The notes beneath the pieces were generated by a model, which searched no databases, was not told where the DNA came from, and was given only the letters and a program-made list of their open reading frames with translations. Both the position numbers and the translations under genes were made by a program. A DNA stretch of 64,000 nucleotides. Source: Streptococcus tangpeifui. Its GTDB lineage: Bacteria; Bacillota; Bacilli; Lactobacillales; Streptococcaceae. The stretch covers positions 248,001 to 312,000 of the forward strand of contig NZ_JAAKDU010000001.1 of the NCBI RefSeq assembly GCF_011038795.1. The letters are read 5' to 3'. Shown piece by piece: positions 1 to 64,000 of the stretch. Each line of letters begins with the position of its first letter. The stretch's first letter is position 1.

Positions 1-1017
1 ATGATTCATGATGTCTTGGCGACGACCTATAGGACCTACAAGACTCAAGGCAATTACAATAATGAAATCGGCTTGCCTTATACTGTTTTTCACATGCCAG
101 ATGATACTCAGAAAATTGTTCTTGAGATGGGGCAGGATCACTTGGGGGATATTGACTTGCTGTCCAAGATTGCTCAGCCTAAGATTGGCATCGTGACCTT
201 AGTCGGTGAAGCCCATCTGGAATTTTTTGGCAGCCGTGAGAAAATTGCTCAAGGAAAGATGCAGATTGTTAATGGTATGGCGGCAGATGGAACCTTGATT
301 GCTCCGGCAGATAAGATTATCAATGATTACTTACCTGTTGATCAGAAGGTAGTCCGCTTTGGTCCTGATCAAGATATTTTCTTGACAAAGCTAGTAGAAC
401 GGAAGGACAGTCTGCAGTTTTCGGTCAGCTTTATGGACGATCTGATTGAACTGCCTGTTACAGGTAAGTATAATGCCACTAATGCTATGTTGGCGGCCTA
501 TGTTGGTCAACTTGAAGGAGTAGCAGATGAGGTTATTGCTTCAGCCTTGAAGCATTTGAAGCTGACTAAAAACCGAACGGAGTGGAAGAAGGCCAGAAAT
601 GGGGCTGACATTTTAGCTGATGTTTATAATGCTAATCCGACAGCCATGAAATTGATCTTAGAAACCTTCCTAGCCATTCCGGCTAATGAGGGCGGAAAGA
701 AGATTGCTCTCTTAGCTGATATGAAAGAGCTGGGAGAAAACTCGGTTCAGATGCACAGTGATATAATTATGGCCATCAATCCGGAGGATTTGGATTATCT
801 AATTTGCTATGGAGAAGATATTGCCGAGCTGGCTCAATTAGCTAGCCAGATGTTCCCACTTGGCAAGGTATATTATTTCAAGAAAACAGATCAAGAAGAC
901 CAATTTGAGGATTTGGTTAAGCAGGTTAAGACTCTCTTGCAGCCGGCCGATCAAATTTTACTTAAAGGATCGAACTCTATGGACTTAGACAAGGTTGTCA
1001 AGGCTTTGGAAGAATAG
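1..1017 (+). CDS. murF: MurF, UDP-MurNAc-tripeptide--D-Ala-D-Ala ligase (5' truncated)
   Basis: Cytoplasmic Mur ligase that adds D-alanyl-D-alanine to UDP-MurNAc-tripeptide, the last soluble step of peptidoglycan precursor synthesis. The 338 visible residues are the central and C-terminal domains. They begin just after the P-loop (MIHDVL normally follows the GKT-TTKD motif), then GNYNNEIG, the EMG-dHLGDI segment, GEAHLEFFGS, and the C-terminal DVYNANPTAMK motif. MurF is usually about 450 residues, so roughly the first 110 lie outside the window and the ATG at base 1 is probably internal. The stop is TAG at 1015. Identification is secure; the true start is not visible. Confidence 0.93.
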   Translation: MIHDVLATTYRTYKTQGNYNNEIGLPYTVFHMPDDTQKIVLEMGQDHLGDIDLLSKIAQPKIGIVTLVGEAHLEFFGSREKIAQGKMQIVNGMAADGTLIAPADKIINDYLPVDQKVVRFGPDQDIFLTKLVERKDSLQFSVSFMDDLIELPVTGKYNATNAMLAAYVGQLEGVADEVIASALKHLKLTKNRTEWKKARNGADILADVYNANPTAMKLILETFLAIPANEGGKKIALLADMKELGENSVQMHSDIIMAINPEDLDYLICYGEDIAELAQLASQMFPLGKVYYFKKTDQEDQFEDLVKQVKTLLQPADQILLKGSNSMDLDKVVKALEE

Positions 1018-1121
1018 CGTTAATTGAACACGGGCTGTGGACTTAGCTAAAAAGATAGTTTCTCTTATTTTAACTGTGCCCACGGATGCCCTCTGTATCT
1101 TAGATAGAGGAGATAGATACT

Positions 1122-1811
1122 GTGACAGAATTTTGGCAGAATTTTTTTACAACTCAGCAAACAACCGTACCGATCATTTCGGGCTTCTGGTATGGTATGA
1201 TTGTCTTGGGAATGGTTCTTTTGATTTGGTTGTCTTATCGCTATCATCAAAGTGTTGTTTATATCCGCCTTTTTAAGGGGATCCAATTGGTTCAATTATT
1301 AGCACTCTATGGTTGGTATTTAGTTTATCGTATTCCACTGGACTACAGTCTGCCTCTCTACCATTGCCGTCTAGCCATGATTGGGCTAGTTTTTTTGCCA
1401 GACAGATGGTCGTTTAAACAGTACATCGGTCTGATGGGCTTTAGCGGGGCAATTTTTGCCTTGGGCTATCCGGTCATGGATCCTTATACTTTTCCGCATA
1501 TTACAGGGATTTCTTTCTTGGTTGGTCACTTTGCTCTTTTTGCCAATGGCTTAACCTATCTGCTTAATTACTTTAACAGGGATAATCTCAGTCTGACTGG
1601 TACTGTGGTCTATACTTTTGTGCTGGATCTCTTCTTGGTTGGAGTGAATCATCTGACTGGAGGAAATTACGGTATTCTGCGAGAACCTCCTTTTATTGAT
1701 AATAGCAATGTCTGGTTCAATTACCTCGTTGTTTCAAGTATTCTGAGTTTGGCTTTGGTCTTGACAGAACTTGGTTTTAGACGATTTAAAAAAGTTTCCT
1801 TAAAAATTTAG
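1122..1811 (+). CDS. TIGR02206/YwaF-like integral membrane protein
   Basis: A 229-residue, very hydrophobic protein with about six to seven predicted membrane segments. It resembles the YwaF/TIGR02206 family (residues such as YHCRLAMIG, GYPVMDPYTFPHITGISFLVGH and TGGNYGILREPP are typical of that family). The function of the family is unknown. The start is GTG at 1122, chosen because a GAGGAG ribosome site sits about 10 nt upstream. It lies 104 nt after murF and has no obvious terminator before it, so it may be read through from the mur operon. Confidence 0.75.
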   Translation: MTEFWQNFFTTQQTTVPIISGFWYGMIVLGMVLLIWLSYRYHQSVVYIRLFKGIQLVQLLALYGWYLVYRIPLDYSLPLYHCRLAMIGLVFLPDRWSFKQYIGLMGFSGAIFALGYPVMDPYTFPHITGISFLVGHFALFANGLTYLLNYFNRDNLSLTGTVVYTFVLDLFLVGVNHLTGGNYGILREPPFIDNSNVWFNYLVVSSILSLALVLTELGFRRFKKVSLKI

Positions 1812-2348
1812 ATAGTGGATTTATTTGGTAAGTCAACTTATTATGGCTTCATGCTATTCTGAGTCATTACCTCATTTCAAGCCTTCGAGACCTTGATTTT
1901 AGCCTCAGTCTGACAGGTGGTACTAATATTATACTAACGGGTCTAGGGCAACCTTATGATTTTGTGACTTATTCAGCCTAGATAATTTGTAAGCCTCACA
2001 ACTGCTTGGATATCCTGTTCACTATTTCTAGAAAATCACATGCATGATTTTACGGAATTCAAAAAAGTGCCTAGGCTGTTTGTCTGAGAAAAGCCTTGTT
2101 TTTGTGTTGGAATATCTAGAGTTTCTCGGTTTTCATAAAAATACCTTTGTTTCAGCTAGGAATTCGAGACATCGTTACTTGACTAATAAAAACACCTCAA
2201 CGGAGAGATATGGCTATTCCTAAATCATTATATCGTCATATAGTATTAAAACTTATATTTTTCTACTGGCTATTGTATATTTAATCACCTTTGGACATGT
2301 GTTAACTAGGAAATGGGAAGACAATTATAATAATGAAATGGAATAAAA
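1812..2348 (+). other. Gene-free stretch with a possible coding remnant
   Basis: 537 nt without a convincing gene. A start-less open stretch at about 1837-1983 reads VNLLWLHAILSHYLISSL then RDLDFSLSLTGGTNII and ends at TAG. It looks protein-like but I do not recognise it. A weak terminator-like pairing (AGGCT/AGCCT plus TTGTTTTT) lies at 2073-2103. A possible promoter for the next gene is TTAACT-18 nt-TATAAT at 2302-2331. Confidence 0.35.
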
Positions 2349-3019
2349 ATGATAAATGATCAGTATTTATTTGAAATCTTTCGGCTATTAGACAATTCTT
2401 TTGATGACTTAGGCTGGTATCCTGGTGATAATGAGACTGAAAAATTACTTGGTATGATTTTAGTTCAAAATACGAACTTTACTAATGTTCGTTATTCAAT
2501 TAGGAATTTAAAAGATTTTTTTCTGTTGAAGCTCTCCTTGCGTTAAAGCCAGAAGAGCTTCAAGAAAAAATCAAACCAAGTGGTTTTTATGTTCAAAAAA
2601 GTAAAACCATACGTGAGGTGTTTGGCTTAATCCAGACTTGTGGTGGCTTTGAAGCTCTAAAAGCCATTGATATTGATTGGTTTAGAAAGCAGCTTTTGTC
2701 AGTAAAGGGCATTGGAGATGAAACGGCAGATGTTATCTTATTATATTTGCTAGATTGTAAAAAATTCATCTCAGATGCCTATGCTAGAAGAGTGTTTGGA
2801 CGTTGTCTTGGATTAAAATTTCGTCGTTATCATGATATGGGACAGGTTAGTGATTATTATCTAGAAAACTTATCAGTCAATCAATTGCAGCAGTTTCATG
2901 CGATGATTGATGAGCTGGGAGGTAACTTTTGCAAAAAACGACCGATTTGTTCTTTATGTCCTTTGCGACCACTTTGTGATTTTTATAAAGGGAACTATGA
3001 CTCTGAGGTATTGAGGTAG
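2349..3019 (+). pseudogene. Endonuclease III-like HhH-GPD DNA glycosylase, frameshifted
   Basis: Two consecutive reading frames together make one base-excision-repair glycosylase of the endonuclease III superfamily. The first (2349-2546) carries the N-terminal helices with GMILVQNTNFTNV. The second (from about 2522 in another frame) carries the helix-hairpin-helix LLSVKGIGDETADVILLY and the C-terminal cysteine cluster CX5CX2CX5C of an iron-sulfur loop. The frames separate in a T7 run at 2516-2522; one extra T would restore DFFSVEALLALKPEE. So it is either a true single-base loss, a switchable tract, or a read error. It abuts the 3-methyladenine glycosylase gene, suggesting a repair pair. Restored length would be about 223 residues. 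Confidence 0.8.
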
Positions 3020-3026
3020 ATATGAC

Positions 3027-3608
3027 ATGGAAGATAGTTTTGAGCATTTGATGTTTAGTGATACTGTGGCTACGGCTAAGGCTTTGCTTGGCATGGAGCT
3101 CTACTTAGAAGATAGACTGATTGGAAGAATCGTAGAAACAGAGGCTTATCTAGGCGCTAAAGATAGTGCCTCTCATAGTGCAGGTGGTAAGCGAAGTAAG
3201 AAAAATGAATCTATGTATCTTTCTGCTGGTCATTGGTATGTGTATCAAATGTATGGACATCACATGCTTAATTTGGTCACCAGGAAAAGTGGCATTGCCG
3301 AGGCTGTACTGATTCGTGCGTTAGAAGTTAAAGAGGAGCAATCAGTTGCCAATGGACCAGGGAAATTAACTCGCTTTGCTCACATTACTAAGAGTTTTGA
3401 TGGTCAACCTATTGATAATTGTGCTTTATCGCTTAAGGAGGGTGTAAAGCCTGTATGTATTGATAGCCGTGCTAGAATAGGTGTAACCTGTACAGATCAT
3501 TGGAAGACAGAGCCACTTTGCTTTTATGTCCGAGGCAATAGGCATGTTTCGAGGATAAAAAAGAAAGGCCTATTGATGGATAATGATACTTGGTTGCCCA
3601 TTGATTAA
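3027..3608 (+). CDS. mpg: DNA-3-methyladenine glycosylase (AAG/MPG family)
   Basis: Removes alkylated purines such as 3-methyladenine from DNA, starting base-excision repair. The 193 residues show the MPG signature: LLGMELYL near the N-terminus, the catalytic region ETEAYLGAKDSASHSAGGK (the glutamate in VETEAYLG is the expected general base), NESMYLSAGHWYVYQMYGHH, and NGPGKLTRF in the middle. The length fits bacterial MPG. It starts 7 nt after the stop of the broken endonuclease III-like gene, so the two were probably co-transcribed. The ATG at 3027 gives the conserved start; a GAGG lies about 13 nt upstream. Confidence 0.9.
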   Translation: MEDSFEHLMFSDTVATAKALLGMELYLEDRLIGRIVETEAYLGAKDSASHSAGGKRSKKNESMYLSAGHWYVYQMYGHHMLNLVTRKSGIAEAVLIRALEVKEEQSVANGPGKLTRFAHITKSFDGQPIDNCALSLKEGVKPVCIDSRARIGVTCTDHWKTEPLCFYVRGNRHVSRIKKKGLLMDNDTWLPID

Positions 3609-4068
3609 AGGCTTGTGTGGAAGAGTATCTTTATCTGTTGCCTAATTTGTCATCTCTTGTATATGAAATCAGTAATTTCATAACACTTTCAAAGGGGACA
3701 TGGCTTACAAGGATTAATTAATGATGTCGAGGGACTGTTGTATCCAATAGGAGGTATTTCATATTTGGCCATCAGAATCTTATTTGTGTTGATACCCAAT
3801 AAATGTCACGAAAAGGCTAAAATAAGTCGTGAACGGGATTTTATTAGAATAATCTGTGGTTTTTAATTATGTTTTTCTATACTAGAATCCAACTTGACCA
3901 TCTCCTTCCCCCGACGGTTTGCTTCTATTTATGCTATAATACAAGGGACTGTAATTCGACTTAGCTAGGCCAGTCATAGAAATTGGATCAGTTAAGGACC
4001 GTTGGTAAAGAATAAGATGACAGTTTGGTCATCAGCAAGAATAAAATATTTTAAAGGAGTTTATCACC
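3609..4068 (+). promoter_or_regulatory. rnjB upstream region: extended -10 promoter and inverted repeat
   Basis: 460 nt without a gene. An extended -10 element TGC-TATAAT sits at 3932-3940 with no good -35, predicting a leader of about 120 nt before rnjB. That leader contains a small hairpin GATGAC/GTCATC (4016-4033). Upstream, TATGAAAT-cagta-ATTTCATA at 3662-3682 is a perfect 8-bp inverted repeat that could bind a dimeric regulator. The SD is AAAGGAG just before the start. Confidence 0.55.
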
Positions 4069-5730
4069 ATGAGTGATATTAAAATTATTGCCCTAGGTGG
4101 GGTGCGTGAAAATGGTAAAAACCTCTATCTAGCAGAGGTTAATGAGTCCATTTTTGTTTTGGATGCTGGGCTCAAGTATCCTGAAAATGAACAGCTGGGG
4201 GTTGATGTGATCATCCCTAACATGGATTATTTGGTTGAAAATAGGAAACGCGTGCAAGGGGTCTTCCTGACTCATGGGCATGCGGATGCCATCGGTGCCC
4301 TGCCTTATCTTTTGCAAGATGTGCGGGTTCCTGTCTTTGGTTCTGAGTTGACCATTGAATTAGCTAAATTAGTGGTTAAGAATAATTCTCAGGTCAAGAA
4401 GTTCAACAACTTTCATGTGGTTGATGCTGGGACGGAAATTGAATTCAAGGATGCGCTTGTTTCTTTCTTTAGCACTACTCACTCTATTCCTGAAAGTTTG
4501 GGAATTGTCTTGGGGACTGACCAAGGAAACATTGTCTACACTGGGGACTTCAAATTTGATCAAGCAGCTAGTCCAGGTTATCAGACTGACTACGGCCGTT
4601 TGGCTGAAATTGGTCGCGAAGGTGTTCTGGCTCTCTTGGCGGACTCAGCCAATGCCGACAGCAAGGTGCAGGTAGCCAGTGAAGCAGAAGTTGGCGAAGA
4701 AATGGATGATGTCATTTCGGATGTTCAAGGACGCATTATTGTTGCTGCTGTTGCCAGCAACTTATCTCGGATTCAGCAGGTCTTTGATGCAGCTGCCGAG
4801 TACGGCCGCCGCGTTGTCCTGACAGGATTCGATGTGGAAAATATTGTCCGTACAGCTATTCGTTTGAAAAAACTCAGTGTTGCTGATGAAAAGCTGATTG
4901 TGAAGCCTAAGGACATGCATAAGTATGAAGACCATGAGCTGATTATCTTGGAAGCTGGTCGGATGGGGGAACCAATCGAGGGGCTCCGCAAGATGGCTAT
5001 TGGTCGCCACCGGTATGTGGAAATCAAAGATGGTGATTTGGTTTATATTGTTACCACCCCTAGTGTTGCTAAGGAAGCCGTTGTGGCACGTGTGGAAAAT
5101 ATGATCTATAAGGCCGGCGGTTCTGTTAAGTTAATTACACAGAATCTGCGCGTGTCCGGTCATGCTAACGGCCGTGATTTACAGCTTTTGATGAATATTT
5201 TACGTCCGAAGTACCTCTTCCCTATTCAAGGGGAATATCGGGAATTACAAGCCCATGCAGATTTGGCTGAAGAAATCGGTATGCTGCCTGAAGACATCTA
5301 CATCATGAAGCGGGGAGATATTATGGTTTTAGGTGATCAAGGCTTCATGCATGAAGGCGGTGTGCCTGCCAGCGATGTTATGATTGATGGGAATGCCATC
5401 GGTGATGTTGGTAATATTGTTCTGCGGGATCGTAAGATTCTTTCTGAGGACGGTATTTTCATTGTAGTTATTACGGTCAATAAGAAGAAAAAGACCATTG
5501 TTTCCAGAGCAAAAGTCCACACCCGTGGTTTTGTCTATGTGCGTAAGAGCCGTGATATTTTGCGGGAAAGTGCTGATTTGGTCAATAAGACGGTAGAAGA
5601 TTATTTGGCAACCGATGGTTTTGATTGGAGTGAGCTTAAGGGTTCTGTCCGTGATGAGCTGGGCAAATTCCTCTTTGATCAAACCAAACGTCGTCCAGCT
5701 ATTTTACCAGTGATTATGGAAGTGCGATAA
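4069..5730 (+). CDS. rnjB: Ribonuclease J2
   Basis: RNase J paralogue of the beta-CASP metallo-beta-lactamase fold, which acts in mRNA turnover and usually pairs with RNase J1. The 553 residues show the lactamase motifs at the start, then GDFKFD, the beta-CASP domain, RVSGHANG, and the C-terminal RNase J domain ending ILPVIMEVR. The zinc motif is HGHADA (H69, H71, D73, A74) rather than HxHxDH. Loss of the last histidine is typical of the weakly active J2 type, so I choose rnjB over rnjA. It has its own promoter and leader, and is followed by a terminator before estA. Confidence 0.9.
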   Translation: MSDIKIIALGGVRENGKNLYLAEVNESIFVLDAGLKYPENEQLGVDVIIPNMDYLVENRKRVQGVFLTHGHADAIGALPYLLQDVRVPVFGSELTIELAKLVVKNNSQVKKFNNFHVVDAGTEIEFKDALVSFFSTTHSIPESLGIVLGTDQGNIVYTGDFKFDQAASPGYQTDYGRLAEIGREGVLALLADSANADSKVQVASEAEVGEEMDDVISDVQGRIIVAAVASNLSRIQQVFDAAAEYGRRVVLTGFDVENIVRTAIRLKKLSVADEKLIVKPKDMHKYEDHELIILEAGRMGEPIEGLRKMAIGRHRYVEIKDGDLVYIVTTPSVAKEAVVARVENMIYKAGGSVKLITQNLRVSGHANGRDLQLLMNILRPKYLFPIQGEYRELQAHADLAEEIGMLPEDIYIMKRGDIMVLGDQGFMHEGGVPASDVMIDGNAIGDVGNIVLRDRKILSEDGIFIVVITVNKKKKTIVSRAKVHTRGFVYVRKSRDILRESADLVNKTVEDYLATDGFDWSELKGSVRDELGKFLFDQTKRRPAILPVIMEVR

Positions 5731-5794
5731 GTCTCTGCTTAGTTTTGACGGCTTTTTGGAAAACTTAACTATTGAACGCAATTATAAAAAACAA

Positions 5795-5826
5795 AAAGAG
5801 GTTAGGCTTGGTCTCACCTCTTTCTT
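5795..5826 (+). terminator. Intrinsic terminator between rnjB and estA
   Basis: AAAGAGGT (5795-5802) pairs with ACCTCTTT (5816-5823), followed by a short T-rich tail. It ends only about 4 nt before the estA ribosome site (TAGGAG), so estA is expressed by readthrough or from its own unseen promoter. Confidence 0.65.
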
Positions 5827-5839
5827 ATAGGAGTCAATT

Positions 5840-6625
5840 ATGGCATTTTTTCAAATCGAATATCATTCAAAGGTTCTTGGTTTTGAGCGTCAAGTCAATG
5901 TGATTTATCCAGATAGTTTTGAACTGACTCAAGAAGAAGCAGACAGTAAAGATGTTCCCGTTCTCTACCTCTTGCATGGCATGGGGGGAAATCAGAATTC
6001 TTGGCAGAAGCGGACTCATATTGAACGCCTTCTGCGTCACACGAATCTGATTGTCGTTATGCCCTCAACGGATCTGGCTTGGTACACTAATACAGCTTAC
6101 GGTCTCAAGTATTTTGATGCAATTGCCAAGGAGCTTCCTCAGGTTATGCATCGCTTTTTTCCCAATATGACGACCAAGCGAGAGAAAACCTATATTGCTG
6201 GTCTTTCCATGGGTGGTTACGGAGCTTATAAGATGGCTCTTTTAACCAATCAATTTGGTTATGCCGGCTCTTTTTCAGGTGCCCTCAGTCTTGATATGGA
6301 TAGTCTGCAGAATGATGTTGATGAGAATCTAGATTACTGGCAAGGAATTTTTGGTCATCTGTCTGCTGTGGATATTGACCGACATTATTTGACTAATATG
6401 GTGGCCTCTCATGATATGAAAACTAAGTTCTATGCTTGGTGCGGCCAGGAAGATTTTCTTTATCAGGCTAATGAGAAGGCTGTTGCCGATTTTAAAAAAT
6501 TGGGTTTGGATATCACTTACAGCACAGCGCCTGGTAGGCATGAATGGTACTATTGGGAAAAGCAGCTAGAAGCCTTTTTACGCTGGTTACCGCTAGATTA
6601 CCATGAAGAAGAGCGTTTGTCTTAA
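5840..6625 (+). CDS. estA: EstA-type tributyrin esterase (esterase D family)
   Basis: Serine esterase of the alpha/beta-hydrolase fold, of the type called tributyrin esterase EstA in lactococci and streptococci, acting on short-chain acyl esters. The 261 residues include the oxyanion motif YLLHGMGGNQNSW (residues 43-55), the nucleophile elbow GLSMGGYG with Ser123, an acidic residue in CGQEDFLYQ (about 204-205), and the catalytic histidine in PGRHEW (His234). No signal peptide, so it is cytoplasmic or non-classically released. SD is TAGGAG. The rnjB-estA order supports the identity. Confidence 0.88.
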   Translation: MAFFQIEYHSKVLGFERQVNVIYPDSFELTQEEADSKDVPVLYLLHGMGGNQNSWQKRTHIERLLRHTNLIVVMPSTDLAWYTNTAYGLKYFDAIAKELPQVMHRFFPNMTTKREKTYIAGLSMGGYGAYKMALLTNQFGYAGSFSGALSLDMDSLQNDVDENLDYWQGIFGHLSAVDIDRHYLTNMVASHDMKTKFYAWCGQEDFLYQANEKAVADFKKLGLDITYSTAPGRHEWYYWEKQLEAFLRWLPLDYHEEERLS

Positions 6626-6738
6626 ACTTATCACTTCTCTAACAAAACAGTGACAGCTGGGCTGTGACTTGAGTTTTGAAACTGAGCTTGTTATACTTGT
6701 GGACACTTGAAAGATTAATGAAGAGGGAGAGAATAGTT

Positions 6739-7455
6739 ATGAAAAGTTTTTTCAAAATTCTATGGGCCATTCCTAGGGCCGCTCTCAGCTTTATTTGGCA
6801 TTTTTTCTGGGGCTTCATCAGAACTTTGGCCATCTTTGCCATCATTGTTTTTGGTTTGGCTTGGTATGCGAATCACAGTCAGTCTCAATTTGCGCAAACC
6901 TTACAGACTGGCTTGACTAACGTTACTAGCCATTTTTCACCTAAGGCTGATTTTAAGCAAAATCTCCAAAATCTGGCAACTGATGCAGCATCTGACCACC
7001 AAAACCAAGGGGCTCGTTGGGAGACCAACTCGGCGACAGTTTATCTTGATTCAACAGATTCAACTTTTGTCTCAGCCTATAAAGAAGCTGTCGCAGCTTG
7101 GAACGACACCGGTGCTTTTACTCTCAATTTTGTGTCGGATAAGGACTCGGCTGATATCATTTTGACCGATCAGTCTGATAGTTCCAGTCAGGCTGCCGGT
7201 GAAGCTAAGACAACTACAGAATCTCTGTCCAACCGTATGACTCATGCTGATGTCTATCTCAATTCTTATTATCTGCTCAATGATGCTTATGGTTACAGTC
7301 AGGAGAGGATTGTCAATACAGCAGAGCACGAATTGGGCCATGCTATGGGACTGGATCATAATGACGGTCAGGCCTCAGTGATGCAGTCTGCAGGTTCTTA
7401 TTACTCTATTCAGACGGTTGACATTGATGCCCTGCAAAAACTTTATGCGAACTAG
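6739..7455 (+). CDS. Membrane-anchored matrixin-like (M10-type) zinc metallopeptidase
   Basis: Predicted secreted or membrane-tethered metalloprotease of 238 residues. One hydrophobic segment (about residues 20-45, FFWGFIRTLAIFAIIVFGLA) follows a basic N-terminus, placing the rest outside. The C-terminus holds the metzincin zinc motif HELGHAMGLDH (about 197-207) and a Met-turn candidate VMQSAGS about 8 residues later. The catalytic half is preceded by the matrixin-like ATVYLDSTDSTFVSAYKEAV and the TADIILTD-type strand. I choose ATG 6739 because GAGGGAGAG lies 10 nt upstream; a longer frame opens at 6676 without an SD. Substrate unknown. It is tightly followed by a small membrane protein. Confidence 0.8.
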   Translation: MKSFFKILWAIPRAALSFIWHFFWGFIRTLAIFAIIVFGLAWYANHSQSQFAQTLQTGLTNVTSHFSPKADFKQNLQNLATDAASDHQNQGARWETNSATVYLDSTDSTFVSAYKEAVAAWNDTGAFTLNFVSDKDSADIILTDQSDSSSQAAGEAKTTTESLSNRMTHADVYLNSYYLLNDAYGYSQERIVNTAEHELGHAMGLDHNDGQASVMQSAGSYYSIQTVDIDALQKLYAN

Positions 7456-7463
7456 GAGTGCTT

Positions 7464-7832
7464 ATGTTTTCTGTGTTAAAAAATTGGGCTGGCCGTTATC
7501 CTGAACAAGCCTTTCTGTTACTTTTTAACAGTGGGGTCTTTGTTTGGTTGCGGCTGGCTGGAGCAGCGGTTTCAAATAAGTTGGCTTTAGGCTGGGACCA
7601 TCTGGCTCATTTGCCCAATTGGCTGGTTAGTTTGAGTCAACATAGTCAAGCTGGCCTGCAAGGCTTCTTTGGTCATACGGCTATCACTTGGCTGATTGTG
7701 TCTATGGTCTTGACTCTCGTCCTGCATTTTATCAAGGGTTTAGTTAAATTTCTGCTCTTCTTCTTGATTGTAGGTGTAGGGGTCTATCTAGTTTACCGCC
7801 ATCAAAGTATTCTGGGGCAGCTACCTGGTTAA
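7464..7832 (+). CDS. Small membrane protein next to the metallopeptidase
   Basis: A 122-residue protein with about three hydrophobic segments (near residues 15-38, 70-90 and 95-112). I do not recognise the family. The AGGAG ribosome site overlaps the stop codon of the metallopeptidase gene, so the two are translationally coupled and probably work together, for instance as protease and membrane partner. ATG 7464 is chosen over the in-frame GTG at 7458 because of SD spacing. A strong terminator follows. Confidence 0.7.
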   Translation: MFSVLKNWAGRYPEQAFLLLFNSGVFVWLRLAGAAVSNKLALGWDHLAHLPNWLVSLSQHSQAGLQGFFGHTAITWLIVSMVLTLVLHFIKGLVKFLLFFLIVGVGVYLVYRHQSILGQLPG

Positions 7833-7856
7833 AATGAGATTAATAACTCAATGACT

Positions 7857-7889
7857 GCAACTCCTATCCTACTGGAGTTGCATTTTTTC
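7857..7889 (+). terminator. Intrinsic terminator after the metallopeptidase pair
   Basis: GCAACTCC (7857-7864) and GGAGTTGC (7874-7881) form a perfect 8-bp stem with a 9-nt loop, followed by ATTTTTTCT. Confidence 0.9.
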
Positions 7890-7986
7890 TAGTTTAACAG
7901 ATGCAGGGTTACTAACAGTGTAAGAAAAGTAGTCCTTTCTTTTTCTGATTCTCACCGTCAGCAAAAGTGCCTAGAAGACTGATTTT

Positions 7987-7995
7987 TGCTATAAT
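7987..7995 (+). promoter_or_regulatory. Extended -10 promoter of the ABC-F gene, leaderless geometry
   Basis: TGC-TATAAT ends at 7995 and the ATG starts at 8002, leaving 6 nt. Transcription would be expected to begin at or next to the A of the ATG. No ribosome site precedes the start. No good -35 is present, as is usual for extended -10 promoters. Confidence 0.7.
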
Positions 7996-8001
7996 GATTC
8001 T

Positions 8002-9930
8002 ATGATTATTTTACAAGGAAATAAGATTGAACGCTCCTTTTCAGGAGATGTCCTTTTTGAAAATATTAACATTCAAGTTGATGAGAGGGATCGGATTGCT
8101 CTGGTTGGCCGAAACGGGGCTGGAAAATCAACTCTGTTGAAGATTTTAGTGAAGGAAGAAGCTCCAACATCGGGTGAAATTAATACGAAGAAAGACCTCA
8201 GCTTATCTTATCTGGCACAGGATAGCCGTTTTGAGTCTGAAGATACTATTTATGATGGCATGCTGCGGGTTTTTGAGGATCTGCGTCAGCAGGAAAAAAC
8301 TCTGCGGACTATGGAGATGAAAATGGGAGAGCTATCTGGTGCAGAGCTGGATAAGCTCATGCAGGACTATGATCGTTTATCTGAGAACTTTCGAGCTCAA
8401 GGCGGTTTTACCTACGAAGCTGATATTAAAGCAATTTTAAATGGCTTTCAATTTGATGAGACGACTTGGCAGACCCCTATTTCGGAACTATCTGGTGGTC
8501 AAAACACTCGTTTGGCTTTAGCTAAGATGCTTTTGGAAAAGCCCGAGCTTTTGGTTTTGGATGAGCCGACCAATCATCTGGATATTGAGACTATCGCTTG
8601 GCTGGAGAATTATTTGGCCAATTATCAGGGGGCCTTGATTATCGTCAGCCATGATCGCTATTTCTTGGATAAGGTAGCAACGGTAACCTACGATTTGACG
8701 CCTCATTCGCTGGATCGTTATATGGGGAATTATTCCGCATTTATGGATGCTAAGGCTGAAAAATTGGCCAGTCAGGAGAAGGCTTATGAAAAACAGGCTA
8801 AGGAAATTGCTAAGCTAGAAGATTTTGTTCAAAGGAATATTGTCCGAGCCTCTACGACTAAACGGGCCCAAGCCCGCCGTAAGCAGTTGGAGAAGATTCA
8901 ACGACTGGATAAGCCTCAAGCCCAGCAGAAGTCAGCCAATATGACCTTCCATGCGGATAAACCGTCTGGTAATGTTGTTCTGACAGTTTCGGAGGCTGCT
9001 ATCGGTTATGACAATCAGATCTTGTCCCAACCCATTAATTTGGATGTTCGTAAATTTGACGCTATTGCTATCGTTGGCCCCAACGGTATTGGTAAGTCTA
9101 CTCTAGTTAAGTCTATTGTTGGTCAAATCCCTTTTATTAAGGGGCAAGGCCACTACGGAGCTAATGTCGAAATGGGTTATTATGATCAGACCCAGTCTAA
9201 TCTGACTCAAACCAATACCGTTCTTGATGAGCTATGGAATAATTTTTCGACCACAGCGGAAGTGGAAATCCGCAACCGTTTGGGCGCTTTTCTTTTCTCA
9301 GGTGATGATGTCAAGAAGTCTGTGGCTATGCTCTCTGGTGGGGAGCGGGCTCGATTGCTTCTGGCTAAGCTCTCCATGGAAAATAACAATTTTTTGATTT
9401 TGGATGAGCCAACCAACCACTTGGATATTGACAGCAAGGAGGTTTTAGAAAATGCCTTGATTGATTTTGATGGCACTCTGCTCTTTGTCAGTCATGACCG
9501 TTATTTTATCAACCGAGTGGCCACCAAGGTGTTAGAAATTTCGGAAGCTGGTTCTAAACTTTATCTGGGGGATTATGACTACTATCTGGAGAAAAAGGCC
9601 GAGGAAGAAGCCTTGGTTCAGTTAACTCAAGCAGAAGCTGACAAAGATATTTCTATTTTAGCTGAGTCTGGTGGTAACTCAAGTCAAGATTACCAGATTC
9701 AAAAAGCTAATCAAAAAGAGGCTCGCAAACTGACCCGTCGTATAGAACAGGTAGAAAATGACTTAGAAGATATTGATAATAGGGTTGCAGCCATTTCAGG
9801 GGAAATGGAGCAAACAAATGACACTCAAGACTTAGTGGATTTGCAGGCAGAGCTTGATAAACTCACCCAGCAGCAAGACAATCTTATGTCAGAGTGGGAA
9901 GAATTGAATGAACAGTTAGAAAAAATTTAG
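8002..9930 (+). CDS. ABC-F family ATPase (YdiF-like)
   Basis: Soluble tandem-ATPase ABC-F protein of 642 residues, of the kind that acts on ribosomes rather than in membranes. Domain 1 has Walker A GRNGAGKST, signature LSGGQ and Walker B LLVLDEPTNHLD. A charged linker follows (about 245-310), then domain 2 with GPNGIGKST, LSGGERARLLLAKL and LILDEPTNHLD. The C-terminus (about 540-642) is a glutamine- and glutamate-rich coiled coil. Length and tail match the YdiF subgroup. The gene stands alone between two terminators and appears to be transcribed as a leaderless message. Confidence 0.9.
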   Translation: MIILQGNKIERSFSGDVLFENINIQVDERDRIALVGRNGAGKSTLLKILVKEEAPTSGEINTKKDLSLSYLAQDSRFESEDTIYDGMLRVFEDLRQQEKTLRTMEMKMGELSGAELDKLMQDYDRLSENFRAQGGFTYEADIKAILNGFQFDETTWQTPISELSGGQNTRLALAKMLLEKPELLVLDEPTNHLDIETIAWLENYLANYQGALIIVSHDRYFLDKVATVTYDLTPHSLDRYMGNYSAFMDAKAEKLASQEKAYEKQAKEIAKLEDFVQRNIVRASTTKRAQARRKQLEKIQRLDKPQAQQKSANMTFHADKPSGNVVLTVSEAAIGYDNQILSQPINLDVRKFDAIAIVGPNGIGKSTLVKSIVGQIPFIKGQGHYGANVEMGYYDQTQSNLTQTNTVLDELWNNFSTTAEVEIRNRLGAFLFSGDDVKKSVAMLSGGERARLLLAKLSMENNNFLILDEPTNHLDIDSKEVLENALIDFDGTLLFVSHDRYFINRVATKVLEISEAGSKLYLGDYDYYLEKKAEEEALVQLTQAEADKDISILAESGGNSSQDYQIQKANQKEARKLTRRIEQVENDLEDIDNRVAAISGEMEQTNDTQDLVDLQAELDKLTQQQDNLMSEWEELNEQLEKI

Positions 9931-9942
9931 TAAAAAGTTTGG

Positions 9943-9983
9943 ATTCCTCGTCCTTAGATTTACGGTTGGACGGGGAATTTTTT
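9943..9983 (+). terminator. Intrinsic terminator after the ABC-F gene
   Basis: ATTCCTCGTCC (9943-9953) pairs with GGACGGGGAAT (9968-9978) with one G-T pair, followed by a run of T. Confidence 0.9.
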
Positions 9984-10053
9984 AGTTTGTGAAAAAATAT
10001 TCAATTTTGTTTTGAAATCCCTTTCTTTATTGTGATATCAATGAGCGTCTTTT

Positions 10054-10082
10054 TTGCAGTTTGTGAAATTTTTGGATAGAAT
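10054..10082 (+). promoter_or_regulatory. Promoter of the dehydrogenase-complex operon
   Basis: TTGCAG (10054-10059), 17 nt, TAGAAT (10077-10082). It lies 29 nt upstream of the E1alpha ATG, with GGGAGG as the ribosome site. Confidence 0.65.
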
Positions 10083-10111
10083 AGGCTTATAAAGGATTAT
10101 GGGAGGTCGTT

Positions 10112-11080
10112 ATGACACAACTTTCTAAAGAACAGTTATTAGACTTGTACTTGAAAATGGAACGCATTCGTGAGTTCGATACGCGTATTAATAAATTAGT
10201 TCGTCGTGGCTTTGTTCAAGGGATGACCCACTTCTCAGTGGGTGAAGAAGCAGCCAGTGTGGGTGCTATTGCTCATCTGACTTACGACGATATTATTTTC
10301 TCAAACCACCGTGGTCATGGTCAGTCTATCGCTAAGGATATGGACCTCAATGGTATGATGGCTGAGTTGGCCGGTAAGGCTACAGGTGTTTCAAAGGGTC
10401 GCGGAGGTTCTATGCACTTGGCTGACTTTGAAAAGGGTAACTATGGAACCAATGGTATTGTTGGCGGTGGTTATGCGCTCGCAGTCGGTGCAGCCCTTAC
10501 CCAACAGTACAATGACACTAACAATATCGTCGTAGCTTTTTCTGGTGATGGAGCGACCAATGAAGGGTCTTTCCATGAGTCTGTCAATATGGCAGCAACC
10601 TGGAAGCTCCCGGTTATCTTCTTCATCATCAATAATCGCTATGGCATCTCAATGGATATCAACAAGGCGACAAACACCCCTCACCTCTATACCCGTGCAG
10701 AAGCTTATGGTATCCCAGGTTACTATGTCGAAGACGGTAATGATGTCATGGCTGTCTATGACAAGATGAAAGAAGTTGTCGACTATGTCCGTGGGGGCAA
10801 TGGCCCAGCTATTATAGAGGTTGAGTCTTACCGCTGGTTCGGCCATTCAACAGCCGATGCTGGTAAGTATCGCAGCAAGGAAGAAGTAGATAGCTGGAAG
10901 GCGAAAGACCCGCTTTTGAAATTCCGTGACTTTGCGGCTAAAGAAACAGATATCACAGCAGAAGAGCTGGATACTATCCATGAGCAAGCGGTTAAAGAAA
11001 TTGCCGATGCTTATGAATTTGCTCAAAATAGTCCGGATCCAGAGCTTTCAGTAGCTTTTGAAGACGTCTGGGTAGATTAA
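10112..11080 (+). CDS. pdhA: E1 alpha subunit, pyruvate/acetoin dehydrogenase complex
   Basis: Thiamine-diphosphate-dependent decarboxylating subunit of a 2-oxoacid or acetoin dehydrogenase complex, working as an alpha2beta2 tetramer with the next gene product. The 322 residues show the HYR-type loop (FSNHRGHGQSIAKDMD), GGSMHL, and the thiamine diphosphate motif GDGATNEGSFHESVNMAA ending NNRYGIS (about residues 145-180). YRWFGHSTAD follows. Gene order E1alpha-E1beta-E2-E3-lplA is the streptococcal pdh/acetoin operon (called adhABCD in S. mutans annotations). Whether pyruvate or acetoin is the main substrate cannot be settled from sequence; pyruvate is more usual for lactic streptococci. Confidence 0.88.
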   Translation: MTQLSKEQLLDLYLKMERIREFDTRINKLVRRGFVQGMTHFSVGEEAASVGAIAHLTYDDIIFSNHRGHGQSIAKDMDLNGMMAELAGKATGVSKGRGGSMHLADFEKGNYGTNGIVGGGYALAVGAALTQQYNDTNNIVVAFSGDGATNEGSFHESVNMAATWKLPVIFFIINNRYGISMDINKATNTPHLYTRAEAYGIPGYYVEDGNDVMAVYDKMKEVVDYVRGGNGPAIIEVESYRWFGHSTADAGKYRSKEEVDSWKAKDPLLKFRDFAAKETDITAEELDTIHEQAVKEIADAYEFAQNSPDPELSVAFEDVWVD

Positions 11081-11127
11081 GTTGTAATCATTTTTCGAAT
11101 GTAGTTGATAGATTAATGGAGAACACA

Positions 11128-12126
11128 ATGACAGAAACAAAAACTATGGCCTTGCGCGAAGCTGTAAACCTCGCAATGACAGAGGAAATGCGTAAAGATG
11201 AAAAAATTTTTTTAATGGGTGAAGATGTCGGTATCTACGGCGGTGACTTTGGTACCTCAGTTGGTATGTACGACGAGTTTGGCCCCAAACGCATCAAAGA
11301 TACGCCAATCTCAGAAGCTGCTATTGCTGGATCAGCTATTGGGGCCGCTATCACAGGACTGCGTCCTATCGTGGATATCACTTTTATGGATTTCTTGACG
11401 ATCGCCCTTGATGCGATTGTCAATAATGGTGCTAAGAATAACTATATGTTTGGTGGTGGTCTCAAGACCCCTGTCACTTTCCGCGTGGCATCGGGTTCTG
11501 GTATCGGTTCAGCAGCCCAGCACTCGCAATCTCTGGAGGCTTGGTTGACCCACATTCCAGGCATCAAGGTGGTTGCCCCTGGCAACGCCAATGAAGCCAA
11601 GGGCCTCCTCAAGTCAGCCATTCAAGACAATAACATTGTTGTCTTCATGGAACCAAAGGCCCTCTACGGTAAAAAAGAAGAGGTTAATCTCGACCCTGAT
11701 TTTTACATTCCGCTGGGAAAGGGAGAGATCAAGCGCCAAGGAACTGACCTGACTGTTGTGACCTACGGTCGCATGCTTGAGCGTGTCCTGCAGGCCGCTG
11801 ACGAAGTAGCAGCACAAGGTATCAATGTTGAAGTTGTTGACCCTCGCACTCTCGTGCCACTTGATAAAGAACTGATTATTAATTCGGTTAAGAAAACGGG
11901 TAAGGTTATGCTGGTCAATGATGCCTACAAGACAGGCGGCTTTATCGGTGAAATCGCAGCTATGATTACTGAGAGTGAAGCCTTCGATTACCTTGATCAT
12001 CCAATCGTACGTTTGGCCAGCGAAGATGTGCCAGTTCCTTATGCGCGTGTTTTGGAACAAGCCATCTTGCCAGATGTCGAGAAAATTAAGGCTGCAATGA
12101 TCAAAATGGCAAATAACGGAAATTAA
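11128..12126 (+). CDS. pdhB: E1 beta subunit, pyruvate/acetoin dehydrogenase complex
   Basis: Partner of the E1alpha subunit, completing the thiamine diphosphate site; 332 residues. Typical motifs are GEDVGIYGGDFGTSVGM near the N-terminus, DTPISEAAIAGSAIGAA, the DFLTIALDAIVNNGAK helix, and the C-terminal transketolase-like segment with VVDPRTLVPLDKE. I start at ATG 11128 because GGAGA lies 6 nt upstream; a longer frame begins at 11116 but has no ribosome site. It follows E1alpha by 47 nt. Confidence 0.88.
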   Translation: MTETKTMALREAVNLAMTEEMRKDEKIFLMGEDVGIYGGDFGTSVGMYDEFGPKRIKDTPISEAAIAGSAIGAAITGLRPIVDITFMDFLTIALDAIVNNGAKNNYMFGGGLKTPVTFRVASGSGIGSAAQHSQSLEAWLTHIPGIKVVAPGNANEAKGLLKSAIQDNNIVVFMEPKALYGKKEEVNLDPDFYIPLGKGEIKRQGTDLTVVTYGRMLERVLQAADEVAAQGINVEVVDPRTLVPLDKELIINSVKKTGKVMLVNDAYKTGGFIGEIAAMITESEAFDYLDHPIVRLASEDVPVPYARVLEQAILPDVEKIKAAMIKMANNGN

Positions 12127-12147
12127 GAACATCACTCTAACAGCATT

Positions 12148-12202
12148 AGAAAGGATGGTAGCAAGCCAGCTCAGAAAGCGTCGTGCTTGCAAAAAATAGA
12201 TT
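12148..12202 (+). promoter_or_regulatory. Hairpin between a distant SD and the E2 start codon
   Basis: AGAAAGGA at 12148-12155 is the only good ribosome site before the E2 gene but is 47 nt from the ATG at 12203. GCAAGC (12161-12166) and GCTTGC (12185-12190) form a stem between them. If folded, the effective SD-to-ATG distance is about 17 nt. The same arrangement recurs before the E3 gene. Confidence 0.5.
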
Positions 12203-13645
12203 ATGGCAGTAGAAATTATTATGCCCAAGCTCGGTGTTGATATGTCTGAAGGCGAAATCATCGAGTGGAAAAAACAAGAGGGTGATACTGTTGCTGAAGG
12301 CGATATCCTTCTTGAAATTATGTCGGATAAGACCAATATGGAAATTGAAGCCGAAGACTCTGGTGTCTTAGTCAAAATTGTCCACCCTGCTGGTGATACT
12401 GTACCCGTTACCCAAGTTATCGGGTATATCGGTGAGGCTGGGGAAGTGATAGAGGCTAGTTCAGCTAGTCAATCAGTCTCAGCTGCTGTTCAAAAAACAG
12501 CATCGATGACAGTTCCTCAAGAAGTGCCGCAAGCGACTGAAACTCAAGCAAAAGTGCCGGTTCAAGAGTCGGCTCCGCAAGTGCAAGCTGGTTCTACTCC
12601 TACCGCCAAACCGCAGGGTTCTGGTAAAGTTCGTGCAACCCCGGCAGCCCGTAAATTGGCAGCCGAGCAAGGAATTGATCTTGGACAAGTACCTGGAACT
12701 GGTCCTCATGGCCGTGTCCATAAGGACGATGTTGAGAACTTCAAGGGTACTCAGCCTAAGGTAACACCTTTAGCTCGTAAGATGGCAGCTGATCTAGGTG
12801 TAGACTTGACAAGCATTTCGGGTACAGGAATCTTTGGTAAGGTGACTAAGAAAGATATTTTAGCTGCTAGCCAAGTGACAGCGCCGGCTCAAGCAGCTAC
12901 GCCGACTTCCGAGGTACTTAAAGCTAAAGCAAGTCTTCCAGAAGGTGTTGACATTAAGCCAATGTCTGCGATGCGAAAGGCTATCGCTAAGGGTATGACA
13001 AATTCTTATCTGACAGCACCAACCTTTACACTTAATTACGATATTGACATGACCAACCTTATGGCGCTTCGTAAGCAAGTCATCGACCCAATCATGGAAA
13101 AAACTGGGCAAAAAGTAACTTTTACCGACCTGATTGGTTTAGCTGTTGTTCGTACTCTAATGAAACCAGAGCACAAATACCTCAATGCTTCTCTGATTAA
13201 TGATGTCAAGGATATCGAGCTGCACCGTTTTGTCAACTTAGGCATCGCAGTTGGTTTAGATGATGGTCTTGTAGTACCAGTCGTTCATGGTGCTGACAGG
13301 ATGAGTCTGTCTGAATTTGTCGTCGCTTCAAAAGATGTTATCAAGAAGGCTCAGGATGGTAAGCTTAAGGCGGCCGAGATGTCTGGTTCAACCTTCTCTA
13401 TTACTAATTTGGGAATGTTTGGAACCAAGTCTTTTAACCCAATCATCAACCAGCCAAACTCAGCTATTTTGGGTGTGGCAGCAACAGTGCAGACACCTGT
13501 TGTCGTTGATGGTGAGATTGTTATCCGTCCAATCATGCAGCTCTGCTTGACCATTGACCACCGGATTGTCGATGGTATGAATGGCGCTAAATTCATGGTT
13601 GACCTCAAGCACATCCTTGAAAACCCAATGGAATTGTTGATTTGA
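12203..13645 (+). CDS. pdhC: E2 dihydrolipoyl acyltransferase
   Basis: Core acyltransferase of the complex, 480 residues. Order of domains: lipoyl domain (1-80, lipoyl lysine in EIMSDKTNMEIEAED), an Ala/Pro/Gln linker (about 90-135), a first peripheral subunit-binding domain (KVRATPAARKLAAEQG..GTGPHGRVHKDDV), a second, similar one (PKVTPLARKMAADLG..GTGIFGKVTKKDI), a linker, and the catalytic domain ending with LTIDHRIVDGMNGAKF, where HxxxDG holds the catalytic histidine. Two subunit-binding domains in one E2 is unusual. The lipoyl-domain DNA is identical to that of the E3 gene over the first 77 nt. Confidence 0.92.
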   Translation: MAVEIIMPKLGVDMSEGEIIEWKKQEGDTVAEGDILLEIMSDKTNMEIEAEDSGVLVKIVHPAGDTVPVTQVIGYIGEAGEVIEASSASQSVSAAVQKTASMTVPQEVPQATETQAKVPVQESAPQVQAGSTPTAKPQGSGKVRATPAARKLAAEQGIDLGQVPGTGPHGRVHKDDVENFKGTQPKVTPLARKMAADLGVDLTSISGTGIFGKVTKKDILAASQVTAPAQAATPTSEVLKAKASLPEGVDIKPMSAMRKAIAKGMTNSYLTAPTFTLNYDIDMTNLMALRKQVIDPIMEKTGQKVTFTDLIGLAVVRTLMKPEHKYLNASLINDVKDIELHRFVNLGIAVGLDDGLVVPVVHGADRMSLSEFVVASKDVIKKAQDGKLKAAEMSGSTFSITNLGMFGTKSFNPIINQPNSAILGVAATVQTPVVVDGEIVIRPIMQLCLTIDHRIVDGMNGAKFMVDLKHILENPMELLI

Positions 13646-13714
13646 CGGCGAAATAACGAGATAGGCTATCAGTAGAAGAATTTTTAAACAAAATCACAAT
13701 AAAGAAAGGATGTA

Positions 13715-13827
13715 GAGCGAGAGAAAGAGGAAACTGAACTCGAGCGGGAAGCTCGGACAAAAGACCAGTCGTTTGGAAAATCAGGATTTTCTACGATTTC
13801 CTAGATTCAGTTGCTTTCTTTTCGCTC
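13715..13827 (+). repeat. Long inverted repeat in the E2-E3 intergenic region
   Basis: 13715-13738 (GAGCGAGAGAAAGAGG then AAACTGAA) and 13806-13827 (TTCAGTTGC then TTTCTTTTCGCTC) are imperfect complements, making a stem of about 20 bp. Inside are CGAGC-gggaa-GCTCG (13741-13755) and AAAATC-ag-GATTTT (13777-13790). The element separates AAAGAAAGGA (13701-13710) from the E3 ATG at 13842, which has no local ribosome site. Confidence 0.7.
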
Positions 13828-13841
13828 TTGGTATCTTAAAT

Positions 13842-15608
13842 ATGGCAGTAGAAATTATTATGCCCAAGCTCGGTGTTGATATGTCTGAAGGCGAAATCAT
13901 CGAGTGGAAAAAACAAGAAGGAGACACCGTCCAAGAAGGGGATATCCTCCTTGAAATCATGTCCGATAAAACCAATATGGAAATCGAAGCGGAAGACTCT
14001 GGTATCTTGGTTAAAATTGTCCATCAAGCTGGTGAAACAGTACCAGTGACCGAAGTTATTGGTTATATTGGTGCGGAAGGTGAAGTTGTGGATACTGGTA
14101 CTGCGTCAGCCCCTGCTTCTCCAGAGCCAGTTGTCGAAGAAGCGACTGCTAATTTAGAAGCCGCAGGTCTGCAAGTTCCTAAGGCTCCGGTTCCTGATGC
14201 TGTACCAACCCCTGCAGCCCTAGCTGATGATGAGTATGATATTGTTGTGGTCGGCGGCGGTCCTGCTGGTTACTATGCCGCTATTCGTGGTGCTCAGCTA
14301 GGCGGAAAGATCGCTATCGTTGAAAAAGCAGAGTATGGCGGTGTCTGCCTCAACAAAGGCTGTATCCCGACCAAGACCTATCTGAAAAATGCAGAAATTT
14401 TGGATGGTCTAAAGATTGCTGCAGGCCGCGGCATTAATCTCGCATCAACTAACTACAGCATTGATATGGACAAGACTGTTGACTTTAAGAACTCAGTGGT
14501 TAAAACATTGACTAGTGGTGTTCGCGGTCTCCTCAAGGCTAATAAGGTTACCATGTTCAATGGTTTTGCCACAGTAAATCCCGATAAGACCGTGACAATT
14601 GGCTCTGAGACAATTAAGGGTCGCAGTATCATCTTGGCAACGGGTTCAACAGTCTCTCGTATTAATATTCCGGGTATTAATTCTTCATTAGTATTGACTT
14701 CTGATGACATTTTAGACCTGCGTGAAATGCCTAAGTCGCTAGCTGTGATGGGTGGTGGCGTTGTTGGTATTGAGCTAGGTTTAGTATGGGCCTCTTATGG
14801 TGTTGAAGTTACTGTTATTGAGATGGCTGATCGTATCATTCCTGCTATGGATAAAGAAGTATCGAAGGAACTAGAAAAAATCCTGACGAAGAAAGGGATG
14901 ACAATTAAGACACAGGTCGGTGTCTCTGAAATTGTTGAGGCCAACAATCAACTGACGCTTAAACTTAATAATGGCGAAGCAGTAGTTGCTGAAAAGGCTC
15001 TTCTATCTATCGGCCGAGTACCACAGTTAAAAGGTTTGGAAAAACTTAATTTGGAAATGGAGCATGGTCGTATCAAGGTTAATGATTACCAAGAAACTTC
15101 TATTTCTGGAATTTACGCACCGGGCGATGTTAATGGTATCAAGATGTTGGCCCATGCTGCCTACCGCATGGGTGAGATTGCTGCTGAAAATGCTATTTGG
15201 GGTAATGTCCGTAAGGCTCATCTTGATTATACACCGGCTGCCGTTTATACTCATCCGGAAGTGGCCATGTGTGGTATCACAGAAGAAGATGCCCGTCAAC
15301 AGTATGGCAACATTTTGGTCGGCAAGGCTAGCTTTACTGGCAATGGTCGTGCTATTGCGTCAAATGAAGCTCAAGGTTTTGTAAAAGTCATTGCCGATAC
15401 CAAGTATCATGAAATTCTTGGTGTTCATATTATCGGTCCGTCTGCTGCTGAAATGATTAATGAAGCTTCGACTATTATGGAGAATGAACTGACCGTTGAT
15501 GAATTGCTCCAGTCTATTCATGGACATCCAACCTTCTCTGAGGTACTTTACGAAGCCTTTGCTGATGTGCTTGGAGAAGCCATCCATAATCCACCGAAAC
15601 GCAAATAA
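13842..15608 (+). CDS. lpdA: E3 dihydrolipoamide dehydrogenase with N-terminal lipoyl domain
   Basis: FAD flavoprotein that reoxidises dihydrolipoyl groups with NAD+, 588 residues. Residues 1-80 are an extra lipoyl domain (lysine in SDKTNMEI); after an Ala/Pro linker the E3 core begins at about 125 with the FAD motif GGGPAGYYAA. The redox disulfide is GGVCLNKGCIP (CxxxxC), the NAD motif GGGVVGIELG, and the C-terminal catalytic base is in HGHPTFSE. Start: ATG 13842 gives MAVEIIMPKLG, as in E2; a longer frame from 13773 would add an unrelated peptide. Possible terminator follows at 15646. Confidence 0.93.
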   Translation: MAVEIIMPKLGVDMSEGEIIEWKKQEGDTVQEGDILLEIMSDKTNMEIEAEDSGILVKIVHQAGETVPVTEVIGYIGAEGEVVDTGTASAPASPEPVVEEATANLEAAGLQVPKAPVPDAVPTPAALADDEYDIVVVGGGPAGYYAAIRGAQLGGKIAIVEKAEYGGVCLNKGCIPTKTYLKNAEILDGLKIAAGRGINLASTNYSIDMDKTVDFKNSVVKTLTSGVRGLLKANKVTMFNGFATVNPDKTVTIGSETIKGRSIILATGSTVSRINIPGINSSLVLTSDDILDLREMPKSLAVMGGGVVGIELGLVWASYGVEVTVIEMADRIIPAMDKEVSKELEKILTKKGMTIKTQVGVSEIVEANNQLTLKLNNGEAVVAEKALLSIGRVPQLKGLEKLNLEMEHGRIKVNDYQETSISGIYAPGDVNGIKMLAHAAYRMGEIAAENAIWGNVRKAHLDYTPAAVYTHPEVAMCGITEEDARQQYGNILVGKASFTGNGRAIASNEAQGFVKVIADTKYHEILGVHIIGPSAAEMINEASTIMENELTVDELLQSIHGHPTFSEVLYEAFADVLGEAIHNPPKRK

Positions 15609-15645
15609 TATGCTGATTCTGCTCATTTATGTATAATAAAGGAAG

Positions 15646-15678
15646 AAAGAGTTCTGGTTGATCTGAACTCTTTTGTTT
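15646..15678 (+). terminator. Intrinsic terminator between E3 and lplA
   Basis: AAAGAGTTC (15646-15654) pairs perfectly with GAACTCTTT (15665-15673), followed by TGTTTT. lplA probably depends on readthrough or its own promoter. Confidence 0.8.
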
Positions 15679-15738
15679 TGAAAATCTTGTTAAATCGTAA
15701 TATTAACAAAATTTGAATGAGATATGAGGAGTTACTAC

Positions 15739-16728
15739 ATGAAATATATCGTCAATAAGTCTAACAATCCTGCCTACAATGTTGCCTTGGAAGCGTATGC
15801 CTTTCGAGAATTAGTCGATGAAGATGAAATCTTTATTCTCTGGATTAATGAGCCAGCTATTATCATCGGTAGGCACCAAAACGCTATTCAGGAGATCAAT
15901 AAAGAATATACGGATGCGCATGGTATCCATGTTGTTCGTCGTTTATCTGGTGGTGGTGCTGTCTACCATGATCTTAACAATCTCAATTACACCATTATTT
16001 CTAATAAGTCTGATGAAGGGGCTTTTGATTTTAAAACCTTTTCGGAGCCTGTGATTGCAACATTAGCTGATCTGGGGGTTACAGCAGAGTTTTCTGGCCG
16101 TAATGATTTAGAAATTGATGGTAAGAAAATTTGCGGGAATGCCCAAGCTTACTATAAGGGGCGGATGATGCACCATGGCTGTCTACTATTTGATGTGGAT
16201 ATGACCGTCTTAGGTAATGCTTTGAAAGTTAGTAAAGATAAGATTGAATCTAAGGGAGTCAAATCTGTGCGTTCACGCGTGACTAATATTCTAAGTGAAC
16301 TGCCAGAGAAGATTACAGTTCAAGAGTTTTCTGATAAAATTTTGGATAAAATGAAAGGAATGTATCCTGATATGACTGAGTATGTTCTCAGTGCTGATGA
16401 ACTGGCTAAAATTCAAAAATCTTACGAAGAGCAATTTAATACATGGGATTGGACTTATGGTCAGGCACCAGAATATACCATTGAACGCAATGTTCGTTAT
16501 CCTGCCGGTAAGATTAACACTTTTGCCAATGTTGAAAATTCAATCATTAAAGGAATTAAGATTTATGGTGATTTCTTTGGTGTCTTGGATGTTGCCGCTG
16601 TAGAGAATATCTTATTGGGGTGCCGATACGAATATATGGATATTTTGGAGCGCTTGAAAACGGTGGATATCAGTCGCTATTTCTCTGGTATGAGTGTTGA
16701 AGAAGTCGCTAAAGCAATTGTAGTTTGA
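15739..16728 (+). CDS. lplA: Lipoate-protein ligase A
   Basis: Attaches lipoate to the lipoyl lysines of the complex, via lipoyl-AMP. The 329 residues have the N-terminal catalytic domain with IIIGRHQNAIQEIN, VVRRLSGGGAVYHDLNNLNYT (the RRxSGGGAVxHD motif), GKKICGNAQAYYKG and MMHHGCLLFD, and a C-terminal accessory domain from about residue 245. ATG 15739 is used because TGAGGAG is 8 nt upstream; the frame also opens at 15724. It supplies the cofactor for the two lipoyl-bearing proteins encoded just upstream. Confidence 0.93.
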   Translation: MKYIVNKSNNPAYNVALEAYAFRELVDEDEIFILWINEPAIIIGRHQNAIQEINKEYTDAHGIHVVRRLSGGGAVYHDLNNLNYTIISNKSDEGAFDFKTFSEPVIATLADLGVTAEFSGRNDLEIDGKKICGNAQAYYKGRMMHHGCLLFDVDMTVLGNALKVSKDKIESKGVKSVRSRVTNILSELPEKITVQEFSDKILDKMKGMYPDMTEYVLSADELAKIQKSYEEQFNTWDWTYGQAPEYTIERNVRYPAGKINTFANVENSIIKGIKIYGDFFGVLDVAAVENILLGCRYEYMDILERLKTVDISRYFSGMSVEEVAKAIVV

Positions 16729-16849
16729 TAGAAAAATTACACCAAAATAACAAATATTACTTTGGAAATACGAAAATATTGAGTTTTTTTATAAAATATC
16801 CTTAAACGCCTCCTGAGATTGATTTTTAATAACTAATTTGTTACACTGT

Positions 16850-16879
16850 TTGACATAGCAAATCTTTTACAAATAAAAT
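16850..16879 (+). promoter_or_regulatory. Promoter of the first GbpC-like gene
   Basis: TTGACA (16850-16855), 18 nt, TAAAAT (16874-16879), giving a leader of about 40 nt. The flanking DNA is very AT-rich. Confidence 0.7.
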
Positions 16880-16927
16880 AATTTTGTAACAATTGCTAAA
16901 TTTCTATAATCAAGAAGGGTTATTAAA

Positions 16928-18775
16928 ATGGGAAAGAAGAAATTGACTCAGTATTCACTTCTTAGCGGTTTAGTTTTAACTTCAATCGCTGCTGGCCAAC
17001 AGGTATTGGCTGATGAAGCAACTGATACAACTGCTAATACAGCAGCTGATAATCAAGCGTCACAAGTTGCGACTACTGGACCTCAAGTTAAAGTTGTTGA
17101 TCAACAAACTGAAGGTAACAAAACAACGACGACATCAGAAGTTACTTCACCTGAGTTGACTCAAGCTGTCAATGATGTTAATAACTTCAATGAAGCTAAC
17201 AAACCATCAACTGGCAATACTGATAAAGGTGATGTCAACAAAGATGGGGCTCAAGATGCTAATACTACACAATCAAATGTAGTTGTTCCGCCTGTAACTA
17301 TTTCGCAAGGTGAAACTAAGACTTATGATACTGTTGAAGAAGCAGATGCTGCTAATAAGGCGCAAGCTGAAGAAGTTAAAAATACTTTGACTCAGTATCA
17401 AAAAGATGTTGCTGATTATAAAGAAAAATTAGCTAATTACAACAAAGAAAATGAAAAGTACATTGCTGATAAGGCTGCTTATGATGAAAAAGTTAAGGCT
17501 TACAATGACTACCAAGCTAAAGTAAAAGACCTATCAAATCCTGAAAACGCAACAGTTGCTAAGGGACTTATTTATAACAATGAACCAAACGCAGTGGTTT
17601 CTATTGACGGTGTTAGCCAATATGTGACTAAAGAAGCACAAGCTAACCACGTTCAAGATGAAATTCTTCAACAATTTAATACGGATAAGTATCCAGGATC
17701 TGACTTCACATCAGAAAATCCATACGCTAATAATGAAGATGCATGGTTCAAGATGAATGTTGGTGATACCGTTACGGCTACTTACACTGGCCTTGAAAAT
17801 GCAACTTACCTTGGTACTAAGATTGGTAAGGTTGTCGCAACTTATAAGTTGAACAGTACGACTAGCAATGATAACACTGCTATTGTAAAACTTTATCATG
17901 ACCCAACCAAGACAATCTTTATTGGTGCTCAAACATCAGATGATCCTTCTAAGGAAATCACTGCTGATTTGCAAGTGAAGTTCTACGATGAAAATGGTCA
18001 TTTGATTAATATCAATGGTGACAACTCAGTTATCAGCTTGTCTTCACTCAACCACTGGACAACTGAATACGGTGATCACGTTGAGAAAGTTCTTAACATT
18101 GGTGAGAATAAATTTGTTGGCTTTAAAGATTCATCTGTTAAGATTAATCCTGATGGTGCTATTTATTCACCATCTGATAATGAATTTGTTGCTAATGGTG
18201 CCGCTCTCAATAGTGACGGTGAAGACGGTTGGGATAAGATCAATCCAGATGGAGAAAAACGGACCAAAACATCTGCTTATGGTGCCGCAGCAATGACTTA
18301 TAATGGTGAGCCATTCACCATTTCAGCTTCTGGTAACAATGTTGGAGTTCCAACAGCTATCTGGTTTGCTGTGAACTCCTTGGCTGTTAAAGCTCCGGGT
18401 GAAGCTCCAAAAGAACCAGAGAGACCTAAGCTATCTGCTGTGAGCGTTAAGTATAACAAGGCTATTGTTAAGGCGGTTGCTGAAATGCCAACTCCAGGAC
18501 AACCAACGCCGCCAACACCAACAACACCAGGTGAACCAACGCCTCCTACTAGTCCGGAACCTCCTAAGTCACCAGCACCTTCGCCAGCTCCTAAAGTGCC
18601 AGAAAAGCCTGTTACAGCTGCTCAAGGTGCCCAAGCTACTCCAACGATGCAGAAAGCTCAAGCTCTGCCGCAAACTGGTGATGCTAACAGCTATGGTGTT
18701 GCTGCCTTCGGTGCTGGAATTGTAGCCTTCTCTACTTTAACACTTCTTGGAAGTATGAAACGTAAAGAAGACTAA
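16928..18775 (+). CDS. LPXTG surface protein with GbpC/antigen I/II-type glucan-binding domain (copy 1)
   Basis: Cell-wall-anchored adhesin of 615 residues. It has a signal peptide (about 1-28, cleavage near VLA-DEA), a Thr/Gln-rich region, a charged helical segment (about 140-205, YQKDVADYKEKLANY-type repeats, probable coiled coil), the GbpC domain (about 212-495, from KGLIYNNEPNAVVSIDG to AIWFAVNSLAV), a Pro/Thr-rich wall spanner (about 520-575), and LPQTG at 580-584 with a hydrophobic tail and KRKED. GbpC/Dbl proteins of mutans streptococci bind dextran and drive glucan-dependent aggregation; binding here is inferred. A paralogue lies 1.8 kb downstream. Confidence 0.9.
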   Translation: MGKKKLTQYSLLSGLVLTSIAAGQQVLADEATDTTANTAADNQASQVATTGPQVKVVDQQTEGNKTTTTSEVTSPELTQAVNDVNNFNEANKPSTGNTDKGDVNKDGAQDANTTQSNVVVPPVTISQGETKTYDTVEEADAANKAQAEEVKNTLTQYQKDVADYKEKLANYNKENEKYIADKAAYDEKVKAYNDYQAKVKDLSNPENATVAKGLIYNNEPNAVVSIDGVSQYVTKEAQANHVQDEILQQFNTDKYPGSDFTSENPYANNEDAWFKMNVGDTVTATYTGLENATYLGTKIGKVVATYKLNSTTSNDNTAIVKLYHDPTKTIFIGAQTSDDPSKEITADLQVKFYDENGHLININGDNSVISLSSLNHWTTEYGDHVEKVLNIGENKFVGFKDSSVKINPDGAIYSPSDNEFVANGAALNSDGEDGWDKINPDGEKRTKTSAYGAAAMTYNGEPFTISASGNNVGVPTAIWFAVNSLAVKAPGEAPKEPERPKLSAVSVKYNKAIVKAVAEMPTPGQPTPPTPTTPGEPTPPTSPEPPKSPAPSPAPKVPEKPVTAAQGAQATPTMQKAQALPQTGDANSYGVAAFGAGIVAFSTLTLLGSMKRKED

Positions 18776-18806
18776 GCTCAGTTTCTATATTGATAAAATA
18801 CTTAAA

Positions 18807-18841
18807 AGATCTGCTCATCATTTGGATGGTGGGTCTTTTTT
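18807..18841 (+). terminator. Intrinsic terminator after the first GbpC-like gene
   Basis: Imperfect stem AGATCTGCTCATC (18807-18819) with GATGGTGGGTCT (18825-18836), then TTTTT. Confidence 0.75.
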
Positions 18842-18997
18842 ATGGCTCTCTGTCAACGGTGACTTATAGCTAGACACGAGAAGAGCTTTTTTTATTAGGG
18901 CTTCCAGCTTTTCTAAGAAAACCACCGGCTAAACTGGTGGCTGATAAGGCTTCTAACTTCCATTTATTGATTTATAATGGTCAATTGCTAATTTTTT

Positions 18998-19006
18998 TGC
19001 TAGACT
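18998..19006 (+). promoter_or_regulatory. Extended -10 promoter of the GDSL gene, leaderless geometry
   Basis: TGC-TAGACT ends at 19006, exactly 6 nt before the ATG at 19013, with no ribosome site. This is the same spacing as at 7987-8004 and at murT. Confidence 0.6.
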
Positions 19007-19012
19007 AAACTT

Positions 19013-19627
19013 ATGATGTTTGAATCGAGAAATAATCCTGCGCTTACTAATCATCAAGAGGAACGGTGCCATCAGTTTCAGACTGAGAAGGTCAAAGAGG
19101 CCAGTATCCTGTTTATGGGAGATTCCATTGTTGAATTTTTCCCTTTGAAAAAATATTTGGGGCATAATTTTAATTTTGTTAACCATGGTATTGCTGGTAT
19201 TTCGGCCCATTGGCTGGCTGATCATATTCCAGAAGTTTTGGGACATCAGGAGCCCGATAGAATTTTTTTGCTGATTGGCACCAATGATATTGGTATGGGA
19301 TATGATGTGCCAGCTATTGCTGAAAAAATTGAAGAATTGATCCATCATATGCAAATTGAAGCTGTTGGCTGTCCTATCTCGCTCCTATCTGTTCTGCCAA
19401 TAAATGAAGCGGAAAGCTATCAAGCTAAAGTTAAAATTCGGCGCAATCAGACTATTCAAGCTTTGAACCGAGAGCTGCTGAACATACCAGCAATTGAGTT
19501 TGTTGATGTCTATGATGCTCTGCTTGATGAGCAAGGACAACTAGCAGAACCTTATACCCAAGAAGGGCTACATTTAACGCAAGAAGGGTACAAAGCTTTA
19601 TCCAAAGCCCTGAAATCCTACCTTTAA
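19013..19627 (+). CDS. GDSL/SGNH-family esterase or lipase
   Basis: Serine hydrolase of the SGNH fold, 204 residues, cytoplasmic (no signal peptide). Block I is LFMGDSIVEF with Ser38; then GIAGISAHWL (block II Gly), IGTNDIG (block III Asn) and near the C-terminus EGLHLTQEG, where the usual Asp of DxxH is Glu (about 184-187). Such enzymes often remove acetyl or acyl groups from lipids or sugars; the substrate here is unknown. It has no Shine-Dalgarno sequence and sits behind an extended -10 box, so it is probably leaderless. Confidence 0.85.
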   Translation: MMFESRNNPALTNHQEERCHQFQTEKVKEASILFMGDSIVEFFPLKKYLGHNFNFVNHGIAGISAHWLADHIPEVLGHQEPDRIFLLIGTNDIGMGYDVPAIAEKIEELIHHMQIEAVGCPISLLSVLPINEAESYQAKVKIRRNQTIQALNRELLNIPAIEFVDVYDALLDEQGQLAEPYTQEGLHLTQEGYKALSKALKSYL

Positions 19628-20009
19628 AGGATAAGTCTAGGATAGCAATAGCTTGAATTAGGTAAGCATTAAAGATTACTAGGTGGGATAAACGCACTTT
19701 TTAAAATCCTTTTTTGAAATGAAATTCTTTGTTTATCTGTTAAGATCGTTTTCTTTTGATGGAGCTGCTAATCCAGTTGACTTGAGTGATACTAATCATG
19801 AATTTCTTGAGTTTGCTGCTAGTACTTTTACTTTGGTGTTTCTATTTTAACAGGTCTTAAATACAAAGAGAATACCCCTTCTGCATAACTCTTAAGCGTC
19901 TAAAGCTTTCAGTTCCTGGCTGGAGGTTTTTTAGATTTCTTTTTTGTGAGAAAAGTGGTAGACTAGGTCAGAACGAAGCGTAAATTTTTGAAATGGGAGG
20001 AAATCAAAT
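19628..20009 (+). other. Gene-poor stretch; possible 43-codon ORF; promoter
   Basis: 382 nt. A short ATG frame at 19719-19850 could encode a 43-residue peptide (MKFFVYLLRSFSFDGAANP at its start) but has no clear ribosome site and no recognised family; it may be a remnant. The extended -10 TGG-TAGACT at 19956-19964 is a likely promoter for the next gene. Confidence 0.35.
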
Positions 20010-20243
20010 ATGACAGCGGATGAAAAAATTTTAGCTTTGGTAAAACCAGAATATATGGAAAGAATTCCTAAAATGTTTCGGGGACATGCTACCAAGGCAA
20101 CGGTAAAAAAGATTGCTCAGGAACATCCAGACCTTTATGCTAAGGTAGAGGAAGCTGGGGAATTACCAGATGACTTGGCTCAAGAATTGTCCAGTATTAT
20201 CAATGGTATCTTTGAAGCTAAGATGAAAAAGCACAATTTCTAA
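20010..20243 (+). CDS. Small conserved protein of unknown function
   Basis: A 77-residue, charged, soluble protein with no signal or membrane segment. I do not recognise the family. It is a plausible helical protein (ERIPKMFRGHATKATVKKIAQ, then a Leu/Ala/Glu-rich C-terminal helix). The ribosome site GGGAGG is well placed, an extended -10 promoter lies 46 nt upstream and a terminator follows directly, so it is a real single-gene unit between the two GbpC-like genes. Confidence 0.7.
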   Translation: MTADEKILALVKPEYMERIPKMFRGHATKATVKKIAQEHPDLYAKVEEAGELPDDLAQELSSIINGIFEAKMKKHNF

Positions 20244-20255
20244 ATTTTTGTTTTG

Positions 20256-20288
20256 AAAGCCGGTTCAGTTTGGGACTGGTTTTTTATT
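20256..20288 (+). terminator. Intrinsic terminator after the 77-residue protein gene
   Basis: AAGCCGGTTC (20257-20266) pairs with GGGACTGGTTT (20272-20282), followed by a T run. Confidence 0.8.
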
Positions 20289-20377
20289 TTACTGCAACTT
20301 TGATGGAGTGACAGATACAGACAATAGCAATGGGAAGAAGATAAAGCTCAGTAGGGCGGAATAAACTCAAAAATTAT

Positions 20378-20433
20378 TTGAATATTAAAGAAATTTTTAC
20401 TATAAAATATTTTCAGTAAACAAATTAGTTTAC
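20378..20433 (+). promoter_or_regulatory. Promoter and operator-like palindrome of the second GbpC-like gene
   Basis: TTGAAT (20378-20383), 17 nt, TATAAA (20401-20406). Immediately downstream is GTAAAC-aaatta-GTTTAC (20416-20433), a perfect 6-bp inverted repeat, itself inside CAGTAA (20414-20419) and TTACTG (20441-20446). Its place at the expected transcription start suggests a repressor site. A leader of about 150 nt follows. Confidence 0.55.
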
Positions 20434-20565
20434 AAAACAATTACTGAATGTTACGATAGGAAAGATGAGATAACGATTCAATGTGTGAGAGTGTTGAATG
20501 AGTTATGGGAGCTCATCGAATAAATAAACTTTTTTAATTTTAATTATCATTGGGAGGATAATGAA

Positions 20566-22479
20566 ATGTCAACAAAAAAATTCAAGAGCTACACGCTCTT
20601 TAGTAGTTTACTTTTGGCTACTGTTTTTGCAACGAATACAGCTTTTGCTGATGAAGCCGCGAACGGCAGCGATCAAACGAATCAGCCAGCGGTGTCACAG
20701 GAGCAGGCAGCACAGTCTGGGCAAGCTCAAGGCGGTCAAAGCCAAGATGCTCAAACTGATAGCAACAATCAAGCAGTGCCTGTCACTGATCCAACCGTTA
20801 CAGAAATTGACAGGCAAGATAATGGTGATGGAACGTCAACCACGACATCAGAAGTGATTTCACAAGATTTGGAAACAGCGAAGGCGGATGTTTCTCAGTT
20901 TAACGAAGATAATGTGGCTACTGTTAGTCCAGCTGTAAATTTTTCAGAAACTGACGTGAAAGAACAGCCTTCTGTAGAAGCAGCACATGCTGATAATCAA
21001 GCGCAGGCTAAGGCGATTGAAGACGCTTTAACAGCTCAAAAAGGGAAACTTGACCAATATAAAACTGATATGGAAAACTATCAACGTGAGCTTGATCGTA
21101 AACCAGAGTTGGAAAAGAAATATCAAGAAGCTTTAGCTAAGTATGAAGAAGATCTTAAGGAATATGAGGCTCAAAAAGCTGCCTACGAAGAATACCAAAA
21201 GCTACTTGCTGAAGGTATTGATGCTGGTCGTATTGAGAAGGCACAAGGTTTGATTTACCAAAATGAACCAAATGCTACTATCGCTTTAGAAGGTGTTAGC
21301 CACTTCTTGACGAATGAAGCTGTTGCTAAGCACCATGCAGATGGTATCTTAGACCAATTTAATACCGATAGGTACCAAACTAACGGCAAATATAATGCTG
21401 ATGAATTTACTGACAAAAATCCAACAACTGGTAAAGAAGATGTTTGGTTCCGCATTCCAGTTGGAAAAACCATAACAGCAACCTACACTGGACTGGAAAA
21501 TTCTTACTACGATGGCAAAAAATTGAGCAAGGTTGTCATTAACTATACACTTAATAGTACAACTAATAACGATAATGATGCCTTGGCTAAACTTTTCCAC
21601 GATCCAACTAAGACGATTTTTATTGGGGCACAGACATCGAAGGAAGGCCGTGGTGATAAGATTAGTATCACTATCCATCCAACCTTCTTCGATACTGATG
21701 GGAAACAAGTTGATTTGAGTACCAACAAGGCTATCATGGGCTTATCTTCTCTTAACCACTGGATTACTGAATACGGTAATCACTTGGAAGCAGTAGAAGT
21801 GGGTGATAACGAATATATCCAAATTCCAGGGTCATCTATTCAAAATCACAATGGTTCAGCCTATTCAGAAAATGATAACCAATACAAGACCAATGGTTCG
21901 GCCTTCAATGGTGACGGTGAAAACGGTTGGGATGCTATCAATGATGATGGTACCCCACGGTCTAAAACAGCATTCTACGGTGCTGGTGCCATGACTTATA
22001 AGGGGCAACCATTCACAGTTACTGCTGGAGGTAACGATCAATACCTGCCAACAACCATTTGGTTTTCTGCTAACTCAGTTGTTTCAGTGCCGAAAGATCC
22101 AGGTCAAGCTCCTGAAAAACCAGAACCAGTCGAAGATCCTAAGAAGCCTGAAGCTCCAAAAACTTTAGAATTAACTTGGCATAAAAATATTGTCAAGAAA
22201 ACCGCAGTGAATCCGATACCGGTTATTCCAATTGTTCCGACAACAATTACAACTGTTAAAACACCAGATCCGCAGCCTCAGCCACAAACACCAACCACTC
22301 CAATCCCGGTGAAGATGGCTGAACCAAAATCTGTTGCTGGTTCAGTTCAAAAACAAGCAGCTCTTCCACAAACGGGTGATTCAAATGGTTATGGTCTTGC
22401 AGCATTTGGTGTTGGTATTGTTCTCTATGCAGCTCTTACTTTACTTGGTAGCCGTAAAATGGATGAACATGAAGACTAA
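20566..22479 (+). CDS. LPXTG surface protein with GbpC/antigen I/II-type glucan-binding domain (copy 2)
   Basis: Second wall-anchored GbpC-like adhesin, 637 residues. Signal peptide about 1-28 (FATNTAFA-DEAA), Gln/Ala-rich region, helical charged segment (about 145-215), GbpC domain (about 225-510, from AQGLIYQNEPNATIALEG to IWFSANSV), Pro-rich spanner, and LPQTG at 600-604 followed by a hydrophobic tail and MDEHED. The GbpC cores of the two copies share long near-identical blocks (for example FHDPTKTIFIGAQTS) while N-terminal and spacer regions differ. GGGAGGA lies 7 nt before ATG 20566. Likely function: dextran or glucan binding. Confidence 0.9.
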   Translation: MSTKKFKSYTLFSSLLLATVFATNTAFADEAANGSDQTNQPAVSQEQAAQSGQAQGGQSQDAQTDSNNQAVPVTDPTVTEIDRQDNGDGTSTTTSEVISQDLETAKADVSQFNEDNVATVSPAVNFSETDVKEQPSVEAAHADNQAQAKAIEDALTAQKGKLDQYKTDMENYQRELDRKPELEKKYQEALAKYEEDLKEYEAQKAAYEEYQKLLAEGIDAGRIEKAQGLIYQNEPNATIALEGVSHFLTNEAVAKHHADGILDQFNTDRYQTNGKYNADEFTDKNPTTGKEDVWFRIPVGKTITATYTGLENSYYDGKKLSKVVINYTLNSTTNNDNDALAKLFHDPTKTIFIGAQTSKEGRGDKISITIHPTFFDTDGKQVDLSTNKAIMGLSSLNHWITEYGNHLEAVEVGDNEYIQIPGSSIQNHNGSAYSENDNQYKTNGSAFNGDGENGWDAINDDGTPRSKTAFYGAGAMTYKGQPFTVTAGGNDQYLPTTIWFSANSVVSVPKDPGQAPEKPEPVEDPKKPEAPKTLELTWHKNIVKKTAVNPIPVIPIVPTTITTVKTPDPQPQPQTPTTPIPVKMAEPKSVAGSVQKQAALPQTGDSNGYGLAAFGVGIVLYAALTLLGSRKMDEHED

Positions 22480-22525
22480 GTAGGCCTAATAAGAAGTAGT
22501 AGAGGACGTCTTACGTTAAGATTAT

Positions 22526-22558
22526 AAAACTTCCATCTCATAAAAGGTGGAAGTTTTT
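22526..22558 (+). terminator. Intrinsic terminator after the second GbpC-like gene
   Basis: AAAACTTCCA (22526-22535) and TGGAAGTTTT (22548-22557) form a perfect 10-bp stem with T tail. Confidence 0.9.
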
Positions 22559-22602
22559 GCATGTTTTCAGAACAATTTTAATAGGCACTTAATGGCACAA
22601 CA

Positions 22603-22627
22603 AAAGCCCAGCAAGTTCTTGGGCTTT
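22603..22627 (-). terminator. Intrinsic terminator of murT-gatD
   Basis: On the minus strand, AAAGCCCA and TGGGCTTT form an 8-bp stem followed by TGTTG. It faces the plus-strand terminator at 22526. Confidence 0.7.
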
Positions 22628-22667
22628 CTTAACATCTAAATTCAAAAATAGTGGCAGTGGTCTGGTC

Positions 22668-23456
22668 TTATTTTTCGAACTCAGCCTTGCTCTTAACGTC
22701 TGCGTATTCTTCGGGGACTTCTTGGGATAAGATGTCATCGTAGCTGGCCAGCTTGATGTCTTGACCGTATTTGTTTCGTAGCGCTGTTGTAACTAAGCGA
22801 TAGGCTAGGTTAGCATTGCGAGAAAGGATTGGGCCATGGAAGTAAGAACCAAAGACATTTTTGTAGTGGACCCCCTCGGTGCCGTCTTCTTTGTTGTTAC
22901 CATTACCGTAGAGGCAGACGCCTAAAGGCTTTTCATTATCGGCAAGGAAGGTACGACCTTGATGATTCTCAAAGCCATAATAGGTTTCATCAAATTCCTC
23001 ATTGTGAATCTTGATGTCACCGATATAGCGATTGTTTTCTTGATTGAGGGTATAGTGGCCCATGACACCGATGCCGTCGATTTTTTCGCCATTAGCTTGA
23101 ACATAGTATTGACCTAGTAATTGGAAGCCACCACAGATGGCTAGGAGAACCCCGTCATTTTCGATATAATGTCCAATAGAGTTCTTAATGCGAGGGAGAT
23201 TTTTGGCGACAATAGATTGTTCATAGTCCTGACCGCCACCAAAGAAGACTAGATCGTAGTAGCTGTCATCAAAGTCGTCATCCAAGGAGACGATATCAAC
23301 AGAGATCTGGGCTCCCAACTTTTCAGCCACGTATTTGAGCATAAGGATATTGCCGTTATCGCCGTAAGTATTCATGAGGTTGCCATAGAGGTGGGCAATA
23401 TGAAGCTCAAAATCATAATCTCGATGACTAGGAGACTGTAAGGAAGTATAAACCAT
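22668..23456 (-). CDS. gatD: GatD, glutaminase subunit of lipid II isoglutaminyl synthase
   Basis: Class I glutamine amidotransferase (CobB/CobQ-like) that supplies ammonia to MurT for amidation of the D-glutamate of lipid II. The 262 residues have the nucleophile in [13 protein letters not shown] (Cys108), the GGGQDYEQ segment, and the catalytic histidine in GSYFHGPIL. The start codon overlaps the murT stop (TAATG), which fits a tight two-subunit complex. Amidation matters for cross-linking and antibiotic tolerance in Gram-positive cocci. Confidence 0.94.
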
Positions 23457-24799
23457 TAATGCATCTCCTTTCCAACAGCATGTTGGCTGGCCAAAATGTC
23501 TCTGAATTCCAGCATGGCTGTGTAGGTGGCTAGAATGTAGGCATGCTCTTCATCCTGCTGTTTAATCAAGGTCATGATGTCCTTGAGACTCTCAGCTTGG
23601 GTAATTTTGTCTTCGGGATAACCGGTGACCCGTAAACGTCTGGCAATTTCAGAGTGACGGACACCACCGGCATTGATTTCTGGAATATTCATGTCTAGGA
23701 TAGACTCGAAATTAGCATCCCAAATCCAGCTGGTATCAATACCATCAGCATAATTGGCATTGAGCAGAACAGAGAGACTGAAAGGATAAGGGGCTAACTT
23801 AATCATATCTAGGGCCTGACTGGCACCAACAGGGTTCTTAATCAGGACCAAAGTACAGGACTTATCACCGATTTTAAAAGTTTCTTGACGCCCAAAGACT
23901 GCACGGCTTTTATCGAAGCCAGCCTTGATTTGACTTGGTTCCACACCAAAGAATTCGGCTACAGCCACAGCAGCTAGAGCATTGTAGATATTGTAGAGGC
24001 CGCCAACATTGATTTTATAAGCTTGACCATCAATGATGAACTTAGAGGTCGTATTGGTGATTTCAGTTAACTTCGTAAGCGCATAGTCTAATTTTGGCCG
24101 TTCAAAGCCACAGTTAGGGCAGATATAGTCTCCTAAATTGGCATAGGTATTGAGACGGTATTCCAAAATATGCTGACACTTGGGGCAGAGAATGCCTTCA
24201 GTGTTATAGTGAGCCTGTTTAGTCTCCTCTTTGTCTGTAGCAAAACCGTAGAATTGCACAGGGTTGACAACCTTTTTGGAATGAAAGAGAGGGCTGTCCC
24301 CATTGGCCAAAATAGTGGCCTGAGGAGCTTTGGCAGCCCCATCTAAAATCATCTGGTAGGTTGTGTAAATCTCTCCGTAGCGATCCATTTGGTCGCGAAA
24401 GATATTTGTAAAAACAAAGAGACTAGGAGTGAGGTAATCTGTGATTTTTGGCAGACTGGCTTCGTCAATTTCCAGTACTGCAATTTTCTTGCCAGACTTG
24501 GCTTTCTTGGCTGTCAAAAAGGTTGATGTGATGCCAGTAATCATGTTAGCACCACTCGGATTGGTTACAACTTCCCCAAAGGCCTCTTTAAGAATACCGA
24601 CAGTTAAGGCGGTTGTTAAAGTTTTGCCATTAGTTCCTGTTATGACCACGATTTCGTAGTCCTTAGCAATACTATCTAAAATATCCTTATCAAATTTTAG
24701 GGCTAGTTTACCAGGCAGGGTTGACCCTCGTCCCATCTTACTGAGCATGAAATGTGCTGACTTTCCCGCCGTAATCCCTAGTAATGTTTGTAATTTCAT
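23456..24799 (-). CDS. murT: MurT, ligase subunit of lipid II isoglutaminyl synthase
   Basis: Mur-ligase-like subunit that activates the D-Glu carboxylate of lipid II with ATP and adds ammonia from GatD. The 447 residues include the P-loop [10 protein letters not shown] (about 54-63), a four-cysteine zinc ribbon (CPKC..CPNC, about 204-231) typical of MurT, and the DUF1727 C-terminal domain. The ATG at 24799 lies 6 nt after a TGA-TAAAAT box with no ribosome site, so it is probably leaderless. Three 49-nt repeats lie directly upstream of the promoter. Confidence 0.94.
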
Positions 24800-24805
24800 A
24801 AGAAT

Positions 24806-24814
24806 ATTTTATCA
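24806..24814 (-). promoter_or_regulatory. Extended -10 promoter of murT, leaderless geometry
   Basis: On the minus strand TGA-TAAAAT ends at 24806, followed by ATTCTT and the murT ATG. The gap is 6 nt and there is no SD. Confidence 0.65.
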
Positions 24815-24823
24815 TAAAAAAAT

Positions 24824-24970
24824 AGTCCAGTGGACTATTTTTTCCCGAGCATGGAAATAAGAAAGCGAGGCAAGTCCAGTGGACTATTTTTTCCCGAGCA
24901 TGGAAATAAGAAAGCGAGGCAAGTCCAGTGGACTATTTTTTCCCGAGCATAGAAATAAGAAAGCGAGGTA
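24824..24970. repeat. Three tandem 49-nt repeats with hairpin cores (array A)
   Basis: Copies begin at 24824, 24873 and 24922 (AGTCCAGTGGACTATTTTTT is the first 20 nt of each) and differ only by single bases in the third (ATAGAA, GGTA). Each contains the palindrome GTCCA-G-TGGAC followed by T6. In copy 1 the palindrome extends to a bidirectional terminator-like AAAAAATAGTCCA / TGGACTATTTTTT. The array is between the murT promoter and a long intergenic region. Confidence 0.95.
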
Positions 24971-25751
24971 AGGAAGTGTTAGATAATTTTCTGCTTCCTC
25001 TGCTGTTAAATCCTTGAGAGTAGGACAAAAATTGGTCAATCACTATTTCATGGCAGTTTTGATTTTTCTCCCAATTTTAAATCGGTAGGCTTGGGTGGCA
25101 GTCTATCTCTGGACTGCCAAACACCACCACTGAGATATCGCTCCTATCTTCGTACAGTTTTATCAAGATACAAAGCCGTTAAGCAGTGCAAAGGGATTTG
25201 GGAAGATCACCGCAGGTGATAAAACACCTAAGAGATTTTCTGCTTTCAGTTGCCATATTTGTAAGAACAACAGCTAGGGATCTAATTTCACAGCACTGCA
25301 GGCGCGTTCAACTATTAATTATCACTTGCATGGTAGGTAAGTCTGGGACCAAAGTCCAGACTCGTTAGCGTGGTTTTAGATTTACTAGATTGATGCAGTG
25401 GTTGATGAGGACAGGTAAAAACTTGTCCAGTATTTCCGTTTTGGAATAAGCTCTTGACGCGCAGTGATTAGCTGGTTTTCCTTTTGTCATAAAGCCAAAG
25501 CCGAAAGTCAGTCAACTGTGCGGTTGTGGAAATATGAACCAGAAATTTCAGTTTTTGGAGTAATCCCCTTCTCAATGACTGCGGAATAGTTAACACACAG
25601 AGGAACTTTTGGTTCAGCCTCGCTATCATTCACAAAAACATAAAATAGGGAAGCTAGTTATCACTGTTTTGTTAGAGTAGAGCGCACTCTGGCTATTCTT
25701 TTATACAACTTTAAAATGGAGCTGATTATGTGTTAGACCACTTTTGTTTAT
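24971..25751. other. Long intergenic region with hairpins and dispersed repeat
   Basis: About 780 nt with no convincing ORF on either strand. It holds stable hairpins GGCAGTC/GACTGCC (25097-25118), ATCACC-gca-GGTGAT (25206-25220) and GTCTGGGAC/GTCCAGAC (25341-25361), and a copy of a short dispersed repeat at about 25418-25500 that also occurs at 32504. None has a clear terminator tail. It could hold a small RNA or decayed gene; neither is proven. Confidence 0.4.
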
Positions 25752-25982
25752 TTAATCCAAGAAAAAGGAAACAACGGCAATGACGATAACTGCCCCAGCA
25801 ATGGAGGGAATCAGAGCCATACCAGCCAGCGATGGTCCCCAGTAGCCAAAGAGAGACTGCCCGACAAAGGATCCAATCAAGCCAGCAATGATATTGGCTA
25901 AACAGCCCATAGAATCGCTCTTTTTTGTAATAGCTCCGGCCAGCATTCCGATAATTGCTCCAACGATAATTGAACCTAGCAT
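25752..25982 (-). CDS. GlsB/YeaQ/YmgE family membrane protein
   Basis: A 76-residue protein with three hydrophobic, glycine-rich segments (SIIVGAIIGMLAGAI, LANIIAGLIGSFVG and the C-terminal SIAGAVIVIAVVSFFL), the hallmark of the transglycosylase-associated/GlsB stress-response family in the cell membrane. The exact role is unknown. AAGGAG precedes the ATG, and a good promoter TTGTCA-17-TACAAT lies upstream. Confidence 0.88.
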   Translation of the reverse strand: MLGSIIVGAIIGMLAGAITKKSDSMGCLANIIAGLIGSFVGQSLFGYWGPSLAGMALIPSIAGAVIVIAVVSFFLD

Positions 25983-26015
25983 AATTTCTCCTTTTTAGTG
26001 AATTAATTTGTTGCT

Positions 26016-26044
26016 ATTGTAACTAATTTTCTGATGTTTGACAA
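26016..26044 (-). promoter_or_regulatory. Promoter of the GlsB-type gene
   Basis: Minus strand TTGTCA (26044-26039), 17 nt, TACAAT (26021-26016). Near-consensus with ideal spacing. Confidence 0.75.
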
Positions 26045-26073
26045 AGCCTAGCCTCAGATTAGGATAAATTGGA

Positions 26074-26152
26074 GCTCTCCATATTCTTAGTAATATAGAG
26101 GAAATTCTGACCTACAGAATTAAATTTCCTAAAAGGTAGAATTTTGGAGAGC
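26074..26152. repeat. Nested inverted repeat upstream of cdaA
   Basis: Outer arms GCTCTCCA (26074-26081) and TGGAGAGC (26145-26152) enclose AATTCTG-accta-CAGAATT (26103-26121) with flanking AGGA/TCCT pairing. The 79-nt element sits between divergent promoters of the GlsB-type gene and cdaA. It could be a regulator site or a small mobile palindrome. Confidence 0.7.
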
Positions 26153-26214
26153 ATTGATTATTAAAACTCGGCTCTTCTCTTTATCAGAATGATAAGGAAA
26201 AACCTATTAAAAAA

Positions 26215-26223
26215 TGCTATAAT
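26215..26223 (+). promoter_or_regulatory. Extended -10 promoter of the cdaA operon
   Basis: TGC-TATAAT with no good -35. The leader would be about 40 nt to ATG 26270. Confidence 0.6.
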
Positions 26224-26269
26224 AAAAGGTGCTGATTTTTACAGTAGAAAAATAAGAAGAGAGGAATTC

Positions 26270-27127
26270 ATGAACGATTTAATCAATTTAGATCCTGACT
26301 TTTGGCGGTCCATCTTTGATTCCCCTTGGGCTGTTGTTGTCAATATCCTAGATATTTTAATCGTTGCCTATCTCATCTATAAGTTTATCAATGCTCTGGC
26401 CGGAACGAAAATTATGTCACTCGTTCAAGGCGTTGTCCTCTTTGTTCTTTTGCGTTTTTTAGCGCAGATTATCGGTCTGACGATGGTTACTTACCTGATG
26501 AATCAGATTATCACTTATGGAGTTATTGCAGCGGTTGTTATCTTTGCACCGGAAATTCGGACGGGGTTGGAGAAGTTTGGACGAACACCTCAGGCTTTTA
26601 TTCAAACGAATAATATGACGGAAGATGAGCGCTTAGTTGATGCTCTGATGAAGGCTGTAGCCTATATGAGTCCGCGAAAAATTGGGGCTTTAATTGCGAT
26701 CGAAGGGACACAGACCTTGCAGGAATATATTGCAACTGGTATTGTTCTGGATGCTAATGTGACCAGTCAACTGCTGATTAATATTTTCATCCCTAATACA
26801 CCGCTGCACGATGGTGCTGTTATTATTCAAGGAAATAAGATTGCGACAGCTTGTTCTTACTTGCCTCTCTCTGAATCTGGTAATATTTCTAAAGAATTTG
26901 GAACCCGCCACCGGGCTGCCATTGGTTTGTCGGAAAACTCCGATTCGTTAACTCTGGTTGTTTCTGAAGAAACAGGTGGTCTATCGGTGACCTATAAGGG
27001 AGAATTCCTTCACGATTTAAGTCGGGATGATTTAGAAGATTTTTTGCGGGATAAACTGATCAAGGCTGAGCCTAAAAAAACAAATCTCCTAGACCAGTTA
27101 AGAGGAGGTCGTCGCCATGAAAAATAA
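26270..27127 (+). CDS. cdaA: CdaA (DacA), membrane diadenylate cyclase
   Basis: Makes the second messenger c-di-AMP from two ATP. The 285 residues begin with three membrane segments (about 15-95), then the DAC domain with the catalytic LHDGAVII and RHRAAIG motifs. Start ATG 26270 has GAGAGGA upstream; the longer frame from 26189 runs through the promoter. The start of cdaR overlaps its end by 11 nt. Order cdaA-cdaR-glmM is conserved in Firmicutes and links c-di-AMP level to wall precursor synthesis. Confidence 0.94.
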   Translation: MNDLINLDPDFWRSIFDSPWAVVVNILDILIVAYLIYKFINALAGTKIMSLVQGVVLFVLLRFLAQIIGLTMVTYLMNQIITYGVIAAVVIFAPEIRTGLEKFGRTPQAFIQTNNMTEDERLVDALMKAVAYMSPRKIGALIAIEGTQTLQEYIATGIVLDANVTSQLLINIFIPNTPLHDGAVIIQGNKIATACSYLPLSESGNISKEFGTRHRAAIGLSENSDSLTLVVSEETGGLSVTYKGEFLHDLSRDDLEDFLRDKLIKAEPKKTNLLDQLRGGRRHEK

Positions 27128-28106
27128 GAGATTGCGCTGGCATCAAAGGCGCCGATTAATCCGACAGGTTGGTACTGGAATATTCTCTCTATTTTTAGCT
27201 ATTCTAATCTTTATGACTGTAGTCAGTGGCGATGGTATCAACAAGGGAAATTCGAGCGGAGTTAATTCGTCTAATTTTAGTGATACTGTTGAAAATGTTC
27301 CTATCAACTTTAAGTATGACAGCAATGAGTACTACATTTCTGGCTATGCTTCAACAGTCACGGTGACGTTGAGTTCATCTAATCGAGTTAATCTGACAAC
27401 AGAAACTAATAAGTCAACTCGCAATTTTCAGGTAACTGCAGATTTGACTAATCTAAAAGAAGGGACGTCCAAGGTACAACTGGATGTTCATAACTTGCCG
27501 GCTGGTATGACGGCTAAGATTTCGCCGAATACTGCGACAGTTACCATTGGTAAAAAGGAAAGTAAGACTTTTGCGGTCAAAACAGAAATTTCTGATGATC
27601 AGGTAGCCAAGGGCTATGCAGTAAGATCAACAAATTTAGACATTGATGAGGCTAAGGTGACTAGTAATGAAGCAACAATTGCTCAGATTGACCATATCAG
27701 AGCAACTCTGCCTGATGATGAGCCAGCTTTGACTGAGGATTATGACGGTAAGGTCAACCTACAAGCGGTTGATAGTAATGGCAATGTTTTAGGGGCTACA
27801 ATTTCGCCAGAGACAGCTGACCTCTCTGTGGAGGTTGTTCTTCTGACAAAGAAGGTTCCCAATGTTCATTAAAGTCAAATTTTCAGGAATATGAGTAATG
27901 CCTTATCTAATATCAGTTATTCCCTTGATCGCTCGATGGTTCTGGTGCATGGCAATCCAGTCAGTCTTAATAATATTAGTGAACTAACGGCTGTTTGGGG
28001 GATTTCTAATGTGACCGAAACTACAAAAAAGATCAAATTATCGGCGAATGGTGCAACAGTTGATCCACCTGAGATTGATGTCAAGTTGATCACCACAAAG
28101 AACTAA
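27117..28106 (+). pseudogene. cdaR: CdaR (YbbR-domain regulator of CdaA), interrupted by compensating frameshifts
   Basis: Membrane-anchored regulator that binds CdaA through extracytoplasmic YbbR domains. The N-terminus has a basic start and one membrane helix (about 18-40), followed by YbbR repeats. The first frame stops at 27870 after KKVPNVH; an ATG in the same frame at 27891 opens the C-terminal 71 residues (MSNALSNISYSLD). Between them the neighbouring frame reads PMFIKVKFSG, as expected of the intact protein. So there is an extra base near 27858-27861 and a missing one near 27889. Either a truncated CdaR is made, or this is a local sequence error. Confidence 0.8.
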
Positions 28107-28156
28107 GAAAAATTGCAAGATTAGGAATGGAGGAAAGTGCTTAGCACTAACATCTT

Positions 28157-29509
28157 ATGGGAAAATATTTTGGAACGGACGGAGTCCGTGGAGAAGCAAA
28201 TATTGACTTGACACCAGAATTGGCTTTTAAACTGGGTCGTTTTGGCGGTTATGTCCTCAGTCAGCATGAAACCGATCGTCCGAGTGTTTTTGTAGCTCGT
28301 GATACCCGAATTTCAGGAGAAATGCTAGAATCTGCCTTGATTGCTGGTCTGCTATCAGTTGGAATCGAAGTCTATAAGTTAGGTGTCCTAGCAACTCCAG
28401 GTGTTTCTTATTTGGTAAGGACGGAAAAAGCCAGTGCTGGTGTCATGATTTCAGCCAGCCATAATCCTGCTCAGGATAATGGTATCAAGTTTTTTGGCGG
28501 TGATGGTTTTAAGCTGGACGATGACCGAGAAGCTGAAATTGAAGAACTGCTAGACGCTCCAGAAGATAAGCTTCCTCGTCCCTCGGCCCAGGGGCTGGGG
28601 ACTCTGGTTGATTATCCAGAAGGTCTGCGTAAGTATGAAAAATTCTTGGTTGATTCAGGCACAGATTTAGAAGGTATGAAGATTGTCCTTGATACAGCAA
28701 ATGGTGCGGCTTCAGTTTCTGCCCGTGATGTCTTCCTAGATTTAAATGCTGATATTACGGTTATAGGAGAAAATCCAGATGGTCTCAATATTAATGATGG
28801 TGTCGGTTCAACCCATCCCGAGCAGCTGCAGAAAGCTGTTAAAGAAGCAGGGGCAGAAATCGGTCTGGCCTTTGATGGCGATAGCGATCGTTTGATTGCT
28901 GTTGATGAAAACGGTCAGATTGTCGATGGTGACCGGATTATGTTTATCATTGGGAAGCACCTGTCGGAACAAGGTAAATTGGCTCAGAATACTATCGTGA
29001 CTACCGTTATGTCCAATCTTGGTTTCCACAAGGCTCTTGATACGCAAGGAATTAACAAAGTTGTCACAGCTGTTGGTGACCGCTATGTGGTTGAAGAAAT
29101 GCGGAAGAATGGCTATAATCTCGGCGGTGAGCAGTCTGGTCATGTTATTATCATGGATTATAATACGACTGGAGATGGTCAGCTGACGGCTATCCAGCTG
29201 ACCAAGGTGCTCAAAGAAACTGGTAAGACCTTATCGGAGTTAGCAGCCCAAGTGACCATTTATCCGCAAAAATTAGTCAATATCCGTGTAGAAAATGGTA
29301 TGAAAGATAGAGCTATGGATGTGCCGGTCATTGCTAACGTTATCGAAAAAATGGAAGCCGAGATGGCAGGCAACGGTCGTATCTTAGTTCGTCCCAGTGG
29401 TACTGAACCGCTTTTGCGGGTTATGGCAGAAGCACCGACCACCGAGGAAGTCGATTATTATGTTGATACCATTGTTAAGGTTGTTCAAGATGAGATTGGC
29501 TTAGACTGA
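28157..29509 (+). CDS. glmM: Phosphoglucosamine mutase
   Basis: Converts glucosamine-6-phosphate to glucosamine-1-phosphate for UDP-GlcNAc synthesis. The 450 residues have [10 protein letters not shown] at the N-terminus, the phosphoserine loop [16 protein letters not shown] with Ser101, the metal motif DGDSDR, GGEQSGH, and the C-terminal phosphate-binding [21 protein letters not shown] is the ribosome site. Third gene of the c-di-AMP cluster; GlmM can bind and inhibit CdaA in other Firmicutes. Confidence 0.96.
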
Positions 29510-29541
29510 AGTGAAGGAAATTAAAAGCTAATTAAGACAGT

Positions 29542-29570
29542 AGGCTTGGCCGTTAAGGTCAGGTCTTTTA
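29542..29570 (+). terminator. Intrinsic terminator after glmM
   Basis: AGGCTTGGCC (29542-29551) pairs with GGTCAGGTCT (29557-29566) including G-T pairs, followed by TTTTA. Confidence 0.75.
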
Positions 29571-29614
29571 TATTAAATATACTAGGGTGAATTTTAAGCA
29601 AGCTGGAGTTGGAA

Positions 29615-30293
29615 AATCGTACGCTTGGATAAATTTTTGGCAGTCTGTAGTATTGGCAGTCGCAGTCAGGTCAAGAATTTTTTAAAGAAGCTGGTTCAGA
29701 TTAACAGAAGATTGAAAGGTTTCACCCAAACGACAGATTGATGAATAGGGATATTAGGTCATTTTGCAGAAGAAGTCCTCAAACATGAGACCATTGTTTG
29801 CTACCTACTCAATAAAGGTGAGGATTAAACCATTATGCCTGTCCACTCTCTTATTCAGAAATTGAGGAGAAGTCAATACTGAATCATTCTCGAATTACTG
29901 AGTGAGACAGCTAGGCAAAAACAAGTTTTTCTTGTTGAGCACTTGGAATATAGATACGACTGGTCTTTTGCTCTTGAACAATAATGGCCCACTAGCCCAT
30001 GCTTTGCTATCACCTCAACACCCTGTTGGTTTTATCAAATCTGAGGGACTGATGATGACCGAAGATGTAGAAGTTTTTTCCAAAGAATTGAGTTGAAAGG
30101 CTTGGTCTGTCAGTCAGCAACATTGCAGATCTTAGAAATCGACCAGACTGGTCAAACTAGCTTGGTGCCAATTCGGATTGCAGAAGGGAAGTTTCACCAG
30201 ATTAAACGCATGGTAGCCAGTCGAGGTAAAAAAGTAGTGGAAATCAAACGATTGAGCACAGATTCCTTGTGTCTACCAAGGGATTTAGCTTAA
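29615..30293 (+). pseudogene. rsuA: Decayed rsuA-type 16S rRNA pseudouridine synthase
   Basis: Remnant of a pseudouridine synthase of the RsuA family. Pieces in different frames include an S4 domain (RLDKFLAVCSIGSRSQVK at about 29622), the catalytic region NIDTTGLLLLNNNGPLAHALLSP (about 29945-30020), SEGLMMTEDVEVFSKEL, and the C-terminal KFHQIKRMVASRGKKVVEIKRLS (about 30190). There are several frame changes and early stops. The usual catalytic RLD before the TTGLLLL strand is WNID here, so even the fold core is damaged. Non-functional. Confidence 0.88.
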
Positions 30294-30350
30294 GGTCATT
30301 ATCACCGCTTATAATAGACTAGAACTTGGCTGATTTATCTGGCTTTCAAG

Positions 30351-30379
30351 TTGATTTGTAGGCCTAATCATGGTAAGAT
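30351..30379 (+). promoter_or_regulatory. Promoter of the DUF4044 gene
   Basis: TTGATT (30351-30356), 17 nt, TGG-extended TAAGAT (30374-30379). It lies 33 nt before the ATG. Confidence 0.65.
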
Positions 30380-30412
30380 AGGTTAGAAAAATGCAATAAA
30401 GAGGTAGAAAAT

Positions 30413-30541
30413 ATGGCTTTTGGAGATAATGGCCCACGTAAGAAAACAGGATTTGAACACCTAACGCGCTTTGTTATGCTGATTATGATCATTGTAACGG
30501 TAGCTGCTATTGTTTTGGGAGCGCTGGCTGCTATTTTCTAA
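30413..30541 (+). CDS. DUF4044 single-membrane-span small protein
   Basis: A 42-residue protein beginning MAFGDNGPRKKTGFEHL and continuing into one hydrophobic helix (about residues 20-42). This is the widespread small DUF4044 family of lactic streptococci, usually annotated as membrane protein of unknown function. GAGGT about 8 nt upstream of the ATG at 30413 is the ribosome site. Short but with its own promoter. Confidence 0.8.
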   Translation: MAFGDNGPRKKTGFEHLTRFVMLIMIIVTVAAIVLGALAAIF

Positions 30542-30855
30542 TGTAAAGGCTGGGACAGAGGTGTTCTGGCCTTAAATTTTGTATGGGGTCAATAGGGGTA
30601 GAGATATAGGATAGTGATGAGATTCTCTATGCTTTGCTGAAAAGTCGAACATAGCGTTAGTTTAATGAGCCAGTAAAGTTAATCCGATAGATTAAGGTTG
30701 AACATGGAAAGAGTAAAAGGGCGGATTCAGCTCTTTTTCGCTGAGTGATACTCAAATAGCCTGCTCGGATGACGTACTGCTAGAGATTATGGAGAGCAGA
30801 GTCGGCTATCTGTCTTACTCCTTTTTTAGAATTTACAAGATAGGAACTAGTTTGA
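30542..30855 (+). other. Region before obg without a gene
   Basis: 314 nt with no supported gene. It starts with GGCTGGGACAGAGGTG and holds no clear terminator or near-consensus promoter that I can defend. The obg gene start is preceded by TAGGAAC as a modest ribosome site. Confidence 0.3.
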
Positions 30856-32169
30856 ATGAGTATGTTTTTGGATACAGCTAAGGTCAGTGTCAAAGCTGGT
30901 CGTGGCGGTGATGGTATGGTGGCCTTTCGCCGTGAGAAATATGTCCCTAATGGTGGACCATGGGGCGGTGATGGCGGCAAGGGTGGCTCAGTCATCTTCA
31001 AGGTCGATGAGGGCTTGCGCACTCTGATGGATTTTCGTTATAACCGTAAGTTTAAGGCTAAAAATGGCGAAAAGGGAATGACTAAGGGCATGCACGGACG
31101 TGGTGCCGAAGACTTGATTGTCGCTATTCCACCCGGTACAACGGTACGAGATGCTGAAACTGGCAAGATTCTAACTGATTTAGTTGAGAATGGTCAAGAA
31201 TTCGTGGTCGCTAAAGGTGGTCGCGGTGGCCGTGGAAATATTCGCTTTGCAACACCACGCAATCCGGCACCGGAAATCTCTGAAAATGGGGAACCAGGCG
31301 AAGAACGTGAGTTGCAGTTAGAGCTGAAGATTTTAGCAGATGTAGGACTGGTTGGCTTCCCGTCAGTCGGGAAATCGACCTTGCTTAGTGTCGTAACCGC
31401 AGCTAAGCCCAAAATAGGAGCCTACCATTTTACAACGATTGTGCCTAATCTTGGGATGGTACGTACCAAATCGGGTGAGAGCTTTGCTATGGCGGATTTA
31501 CCTGGTCTTATTGAGGGGGCCAGTCAAGGTGTTGGACTTGGAACTCAGTTTCTCCGCCACATTGAGCGTACCCGCGTGATCCTGCATGTGATTGATATGT
31601 CTGCTTCTGAAGGACGTGACCCTTATGAAGATTACCTTTCTATCAACAATGAATTGGAAACCTATAATCTCCGTCTCATGGAGCGTCCGCAGATTATTGT
31701 AGCGAACAAGATGGATATGCCTGAGGCGCAGGACAATCTCAAGATTTTTAAGGAAAAACTCGCCGCTAACTATGATGAATTTGAAGACCTACCGATGATC
31801 TTCCCAATCTCAAGCTTGGCGCATCAAGGCTTGGAAAATTTATTAGAAGCGACGGCAGAGCTACTCGATCAAACGGATGAGTTCTTACTCTACAGCGAAG
31901 AAGATATGGAACAAGAGGAAGCTTACTATGGCTTTGAATCTGACGAACAGCCATTTGAAATTTCGCGTGACGATGATGCGACTTGGGTCTTGTCTGGGGC
32001 TAAACTGGAAAAGCTCTTTGTCATGACCAATTTAGAGCGTGACGAATCTCTTATGAAATTCGCTCGCCAGCTGCGCGGTATGGGGGTTGACCAAGCTCTG
32101 CGTGAGCGCGGTGCTAAAGATGGTGACCTCGTTCGTATTGGAAATTTTGAATTTGAATTTGTGGATTAA
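30856..32169 (+). CDS. obg: GTPase Obg/CgtA
   Basis: Essential ribosome-associated GTPase involved in 50S maturation and stress control. The 437 residues show the glycine-rich Obg fold (1-157, [28 protein letters not shown]), the G domain with G1 GFPSVGKST, the effector-region [14 protein letters not shown]3 [10 protein letters not shown]4 NKMD and G5 ISSLAHQG, and the C-terminal OCT domain ending GNFEFEFVD. Start MSMFLDTAK is conserved. Confidence 0.97.
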
Positions 32170-32319
32170 CTTCTTTAGCGATCTTACTAGCTTGAAAAGC
32201 GAATTGTTTTTCTTACGCTGTAGCCTTTTAGATAGAGGGTGCTGTGAAGGCCGTGTATTAAGCAGGCCGCTTCAGTCTGGTTATTTACTAATTTAAATTC
32301 TAACACGTGAGGTATTTTT

Positions 32320-32502
32320 ATGGGAGATAAACCAATATCATTTAAAGACAAGGATGGCGATTTTGTTTCCGCAGCTGATGTCTGGAATGCTGAAAAGTTA
32401 GAAGAATTATTTAACAAGCTTAACCCTAACCGTAAGCTGCGCTTAGAGCGAGAGAAAAAGGAAGCGGATCGGGCTGCTAAAAATAAAGGAGATGGAGAGT
32501 AG
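32320..32502 (+). CDS. Small charged protein downstream of obg
   Basis: A 60-residue hydrophilic protein: MGDKPISFKDKDGDFVSAAD at the start, then a Lys/Arg/Glu-rich C-terminal helix (EREKKEADRAAKNKG). I do not recognise a function. Ribosome site GTGAGG lies about 8 nt before the ATG. It follows obg by 150 nt, probably in the same transcript; a similar small ORF after obg is common in streptococci. Confidence 0.7.
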   Translation: MGDKPISFKDKDGDFVSAADVWNAEKLEELFNKLNPNRKLRLEREKKEADRAAKNKGDGE

Positions 32503-32503
32503 G

Positions 32504-32660
32504 GCAAAAACTCGTCCAGTATTCCTCTTTTGAAATAAACTCTTGGAGCAGTGTTGGAAGTAAGGCTTGTTGCTAGGCCAAGAAGTCTTACCCCTGCAAT
32601 TTATTAGGTACTTTAGCACCAATGAGCCACTGCTGGCTGGTTTTCCTTTTGGAGCTTTTT
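32504..32660. repeat. Dispersed short repeat copy, with internal insertion
   Basis: The block from GGGCAAAAACTCGTCCAGTA to about 32550 matches 25420-25470, and CTGGCTGGTTTTCCTTTTG (about 32632-32650) matches 25484-25495. The copy here carries about 80 extra nt between the two blocks. A shorter related piece GAGTAGGACAAAAATTGGTC is at 25017. Confidence 0.6.
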
Positions 32661-32736
32661 GAAAGAGTTGGGAAGCAAAGGTTTTCATTTTAGCAATTCT
32701 TTATGACCAACTCTCATTCTACAAGCTATAGAATGT

Positions 32737-32791
32737 AAAACGAACAATGATGAATTTCACATGATTAAAATTCTAACATTGTTCGTTTTTT
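32737..32791. terminator. Bidirectional intrinsic terminator
   Basis: AAAACGAACAATG (32737-32749) and CATTGTTCGTTTT (32777-32789) form a perfect 13-bp stem with T or A flanks on both strands. It separates the obg unit from the convergent ABC-F gene. Confidence 0.85.
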
Positions 32792-32824
32792 GATTAGTGG
32801 CTGAACTTTTGTCGCAGTTCTTCA

Positions 32825-34330
32825 TTATTTTTGCCGGCTAAGTTTATCGTTGGTTAGTTGATAAGTCGTCTGGGTTACTTGCTCAATAAAAGTGCGGTCA
32901 TGCGAGATGCTGATGATAGCACTGGGATAGTCTGCAAGAAGTCGTCTGATTTCTGGTTGGGAAGTAGGAGAGAAGTGTCGGGTCGGTTCATCAAGGAGCA
33001 GGACGTTATTGCGTTCAAAGACCATTTTTGCCAAGAAAAGCTTGGCTTTTTGTCCGCCTGATAACTCACTGATAGGATGGAGAATTTCCTTGCGATTGAA
33101 TTTGAGACTGGCTAGTAGTGTGCGTGCTTCCTCTTCACGGCCGGTTTGACTGAGGAAGTTTAGGGCTGTCTGGTTTTGGTCAATTGTTTCTGTGTATTCT
33201 TGGGGGAGATAGCCAACAGAAATGCCGGTCTTAGCTGCCAAATCCTGATAGATTTTTCGGATGAGCATGGTCTTGCCAATTCCATTGCGACCGATGAGGG
33301 CAATTTTCTCTTGGCCTTTGATGGTTAGGTCAATGACTTGGCCTGTGATTAGCTTTTCTGCGTGATAGGATAGAAGTACTTTCTGAGTTGGCAAAGGTTC
33401 AATATCTGCAAAGAAGAGAGCAATTGTATCGGGGTTGTCAGGTAATTCAGTGAAGTTTTCTGCTTCTCGGTTAAAACGTTTTTCCCGTGATAGCAGGTTT
33501 TTCATTTTTTTAGAAAGCAGGCGTCCTTGAACGTCATTCTTTGTGACTGTTAGGTCGTGTCGTACTGCAGATTTGGCACGATTGAGTTTTTCTAAGCGTT
33601 CTTGTTGCTTCTCGCGCTCTTTCCGTGCTGTTTTTTCCTGCCTTATCCGTGCTTTCTGACGGTTGTTTTTGTAAGTCTTGTAATCAATAGCAGAGCTGGT
33701 CGATTGAGCTTGACTTCCCTTTTTGATTTGCTCCAAGTGAATGATATGGGTCGCAACCTTGCTGAGCAATTGTTCATCATGGGAGATAAAAAGAATCGTC
33801 AAGGGGCTTTGGGCGATAAAATGTTCCAACCAAGTAAAGGTTTCTATATCTAAATCGCTAGACGGTTCATCGAGCAAAAGCAGGTCGGGTTGATGGGCTA
33901 GAATTTTTAAGAGCTGGAGTTTGATTTTTTCACCACCTGAAAGTTGTCCGACCGTCTGTTTGTCGTCCTCAAAACGCTGACGGTCAAAGTGCAGGGTTGC
34001 CGCGAATTGATAAAGCAGGTGGAAGTCGAATAAGTCATAGTTTATGTCTTTGTAGAGGTAGTCCCTAATAGATAATTGATTGTCTTCCTGAGGTAAGGTT
34101 TGAGGCAAGTAGCCCATGGCACAGAAGTGATTGACGATCTGTCCTGATACGTTGGCATAATTTGCAATGAGCTCAGGCGAATAGATGTATTGGAGCAGAG
34201 TTGATTTGCCAGTGCCTTCTTCCCCGATAATTGCCACCTTGTCACCGGCATTGATGGTCATCGTTAATTTTTCAATCAGAGTATGCCAATCTTTCTCTTG
34301 GATAATGGTTAAATTTTGTATTTGTAGCAT
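32825..34330 (-). CDS. ABC-F family ATPase behind an attenuator
   Basis: Second ABC-F protein, 501 residues, resembling antibiotic-resistance or translation-quality ABC-F factors. Domain 1: variant Walker A GEEGTGKST, signature LSGGEKIKLQLLK, Walker B LLLLDEPSSDLD. A basic linker (about 215-290) then domain 2: GRNGIGKTM, LSGGQKAKLFLAKM, and LLLDEPTRHFSPTS where DEPTNHLD is expected. The linker would reach toward the ribosome peptidyl-transferase centre. The upstream leader (34331-34590) has a minimal ORF, nested hairpins and a terminator, as known for drug-inducible ABC-F genes. The drug class, if any, is unknown. Confidence 0.85.
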   Translation of the reverse strand: MLQIQNLTIIQEKDWHTLIEKLTMTINAGDKVAIIGEEGTGKSTLLQYIYSPELIANYANVSGQIVNHFCAMGYLPQTLPQEDNQLSIRDYLYKDINYDLFDFHLLYQFAATLHFDRQRFEDDKQTVGQLSGGEKIKLQLLKILAHQPDLLLLDEPSSDLDIETFTWLEHFIAQSPLTILFISHDEQLLSKVATHIIHLEQIKKGSQAQSTSSAIDYKTYKNNRQKARIRQEKTARKEREKQQERLEKLNRAKSAVRHDLTVTKNDVQGRLLSKKMKNLLSREKRFNREAENFTELPDNPDTIALFFADIEPLPTQKVLLSYHAEKLITGQVIDLTIKGQEKIALIGRNGIGKTMLIRKIYQDLAAKTGISVGYLPQEYTETIDQNQTALNFLSQTGREEEARTLLASLKFNRKEILHPISELSGGQKAKLFLAKMVFERNNVLLLDEPTRHFSPTSQPEIRRLLADYPSAIISISHDRTFIEQVTQTTYQLTNDKLSRQK

Positions 34331-34351
34331 AAAAACCTCCGTACAGGGATT

Positions 34352-34388
34352 AAAAAAACAAGTCCTACCTTATCCAGTAGAACTTGTT
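34352..34388 (-). terminator. Attenuator terminator before the ABC-F gene
   Basis: Minus strand AACAAGTTCTAC (34388-34377) pairs with GTAGGACTTGTT (34368-34357) with one mismatch or G-T, followed by TTTTTAA. It ends about 20 nt before the start codon, upstream of GGAGG, so it would cut off the message before the gene. Confidence 0.85.
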
Positions 34389-34431
34389 TGGTTGCACAAA
34401 AAGGCCAGAAACTAGTCAAGTATCGGAATCA

Positions 34432-34574
34432 GTGCACACAAAAAATTTTCTTCTGGTTTAAGGATACTATCACTTTGGTGATTTCAATTCTAAACGAAAG
34501 GTCATCAAGCAATGACCGTAAAGAATTGAAATCAAATGAGAAGAAAATTAATTGTTCAATGCACCTTTACCTCC
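34432..34574 (-). promoter_or_regulatory. Leader with minimal ORF and nested hairpins
   Basis: GGAGG (34574-34570) is followed by possible tiny ORFs (GTG CAT TGA, or TTG AAC AAT TAA). Three nested stems follow: AATTTTCTTCT (34549-34539) with AGAAGAAAATT (34454-34444); GATTTCAATTCT (34533-34522) with AGAATTGAAATC (34491-34480); and GGTCAT (34517-34512) with ATGACC (34505-34500). GTGCA of the leader ORF can also pair with TGCAC at 34436-34432. The layout fits ribosome-stalling attenuation. Confidence 0.7.
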
Positions 34575-34588
34575 ATTTATTCGTTTTT

Positions 34589-34616
34589 ATTATAACATAA
34601 AGTTTTGGTAGGACAA
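34589..34616 (-). promoter_or_regulatory. Promoter of the attenuated ABC-F gene
   Basis: Minus strand TTGTCC (34616-34611), 16 nt, TGT-extended TATAAT (34594-34589). It predicts a leader of about 250 nt. Confidence 0.75.
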
Positions 34617-34650
34617 GGAGTAGAAAAAGATTATTAATTGTGGAAATACG

Positions 34651-34681
34651 AAAAACACCTTGACATCGTCAGGGTGTTTTT
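34651..34681 (-). terminator. Intrinsic terminator after glnQ
   Basis: AAAAACACC (34651-34659) and GGTGTTTTT (34673-34681) with TGA/TCA pairing inside; on the minus strand it follows the ATPase gene by 32 nt. Confidence 0.85.
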
Positions 34682-34712
34682 CGGCTCTATAATATCTGTA
34701 ATTCCTTTGTTT

Positions 34713-35453
34713 CTAGGCATTCAACACCTTGTCTAAAAATTCTTTAAGACGGGGATGCTGAGGATTATCAAAGATTTGCTCTGGGGAACCGTCTTCGAGG
34801 AACTGACCGCCATCGGTAAAGATAACTCGGTTGGCTACCTTGCGGGCAAAGCCCATTTCGTGGGTAACAATCAGCATGGTCATACCTTGTTCGGCTAGGT
34901 CTCGCATAACGTTGAGAACATCGCCGACCATTTCTGGATCCAAGGCTGAGGTTGGTTCGTCAAAAAGCATGATATCAGGGTTCATAGCGAGGCTACGTGC
35001 GATCGCCACCCGTTGTTTTTGTCCTCCTGAGAGGCTTTCGGGGCTGACATCACGCTTGTCGGAGAGACCTACCTTTGCCAACAGATCCATTCCAACTTTT
35101 TCAGCCTCTTCTTTGGAATACTTGCCTAATTCAATTGGAGCGAAGGTGATATTGTCTAAAACTGACATGTGGGGGAAGAGGTTAAAGTGTTGGAAAACCA
35201 TTCCGATATTTTCCCGAACCTTATCGACATTGGTCTTCGGATCGGACAGTTCATAACCATCAACAAAAACTCGACCGCTGGTAATGCTTTCCAAGAGGTT
35301 GAGTGTCCTCAGGAAGGTTGATTTTCCCGAACCAGAAGGACCGATGATACAAACGACATCGCCCTCATTAAATTGGGCATTGATGCCCTTCAAGACTTCA
35401 TTGTCCCCATAAGATTTATGAAGGTCTTGCACATCAATTTTCAAGTCTGCCAT
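34713..35453 (-). CDS. glnQ: Polar amino acid (glutamine-type) ABC transporter ATPase
   Basis: ATP-binding subunit of a PAAT-family importer, 246 residues. Walker [11 protein letters not shown]-loop [16 protein letters not shown], signature [16 protein letters not shown], Walker [15 protein letters not shown] and H-loop [11 protein letters not shown] are all intact. Its ATG overlaps the stop of the permease gene, so ATPase and permease are translated together. GlnQ is named from similarity to GlnPQ of lactic acid bacteria; exact substrate not provable. Confidence 0.9.
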
Positions 35454-37648
35454 TATTTCAGCTTCCTTTCTAATCGTTTTGCCAAGCGGGTCAAGAGAGT
35501 AATGATGACCAGATAGATGATCGCGAGAATCGCGTACATTCGGAAGGACTGGTAGTTGCGGGCAATGATAATCTTACCAGTTTGGAAGAGTTCAACCAGA
35601 CCGATTGCTGAGACGATAGTTGTATCTTTCAGCGAGATAACGAATTGGTTAATGAAATTTGGTAACATCACACGGACAGCTTGTGGTAGGATAACCTTAC
35701 GCATGGTTGTGCGGTAAGAAATACCTAAGCTTCGGCTGGCTTCCATTTGTCCTTTCGGCACGGCCTCGATACCGCCGCGAACGATTTCTGCGATATAGGC
35801 CGCAGCATTGAGGGAAAGGGCGATGGTAGCGGCCACGAAATCGTTGATAGGTGATTGATGGCCAGTGATGGATTCAATCAGGTTTGGAATCCCCCAGTAG
35901 ATGAAAGCTGCTACAATCATCAGCGGGATACCGCGCACCACATCGACGAAGATGCGAGAGATAGTCTGCAGGGTCTTGTTAGGAGCGACAGCCATCATAC
36001 CGAAGATAATGCCGATAACCATGGCAATAGCGAAGGAGAGGAGGGTCAGGGTAACTGTGATTCCAAGACCTTGCAAGAGTTGCTTGTAATTGTTTTGGAT
36101 GAGGCCGATAATGGTAGTTTCATCAGCGGTTTTCTTCTTACTTTCTTTGTCGCTGGCCAGATATTTATTGACAATCTTATCGTATTTGCCTGATTTAACG
36201 AGAGAAGCTAGGCCGTTGTTGAACATTTGAATGAGTTCAGGATTAGCCCCCTTCTTAACCGCGAAGCCAATGTCACCAGACTTTTCGCCCTTGATTGGGG
36301 TCTTGAATTTGCGGCCTTGCTTGATAGCATATTTGAGGACAGCTTCATCGTCCATCATAGCATCAACGGATCCATTTTGCAGGCTATCATAAAGAGTTGA
36401 GCCATCATCGTAGGCACGCACACTATAACCATACTGATTTGCATGCTGGGTCAACCAGTCGTAAGAAGCTGTTCCCTTCTTGGCACCGACAGTCTTTCCT
36501 TTGAGGTCAGCATATTTTTTTACGTTTGAATTGGCTGGAACCGCGATGATCGTATTAGCGGAGTAGTAAGCATCTGAGAAATCAAAGGTGTTCTTACGTT
36601 CATCTGTAATGGTCATGCCGGCGATAACGGCATCAGCCTGACTGGATTGAACGGCATTAAGGGCAGCGTCAAAACCAGGGAACTGCAATTTGACTTTAAA
36701 ACCTTGTTGCTTAGCAATGGCTTTGATTAATTCAACATCAATACCGGTATAGCCACCAGAACCATTTTGGTATTCGAATGGAGCAAATGAAGAGTCCAAA
36801 ACAATAGTATAGCTCTCCTTGACTGGTGTTGCTTTCTTGCTGGCGTCACCCGTTAAATGCAGACTAGCTGACGGTGTTTTAGAGTTTTCATTGACGGAAT
36901 CTCCCAGCCATTTTTTCATGATCTTATCATAGGTTCCGTCTTTCTTCATAGCTGCCAGAGCTTTGTTGAAGTCCTTGATGAGGTACTCTTTTTTACTGCC
37001 TTTTTTGACGCCAAAGGCAAAGCTACCAACAGATTCACCATCCATATTCATATCGTACGGCTTACCTTGCTGGATAGCGTATTGAACCACAGGCTTATCA
37101 TCCATAGCCGCATCAACAGCCCCTTGATCCAAGCTGTTATTCATCAGGTCGCTAGTATCGAAAGTTTTAACCGTATAGCCATATTGATCAGCATGTCGGT
37201 CCAACCAGTCTTGGGCAGCGGTACCATTTTTAACCCCAACAGTTTTGCCTTTTAATTGGTCGTAGCTGGTAATGCTAGTTGTTCCTGACTTGGTGTAAAC
37301 AACGATTGAAGTATCATAGTAGGTGTCAGAAAATTTGAAGACCTTTTTGCGGGCCTCGGTCACGGTTGTCCCAGCCATAAGGCCGTCAGCCTGACCAGAT
37401 TGAACGGCATTGACAGCAGCATCAAAGCCGGGATAGGTTTGTTTATAGTCCCAACCTGAACGTTTGGCGACTTCCTTAATGATGTCAACATCAATCCCTT
37501 TATAGGTTTGATCACTATCCTTAAATTCAAAGGGAGCGTAAGCTGTATCGGAAACGATGGAAATCTTTTCAGCAGCCTGAGCCCTTCCTGTAAAAATAAG
37601 AAGAGCGGACAAGACACTTAACATAAGCGCCAGAAGTTTTTTCTTCAT
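35453..37648 (-). CDS. glnP: Fused substrate-binding (two domains) and permease protein, GlnP type
   Basis: A 731-residue PAAT transporter subunit. Residues 1-25 are a signal segment ([21 protein letters not shown]). Two tandem periplasmic-binding-protein-3 domains follow (about 30-250 and 280-500), each with the DVD/DVE-type ligand contact region and AVQSGQAD or AVQSSQAD and MMDDEAV segments. The C-terminal part (about 510-731) is the permease with several membrane spans and the EAA loop [20 protein letters not shown]. The layout equals lactococcal GlnP, which imports glutamine, glutamate or asparagine. Promoter TTGCCT-17-TAAAAT lies upstream. Confidence 0.92.
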
Positions 37649-37678
37649 GTTTGTCTCCTTATGGTAAATTTCCTCTCT

Positions 37679-37707
37679 ATTTTACCAGAAAATAAGGCCT
37701 CAGGCAA
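37679..37707 (-). promoter_or_regulatory. Promoter of glnPQ
   Basis: Minus strand TTGCCT (37707-37702), 17 nt ending in TGG, TAAAAT (37684-37679). AAGGAG precedes the glnP ATG. Confidence 0.7.
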
Positions 37708-37779
37708 ATTTTTATTGATTTTATGTCAGAAAACCTAACACGTGATTTGGGTAAATTTTTTTAAGAGGTCCATAAACTG

Positions 37780-37788
37780 TGTTAAAAT
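37780..37788 (+). promoter_or_regulatory. Extended -10 promoter of uvrB
   Basis: TGT-TAAAAT, 34 nt before ATG 37823. No clear LexA/HdiR box is visible. Confidence 0.5.
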
Positions 37789-37822
37789 AGTAGTTAAAAC
37801 AGGAGTAGAAAAGAAGACCATT

Positions 37823-39814
37823 ATGATAGATAGAACAGATCAAAATACCTTTAAACTAGTATCAAAATACCAACCATCTGGCGACCAACCGCAAGCCATT
37901 GAGCAGCTGGTAGATAATATCGAGGGAGGCGAGAAGGCGCAGATTTTGCTGGGGGCGACAGGGACAGGTAAGACTTATACCATGAGCCAAGTCATCAGCA
38001 AGATCAATAAGCCGACCTTGGTCATCGCCCATAACAAGACCTTAGCAGGTCAGCTCTATGGAGAATTTAAGGAGTTTTTCCCTGATAATGCTGTCGAGTA
38101 CTTTGTCTCTTACTATGATTATTATCAGCCAGAAGCCTATGTCCCCTCGTCCGATACCTATATCGAGAAGGATAGCTCGGTCAATGACGAAATTGATAAG
38201 CTCCGCCACTCAGCGACTTCAGCTCTATTAGAGCGCAACGATGTTATCGTTGTAGCCTCTGTCAGCTGTATCTACGGTTTGGGTTCGCCTAAGGAATATG
38301 CTGACAGTGTAGTCAGTCTACGGCCAGGTCAAGAAATCTCCCGCGATCAGCTTCTGAACGATTTGGTTGATATTCAATTTGAACGCAATGACATTGATTT
38401 CCAACGGGGGCGCTTCCGAGTTCGGGGCGATGTGGTTGAGGTCTTCCCAGCCAGCCGTGACCAGCATGCCTTTCGGATTGAATTTTTTGGAGATGAGATC
38501 GACCGCATCCGTGAGATTGATGCTTTAACAGGTCATAACCTTGGTGAAGTAGACCATCTGGCAATCTTCCCAGCTACTCACTTTATGACCAATGAAGAAC
38601 ACATGGAGACTGCTATCCGGAAAATCCAAGCCGAACTGGAGCAGCAGTTGCAGCTCTTTGAATCCGAAGGCAAGCTTCTGGAAGCTCAGCGTCTCAAACA
38701 GCGTACGGACTATGATATTGAGATGCTCCGTGAGATGGGTTACACCAATGGTGTCGAAAACTATTCCCGTCACATGGATGGGCGCAGTGAAGGGGAGCCG
38801 CCTTATACCTTGCTGGATTTCTTCCCAGAGGATTTCCTCATTATGATTGATGAAAGCCACATGACAATGGGACAGATCAAGGGTATGTACAATGGAGACC
38901 GCTCCCGCAAGGAGATGCTAGTTAATTATGGTTTCCGCCTGCCTAGTGCATTGGACAATCGTCCCCTACGTCGTGAGGAGTTTGAAAGCCATGTCCACCA
39001 GATTGTCTACGTGTCTGCCACGCCAGGTGACTATGAGATGGAACAGACTGACACAGTGATTGAGCAGATTATTCGCCCGACTGGTTTGCTTGATCCAGAA
39101 GTTGAAGTGCGGCCTACCATGGGGCAGATGGATGATTTGTTAGGTGAAATCAATGACCGTGTAGAAAAGGGTGAGCGTACTTTTATTACAACCCTGACTA
39201 AGAAAATGGCAGAGGACCTGACCGACTATCTCAAAGAGATGGGGGTTAAGGTTAAGTATATGCACAGCGACATTAAGACTCTGGAGCGAACGGAGATTAT
39301 CCGCGACCTGCGTCTGGGCGTTTTTGATGTTCTCATTGGGATCAATCTCCTGCGTGAAGGGATCGATGTGCCTGAGGTCAGTTTGATTGCCATTTTGGAC
39401 GCTGACAAAGAAGGATTCTTGCGCAATGAACGCGGCCTCATCCAGACCATTGGTCGTGCTGCTCGTAATAGCGAGGGTCACGTTATCATGTATGCCGATA
39501 CGGTGACAGAGTCTATGCAGAAGGCTATGGATGAAACCGCTCGTCGTCGGCAAATTCAAATGGCTTATAATGAAGAGCACGGTATCGTTCCGCAAACGAT
39601 CAAAAAAGAAATTCGGGATCTTATTGCTATTACTAAGACCAATGAGGAAACACAAGTGGCAGAGGAGATGGATGTATCGACCATGTCCAAGAAAGAACGT
39701 CAAGAAACCATCAAGAAGCTCCAAAAAGAGATGCAAGAAGCTGCCGAGCTGCTTGACTTTGAACTGGCCGCTCAGATCCGTGATATGGTGCTGGAACTAA
39801 AGGCGATGGATTAG
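37823..39814 (+). CDS. uvrB: UvrB, excinuclease ABC subunit B
   Basis: Helicase-like damage-verification subunit of nucleotide-excision repair, 663 residues. Walker [11 protein letters not shown], the beta-hairpin region [21 protein letters not shown], motif II IDESH, motif V/VI with [26 protein letters not shown] and QTIGRAARN, and the C-terminal UVR domain that binds UvrC ([22 protein letters not shown]). I use ATG 37823 ([12 protein letters not shown]) since it fits the family; the frame also opens at 37742 upstream of the promoter. The SD (AGGAG) is unusually far, 17 nt. A diverged copy of its last 87 nt lies 1.1 kb downstream. Confidence 0.96.
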
Positions 39815-39847
39815 TTGTTCAAGAAATAAAGTAGAAAGAGGACTGCT

Positions 39848-40456
39848 ATGCAAGAGCCTGTTACAAAGCATAAATACTTATTTCAAGGGATTTTTGCCAT
39901 TGCTGTTTGGTTTATTTTATTTGGCTTAACGGTTAATCTTGGTGTGTCTCATGATCTTCTCAGTCGTTATACGGATGAAAAGGGAGTGATTATCGGTGGT
40001 GTGCTGCTTAATTGTGTAGGGCTGGCAGTTCTTGCTTTTAGTCACCGCCAATGGACTGAATCTCTCATAGCGGTCAGGCAAAAGAAAACATACCTGCTTT
40101 ATCTCATCTTACTGCTGGCTGCTGGGAGTGTGCTGCTGCATTATCACTGGACGGGACTGCCGGCGGTCTACTATTTACTTTTTACGACAGTATCTGTAGT
40201 TTGGCAGGATTACCTTACTTTTGGTCTTTTGCAAAATTATTTGCGACAGCGCTTCTCTTTTAAACAAGTTTTAATCCTATTGCCAGCACTGTTTATTTTG
40301 GCGCATCTATTCTATGTTTCTCACTTTTGGCGTAACCTCTTTTTATTAGCTTTAACGGCATTGATGGCTCTGCTTTTTACTTATTTGAGAGAAAAAACGC
40401 AGACCTTGCACTGGCTGATTTTTCTTCATTTAATGTTTTATTTTGTGACAGCTTAG
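39848..40456 (+). CDS. Multi-pass membrane protein, degenerate CPBP-protease-like
   Basis: A 202-residue protein with six to seven hydrophobic segments. The part WQDYLTFGLLQNYLRQRF and the later ILAHLFYVSHFWRN resemble in order the two motifs of CPBP (Abi) intramembrane proteases, but the EExxxR glutamates are missing (QD in their place). So it may be an inactive relative or just a similar membrane protein. SD: AAAGAGG about 8 nt before the ATG. It follows uvrB by 33 nt. Confidence 0.6.
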   Translation: MQEPVTKHKYLFQGIFAIAVWFILFGLTVNLGVSHDLLSRYTDEKGVIIGGVLLNCVGLAVLAFSHRQWTESLIAVRQKKTYLLYLILLLAAGSVLLHYHWTGLPAVYYLLFTTVSVVWQDYLTFGLLQNYLRQRFSFKQVLILLPALFILAHLFYVSHFWRNLFLLALTALMALLFTYLREKTQTLHWLIFLHLMFYFVTA

Positions 40457-40883
40457 AATGTACTTCATGGTCAATACAAAAATGCTGTAAAATAGGGCAA
40501 TTTCCAAAAATGCTACGGAAAGTAGCAGCAGTGTTAGTGAATGTTATCAAGGATTGCTCGTTTGTGGTGCTTCTTTTGATTAAACTTGGATTGTTCATCA
40601 GTAACCAATAATTTTTAGGGGAAGATGCATATAATATTTGAAACACGCTTGCGTGATTATCGTAAACAGTTAGTTAGGGTTATCGCAGGAAAAATTAGCA
40701 GAAGAACGCCATATCTTTATGCTGACCCCCTCCCAGATCTGATGGCGGTTTTAGAAAATAGCGATGATGCTATTGACATGTATCTACATTACCTACCTGA
40801 GAAGATTTAAGATTGGCGGGAGAAAATTAAGCGTAGTGACTTAGCTGTTGAAGGGACTAAAATTACCAGATCTCCACTTAAAT
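40457..40883 (+). other. Decayed region with a possible small ORF
   Basis: An ORF at 40625-40810 (61 residues, MHIIFETRLRDYRKQLVRVI at its start) has GGGG 5 nt upstream, and the same frame continues after the stop as DWREKIKRSDLAVEGTK to 40882. This looks like a longer protein broken by one TAA. I do not recognise the family. It leads directly into the uvrB-tail copy. Confidence 0.35.
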
Positions 40884-40970
40884 GAAATACAAGAAGCCGC
40901 CGAGCTGCTTGACTTGGAATTGGCCGCCCAGATCCGTGATATGGTGCTGGAACTAAAGGCGATGGCTTAG
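40884..40970 (+). pseudogene. Second copy of the uvrB 3' end (UVR domain fragment)
   Basis: 29 codons ([20 protein letters not shown] then VLELKAMA and stop) match uvrB 39728-39814 with about 7 differences in 87 nt, most silent. No start, so it is a non-coding fragment. Because it is diverged, it is not an assembly duplication; it suggests an old duplication or a junction from recombination with a related uvrB region. Confidence 0.92.
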
Positions 40971-41014
40971 AAATGAGAAGGGGTTACTCTGTTGGTTGCC
41001 CTCTCTAAAAAGGT

Positions 41015-41053
41015 AAAAAACAGAGCTACTGCCTGAAGCTAGCTCTGTTTTTT
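41015..41053. terminator. Bidirectional terminator overlapping the methyltransferase stop
   Basis: AAAAAACAGAGCTA (41015-41028) and TAGCTCTGTTTTTT (41040-41053) form a 14-bp stem. The minus-strand gene stop (41039-41041) lies in the right arm. Confidence 0.9.
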
Positions 41054-41641
41054 CTGACAAATAAAACCGATATAGGATGGGGTATCTTTAATGGTAATTT
41101 TGGTAAAACCTTGTTGGTTTAGTAGAGCAACAAAGTCGTTTGGATCACTGTAGGCCGGTAAATGATAATTGATTTTGTCCTTTTCGCTGCTGATAAGGAG
41201 TTTCCCCTCCTTTCTTAAAACGCGTGCGCATTCTGCCAGACCTTTAGCGAGTTCATCCCAATAGATGTGGGTCTGTGTCGCCACAATGAGGTCAAAACAT
41301 TGGTCTGGAAAAGGGAGTCTAGTGACATCGGCTAGACTGAGGTGAACTTGTCCTTTTTGGATGAGTTGCCGATTCACTTTGCTCGCTTGTTTATAGGCTT
41401 CTCTAGAAATGTCAATGCCATGAATTGTTGATTTTTCAGTCATTGAAGCTAGGTTTTGGATGTTAATGCCGCCGCCAAAGCCGATATCAAGAATTCTAGC
41501 GCTTTGTGGTATAGTCGTTAAATTCAGCGTCCAAAGGCTCAGTTTTTGAAAATAAGTTGACCAGATTTTAGTGAGGATACGCCCACCAAGGCCAGAAGGA
41601 CTTTTGCTTTGTGCTATTAAATAATTGATAATAGTAGACAT
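41039..41641 (-). CDS. Class I SAM-dependent methyltransferase
   Basis: A 200-residue methyltransferase with motif I ILDIGFGGGINI, motif II-type IHGIDIS, then LSLADVTRLPFPDQCFDLIVATQTHIYW and the post-motif LRKEGKLLISSEKD. The substrate is unknown; similarity is to UbiE/small-molecule types. A TATAAT at 41656-41651 lies only 9 nt before the ATG, so the leader would be about 3 nt; no SD is visible. Confidence 0.85.
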   Translation of the reverse strand: MSTIINYLIAQSKSPSGLGGRILTKIWSTYFQKLSLWTLNLTTIPQSARILDIGFGGGINIQNLASMTEKSTIHGIDISREAYKQASKVNRQLIQKGQVHLSLADVTRLPFPDQCFDLIVATQTHIYWDELAKGLAECARVLRKEGKLLISSEKDKINYHLPAYSDPNDFVALLNQQGFTKITIKDTPSYIGFICQKKQS

Positions 41642-41959
41642 GATGGTTTCATTATACCCATTCTCCTAGCCGTGTCAATCGTAAACAGTTGGTAATCGTT
41701 GCAAGCAAGAATGGCTCTTGTTTTTGGGTAGGGAATGCAGGTATATTCATAAAACGTAAGAAGGGGAGAATTATAATAGATGAGAGCTCTTGAATAGTAA
41801 GCAAGTGCTAACGGTTAACTTAATGGCTGAAAACGATTTGAAAAATTAGAAAGTGACATCATAAGGTAGGTGTAAACAACTCTAGCCAGAGATAAGGCTT
41901 CCCTCAGCCGCCTTTCATTTTGCTTTTAGTCGTGATAGAATAATAGCTAATTTAAAGTA
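41642..41959. other. Intergenic region, no gene seen
   Basis: About 318 nt. It holds the 17-mer AAAAATTAGAAAGTGAC at 41841-41857, which is also in unit 2 of the repeat array behind rpoD. Otherwise nothing recognised beyond the promoter of the methyltransferase. Confidence 0.4.
41651..41656 (-). promoter_or_regulatory. -10 box close to the methyltransferase start
   Basis: Minus strand TATAAT followed by GAAACCATC and ATG. The transcript would start within a few bases of the ATG. Confidence 0.5.
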
Positions 41960-42061
41960 ATACTCAATGAAAATTCAAAATAGACAAGGCAACGAACTGC
42001 AGACAGTAATGGCGTAAGGCAAACTGAGTTGACGAGGGCTATTTTGATTGTTGAAGAGTAT
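41960..42061. repeat. BOX-like short interspersed element
   Basis: About 102 nt that begins ATACTCAATGAAAATTCAAA and ends with TTGAAGAGTAT. The ends are imperfect inverted repeats (ATACTC..TCAAAATAG against CTATTTTGA..GAGTAT). The ends and the internal AAGGCAA-type block resemble the boxA/boxC ends of streptococcal BOX elements. It stops 17 nt before the DUF554 gene. Confidence 0.65.
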
Positions 42062-42078
42062 GAAAAGGAAGTGTTCTC

Positions 42079-42804
42079 ATGCCTCTTGGCGTTATTGTAA
42101 ACAGTCTGTCCATTATCTTAGGCGGTCTTTTAGGCGGTTTATTTGGTCATCATTTGGATGATACCTTCAAAGAGAAGATGAATATGATTTTTGGGGTATG
42201 TTCCATGGGGATGGGGATTACCTCCATCACCAAAATGTCCTATATGCCTGCCGTTGTTTTTGCGGTTGTTTTGGGGACCATCGTTGGTCTCCTCCTTGAT
42301 TTTGATCGTCTGCTTTTTAAGGGTGGATTTATCATGCAACGCTACATGTCTAAAGTTTTTCCCAAACAACCCGATATGCCTAGGAAGCAATTTCTCAATT
42401 CCCTCGTAACCGTCATCGTTCTCTTTTGTGCCAGCGGAACTGGTATCTATGGGAGTTTGGTCAACGGAATGACAGGAGATGCCTCCATCCTGATTTCTAA
42501 ATCTATTCTGGATTTTTTCACAGCAGCAATCTTTGCTTGTAACTTAGGATATGTAGTGGCTGCTATCGCTCTGCCTCAGTTTGTTATTTTCACGGCTCTC
42601 TTTTATTTAGCCGGTATCATTGTTCCCCTAACAACACCAGCGATCATCGGTGATTTCACAGCATGCGGTGGTTTTCTGATGGTAGCAACAGGATTTCGGA
42701 TTATTCAGGTCAAGATGTTCCCGACCGCTGACATGATCCCAGCCATGGTTTTAGTGATGCCTATCAGTTGGCTTTGGATAACCCTTGTTTTGCCTCTTTT
42801 GTAG
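42079..42804 (+). CDS. DUF554 (YdfK-type) membrane protein
   Basis: A 241-residue integral membrane protein with about six to seven spans. Typical of DUF554: MPLGVIVNSLSIILGGLLGG at the start, FGVCSMGMGI, CASGTGIYGSLVNGMTGD (function of this loop unknown), and ATGFRIIQVKMFPTADMIPA near the end. The SD is AAGGAAG. It may be co-transcribed with the Nudix gene 16 nt later. Substrate or role unknown. Confidence 0.88.
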   Translation: MPLGVIVNSLSIILGGLLGGLFGHHLDDTFKEKMNMIFGVCSMGMGITSITKMSYMPAVVFAVVLGTIVGLLLDFDRLLFKGGFIMQRYMSKVFPKQPDMPRKQFLNSLVTVIVLFCASGTGIYGSLVNGMTGDASILISKSILDFFTAAIFACNLGYVVAAIALPQFVIFTALFYLAGIIVPLTTPAIIGDFTACGGFLMVATGFRIIQVKMFPTADMIPAMVLVMPISWLWITLVLPLL

Positions 42805-42820
42805 AAAGGAAAGAATTTTT

Positions 42821-43285
42821 ATGTCTCGTGCGTCTCAAGTTATTCTAACCAATATGTGCCTAATTGAAGATGGTAAGGGCAATATTGTTATGCAAATTCG
42901 TGACCCCAAACGCTATTCTTGGTCAGGAGCCGCCCTGCCTGGCGGTCATGTAGAAGGTAGGGAATCTTTCCACGATTCGGTAGTACGAGAAATTCGGGAA
43001 GAAACAGGTTTGACCGTGGAAAATCCTCGTCTGGTTGGTCTGAAGAATTGGCACACTGAGGAAGGCATTCGCTATATTGTTTTTCTCTATAAGGCTGAAT
43101 CCTATTTCGGACATCTGCGTTCTTCTGATGAGGGAGAAGTTCGTTGGGTGAATCGTCAGGAACTGCCAGAGATGGATTTGGCTTATGATATGTTGGCCTT
43201 ACTCAGAGTCTTTGATGAAACAGAACTGTCGGAATATTTTTATCACGATAAAATCGATGGCGAGTGGCAGAAGACGTTTTACTAG
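42821..43285 (+). CDS. Nudix hydrolase (MutT-like)
   Basis: A 154-residue hydrolase with a complete Nudix box, GGHVEGRESFHDSVVREIREETGL (about residues 43-66). MutT/NUDT1-like enzymes clean oxidised nucleotides such as 8-oxo-dGTP; substrate not provable. Start ATG 42821 has AGAAAGGA upstream, and the longer frame overlaps the DUF554 gene. Confidence 0.87.
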   Translation: MSRASQVILTNMCLIEDGKGNIVMQIRDPKRYSWSGAALPGGHVEGRESFHDSVVREIREETGLTVENPRLVGLKNWHTEEGIRYIVFLYKAESYFGHLRSSDEGEVRWVNRQELPEMDLAYDMLALLRVFDETELSEYFYHDKIDGEWQKTFY

Positions 43286-43332
43286 ACCTGCGATTTTATG
43301 CAGAATTCCACTGTCTAATCCGTAGATTCATC

Positions 43333-43361
43333 TTGACAGATGTATTTTTATAAGCTAGAAT
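43333..43361 (+). promoter_or_regulatory. Promoter of the amino-acid-binding lipoprotein
   Basis: TTGACA (43333-43338), 17 nt, TAGAAT (43356-43361). Nearly consensus; leader about 50 nt. Confidence 0.8.
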
Positions 43362-43420
43362 AGTATAAAAATTAAGGACGATAGAACTTAAGCCCGCCCT
43401 TTTCAACAATGGAGAATTCT

Positions 43421-44242
43421 ATGTCAATTAAAAAAATAGTTACAGTTGCCCTGCTGGCCTTAATGTCAGTCAGTCTGGTAGCTTGTTCGCATTCATCGAA
43501 ATCGGCTCAGGAGGACACTTCTCTGTCGGATGTCCAGAAGCGAGGCACGCTAGTTGTCGCCACCAGTCCTGATTTTGCACCTTTTGAGTTTAAACGATTG
43601 GTCAACGGTAAGGATACAGTTGCTGGCGTTGATGTTGAGCTTTCTAGGGAAATTGCTAAGGAATTGGATGTCGATGTTCATTTTTTAACAGTGTCTTTCA
43701 CGAATGTTTTGGGAAGTGTATCTATTGGTAAGGCTGATTACGGGATCTCGGGGATTTCTGTCACTGAGGAACGTAAAAAAGCTTTTGAATTTACCGAACC
43801 GTATTTTGAGTCTAAAAATGTTGTAATTATTCGCAAGGCTGATTTGGCTAAATATACTTCGGTTGACAGCTTTGCTGGAAAATCTGTTTCTGCGCAAAAG
43901 GGTACTATCCAAGAGGGAGTGCTAGCTGATCAAATTCCAAAGGCTTCGGCTGTCTCTCTTACTCAAAATAGCGAGGGTGTTAATGAGTTGAAGAGCGGTC
44001 AAATCGAGGGTATCGTCATGGAGAGCGCCATTGCTCAAGGGTATGTTTCCAGCAATGATGATCTTACTGTGGCAAATATTACTCTCAAAAAAGTTGATGG
44101 GTCTTCCTATGCCATTGCCCTGCCAAAGGGATCAATAGCTCTGCGAAACCGCATCAACGGTATCATCAAGAAACTGAAAAAGGAAGGTAAGATTGATGAT
44201 TATGTTAAGAAGGCTAACCAAGAATCGGAAGCTGGAAAATAA
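43421..44242 (+). CDS. Amino-acid ABC transporter substrate-binding lipoprotein
   Basis: A 273-residue extracytoplasmic solute-binding protein of family 3. Signal peptide with lipobox LVAC (lipid-modified Cys at about residue 22), then KRGTLVVATSPDFAPFEFK, the VDVELSREIAKELDVDV ligand segment, and DYGISGISVTEERKKAFEFTEPYF. No permease or ATPase gene is adjacent, so it probably serves a transporter encoded elsewhere. ATG 43421 has GGAG about 7 nt upstream; the frame also opens at 43409 without an SD. Own promoter and terminator. Confidence 0.88.
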   Translation: MSIKKIVTVALLALMSVSLVACSHSSKSAQEDTSLSDVQKRGTLVVATSPDFAPFEFKRLVNGKDTVAGVDVELSREIAKELDVDVHFLTVSFTNVLGSVSIGKADYGISGISVTEERKKAFEFTEPYFESKNVVIIRKADLAKYTSVDSFAGKSVSAQKGTIQEGVLADQIPKASAVSLTQNSEGVNELKSGQIEGIVMESAIAQGYVSSNDDLTVANITLKKVDGSSYAIALPKGSIALRNRINGIIKKLKKEGKIDDYVKKANQESEAGK

Positions 44243-44277
44243 AATCATTAGAAGCTGAGAATTTTCCAGCTTTTTTT
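44229..44277 (+). terminator. Terminator overlapping the lipoprotein gene stop
   Basis: AAGCTGGAAAAT (44229-44240) pairs with ATTTTCCAGCTT (44261-44272), followed by TTTTT. The left arm is in the last codons. Confidence 0.85.
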
Positions 44278-44370
44278 CTATGTCAGACGAACGTCTGCTT
44301 TTCCAGAAAGCTAATTTACTTTGACAAGGTAACAAAGAGTTAACATTTTTTCATAAATGACTTGTAAGTA

Positions 44371-44399
44371 TTGACATTCCTGCTAAAATTCGTTATTCT
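44371..44399 (+). promoter_or_regulatory. Promoter of rpsU
   Basis: TTGACA (44371-44376), 17 nt, TATTCT (44394-44399). GAGGAGGTG precedes the start. Confidence 0.75.
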
Positions 44400-44447
44400 A
44401 ATGGGGAACGTAAAAAGCGTTACATTATTCTTGAGGAGGTGAAATCC

Positions 44448-44624
44448 ATGGCAAAAACAGTGGTACGTAAAAACGAATCACTTGACGACGCTCTTCGTCG
44501 TTTCAAGCGTTCAGTCACAAAAGCGGGAACTCTTCAAGAGGCTCGTAAACGTGAACACTATGAAAAACCTTCTGTAAAGCGGAAACGTAAGTCAGAAGCA
44601 GCTCGCAAACGTAAAAAATTCTAA
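44448..44624 (+). CDS. rpsU: 30S ribosomal protein S21
   Basis: Small basic ribosomal protein, 58 residues, [20 protein letters not shown] at the start and a lysine/arginine-rich tail. Complete and highly conserved. ATG 44448 is used, with AGGAGGTG 8 nt upstream; an ATG at 44439 overlaps the SD. Unlike many bacteria, it is not directly beside dnaG-rpoD: mscL on the other strand is between. Confidence 0.97.
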
Positions 44625-44641
44625 GTGAGCTGAACAAACAG

Positions 44642-44675
44642 AAAAATCCTTAGTCGGCGTGGCTGAGGATTTTTG
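44642..44675 (+). terminator. Intrinsic terminator after rpsU
   Basis: AAAAATCCT (44642-44650) pairs with AGGATTTTT (44666-44674). Confidence 0.9.
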
Positions 44676-44741
44676 TTGTCTGAAAAAGTGCCGGCAGGCA
44701 GCCTGCGTTAGAGCCTGGTTAGTAGCCTCCAGTAAAGATAT

Positions 44742-44771
44742 AAAAAAGCCTAGCTCATAGGAGCCAGACTT
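44742..44771 (-). terminator. Intrinsic terminator after mscL
   Basis: Minus strand AGTCTGGCTC-ctat-GAGCTAGGCT, then TTTTTT. Follows the mscL stop by 13 nt. Confidence 0.85.
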
Positions 44772-44783
44772 GGATTGTTTAGC

Positions 44784-45167
44784 TTATTTTTCTTTAGCCA
44801 AAAGATCGCGGATTTCAGTAAGCAATTCTTCTTGTGAAGGACCGGCAGCTTCTGCAGCTTCGTCTTCTTGCTTTTTGTTGAGAGCGATGGCTTTGTTGCC
44901 AGCTTTAACTATGAAGAAGAGGGTCGTTCCGACGATAAGGAAATTGAGAACAGCACTTAAGAAGCTTCCATACGTGATACCATTCCAAGTCAGTTTGGAG
45001 AGATTTTCAACACCAGCAGCCTTGACAACTGGATTTAAGATAAGTGGTGTGATGATATCACCAACTAATGAAGTTATGATGGCGTTGAAAGCAGCCCCCA
45101 TAACAACGGCTACAGCAAGATCAAGGACATTGCCCTTGAATAAGAAGTCTTTTAATTCTTTAATCAT
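44784..45167 (-). CDS. mscL: Large-conductance mechanosensitive channel MscL
   Basis: Homopentameric membrane channel that opens under osmotic down-shock, 127 residues. MIKELKDFLFKGNVLDLAVAVVMG (N-helix and TM1), a periplasmic loop, TM2 (LNFLIVGTTLFFIV), and a charged cytoplasmic helix. The frame extends to a TTG at 45191, but the family start is ATG 45167; the SD AAAGGA is about 15 nt upstream. Confidence 0.94.
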   Translation of the reverse strand: MIKELKDFLFKGNVLDLAVAVVMGAAFNAIITSLVGDIITPLILNPVVKAAGVENLSKLTWNGITYGSFLSAVLNFLIVGTTLFFIVKAGNKAIALNKKQEDEAAEAAGPSQEELLTEIRDLLAKEK

Positions 45168-45207
45168 TTTAAAAAATTGATTTCCTTTCAAAATTTGATA
45201 CTTGTCC

Positions 45208-45237
45208 AGTATAGCGAAAAGAGATCGGGCAAGTCAA
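45208..45237 (-). promoter_or_regulatory. Promoter of mscL
   Basis: Minus strand TTGACT (45237-45232), 18 nt, TATACT (45213-45208). Confidence 0.7.
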
Positions 45238-45320
45238 GGGAATTGCCTAGAAAAAGTAATTGTTATAAGTATTTAATTTCCGTGTTATATTGAGTATCGT
45301 GCAATGGAACTTTTGATATT

Positions 45321-45349
45321 TTACAAGACTTAGGGAAACGTGTTATAAT
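45321..45349 (+). promoter_or_regulatory. Promoter of dnaG-rpoD
   Basis: TTACAA (45321-45326), 17 nt, TGT-extended TATAAT (45344-45349). AGGGAGGT precedes dnaG. Confidence 0.75.
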
Positions 45350-45392
45350 AAGGGGTAAAACTAAAATTATCTTTTAGTAGGGAGGTAATGAC

Positions 45393-47189
45393 ATGGCCCT
45401 TGATAAATCAGTTATTTCTGAGATTAAGCATAACGTCAATATTGTTGATGTGATTGGTGAAGTGGTCAGTCTGACAAAGTCAGGTCGAAATTACTTGGGC
45501 CTTTGTCCCTTCCACCAAGAGAAAACCCCTTCTTTTAATGTTATTGAGGACAAGCAGTTCTTTCATTGTTTTGGCTGTGGCAAGTCAGGGGATGTCTTCA
45601 AATTTCTAGAAGAGTATCGCCAAATTACTTTCATGGAAAGTGTCAAGATTCTCTCTGAAAGAATTGGCATGGATTTAGCCATTGAACCATCGCATCAACA
45701 GACTAAGATCCGTCAGAACCCTCATCAGAAGCTCTTTGATATCAATCAGGATGCTAGCAAGTTTTATCAGGCCGTTTTGAAGACGACTAAGATCGGAGAA
45801 GCAGCTAAGCAATACCTTTATGATCGGGGGCTAGATGACCGGCTGATTGATTACTTCAATATCGGTCTGGCTCCTGATGAATCGAATTATCTCTATCAAA
45901 GTTTGTCCCCTCGTTACGATGAAGATACTATCCTCAATTCTGGCCTTTTCAATTTATCAGAAGCTGGTTCGATCTTTGATAGTTTTCGCAATCGGATTAT
46001 CTTTCCACTGACGGATGAGAATGGGCATGTGATAGGCTTTTCGGGTCGGATTTGGACTCAGGCTGATCAAGATCGCAAAGAAGCTAAATATAAGAATACT
46101 AGAGCAACGACCCTCTTTAATAAATCCTATGAATTGTACCATCTGGATAAGGCTAAGCCGGTGATGACTAAGAGTCATGAAGTTTACCTGATGGAAGGAT
46201 TCATGGATGTTATTGCTGCTTACCGAGCTGGTATTGAAAATGCGGTAGCCTCTATGGGTACAGCTCTGACACCTGAGCATGTCAGTCACCTGAAAAAATT
46301 CACCAAAAAGGTCATCTTGACCTATGATGGTGATAACGCTGGTCAAAATGCTATTGCCAAGTCGCTGGCCATTTTGCAGGATTTGACAGTTGAAATCGTT
46401 CGAATGCCCAATCAGATGGATCCTGATGAATTTATCAAGGCCAACTCGGCTCAAGAGCTAGCCAAACTCCTGAGTCAGTCGAGAATTTCCAGTACAGAGT
46501 TTTGGATTCAATACCTCAGACCGGAAAATGTTGATAATCTACAAGCGGAGATTGCCTATGTTGAGAGAATTGCTAAAATTATCGCTGGGGTAACTTCCAT
46601 TACTGCTCAGAATACCTATATCAATATGGTGGCTGAGAGTTTGCCAGACTTTGATTATTTTCAGGTGGAGCAGTCGGTTAATAATGAACGGTTGAAATTG
46701 CGGGCTGGTGCAGGAGGCAATCAGCTTAATGAGCCTAGAACAAGTTCGGGTCCGCTTCTAACTGAGTTGCCAGTCAGTAAGACCTTGACAGCTATTCAGC
46801 GGGCTGAAAACCAACTCTTCTATCGTCTGCTTCAATACGATTATCTTCTCAATGAGTTTCGCAATCGAGACGATTTTGCATTTGAAAGCCCACAACTTGC
46901 AAGTCTTTATCAAATCTTATGTCAGAAGGGGGAAATTTCTGATTTAGATTTGGCTCAGATGGCGGATGATTTACGTCAGGCCTACTACAGTGTTCAAGAA
47001 GAAGATTTGCCTGAGGAGTTAGCTGATGGTGAGATAACTGGTTTAGAGCAGCGCATAGAAAAATACCGTCAGGAACAGGATTTGCGCAAACGCAGTAAAT
47101 TTATCCGTGATAGCAGTAATCATGGGGATGATGAAAGAGCCTTGTTAGAGTTTCAGGCTCTCGTTGCTCAGAAGAAAAATATGGAATAG
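45393..47189 (+). CDS. dnaG: DNA primase
   Basis: Makes RNA primers for replication. The 598 residues have the CHC2 zinc finger ([22 protein letters not shown], about 38-66), the RNA-polymerase domain with GRNRIIFPL-type and GFSGR segments, the TOPRIM domain with [17 protein letters not shown] and [12 protein letters not shown] (acidic residues for Mg2+), and a C-terminal DnaB-binding region. It is 8 nt upstream of rpoD in a two-gene operon. Confidence 0.96.
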
Positions 47190-47197
47190 AGGAAACT

Positions 47198-48307
47198 ATG
47201 GCAAGTAAAAAAACAAATACAACCTTTAACGTACAAGTTGCTGACTTTATTCGCAATCATAAGAAGGAAGGAACAGCCATTGACGACGAAGTCACTGAAA
47301 AATTGGTTATTCCTTTTGTTCTTGATGCTGACCAAATCGATGATCTGTTGGAGCGCTTGACTGATGGTGGTATTTCTATTACTGATAAAGATGGTAATCC
47401 ATCTAGTAAGTACGTAATTGAAGCCCCTGAACCAGAAGAGCTGACAGATGAAGAACTTATTGGCAGTAATTCTGCCAAAGTCAATGATCCTGTCCGCATG
47501 TATCTTAAGGAAATCGGGGTTGTGCCTCTTTTGACTAATGATGAGGAAAAAGAATTAGCCATTGCTGCTGCTGAAGGTGATTTGATGGCTAAACAGCGGC
47601 TGGCTGAAGCTAACTTGCGTTTGGTGGTTTCTATTGCTAAGCGTTATGTTGGACGTGGAATGCAGTTCCTTGATTTAATTCAGGAAGGTAATATGGGACT
47701 GATGAAGGCTGTGGATAAATTTGACTATTCCAAAGGTTTCAAATTCTCAACCTATGCTACTTGGTGGATCCGTCAGGCCATCACTCGGGCTATCGCTGAC
47801 CAAGCCAGAACTATTCGGATACCTGTTCACATGGTTGAAACCATCAATAAATTGGTCCGTGAACAGCGCAATCTCCTGCAAGAATTGGGACAAGACCCAA
47901 CTCCGGAACAAATTGCAGAACGTATGGATATGACCCCTGATAAGGTTCGGGAAATCCTCAAGATTGCTCAAGAACCAGTTTCTCTGGAAACTCCTATTGG
48001 AGAAGAAGATGATAGCCATCTGGGAGATTTTATCGAAGATGAAGTTATTGAAAATCCCGTTGACTACACGACTCGGATTGTCCTGCGGGAGCAACTCAAT
48101 GATGTTTTGGATACTTTGACCGACCGTGAAGAGAATGTGCTACGTTTGCGTTTTGGTCTTGATGATGGTAAGATGCGGACCCTAGAAGATGTTGGTAAAG
48201 TCTTTAACGTAACCCGTGAGCGAATTCGGCAAATTGAAGCTAAGGCTCTCCGAAAGCTTCGCCACCCAAGCCGCAGCAAGCAACTTAAAGACTTTATGGA
48301 GGATTAA
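47198..48307 (+). CDS. rpoD: RNA polymerase primary sigma factor
   Basis: Housekeeping sigma-70 of 369 residues. N-terminal region 1.1-like, region 1.2 ([17 protein letters not shown]), region 2 ([42 protein letters not shown], which recognises -10), region 3, and region 4 with [27 protein letters not shown] for -35 contact. The preserved -10 region suits the extended -10 promoters found in this window. GAGGAAAC precedes the start. Confidence 0.97.
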
Positions 48308-48440
48308 AAACCTCTAGTGGGGGTTTTTAACTGCCGCCTAAAAATGGGGAGGCGACGCCTGTCCAGTGGGTGCTTTTGATGTCACCTAAAAATTAGAAAG
48401 TGACCATACCTAGTGGAAGATTTTAACTGTGGCACGCAGT
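48306..48440 (+). repeat. rpoD terminator and AGTGG-phased repeats (array B)
   Basis: AAAAACC (48306-48312) and GGTTTTT (48322-48328) form the rpoD terminator stem. AGTGG then occurs at 48316, 48365 and 48412, spacings 49 and 47, each followed by a T-run. Stems CGCCT/AGGCG in unit 1 (about 48335-48354) and GTCAC/GTGAC in unit 2 (48381-48404) occupy the same position but differ in both arms. The same phase and AGTGG core appear in array A. Confidence 0.75.
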
Positions 48441-48668
48441 TTGACTAGTTAATAGTGCTAATCAAACGGAGGCAGTATGGGAGAACGGAAAGCCACTCTG
48501 GCGATTATTGTAACTCACTTTTGAGACTAGCAGTTAGAGACTGAGACAGGTCCAGTGAAAAATTGATTGCTTCTTCAGGCTTGCAAGTGCTCTCTATTCG
48601 TTTAATAGCCTACCTATTGCTTAGATAAGGTGTCAGACTCTTATCCCTTGACAGAAAGGATAGTTTTG
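48441..48668 (+). other. Remainder of the rpoD downstream region
   Basis: No gene seen. It contains a short 15-codon ATG frame at 48478 (MGERKATLAIIVTHF) that may be a remnant, and GAGACAGGTCCAGTG at about 48540, which resembles the dispersed repeat core. Confidence 0.3.
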
Positions 48669-49004
48669 ATGTCAGAGAAAAAATATACAGAACAAGAAGT
48701 TGAAAAAATCAAAGACCATATTCTTGAGGTTCTGGAAATGGTGATTGACCCAGAATTAGGTATTGATATTGTTAATCTTGGTCTGGTTTATGAGATTCGT
48801 TTTGAGGATAGTGGTTATACCGAAATCGATATGACCTTGACAACCATGGGATGTCCTTTGGCTGATCTTTTGACTGACCAGATTTATGATGTCATTCAAG
48901 AGGTCAAGGAAGTAACCAAGGTTGAAGTCAAGTTGGTTTGGACACCGGCTTGGACTATCGATCGTATGAGTCGCTATGCTCGCATCGCATTGGGAATTCG
49001 CTAG
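48669..49004 (+). CDS. MIP18/DUF59 family protein (SufT/PaaD-like)
   Basis: A 111-residue soluble protein of the DUF59 family, linked to iron-sulfur cluster assembly. Motifs: MVIDPELGIDIVNLGLVYEI (the DPE..I.VDLGLVY region) and TLTTMGCPLADLL, with the conserved cysteine. Start ATG 48669 with GAAAGGA upstream; the longer frame from 48630 has no SD. It lies between rpoD and the wall-polysaccharide genes, as in other streptococci. Confidence 0.88.
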   Translation: MSEKKYTEQEVEKIKDHILEVLEMVIDPELGIDIVNLGLVYEIRFEDSGYTEIDMTLTTMGCPLADLLTDQIYDVIQEVKEVTKVEVKLVWTPAWTIDRMSRYARIALGIR

Positions 49005-49018
49005 ATAGGACTAGAAGT

Positions 49019-49945
49019 ATGAAAAAGTTGAGTATCGTTGTGCCTTGTTATAATGAAGAAGCAACCATCTATCCGTTTTTAGCTGAGACACAAAAAGTAG
49101 AACAGGCTATGGCTGGAGAGTTGGTCTTTGATTATCTCTTTGTCAATGATGGTTCAAAGGACCAAACTCTGCAGGTCTTACGTGAGGTGAGTCAAAAGTT
49201 TGCGAATGTTCATTATTTGTCTTTTTCTCGTAATTTTGGCAAGGAAGCTGCGCTATTGGCTGGTTTAGAGGCTGCTGATGGCGATTTGATAACTGTCATG
49301 GATGCGGATTTACAGGATCCCCCCGAACTCTTACAAGATATGTATCAAAAAGTTCAAGAAGGGTTTGATGTGGTCGGAACTCGTCGGGCAGACCGCAAGG
49401 GAGAACCTGTTATTCGATCATTCTTTGCGCGTGCCTTTTACTGGTTGGTTAACAAGATTTCTGATACTGAGATGGTTGACGGTGCACGGGATTTTCGTCT
49501 TATGACACGTCAGGTTGTTGATAGTATCTTGGAATTAGGAGAAGTCAATCGCTTCTCCAAGGGCCTTTTCTCTTGGGTTGGCTATGATGTCACTTATCTG
49601 CCCTATGAAAATCGTGAGCGGGTCGCAGGTGATACGTCTTGGAATTTTTGGTCCTTGCTGCGGTATTCGATTGATGGCTTTGTTAATTTTTCAGAAGCTC
49701 CGCTTAATCTGGCAACTTGGGCAGGTTTGACTAGCTTTGTTTTATCAATAGTTGCTATCTTGTTCGTAGTTATTCGACGACTAATTTTTGGCGATCCGGT
49801 CAGTGGTTGGGCATCAACTATCTCGATTATCATGTTTTTAGGCGGTCTTCAGCTCTTGGCTCTAGGTATTATTGGCAAGTACGTCGCTAAAATTTTCCTA
49901 GAAACCAAAAAGCGACCTGTCTATATTATTAAAGAAAAGGGGTGA
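49019..49945 (+). CDS. Polyprenyl-phosphate glycosyltransferase (GtrB/GacI/SccN-like GT2)
   Basis: Moves a sugar from a nucleotide donor to undecaprenyl phosphate on the cytoplasmic face. The 308 residues have a GT2 domain: VVPCYNEEATI, FVNDGSKDQT, MDADLQDPPEL (DxD), and QDP-type acceptor loop; then two C-terminal membrane helices (about 230-255 and 265-290). In the streptococcal wall locus this type makes a lipid-linked sugar for side-chain addition by GT-C enzymes. ATG 49019 starts MKKLSIVVPCYN; the frame continues upstream into the MIP18 gene. A terminator overlaps its stop. Confidence 0.85.
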   Translation: MKKLSIVVPCYNEEATIYPFLAETQKVEQAMAGELVFDYLFVNDGSKDQTLQVLREVSQKFANVHYLSFSRNFGKEAALLAGLEAADGDLITVMDADLQDPPELLQDMYQKVQEGFDVVGTRRADRKGEPVIRSFFARAFYWLVNKISDTEMVDGARDFRLMTRQVVDSILELGEVNRFSKGLFSWVGYDVTYLPYENRERVAGDTSWNFWSLLRYSIDGFVNFSEAPLNLATWAGLTSFVLSIVAILFVVIRRLIFGDPVSGWASTISIIMFLGGLQLLALGIIGKYVAKIFLETKKRPVYIIKEKG

Positions 49946-49962
49946 AATTACCCCTTTTTTTT
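49935..49962 (+). terminator. Terminator overlapping the GT2 stop
   Basis: AAAAGGGGT (49935-49943) and ACCCCTTTT (49950-49958) with T8 tail. A second hairpin CAGGGCT/AGCCCTG is at 49991-50030, in the rmlD leader. Confidence 0.9.
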
Positions 49963-50050
49963 GTTAGAATAAGGAAGCAATAAAGTTTAGCAGGGCTGAT
50001 GTTTGGCTTCTAACCTACTTGTAAGCCCTGTTTGTGCAAAGGAGAATTCA

Positions 50051-50902
50051 ATGATTTTAATTACTGGAAGCAATGGACAATTGGGAACAGAATTGCGCTA
50101 TTTGCTGGATGAAAGAAATGAAGAATATGTAGCTGTAGATGTGGCAGAAATGGATATTACGAATGCTGCCAAGGTTGATGAGGTCTTTGCACAGGTTAAG
50201 CCAAGTCTAGTGTATCACTGCGCAGCCTATACTGCGGTGGATGCGGCAGAAGATGAGGGAAAAGAGTTAGATTATGCCATCAACGTTATTGGGACCGAAA
50301 ATATTGCTAAGGCTGCTGCTAAGTATGGAGCTACTTTGGCCTATATTTCAACCGACTATGTTTTTGATGGGCAAAAGCCTGTTGGAGAAGAGTGGTTGGA
50401 AACTGACCAACCTGACCCACAAACTGAATATGGTCGTACGAAACGTTTAGGTGAAGAAGCGGTTGAAAAATACTTGGATCACTACTATATTATTCGGACA
50501 GCTTGGGTTTTCGGTAACTACGGGAAAAATTTTGTCTTTACTATGCAAAATTTGGCTAAAACTCATTCTCGTTTGACAGTTGTCAATGATCAACACGGTC
50601 GTCCGACTTGGACCCGTACCTTGGCTGAATTTATGACCTATGTCACCGAAAATCAGAAGGACTATGGATATTATCATCTGTCCAACGATGCGACCGAAGA
50701 CACTACGTGGTATGATTTTGCTAAGGAGATCCTCAAGGATACCGATGTCGAAGTGGCACCAGTTGATTCCAGTCAATTTCCTGCTAAAGCCAAACGTCCT
50801 TTGAACTCAACCATGAGTTTGACCAAGGCCAAAGCAACCGGATTTGTTATTCCAACGTGGCAAGAAGCTCTGCAGGAATTTTATAAACAAGAAAAGAAGT
50901 AA
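50051..50902 (+). CDS. rmlD: dTDP-4-dehydrorhamnose reductase
   Basis: Last step of dTDP-L-rhamnose synthesis, the donor for the rhamnan backbone; homologous to GacA. The 283 residues are a short-chain dehydrogenase: ILITGSNGQLGTEL (NAD(P) motif), ALDYAINVIGTENIAKAA-type helix, and the catalytic STDYVFDG..YGRTK (YxxxK). ATG 50051 has AAGGAG 8 nt upstream; the longer frame from 50003 has no SD. It has its own terminator, so it is partly uncoupled from rgpA. Confidence 0.93.
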   Translation: MILITGSNGQLGTELRYLLDERNEEYVAVDVAEMDITNAAKVDEVFAQVKPSLVYHCAAYTAVDAAEDEGKELDYAINVIGTENIAKAAAKYGATLAYISTDYVFDGQKPVGEEWLETDQPDPQTEYGRTKRLGEEAVEKYLDHYYIIRTAWVFGNYGKNFVFTMQNLAKTHSRLTVVNDQHGRPTWTRTLAEFMTYVTENQKDYGYYHLSNDATEDTTWYDFAKEILKDTDVEVAPVDSSQFPAKAKRPLNSTMSLTKAKATGFVIPTWQEALQEFYKQEKK

Positions 50903-50911
50903 TCACATGAG

Positions 50912-50940
50912 AACCTGAGTTTGTTAACGCAGGTTTTTTT
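50912..50940 (+). terminator. Intrinsic terminator after rmlD
   Basis: AACCTG (50912-50917) and CAGGTT (50930-50935) with inner GTT/AAC pairing, then T7. Confidence 0.85.
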
Positions 50941-51100
50941 AGGTGCCAGTGGAGGTGCGGTCACTGTTCACTAGGCTAGTAGGATAAGGTGCATAGGGAA
51001 TTAGAGCGTTTCAAGTGGTCCTATCTTAAAATTTCGGGAGCTTTTGAAAGTTTAACGTCCTGATAATTTAGCTCAATCCCTGAAATGATAACCTATTTTA

Positions 51101-51109
51101 TGGTATAAT
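51101..51109 (+). promoter_or_regulatory. Extended -10 promoter of rgpA operon
   Basis: TGG-TATAAT, 36 nt before ATG 51145. The -35 is weak (TGAAAT at 51081). Confidence 0.65.
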
Positions 51110-51144
51110 AGAGTGATTGTATTGCTAGAATGGAGAACTTGTGT

Positions 51145-52299
51145 ATGCAACACGTTTTTATCATTGGAAGTCGGGGCTTGCCTGCTAAGTACGGAGGGTT
51201 TGAGACCTTCGTCCAAGAGTTGGTCAAGAATCGTCAATCTGATGACTTAATTTATCATGTTGCCTGCCTTTCTGATAAGGAAACTGGTCATCATTCTACA
51301 TACATGGGAGCTGACTGTTATACGGTCAATCCGCCCCAGTTGGGTCCCGCCCGAGTGATTGTTTACGATATGCAGGCCATCAATTACGCATTGAAATTGA
51401 TTAAGCAACGAGCTATCAAAAAGCCTATCTTTTATATCTTGGGCAATACAATTGGAGCTTTCATTGCTCCCTTTGCTCGTAAGATTCACAAGCTGGGTGG
51501 CCAGCTCTTTGTCAATCCAGATGGACTGGAATGGAAACGATCTAAGTGGTCGAAGCCAGTGCGGACTTATCTCAAATATGCTGAGAAAGTTATGACTAAG
51601 AAGGCTGATTTGATTATCTCGGATAACCAAGGTATTGAAGATTATATTCAAACTAGCTATCCTTGGTCTAAGACAACCTTTATTGCTTATGGAACTGACC
51701 TGACACCTTCTAGTTTGACAGCTGGATCGAGCGAGGTTAGAAACTTTTTTACCAAGTGGCAGACCGAAGAAAAGGGTTACTATCTGATTGTTGGTCGCTT
51801 TGTTCCTGAAAATAATTATGAAACGGCTATCCGGGAGTTTATGGCATCTGGTACCAAGAGGGACTTGGTTATCATTTGTAATCAGGAAGGCAATCCTTAT
51901 TTTGAGGAGTTGCGACAAAAGACTAGTTTCGATCAAGATCCTCGCATCAAGTTTGTTGGAACAGTTTATGATCGTGACCTTTTGACTTATTTGCGTCAGG
52001 CCGCTTTTGCTTATATTCATGGCCATGAAGTTGGTGGGACTAACCCAGGTCTCCTAGAAGCTCTAGCACATACAGATTTAAATCTGGTTCTGGGGGTTGA
52101 TTTTAACCAGAAGGTGGCTGGTCGGACGGCTTGTTACTGGACTAAGGAAGCTGGTGACTTAGCTGACTTGATTAATCAGGTGGATAGTCAAACGGATTTT
52201 AGTCAGCTCGGACAGGCAGCCAATCATCAAATGGCTGACAACTATACTTGGTCAAAAATTGTTAGGGAGTATGAGGAGTTGTTTTTAAATGAAAGTTAA
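51145..52299 (+). CDS. rgpA: RgpA, rhamnosyltransferase starting the rhamnan on the lipid acceptor
   Basis: Cytoplasmic GT4-type enzyme (DUF1972 N-terminus) that adds the first L-rhamnose to the GlcNAc-lipid primer; homologous to GacB. The 384 residues begin HVFIIGSRGLPAKYGGFETF, then VNPDGLEWKRSKWSKPV, YLIVGRFVPENNYETAIREF, and HGHEVGGTNPGLLEALA (the donor-binding ExxxxxNPGLLEA region). ATG 51145 has GGAG about 9 nt upstream; ATG 51130 lies before the SD. Overlaps rgpB by 11 nt. Confidence 0.94.
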   Translation: MQHVFIIGSRGLPAKYGGFETFVQELVKNRQSDDLIYHVACLSDKETGHHSTYMGADCYTVNPPQLGPARVIVYDMQAINYALKLIKQRAIKKPIFYILGNTIGAFIAPFARKIHKLGGQLFVNPDGLEWKRSKWSKPVRTYLKYAEKVMTKKADLIISDNQGIEDYIQTSYPWSKTTFIAYGTDLTPSSLTAGSSEVRNFFTKWQTEEKGYYLIVGRFVPENNYETAIREFMASGTKRDLVIICNQEGNPYFEELRQKTSFDQDPRIKFVGTVYDRDLLTYLRQAAFAYIHGHEVGGTNPGLLEALAHTDLNLVLGVDFNQKVAGRTACYWTKEAGDLADLINQVDSQTDFSQLGQAANHQMADNYTWSKIVREYEELFLNES

Positions 52300-53248
52300 T
52301 ATACTCATGTCTACCTACAATGGTCAGCGCTTCTTGGCTCAGCAATTGGACAGTGTCTTAAAACAGACCTACAAAGATTGGACCCTCTTGATTAGGGATG
52401 ACGGTTCTAGTGATCGGACGCCTGAGATTATCGCAGATTATGCTAGTCGGGATTCTCGAATTCACTTTATCAATCCAGATAAGCGGGAAAATCTTGGAGT
52501 TGTCAAAAACTTTTATACCCTCCTTAAGTATCAAGAGGCTGACTTTTATTTTTTCTGCGATCAAGACGATGTCTGGTTGCCAGAGAAGTTGGAGGTTTGT
52601 CTCAAGGAAGGCCAGAAGTATTCTCAGACTGCTCCACTCTTGGTGTATACCGATCTTAAGATTGTTAATCAGGGTTTAGCAGTGCTACATGAAAGTATGA
52701 TTAGGACTCAGTCCGACCATGCTAATACTAGCCTTTTGCAGGAATTAACGGAAAATACTGTTACTGGCGGTGTTGCTATGATTAATCAAGCAACTGCCGA
52801 AAATTGGAGAGGGAAAGACTTGGATAAAGTTATCATGCATGACTGGTACTTGGCTCTGGTGGCGGCAGCTAAAGGCACTCTGATCTATTTGGATCAGGCT
52901 ACTGAGCTTTATCGTCAACATGATAACAATGTTTTAGGGGCACGAACATGGTCAAAGCGCATAAAAAATTGGCTGCAGCCACATAAGCTAATCGCTAAAT
53001 ATTGGTGGTTGATTGATGCCAGTCAAAAGCAGGCCAAACTTTTGTTGAATTTAGAATTGGCCTTGACTGAACGTCAGCTAATTGAAGCCTATGTTTATTT
53101 GCTCGATCAGTCTTGGCGTCAAAGACGACGTATCCTTAAACAGTACGGTTTCGCTAAAAATAGGCCTTTTCATACATTGGTCTTTAGAACTTTAGTCACA
53201 ACGAAAATTGGTTATCGTCATTATCAGAAATATGGCTATCAAGCATAG
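52289..53248 (+). CDS. rgpB: RgpB, GT2 rhamnosyltransferase
   Basis: Extends the rhamnan chain. The 319 residues have a GT2 fold: NILMSTYNGQRFLAQQLDSVL, LLIRDDGSSDRT, FFCDQDDVWLPEKLE (DxD) and a HDWYLALVAAAKG acceptor loop. It overlaps rgpA, giving translational coupling. Homologous to GacC. Confidence 0.93.
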   Translation: MKVNILMSTYNGQRFLAQQLDSVLKQTYKDWTLLIRDDGSSDRTPEIIADYASRDSRIHFINPDKRENLGVVKNFYTLLKYQEADFYFFCDQDDVWLPEKLEVCLKEGQKYSQTAPLLVYTDLKIVNQGLAVLHESMIRTQSDHANTSLLQELTENTVTGGVAMINQATAENWRGKDLDKVIMHDWYLALVAAAKGTLIYLDQATELYRQHDNNVLGARTWSKRIKNWLQPHKLIAKYWWLIDASQKQAKLLLNLELALTERQLIEAYVYLLDQSWRQRRRILKQYGFAKNRPFHTLVFRTLVTTKIGYRHYQKYGYQA

Positions 53249-53257
53249 GAGAATATC

Positions 53258-54070
53258 ATGGATTTACTTAGTAAGAAGAATCGTATCCTACTAAAAGAAC
53301 TCATAAAAACAGACTTTAAGCTGCGTTATCAAGGCAGTGTCATCGGCTACCTCTGGTCAATTTTAAAGCCGTTGTTGCTCTTTATGATCATGTATTTGGT
53401 CTTCATCCGCTTTCTGCGTTTAGGCGGAGATGTGCCTCATTTCCCTGTAGCACTTTTGCTAGCTAATGTAGTCTGGTCCTTCTTTATGGAAGCGACTAGC
53501 ATGGGGATGGTTTCTATTGTTACTCGTGGCGATTTGTTGCGTAAGCTGAATTTTTCAAAATCAATTATTGTCTTATCAGCAGTCTGCGGAGCCCTAATTA
53601 ATTTTGGAATTAATCTAATTGTTGTGCTGATTTTTGCCTTGGTCAATGGTGTTCATATTGGTTGGGATGCTGTCTTTTCCATTCCACTCTTCTTTGAGCT
53701 CTTTATCATGGCTTGGGGTGTGGCTCTCTTATTGGCAACTCTCTATGTCAAATTCCGTGATATTGGCCAAATTTGGGAGGTTGTTCTTCAAGCAGGGTTA
53801 TATGCGACTCCGATTATCTATCCTCTGACCTTTATTACTAATCAAGGAGCTAAAGGAGTATTAGCGGGTAAGGTTATCATGCTTAATCCTTTGGCACAGA
53901 TGATTCAGGACCTGCGTTATCTCTTGATTGATAAAGCCAATTTGACTATCTGGAATTTAATCAATCACTGGTGGTATTATGCTATTCCTTATGTCTTACC
54001 ATTTATCATTTTTGCTATTGGTTTGACAATCTTTAATCGTAGTTCTAAGAGATTTGCGGAGATACTATAA
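53258..54070 (+). CDS. rgpC: RgpC, ABC transporter permease for the rhamnan
   Basis: Membrane subunit of the ABC-2-type exporter that flips the lipid-linked rhamnan. The 270 residues have about six spans and the DFKLRYQGSVIGYLWSILKPL N-terminus typical of polysaccharide exporters. Stop overlaps the rgpD start by one nucleotide. Confidence 0.93.
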   Translation: MDLLSKKNRILLKELIKTDFKLRYQGSVIGYLWSILKPLLLFMIMYLVFIRFLRLGGDVPHFPVALLLANVVWSFFMEATSMGMVSIVTRGDLLRKLNFSKSIIVLSAVCGALINFGINLIVVLIFALVNGVHIGWDAVFSIPLFFELFIMAWGVALLLATLYVKFRDIGQIWEVVLQAGLYATPIIYPLTFITNQGAKGVLAGKVIMLNPLAQMIQDLRYLLIDKANLTIWNLINHWWYYAIPYVLPFIIFAIGLTIFNRSSKRFAEIL

Positions 54071-55284
54071 TGACAACAGAAAATAATATTGCAGTAAAGG
54101 TTGACCATGTCAGCAAATATTTTAAATTGCCTGTTGAAGCCTCTAACAGTCTGCGGACAACAATGGTCAATCGTTTTAAAGGTGTGAAAGGTTACAAGGA
54201 GCAGCATGTGCTGCGTGACATCAATTTTGAAGTGGAGAAAGGTGATTTCTTTGGAATTGTCGGTCGAAATGGCTCGGGCAAATCTACGCTTCTAAAAATT
54301 ATTTCGCAGATTTATGTACCGGAAAAGGGTTCTGTGACCATTGATGGAAAATTAGTTTCTTTTATCGAATTAGGTGTTGGCTTTAACCCTGAATTGACAG
54401 GTCGTGAGAATGTTTATATGAATGGGGCCATGCTAGGCTTCTCAACTGAAGAAGTTGATGCCATGTATGATGATATTGTTGAGTTCGCTGAGCTTAAAGA
54501 GTTCATGAATCAAAAACTCAAGAATTACTCAAGCGGGATGCAGGTTCGCCTAGCCTTCTCTGTTGCTATTAAAGCGCAAGGTGATATTCTCATTCTTGAT
54601 GAAGTTTTAGCTGTCGGTGATGAATCTTTTCAACGTAAATGTAATGATTATTTCATGGAGCGTAAAGAGAGCGGTAAGACTACAATCCTTGTTACCCATG
54701 ATATGGCGGCTGTTAATAAGTATTGTAATAAGGCAGTCCTGATTGATGATGGCTTGATTAAAGCTTATGGTGAACCTTTCGCTGTTGCCAATCAATATAG
54801 CTTGGACAATTTTAGTGTAGAAATCCCAGAAACTGATGAGGTTGATGATGAGGAAGTTAAAGAAGCTAAAGTTATTGACAATTTTAGTGCTAAGCTTCTA
54901 ACCAAGGAAGTCGTATCACCTGATGAAGATATCGAAATTGAGTTTTCTTATGATATTCTAAAAGAAGATTTTGATACTTACATTGCCCTGTCATTTGTGG
55001 ATATTTCTGATGGAATTGGCCTTTATAATGATAATTCATGGAATTATAAATTAACAGGTGTAGGTCACCATAGGATAATTTATAAGTGTAGGTTACCCTA
55101 TTTTAATACTGTAAAATTACGAGTTCAAGCGAATGTTCGTGATGAAAATAATCGTGATATAACAGTCTTATCAATGTCGAAACCCCCAGTATTTACGGTA
55201 CGAAGAGAGATTGATGAAAATAATTTTTCTTTGAAAGATTCTTCAACTGGCTTGTTGGAGAGACAAGGTGACTGGGTCAAATAA
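54070..55284 (+). CDS. rgpD: RgpD, ABC transporter ATPase for the rhamnan
   Basis: ATPase partner of RgpC, 404 residues. Walker A GRNGSGKST, signature YSSGMQVRLAFSVAI, Walker B ILILDEVLAVGDESF, H-loop TILVTHDMA, then a C-terminal extension (about 265-404) with a beta-sandwich-like fold, as in Wzt-type exporters that recognise the finished glycan. The extension is more variable than the ATPase core. Confidence 0.94.
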   Translation: MTTENNIAVKVDHVSKYFKLPVEASNSLRTTMVNRFKGVKGYKEQHVLRDINFEVEKGDFFGIVGRNGSGKSTLLKIISQIYVPEKGSVTIDGKLVSFIELGVGFNPELTGRENVYMNGAMLGFSTEEVDAMYDDIVEFAELKEFMNQKLKNYSSGMQVRLAFSVAIKAQGDILILDEVLAVGDESFQRKCNDYFMERKESGKTTILVTHDMAAVNKYCNKAVLIDDGLIKAYGEPFAVANQYSLDNFSVEIPETDEVDDEEVKEAKVIDNFSAKLLTKEVVSPDEDIEIEFSYDILKEDFDTYIALSFVDISDGIGLYNDNSWNYKLTGVGHHRIIYKCRLPYFNTVKLRVQANVRDENNRDITVLSMSKPPVFTVRREIDENNFSLKDSSTGLLERQGDWVK

Positions 55285-55303
55285 TAACAGCGGGGTTAGG
55301 ATA

Positions 55304-56992
55304 ATGCGAGTACTATTTATTTCACCTGTCGGTGCTTTCTTTAGTGGAGCAGAGGTGGCTGCTGGGAACTTGATGCGTTATTTGCAAATGCAGGGTCATC
55401 AAGTTTATAATGTCATTCCTGATAATGGTGAACACGCTGATAATGACTATCTAAAATTTATGGAAGACCATCACATTGAGCTTTTTCAACTTAAAACGAA
55501 TAAGTGGTGGTGGCCAGAAGCTTATCAGCTTGAACAGACTGATCTTGCCAGTGTTTTTGCTTACCAGCATAAAAATATTTTTCAGATTCGCCAGCTAATA
55601 AATAATAAGCAGATTGACCTAGTTATTTCAAACACTGTTAATGTTTTTCAAGGTGCCATGGCTGCGGCATTGGAATCTGTAGCTCACTACCAAATTATTC
55701 ATGAATTTCCAATCGGTCAGTTTAGTTATTACAAAGAAAAAGTTGAGCTAATTAATCATTTATCGGATAAAATATTTGCTGTCACAGGAGAACTTTATCG
55801 AGAATTAGGTCAATATTTTCCGCAAAAAAAGCTTTATCCCTTTATCCCTTATTCACAACTTGATATATTTCCACTGAAAAATGTAAAAAACTATAGAATC
55901 GTTTCGATTGGCGGTATTAATCAATGGAAAAATCAGTTAGAACTCATTCAAGCCTATGAAAAATTAACTATTTCTGATATTGAGCTTGTTTTCATAGGGA
56001 ACTGGGAACCAGATTATAAAAAGGAACTGGATAATTATATCTCCGAAAAAGGACTTGATAATATCACTTTTCTTGGATACCAAAAGTCACCTTTTTCAAT
56101 ATTGACAGACAAAGACATATTAGTCCTACCTTCTAAGATAGAAACGTTTGGCTTAGTCTATGTTGAATCCATTCTGTCGGGTGTTCCAACAATTGTTTCA
56201 GATAATCTGGGACATAAAACAGTTAGTGAGTATTTTGGTACGAAAAATCAGTATCCTTTAGGAGATACTATGGTCTTAGCTAACAAAATTAGCTGGCTAC
56301 TTGAAAATTTTGAAAGTGAGAAACAACTTGCTTTGGAGTTGAGTCAAAAGGCTAGAGAACTTTATACTCTTGAAAAGACTTCTCAAATTTTCCTTGACGA
56401 AATGGTGGATATCCATAGAACGGAGTCCAGAAAGGATTTCAAAGCATTAAATCATTTTTTCGGTTGGGATTTACCTTTCCCTTTGTTAGAGAGCGTTTCT
56501 AATCAAAAAGTAACTATATATCATAGTAATGAGCAGCCATATTATAAGAAAGAGACTTATGAAATTATGGCAAAGGATGATCTAACCATTGAAGTTGGCC
56601 TAGCTGACTTTATCAGAATTGATTTAACAGAGGAAGCTGGTCTTTATGATGAAGCAATAATGGTTGATCAGGTGACTGGTAAAGTATTGGAACCTGTTCA
56701 TTCTAATGCTTTTAGACTAAGGGATAGGTTTTTGTTTCTAGATAAAGATCCTCAACTGGTTTATGATACATCAATGTTGCACCATCACAAGCTAACTTTT
56801 TCGTATGTAAAAGGTGAATTTAGCGAGTTAACTGAGAATGTTCAAGAATACATAGATGATAAATTGGAGCTTACTCGCTTGGTAGATATTGAAGCTAGAT
56901 ATCAGAACTTAGAACGTGAATACAGTTCGGTCGTCCACTCTCGCCGTTGGACCCTTACAACTAAAATCATCAATTTCTTTAGGAGAAAATAA
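55304..56992 (+). CDS. rgpE: RgpE-position glycosyltransferase (GT4)
   Basis: A 562-residue GT4-type glycosyltransferase between rgpD and rgpF, matching RgpE/GacF in place. N-terminal Rossmann domain (VLFISPVGAFFSGAEVAAGN), then VSIGGINQWKNQLELIQAYEKL, PSKIETFGLVYVESILSG (donor-binding ExFGLVxxE), and a C-terminal extension ending SRRWTLTTKIINFFRRK, a short basic membrane-associated tail. Start ATG 55304 gives the normal N-terminus; a GTG at 55268 lies inside rgpD. AT-richer than its neighbours (about 36 percent GC by eye), a sign that this segment may be variable among strains. Confidence 0.82.
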   Translation: MRVLFISPVGAFFSGAEVAAGNLMRYLQMQGHQVYNVIPDNGEHADNDYLKFMEDHHIELFQLKTNKWWWPEAYQLEQTDLASVFAYQHKNIFQIRQLINNKQIDLVISNTVNVFQGAMAAALESVAHYQIIHEFPIGQFSYYKEKVELINHLSDKIFAVTGELYRELGQYFPQKKLYPFIPYSQLDIFPLKNVKNYRIVSIGGINQWKNQLELIQAYEKLTISDIELVFIGNWEPDYKKELDNYISEKGLDNITFLGYQKSPFSILTDKDILVLPSKIETFGLVYVESILSGVPTIVSDNLGHKTVSEYFGTKNQYPLGDTMVLANKISWLLENFESEKQLALELSQKARELYTLEKTSQIFLDEMVDIHRTESRKDFKALNHFFGWDLPFPLLESVSNQKVTIYHSNEQPYYKKETYEIMAKDDLTIEVGLADFIRIDLTEEAGLYDEAIMVDQVTGKVLEPVHSNAFRLRDRFLFLDKDPQLVYDTSMLHHHKLTFSYVKGEFSELTENVQEYIDDKLELTRLVDIEARYQNLEREYSSVVHSRRWTLTTKIINFFRRK

Positions 56993-56995
56993 AAC

Positions 56996-58747
56996 ATGAA
57001 GCGTTTGCTTTTGTATGTTCATTTTAATAAATTTAATCGCCTGAGTTCGCATGTCCATTATCAATTGGAGAAAATGCGGCCGCTCTTTAGCAAGGTAGTC
57101 TTCATTTCTAATAGTTCCTTTAAAACAGCGGACCAAGCTATGCTCAAAGAGCAAGGTTTAATTGATGATTTCATCCAGCGTGAGAATAGTGGTTTTGACT
57201 TTGCAGCATGGCGTGATGGTATGGTTCAAGTCGGGTGGGAGAACTTAGCAGGTTATGACTCTGTTACAACTATGAACGATACCTGTTTTGGCCCTCTATG
57301 GGATTTGGGATCGATCTATCAAAAGTTTGAGACTGACCCTAATGTTGATTTCTGGGGACTGACCAATCATCGAAAGACCAAGAGCTTTCCTGAACATATC
57401 CAGAGCTACTTTATCAGTTTCAGTCAAAAGGTAGTTACTTCATCAGCTTTTCTTGATTTCTGGCAAGGAATTGAAGATTTTACAGATGTCCAAGAAGTTA
57501 TTGGGCAGTATGAAACCCGAGTAACAACAGCTTTGACCGATGTAGGCTTCAAGTATGATGCAGTTTTTAACACGCTTAAGACTTCCACAGAAGGAATGCT
57601 ACATCCTGATTTTAGTTATTACAATCCGACAGCTATCCTTGATGCTCGGGTGCCTTTTATCAAGGTGAAGACCATCGATGCTAACCAGTCTATTACCCCT
57701 TATATCCTTAATCAAATTGAGGGAAGTTCGGACTACCCTGTGGATCTAATTGTCAGTCATATGACTAATATCAGTCAGCCTGATTTACCTTATCTTCTAG
57801 CTCGTAAATATCTGGGGAAGACATCTGAAGTAAATCTACCGGCAACTTGTAAGGTTGCTGTTCACCTTCATGTTTTCTATGTGGATCTTTTGCAAGAATT
57901 TTTGGACGCCTTCAAGTCTTTCCACTTTATCTATGACCTCTTTATTACAACAGATAGGGAAGAGAAACAGTCCGAGATCAAGACAATATTAGAGCAGAAT
58001 CGAGTTCTAGCCCAAATCTTTGTGACTGGCAATATTGGCCGTGATGTTCTGCCTATGTTAAAATTGAAGGAACAGCTTAAAAAGTATGACTATATTGGTC
58101 ATTTCCACACCAAGAAATCCAAGGAAGCAGACTATTGGGCTGGCCAATCATGGCGGCAAGAATTGATTGCTATGCTAATTAAGCCAGCGGATAAAATTCT
58201 GACTCAGATGGTTAGTAATGACAGACTTGGAATTGTCATTGCTGATATGCCAACCTTCTTTCGTTTCAATAAAATTGTCGTGGCCTGGAATGAAAATCTC
58301 ATTGCTCCTGAAATGGAAAAGCTCTGGGAAAAGATGGCTTTGAAAAAGTCTATTAATTTCGAGTCCATGGATACCTTTGTTATGAGCTACGGTACTTATG
58401 CTTGGTTTAGATACGATGCTCTTAAGCCCCTCTTTGATTTGAATTTAACAGATGAAGATGTTCCGGCAGAGCCTTTGCCGCAAAATTCTATTCTCCATGC
58501 TATTGAGCGCCTATTGATTTACATCGCTTGGGCTGGCCACTATGATTACCGTATTTCACAAAATCCGATTACTATGACACCTTTTATTGAGAACAAGATG
58601 CTCAATACACGTGCCAATAGTAGCCCAAATACTTATGTCGATTTTACCTATATGGGAGGAATTAAGGGAGCTTTGAAGTATATTATTATCGGACCGGCTC
58701 GGGCGGTGAAGTATATTCTGAAGAGGCTTTTTAAAAGTAAACTATGA
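56996..58747 (+). CDS. rgpF: RgpF, rhamnan synthesis protein F
   Basis: A 583-residue glycosyltransferase of the RgpF family (GacG equivalent), which extends the rhamnose backbone. It starts KRLLLYVHFNKFNRLSSHV and shows NSGFDFAAWRDGM and MNDTCFGPLWD in the first domain, and in the second GRDVLPMLKLKEQL and GHFHTKKSKEA, typical of DUF616/RgpF proteins. The stop overlaps the next start (ATGA). Confidence 0.94.
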   Translation: MKRLLLYVHFNKFNRLSSHVHYQLEKMRPLFSKVVFISNSSFKTADQAMLKEQGLIDDFIQRENSGFDFAAWRDGMVQVGWENLAGYDSVTTMNDTCFGPLWDLGSIYQKFETDPNVDFWGLTNHRKTKSFPEHIQSYFISFSQKVVTSSAFLDFWQGIEDFTDVQEVIGQYETRVTTALTDVGFKYDAVFNTLKTSTEGMLHPDFSYYNPTAILDARVPFIKVKTIDANQSITPYILNQIEGSSDYPVDLIVSHMTNISQPDLPYLLARKYLGKTSEVNLPATCKVAVHLHVFYVDLLQEFLDAFKSFHFIYDLFITTDREEKQSEIKTILEQNRVLAQIFVTGNIGRDVLPMLKLKEQLKKYDYIGHFHTKKSKEADYWAGQSWRQELIAMLIKPADKILTQMVSNDRLGIVIADMPTFFRFNKIVVAWNENLIAPEMEKLWEKMALKKSINFESMDTFVMSYGTYAWFRYDALKPLFDLNLTDEDVPAEPLPQNSILHAIERLLIYIAWAGHYDYRISQNPITMTPFIENKMLNTRANSSPNTYVDFTYMGGIKGALKYIIIGPARAVKYILKRLFKSKL

Positions 58748-61278
58748 GAAAAATTATTAAGGATATAGATTGGTACAAGATTTTGCACATTGTGCTTATT
58801 TGTCTTTTTGTCTTTTGCATCAGTTTCTTCTTAGTCAATCAGCAGCTGTTGCAGGGTCATCGTGCTCACAAGCTGTTGAAGGCCTTTAGGGCATCCAGTG
58901 CTCTCAATGATGCTCTGTACGGAATCTCTATACTTGGATTAGCCGTCTATGTCAGTCGGGGATTGAAATGGTGGCTTTGGCTGCAGTATGGGCTTGGCTA
59001 CCTAGGTTACCTCTTTGTCTCTTATTTTTTATTAGTAACGAGAAATCTTAATAATGGTAAATTTAAGTGGGAACGATTCAGTCATAATGATTTCTTTCAG
59101 TCTAAAACACTGTTAACTGTTTTAGGTATCTTAGTCCTAGCGGGAGTCATTCAGTTTTTGTCGGATAAACTGCGTGAAAACTATAAGAAGAATCAATCTA
59201 AACATTCAAAATTAGAAGATAGTCTGCTTAGTCTAGACAAGCCCTTGAAACATTATAAGAGTTATCAGTTGCCCGTATTCGCTTTTCTTGGGATGGCTAT
59301 TGTCAATGATCATTTAACTATCGCTGCTATGAAACCGTCTCTTTTAAGTCTCATTAAGAAAGCAGAGCTTCCTGATTATGCTTGGGCGATGGGGGTAAAT
59401 TTGATTATCTGTCTGGTATTGTATTCGGCCTTGTGCTTTGTGGTTGCTAAGGGGATCGCCGATGCTATGAAAAAACGGGCGTCTATCTCATTAGCAGTAG
59501 CAACAAGTTTTTTACTAGCGATTATCTTTAACTATATTTTTCAAGCGACTATTAAGGCGGATGGACCTATACTAGGCCGGTATATTTTTCCAGGGGCTAG
59601 TGTCTACCAAATTTTAGTTTTAGCCCTGGTCAATATTGTCTTCTATATGGTGGTTAACCGTTACCTGATTGCGACCACAACCTTGATTGCTATAGGTTCC
59701 CTGCTATCTGTTGCTAATAGTATTAAGTTCAGTATGCGTAATGAGCCAGTTTTATTTAGTGATTTAAGCTGGATCAAAGATATTGGGCTCTTGCTTTCTT
59801 ATGTCAATGCGACTGCCATTTTTCTTGCTATTCTTGCTATTCTTGGTTTGGCAGGATTGACTTATTTACTTTGGAAACTCTTATCATTTAAAGATATCAT
59901 CCATTTGGATTGGCGATGGAGAGTAGCTGTATCGCTTCCTATTTTAGTGCTTTTTACTACAGTAGTCACGATTTTTGGCCAACAGGATAATGGGAAGATT
60001 GCAAATAATATTCCGATTTTATCTAGTCTCAACAATACAGAAAATATTGAGTGGATGGGACAGTCTGTGGTGGCAAGGGAGCGTTCTTTAATGTTCGTTT
60101 GGACTAAGCAGCTGACTTCCTCTAAGATGGAAAGACCCTCAGGTTACAGCAAAAATACTATAGAGAAACTTGCTCAAGAATATACTCAAAAGGCTGATGT
60201 TATCAACAAAGGCCGAAAAGGTAGTATTTCAGATCAGACAGTTATCTTTGTTTTGAGTGAAAGCTTTGCAGATCCTAGTCGTTTATCAGATGTCAGCCTT
60301 AATCGTGACCCTATTCCGTATATTAAGTCAGTTAAAAAGAATTATACAAGCGGTCTAATGAAGGCAGATTCTTACGGTGGTGGTACAGCCAATATGGAAT
60401 TTCAATCATTGACTGGATTGCCGATGTATAATTTATCATCATCTATTTCGACGCTTTATACTGAAGTTGCTCCTGAAATGAAGCGAATGCCTTCAATTAG
60501 TGATTCCTTTGAGTCAAAAAATAAGATTGCCATTCATTTGGGTGATGCTAACATGTATTCACGCAAATCAATTTATCGACATCTTGGATTTGATGAATTT
60601 ATTGCAGCTGATGGTGGGACAAAAAAAGCTAAACATTTGGGAACTCTAGGAGTTTATCCAAGTGATGCTAATACCTATCAGACCGTTACAGATAATATCA
60701 ATCCTTCGCAGAATCAATTTTTCTCGGTTATTACCTATCAAAACCATGCACCTTGGAATTATACAGATAAAACACCATACGGTGGTTCTGGTAAAGGATT
60801 TGATCCAGCTGAGAATAGTTATACCAATAATTATGCAAAAGAATTAAAACAAACTGATGATGCAACGAAAGAGTTTTTGAGTGAGTTATCCAAATTAGAC
60901 AAAAAGGTAACAGTTGTCTTTTATGGGGATCACTTGCCAGGTTTCTATCCGGATAGTACGTTTAAAGATAAACCAGAAACTCAGTATCAGACAGATTACT
61001 TTATCTGGAGTAATTATCCTACTCCTAAACAAAACCACCCTTATATTAATTCCAGTGATTTTTCAGCAGAGTTGTTGTTGACAACGTCAACAAAGGTATC
61101 TCCTTATCAGGCTTTGTTAACAGAAGTGATGGATAATGCCAGCATTGATAAAAAGCATACAACTAAGAAACAGAAAAAAGTAGCACATGATCTAAAGTTG
61201 ATCGAATACGACTTGATTTCTGGTAAGGGGTATATAGCTTCAAATGACGATTTCTTTAAAGTAAAGGGAGAAAAGTAG
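58744..61278 (+). CDS. sccH: GacH/SccH-type glycerol-phosphate transferase (LTA synthase family)
   Basis: An 844-residue membrane enzyme of the alkaline phosphatase/LTA synthase superfamily. The N-terminal half (1-460) has about 11 hydrophobic spans; the outer C-terminal domain (about 490-800) has VIFVLSESFADPS, the threonine nucleophile in GGGTANMEFQSLTGLP, and FYGDHLPGFYP, which bind metal. GacH/SccH put glycerol-1-phosphate on the side-chain sugar of group A carbohydrate and S. mutans polysaccharide. Homology and place directly after rgpF support this. Confidence 0.9.
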   Translation: MRKIIKDIDWYKILHIVLICLFVFCISFFLVNQQLLQGHRAHKLLKAFRASSALNDALYGISILGLAVYVSRGLKWWLWLQYGLGYLGYLFVSYFLLVTRNLNNGKFKWERFSHNDFFQSKTLLTVLGILVLAGVIQFLSDKLRENYKKNQSKHSKLEDSLLSLDKPLKHYKSYQLPVFAFLGMAIVNDHLTIAAMKPSLLSLIKKAELPDYAWAMGVNLIICLVLYSALCFVVAKGIADAMKKRASISLAVATSFLLAIIFNYIFQATIKADGPILGRYIFPGASVYQILVLALVNIVFYMVVNRYLIATTTLIAIGSLLSVANSIKFSMRNEPVLFSDLSWIKDIGLLLSYVNATAIFLAILAILGLAGLTYLLWKLLSFKDIIHLDWRWRVAVSLPILVLFTTVVTIFGQQDNGKIANNIPILSSLNNTENIEWMGQSVVARERSLMFVWTKQLTSSKMERPSGYSKNTIEKLAQEYTQKADVINKGRKGSISDQTVIFVLSESFADPSRLSDVSLNRDPIPYIKSVKKNYTSGLMKADSYGGGTANMEFQSLTGLPMYNLSSSISTLYTEVAPEMKRMPSISDSFESKNKIAIHLGDANMYSRKSIYRHLGFDEFIAADGGTKKAKHLGTLGVYPSDANTYQTVTDNINPSQNQFFSVITYQNHAPWNYTDKTPYGGSGKGFDPAENSYTNNYAKELKQTDDATKEFLSELSKLDKKVTVVFYGDHLPGFYPDSTFKDKPETQYQTDYFIWSNYPTPKQNHPYINSSDFSAELLLTTSTKVSPYQALLTEVMDNASIDKKHTTKKQKKVAHDLKLIEYDLISGKGYIASNDDFFKVKGEK

Positions 61279-61279
61279 C

Positions 61280-62509
61280 GTGAAAAAATTTTATTTGCCA
61301 GTATATTATTGCTTTATGAGTTTACTCTTTACATTGCAGTCCATTGTCTATATCAATGATGTGGGAGATCAGATTAGTTTTGCTCGTTTGTCTAGACGTT
61401 ATGGTTTCTTTGAGTTTGCTATCCACCGCTACGAAGTGTGGTCAAGTCGTCTCCTCATTGAGTCAGTTACCATGTTTATGTCAGCTCATTATCTAATTTT
61501 TGATATCACGATGCTGATTGCTGTAGCTGCATTCTTTTATTGTTTTAATGGTATTTTCCTAAAGGATGATAAATATTGGGGACTTCGTTTTATTATTCCA
61601 GCTCTATTCTTATTGGTTTTCCCAAGTATCTTTTTCACCAGTGCAGGCTTAATTGCAACAGTAACTAACTATCTTTTTCCGATGATTGCTTTTGTGATAG
61701 CTTGGTATTGTCTGGAGCAAAAAAAGATTAAGTGGTTGCTTACATCTTTTCCTTTTATGATTTTCGCCTGTATGCAAGAGCAGTTTACAATTTTTGCTCT
61801 GATTATTTTTGCTTTTCTGTTGCTTAAAACTTGGCTTATTCATAAGCAGATAAATGCCTATTATTTATCAGCTGTGGTAATAGCGTTTGTGGGGACTATT
61901 TCTGCTTTAGTAGCACCAGGTTCTGCTCATCGTACGATGATTGAGTCTAAAACTTGGTATCCTGGTTTTGACAAGTTATCTTTAGTCGTTAAAGTAGCTA
62001 AAGGCTATATGGAAACTAATCGTGTTTTATTTGTTACCTCAGAGCTAACGATTATTTACTTACTGCTCATAGCTGCTCTCGTTTTGGCTTTGCTTAAGCG
62101 GCGGTATGTTTCATCAGTTATGTCAGGCGCCGTTCTTTATACAATTTTAACGAATCGTCTGGGAAGTACAAGTCTATTAACGGCTGTGCAAAGGGTTAAT
62201 GATTTTCAAAGCCAGCAGCCAATTACCAAATTTAGCTTTAAGGCAAATCTTTATCCATTGTCTCTGTATACTATTTTGTTAGCAGTGATTGCTATTTCTG
62301 TTTTCTTGATATTTGAAAATCGATGGCAGGCGGGAACGGCTATAGTTGTTTTAGCAGTTGGCTATGTTGCTCGGATGACAGTATCTCTATCACCGACAAT
62401 CTATGCTTCAGGGCTGCGAACCTACACACCGCTTATTTTTTCTGGACTTATTATTATGATGATGATATGTTGCGAATTTATTGATACGATCAGTTTGCAA
62501 AGGAAATGA
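61280..62509 (+). CDS. Multi-pass membrane protein of the wall polysaccharide locus (DUF6056-like)
   Basis: A 409-residue protein with about 10 membrane segments and no clear soluble domain. It resembles DUF6056/GT-C-like proteins found in streptococcal polysaccharide loci (for instance WSSRLLIESVTMFMSAHYLIF and SAGLIATVTNYLFP). GT-C enzymes use lipid-linked sugars outside the cell; here that role is only inferred, from position. Start is GTG at 61280 with GGGAG 9 nt upstream; it follows sccH by 1 nt. Confidence 0.75.
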   Translation: MKKFYLPVYYCFMSLLFTLQSIVYINDVGDQISFARLSRRYGFFEFAIHRYEVWSSRLLIESVTMFMSAHYLIFDITMLIAVAAFFYCFNGIFLKDDKYWGLRFIIPALFLLVFPSIFFTSAGLIATVTNYLFPMIAFVIAWYCLEQKKIKWLLTSFPFMIFACMQEQFTIFALIIFAFLLLKTWLIHKQINAYYLSAVVIAFVGTISALVAPGSAHRTMIESKTWYPGFDKLSLVVKVAKGYMETNRVLFVTSELTIIYLLLIAALVLALLKRRYVSSVMSGAVLYTILTNRLGSTSLLTAVQRVNDFQSQQPITKFSFKANLYPLSLYTILLAVIAISVFLIFENRWQAGTAIVVLAVGYVARMTVSLSPTIYASGLRTYTPLIFSGLIIMMMICCEFIDTISLQRK

Positions 62510-62618
62510 AAGGGCCGTAGTCTTCCCCAATAGTTGATGTAGTAGAGGTAAAACATCATATAAAAGGGTGTTTTCGAGAGTTATTTTCGATCGCCTTTTT
62601 GTTTTTTAGGAGAGTCAT

Positions 62619-64000
62619 ATGAAATTTCTATCTATATTAGGACAGAGAGCAATTCTCTTGTGGTCTTTGCTTGTTTCTATTTTATTTAGTCTGTCGAGTT
62701 TATTGATTAGGACAATAATGCCAATGGATGGCTCTGAAATGTCCCAGATTTGGCATACCAATATAGTCTTTTTTATAATGTTGGTTATTTTTGTGGGCTT
62801 ATTTCTGTTTCTTATATACCTATCTCAATATTTGAAGGCGTCACATTTATTTTTGCTGGGAAGTGCTTTGTACCTCTTGTTGGGAGCCTATTTGATATTC
62901 CATCAAAATGATATGATTAGGCACGATTCTCTTCAGGTTTTGGAAAGTGCTAAAGCTATGAATAGAGGAGATTTTTCGCAATTAACTGATTTAACAGGTT
63001 ACCTGCATAGGTTTCCTCATCAATTAGGTTTAGTGTCATTTGAGCGTTTAATACTTATATTTTTTGGAAATAATAATGTCAAAATCTTTTTTGTTATTAA
63101 TTTGCTCATGGCTATTGCTGATAATTTTTTATTATGGCAAATGACGGAGAATGCCTTTCATAATTCTAAGGTGACAAAAATTACTATTATTTTATCTTTT
63201 ATCTTCTTGCCCCACCTGTTCTTTATTTTATTTGTTTATGGCTTAACGTATGGTCTCTTTTTTGCCATGCTAGGATTATATAATTTTCAGCTTTATCTTC
63301 AAAAGAGAACTTGGTTAAGCTTAGGATTGACAGTGATATTTTTAAGCTTATCTAATCTGATTCGCAGTAATAATAGCATCTTAATTTTAACAGTTTTGGT
63401 TGTGGCTATCTTGGATATTTTGAGTAACCATTTGAAAAAGAGTGTGATATTAGTTCTCGCTTTGATTTTATTCGTGATAGTAGCGAATAAAGTTATTGGG
63501 TGGCATTATAACACATCAAAAATTGAAGGAGAGCCTAAAATTGCTTGGGTAGCGATGGGATTAGATGATAAGTCTAATATTTACCACCGTATTCCAGGAT
63601 GGTATAATGCTTACCTTGAAGATGTTTACGTCAAATACAAAGGCGACCCTGATGAAATTAAAAAGGATAGTCATAGGTTAATTGCAAGACGTTTAAAAAT
63701 TATGCAGGATAATCCTGATTATGGATTTACATTTTTCAAAAATAAGTTTTTATCAACATGGACGGATAGCCTATTTGAATCTATTTGGTCTGGGCCAGTG
63801 ACCAAGATGCCAGTAGAAAATCAGAAGATTTCGGGACGTCTGATGGTTAGTATTTACGAAGGAGGTCTTGCTTTTCGTTTAATTTATTATTTCTCTGCTT
63901 TACTACTATTTATCGTCTATTCAGCAGTTTTACCATTTTTATTTAATCAGTGGCGAATAATCAAAGAGGAAGAGAATAGATTATTCTTATTGGTTCCTCT
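62619..64000 (+). CDS. Membrane GT-C-type glycosyltransferase (3' truncated by window)
   Basis: Open reading frame from ATG 62619 (TTAGGAGAG 4-11 nt upstream) to the window end, 460 residues visible and no stop. Hydrophobic with about 10 spans; MIRHDSLQVLESAKAMNRGD and a later loop NIYHRIPGWYNAYLEDVYVKY resemble the outside loops of ArnT/PMT-like GT-C glycosyltransferases, including those of group A carbohydrate (GacL). I infer that it adds a side-chain sugar from a polyprenyl-phosphate donor, possibly the one made by the GT2 at 49019. Confidence 0.8.
   Translation, partial: MKFLSILGQRAILLWSLLVSILFSLSSLLIRTIMPMDGSEMSQIWHTNIVFFIMLVIFVGLFLFLIYLSQYLKASHLFLLGSALYLLLGAYLIFHQNDMIRHDSLQVLESAKAMNRGDFSQLTDLTGYLHRFPHQLGLVSFERLILIFFGNNNVKIFFVINLLMAIADNFLLWQMTENAFHNSKVTKITIILSFIFLPHLFFILFVYGLTYGLFFAMLGLYNFQLYLQKRTWLSLGLTVIFLSLSNLIRSNNSILILTVLVVAILDILSNHLKKSVILVLALILFVIVANKVIGWHYNTSKIEGEPKIAWVAMGLDDKSNIYHRIPGWYNAYLEDVYVKYKGDPDEIKKDSHRLIARRLKIMQDNPDYGFTFFKNKFLSTWTDSLFESIWSGPVTKMPVENQKISGRLMVSIYEGGLAFRLIYYFSALLLFIVYSAVLPFLFNQWRIIKEEENRLFLLVP

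Follow-up and report, generated by a model that had tools for sequence, protein, structure and literature searches.

A candidate ribosome-mediated attenuator with a three-codon leader ORF upstream of an ABC-F gene widespread in the genus Streptococcus

INTRODUCTION

In Bacillus subtilis, the leader of vmlR carries a Met-Ile-Asn upstream open reading frame (uORF) within an anti-antiterminator stem-loop, SL-1, together with an antiterminator, a terminator, and a hairpin partially covering the gene Shine-Dalgarno (SD) sequence, while relatives of vmlR carry uORFs encoding MDN, MDK, and MRK, according to the available text of that report (PMC9226507). Further short uORFs given in the accessible parts of the literature encode MR[I/M] for cplR, MK[L/Q] for VmlR2, and MAGN for LsaA (PMC10201436), and MLV for a Streptomyces ARE5 gene (PMC12421871). 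The msrD gene belongs to the mefA/msrD operon for macrolide resistance, and its six-residue leader, MYLIFM, is described in the text available as stalling at its own stop codon with erythromycin (PMC10314930).

The present study concerns the region upstream of an ABC-F gene of Streptococcus tangpeifui. An earlier note, made from the sequence alone, did not recognize its tiny ORF and the ABC-F protein as a described pair. A literature search likewise found no such pair and no paper describing the leader of this streptococcal ABC-F gene, with the supplements of two streptococcal transcriptome catalogues lying outside that search. As far as the available text of each source extends, the uORF4u paper names no streptococcal ABC-F (PMC10219788), and two ncRNA-discovery papers present other streptococcal motifs and not the ABC-F leader (PMC11109978, PMC8632094). 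The two catalogues, again from the text available, may contain the ABC-F leader: one reports 11 non-Rfam attenuators for S. agalactiae (PMC4448216), and the other counts 162 early 3' ends in S. pneumoniae (PMC6296669).

RESULTS

Anatomy of the leader

The window (the whole 64,000-nucleotide stretch of DNA that was analyzed) contains the leader at positions 34331 to 34616 on the minus strand, with the features collected in Table 1. A promoter, a GGAGG sequence, a tiny ORF, and a terminator just before the gene SD had been claimed in the earlier note, and all were present on that strand. The promoter, TTGTCC and TATAAT separated by 16 nucleotides, spans 34616 to 34589; by pattern count, the window held three promoters on both strands against 1.9 expected, which is not above chance. 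Terminator-like sites numbered 2 against 0.3 expected, and the terminator lies directly before the gene SD. The folding energy of the leader was −77.8 kcal/mol compared with −51.3 (standard deviation, 4.8) for shuffled sequences, corresponding to a z of −5.5, with 0 of 200 shuffles as good.

The nested stems proposed in the earlier note were recovered in the predicted fold as an 11-bp SL-1 stem (34539-34549 with 34444-34454), which begins within the stop codon with AATTTTCTTCT paired to AGAAGAAAATT, a 13-bp inner stem, and a further inner hairpin at 34500-34517. The proposed pairing of the leader-ORF start with TGCAC near 34432 was also found, the partner being 34431-34439. Long apical extensions of SL-1 were likewise seen in the two closest relatives. 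Two functionally important pairings had been absent from the earlier note, namely, the predicted antiterminator formed by strands 2 and 3 and the predicted sequestration of the gene SD. No Rfam family matched the window at the gathering score, and at E ≤5 the region 34250-34700 gave six weak subthreshold matches (best E, 0.15), none near the gathering score. The leader DNA had no match among plasmids. Outside the leader lies a GlnQ-like ATPase gene (34713-35453), scoring under the GlnQ cut-off, and next to it, at 35453-37648, a gene whose fused product combines a permease with two substrate-binding domains.

Table 1. Features of the leader and of the ABC-F gene in the window, in order of transcription
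Feature	Position	Strand	Basis
Promoter −35, TTGTCC	34611..34616	−	Promoter pattern
Extended −10, TGTTATAAT (TATAAT preceded by TG)	34589..34597	−	Promoter pattern
Leader-ORF SD, GGAGG	34570..34574	−	Sequence
Alternative overlapping ORF, GTG CAT TGA (Met-His-stop)	34556..34564	−	Seen in 6/110 regions
Leader ORF, TTG AAC AAT TAA (Met-Asn-Asn-stop), conserved frame	34548..34559	−	Homologous position and spacing in relatives
SL-1, long hairpin around the uORF; predicted anti-antiterminator	34431..34565	−	MFE; SL-1 fold in 37 representatives
SL-1 apical extension, inner hairpins	34480..34533	−	Predicted fold
Strand 2, SL-1 3' arm and predicted antiterminator 5' strand	34444..34463	−	Duplex and permutation tests
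Strand CCTTTTTGTGCA, predicted partner of the gene SD region (SD sequestration)	34393..34404	−	Fold, duplex tests
Intrinsic terminator: 14-bp stem (34389-34356), 6-nt loop, U run	34352..34389	−	Terminator scan
Strand 3, terminator 5' arm and loop TTCTACTGGATAA, predicted antiterminator partner	34370..34382	−	Terminator scan, register test
Gene SD region, TGTACGGAGG, predicted to pair with 34393-34404	34336..34345	−	Duplex tests
ABC-F gene (putatively regulated), 501 aa, two ABC domains	32825..34330	−	ORF; family and PDB relatives

Conservation in the genus

The string GGAGGTA-N(3-8)-ATGAACAACTAA occurred exactly once in each of 65 of the 147 genomes of the genus, and the reversed control gave 0. 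Sixty-three of these strings lay 175 to 402 nt upstream of the ABC-F gene on the same strand, while the other two were on other contigs, near the contig start. A related pattern was found in 10/147 genomes, 9 times at the ABC-F leader (coordinates read by eye) and once elsewhere, with 1 match in the reversed control. The one elsewhere, in genome G103 (contig C33, 1594-1620), is an extra SD with Met-Lys-Asn-stop away from the ABC-F gene and may be a chance occurrence. The window's own genome held no other copies of the pattern with an SD spacing of 3 to 9; the spacing in the window is 10, so the leader itself was not counted.

Representatives were defined as leaders sharing under half their 10-mers, which left 37. 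A promoter scoring at least 9 was present upstream of the uORF in 31 of these 37 nonredundant relatives against 6.0 expected, and in 35 of them the −10 element, at any score, ended 29 to 34 nt before the uORF start. The earlier note had held that its proposal would fail if the leader were not conserved; conservation was found through the genus, with a short ORF in 108/110 upstream regions.

Extra elements were seen with some leaders. In three (L179, L181, and L180, from genomes G130, G023, and G013), a small ORF of 48 to 49 codons ending Gly-Asn-Arg lies between the leader and the ABC-F gene. Pfam gave no credible match for it (best E, 0.033, under the cut-off), and with the G023 protein as query it was retrieved from G023 and G013 only among the 147 genomes. 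In three others (L069, L071, and L078), about 90 to 100 extra bases resembling an inserted repeat lie between SL-1 and the terminator, and the antiterminator strands are retained on both sides of the extra segment.

Leader ORF and its tripeptide

Upstream regions were examined for 110 of the 130 genomes with an ABC-F match. A fixed rule that required an SD within 17 nt and an ORF no longer than 8 codons, in 420 nt of upstream sequence, detected a short ORF in 105/110 regions, and the count of 108 was reached when longer sequence was included for G130, G013, and G041, where the uORF lies farther upstream. The other two of the five misses were G059, whose contig ends too early, and G011, with what reads as a 14-codon ORF instead. 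In 104 leaders the uORF was within 350 nt; 91 of these encoded tripeptides, 84 of them Met-x-Asn-stop (54 MNN and 24 MKN). ORFs of 5 to 7 residues replaced the tripeptide in 5/37 representatives. Among shuffled leaders, 11% contained an SD with an ORF of 8 codons or fewer, and 0.4 to 0.5% contained M-x-[N/K/H]-stop.

The earlier note had left two frames open for the tiny ORF, a His-stop and an Asn-Asn-stop. Since the short ORF of relatives is usually Met-x-Asn-stop, either MNN or MKN, the homologous frame in the window is TTG-AAC-AAT-TAA, and the second proposal is the one supported by homologous place and spacing. The GTG-CAT-TGA frame was rejected as the sensor, as it was found in only 6/110 regions. 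On the protein tree, four of the six carriers belong to the window's clade of five members and the other two to the sister group of that clade. Pairing of GTGCA with 34431-34439, at the base of SL-1, may explain the conservation of that frame. The leader ORF of the window starts with TTG, which counts against the attenuation model, and TTG or GTG starts are used in some species.

Residue counts were based on the 38 leaders that encode a tripeptide and whose ABC-F protein is on the tree, leaving out the ORFs of 5 to 7 residues. The third residue was Asn in 32/38, Lys in 3, His in 2, and Ile in 1, with 5 changes on the tree, whereas the second was variable, with 15 changes, and could also be K, I, D, Y, or R. 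The Asn codons varied synonymously between AAC and AAT (3 C/T changes), and the stop was UAA in 38/38. It looks from these patterns as though the last sense codon and the stop are themselves constrained, and not through base pairing alone, although pairing also constrains this region.

Terminator and antiterminator

A terminator was found between the uORF and the gene in 104/104 leaders with a uORF within 350 nt. In two (L052 and L057), the wrong hairpin had been taken as the terminator, and these were dropped, leaving 102. In L014 the uORF sits behind an inserted ORF at more than 350 nt, for which reason the terminator and folding sets do not include this leader.

Compared with shuffled whole spacers, the antiterminator duplex was not exceptional (median z, −1.28; 24% below −2). 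In a test run after this one, strand 2 was picked from the folding of SL-1 alone, ignoring the terminator, and its duplex with the terminator arm had a mean energy of −10.53 kcal/mol across the 37 representatives against −7.67 (standard deviation, 0.37) when species were permuted, and 0 of 5,000 permutations gave a mean as low as the native one. In a gapless 13-bp register, a mean of 10.83/13 pairs was observed in 36 representatives (L031 was lost at this step) against 9.73 (standard deviation, 0.12) permuted, again with 0/5,000. At one register column, two-sided replacements exchanged T-A for A-T, C-G, or G-C. Counted on the protein tree, in-register changes occurred together 23.3 times, in opposition 1.3 times, and without a partner change 33.4 times, while registers slid by one or two positions gave 6.8 to 10.8 together against 1.6 to 5.0 opposite. 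The slide test carries more weight, because the 13-mer register used in the pair-count and tree tests was selected for maximal native pairing. In the window, 10/13 pairs form in this register; the helix is interrupted by one A-A mismatch and at two other places.

Predicted folding with a ribosome on the leader ORF

To represent a stalled ribosome, the SD through position +15 was masked in the nascent leader. Predicted pairing between the terminator arm and upstream sequence rose from 0.38 to 0.68 across the 37 representatives, with 26 rising by more than 0.2 and 1 falling by more than 0.2; a control mask placed 30 nt upstream gave 0.31, with 3 rising. Among all 102 leaders, the mask raised it from 0.37 to 0.79 (89 rose and 1 fell). 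For RNA ending at the terminator, the mean terminator probability of the 37 fell from 0.96 to 0.58. By comparison of sequences and by this predicted shift, it is supported that SL-1, antiterminator, and terminator are mutually exclusive.

In the window the shift was weak, from 0.41 to 0.60 for terminator-arm pairing, and the terminator still won at equilibrium with the ribosome stalled (0.96 to 0.93). Among the 37, predicted pairing went down with the ribosome stalled by about 0.1 in G097, G129, and G077 and by 0.26 in G051. When stalled transcripts extended past the gene SD and the antiterminator was not enforced, the probability of its register was above 0.5 in only 5/34 representatives and 0.00 in the window. 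Equilibrium folds of finished transcripts mostly favor the terminator, and the model therefore needs kinetic, cotranscriptional folding.

A second layer at the gene SD

The duplex between the anti-SD strand and the gene SD averaged −12.81 against −11.16 (standard deviation, 0.39) for permuted species, with 0/5,000 as low; against shuffled strands the effect was mild (mean z, −1.01; 13/37 below −1.5). When the antiterminator was enforced, predicted SD openness increased from 0.17 to 0.42, with 25 increases and 4 decreases among the 34 representatives remaining after two more were lost, and in the window it increased from 0.06 to 0.36. The SD is predicted to open with the antiterminator because the anti-SD strand then lies inside the antiterminator loop. 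The predicted sequestration of the gene SD in the repressed state was convincing in several clades and weak, absent, or reversed in others. A middle terminator preceding the SD-pairing strand and replacing the SD pairing was considered and dropped, although one was seen by eye in some species and may act there.

The ABC-F protein

Profile searches and PDB alignments supported the ABC-F type by domain content, with two ABC domains and a long linker. By hand count on the alignments, the linker is about 112 residues in the window protein, about 111 in the 6ha8 chain (labelled ExpZ, which we take to be VmlR), about 100 in PoxtA, and about 89 in YheS. To our knowledge, one fold is common to all ABC-F proteins. 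The window protein fell below every curated resistance-family cut-off of the NCBIfam library; its best score was 292.6 bits against a cut-off of 380 for NF000355, the generic ABC-F ribosomal-protection model, and the specific families Vga (217/725), Sal (214/725), and Msr (206/680 bits) were all under their cut-offs.

Acquired genes were represented by listed plasmid and phage records; separately from these, Lsa(F) and SrpA/Vga(H) are described from S. suis and its relatives. Among the best 40 of 2,723 plasmid and best 20 of 115 phage records, the top-ranked were 26.7 to 29.8% identical to the window ABC-F, and with this query the best place was below 60% in every record. The window protein is thus not close to the acquired resistance ABC-Fs listed. 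A protein scan of the genome contigs gave 4 distant relatives at 25 to 29% identity.

Within the genus, an ABC-F match at E ≤1e-60 was present in 130/147 genomes, including that of the window, and in 126 of the 141 good genomes. These comprised 123 full-length matches at 42 to 100% identity, six partial matches, and one with eight stops. Outside the genus, a family search of 117 genomes at E ≤1e-45 gave matches in 6 genomes only, partial and 34 to 37% identical, within longer ABC-F frames; on this basis, the orthologue looks restricted to the genus within the sample. In G124 (C1), G037 (C1), G087 (C40), and G081 (C8), the ABC-F match was shortened, split, or stop containing, and the leader string was intact in G124 and G081 despite the damaged match.

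DISCUSSION

Proposed mechanism and alternatives

Conservation, covariation, and folding under a ribosome mask strongly support the ribosome-mediated attenuation proposed in the earlier note, and it is likely that the leader acts as a transcription attenuator of this kind with a second, translational layer. By default, the three-codon ORF would be translated with quick release, SL-1 would form over it, the terminator would form, and RNA polymerase would halt before the ABC-F gene; in transcripts that escaped, the gene SD would be held by the strand preceding the terminator. On induction, a ribosome would stop on the start codon of M-N-N-stop or within its first codons. As it would cover the SD to about +15, the base and 5' arm of SL-1 would be blocked, and the freed 3' arm would pair with the emerging 5' arm and loop of the terminator, which then could not form. 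The gene SD would be released too, with the anti-SD strand lying in the antiterminator loop. The antiterminator would prevail by forming first during transcription. By analogy with known systems, it is probably an antibiotic stalling ribosomes that switches the gene on. The stall would come from peptidyl-transferase-center drugs known for start-codon arrest (lincosamides, pleuromutilins, and streptogramin A), and the ABC-F protein would relieve inhibition by peptidyl-transferase-center drugs. The same analogy makes it plausible that this protein is a resistance factor giving drug protection.

The same uORF attenuator might instead respond to initiation that is slow in general, or to scarcity of initiator or asparaginyl tRNA, as under nutrient or stringent stress, with the ABC-F protein acting as a housekeeping translation factor. 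We consider this unlikely, while recognizing that the gene is core-like (126/141 good genomes of the genus), that the tripeptide is rich in Asn, and that the protein reached no curated resistance cut-off (292.6/380 bits). Amino-acid-sensing leaders carry codon runs, and the leader ORF differs from them in that its second residue may also be K, I, D, Y, or R and its third K, H, or I. A streptococcal uORF motif before fthC has been proposed as an initiator-tRNA sensor in the available text of PMC11109978, which favors tRNA sensing, whereas the tripeptide and layout here match those of drug-sensing vmlR as far as the text of PMC9226507 extends.

The tiny ORF would be incidental if the leader were an RNA-only switch, such as a thermometer or a ligand- or protein-binding element (for example, one for ABC-F autoregulation). 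Strong helices and the predicted SD sequestration would suit such a switch, and Rfam holds no family for the leader, hence a ligand remains conceivable. However, the short ORF and its SD are kept in 108/110 regions while the surrounding helices change sequence, and Asn at the third position (32/38) with UAA in 38/38 contrasts with the 0.5% of shuffles that reach M-x-[N/K/H]-stop; an RNA-only switch is therefore very improbable. Least probable of all is a plain terminator or constitutive leader with chance hairpins between promoter and gene. A promoter and hairpins can arise by chance, and the promoter count of the window was not above that of shuffles, but conservation across the genus and covariation across mutually exclusive strands already disfavor this explanation.

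If the attenuator with its translational layer works as its anatomy suggests, most species of the genus would have a chromosomal, drug-inducible ABC-F ribosome factor, and an ABC-F protein below the resistance-family cut-offs of the NCBIfam library could explain low-level inducible tolerance. The leader would also provide a simple reporter for drug-stalled ribosomes in the genus, as well as about 100 natural variants of a single three-codon sensor with which to ask what a ribosome reads when the drug is bound. With a constraint greater on the third residue than on the second, and with residues common to vmlR, that question is directly testable. A bolder reading, offered as doubtful speculation, is that the genus has a nearly universal intrinsic, inducible defense against start-codon-arresting drugs through an unrecognized ABC-F subfamily. 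The M-x-Asn/Lys-UAA shared with vmlR would then be no accident; the drug-bound ribosome would read the third codon and stop, and a shared context rule governing arrest by lincosamides, pleuromutilins, or streptogramin A would have evolved twice.

Comparison with known systems

The comparisons below follow the available text of the reports concerned. The leader resembles a streptococcal motif, the fthC motif (uORFC-39-1), in having a short uORF, hairpins, and a terminator, but that motif precedes 5-formyltetrahydrofolate cyclo-ligase, with a metabolic signal proposed (PMC11109978). With streptococcal msrD it shares an ABC-F gene placed behind a leader peptide and an intrinsic terminator; it differs in that the gene is genus-wide and the ORF has three codons and encodes another peptide (PMC10314930). 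In Clostridioides difficile cplR, similarly, a 5' hairpin sequesters a three-codon uORF, and a terminator and SD control follow, whereas the cplR terminator stem itself covers the gene SD and both the peptide and the ABC-F protein differ (PMC10201436).

The B. subtilis vmlR leader shares the tripeptide uORF in SL-1, an antiterminator using part of SL-1, the intrinsic terminator, and a layer at the gene SD, and the uORF variants MIN, MDN, and MDK also occur among the leaders of the genus. The two differ in the ABC-F protein, in the TTG and GTG starts of some species of the genus, and in the gene SD, which is predicted to be held by a strand upstream of the terminator where vmlR has a separate hairpin after it. 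For vmlR, NusG-dependent pausing and induction are described, while the genus leader is known here from sequence and folding. On that evidence, the leader is predicted to work like the vmlR and cplR attenuators and belongs with the uORF-controlled, ribosome-mediated attenuators of ABC-F genes.
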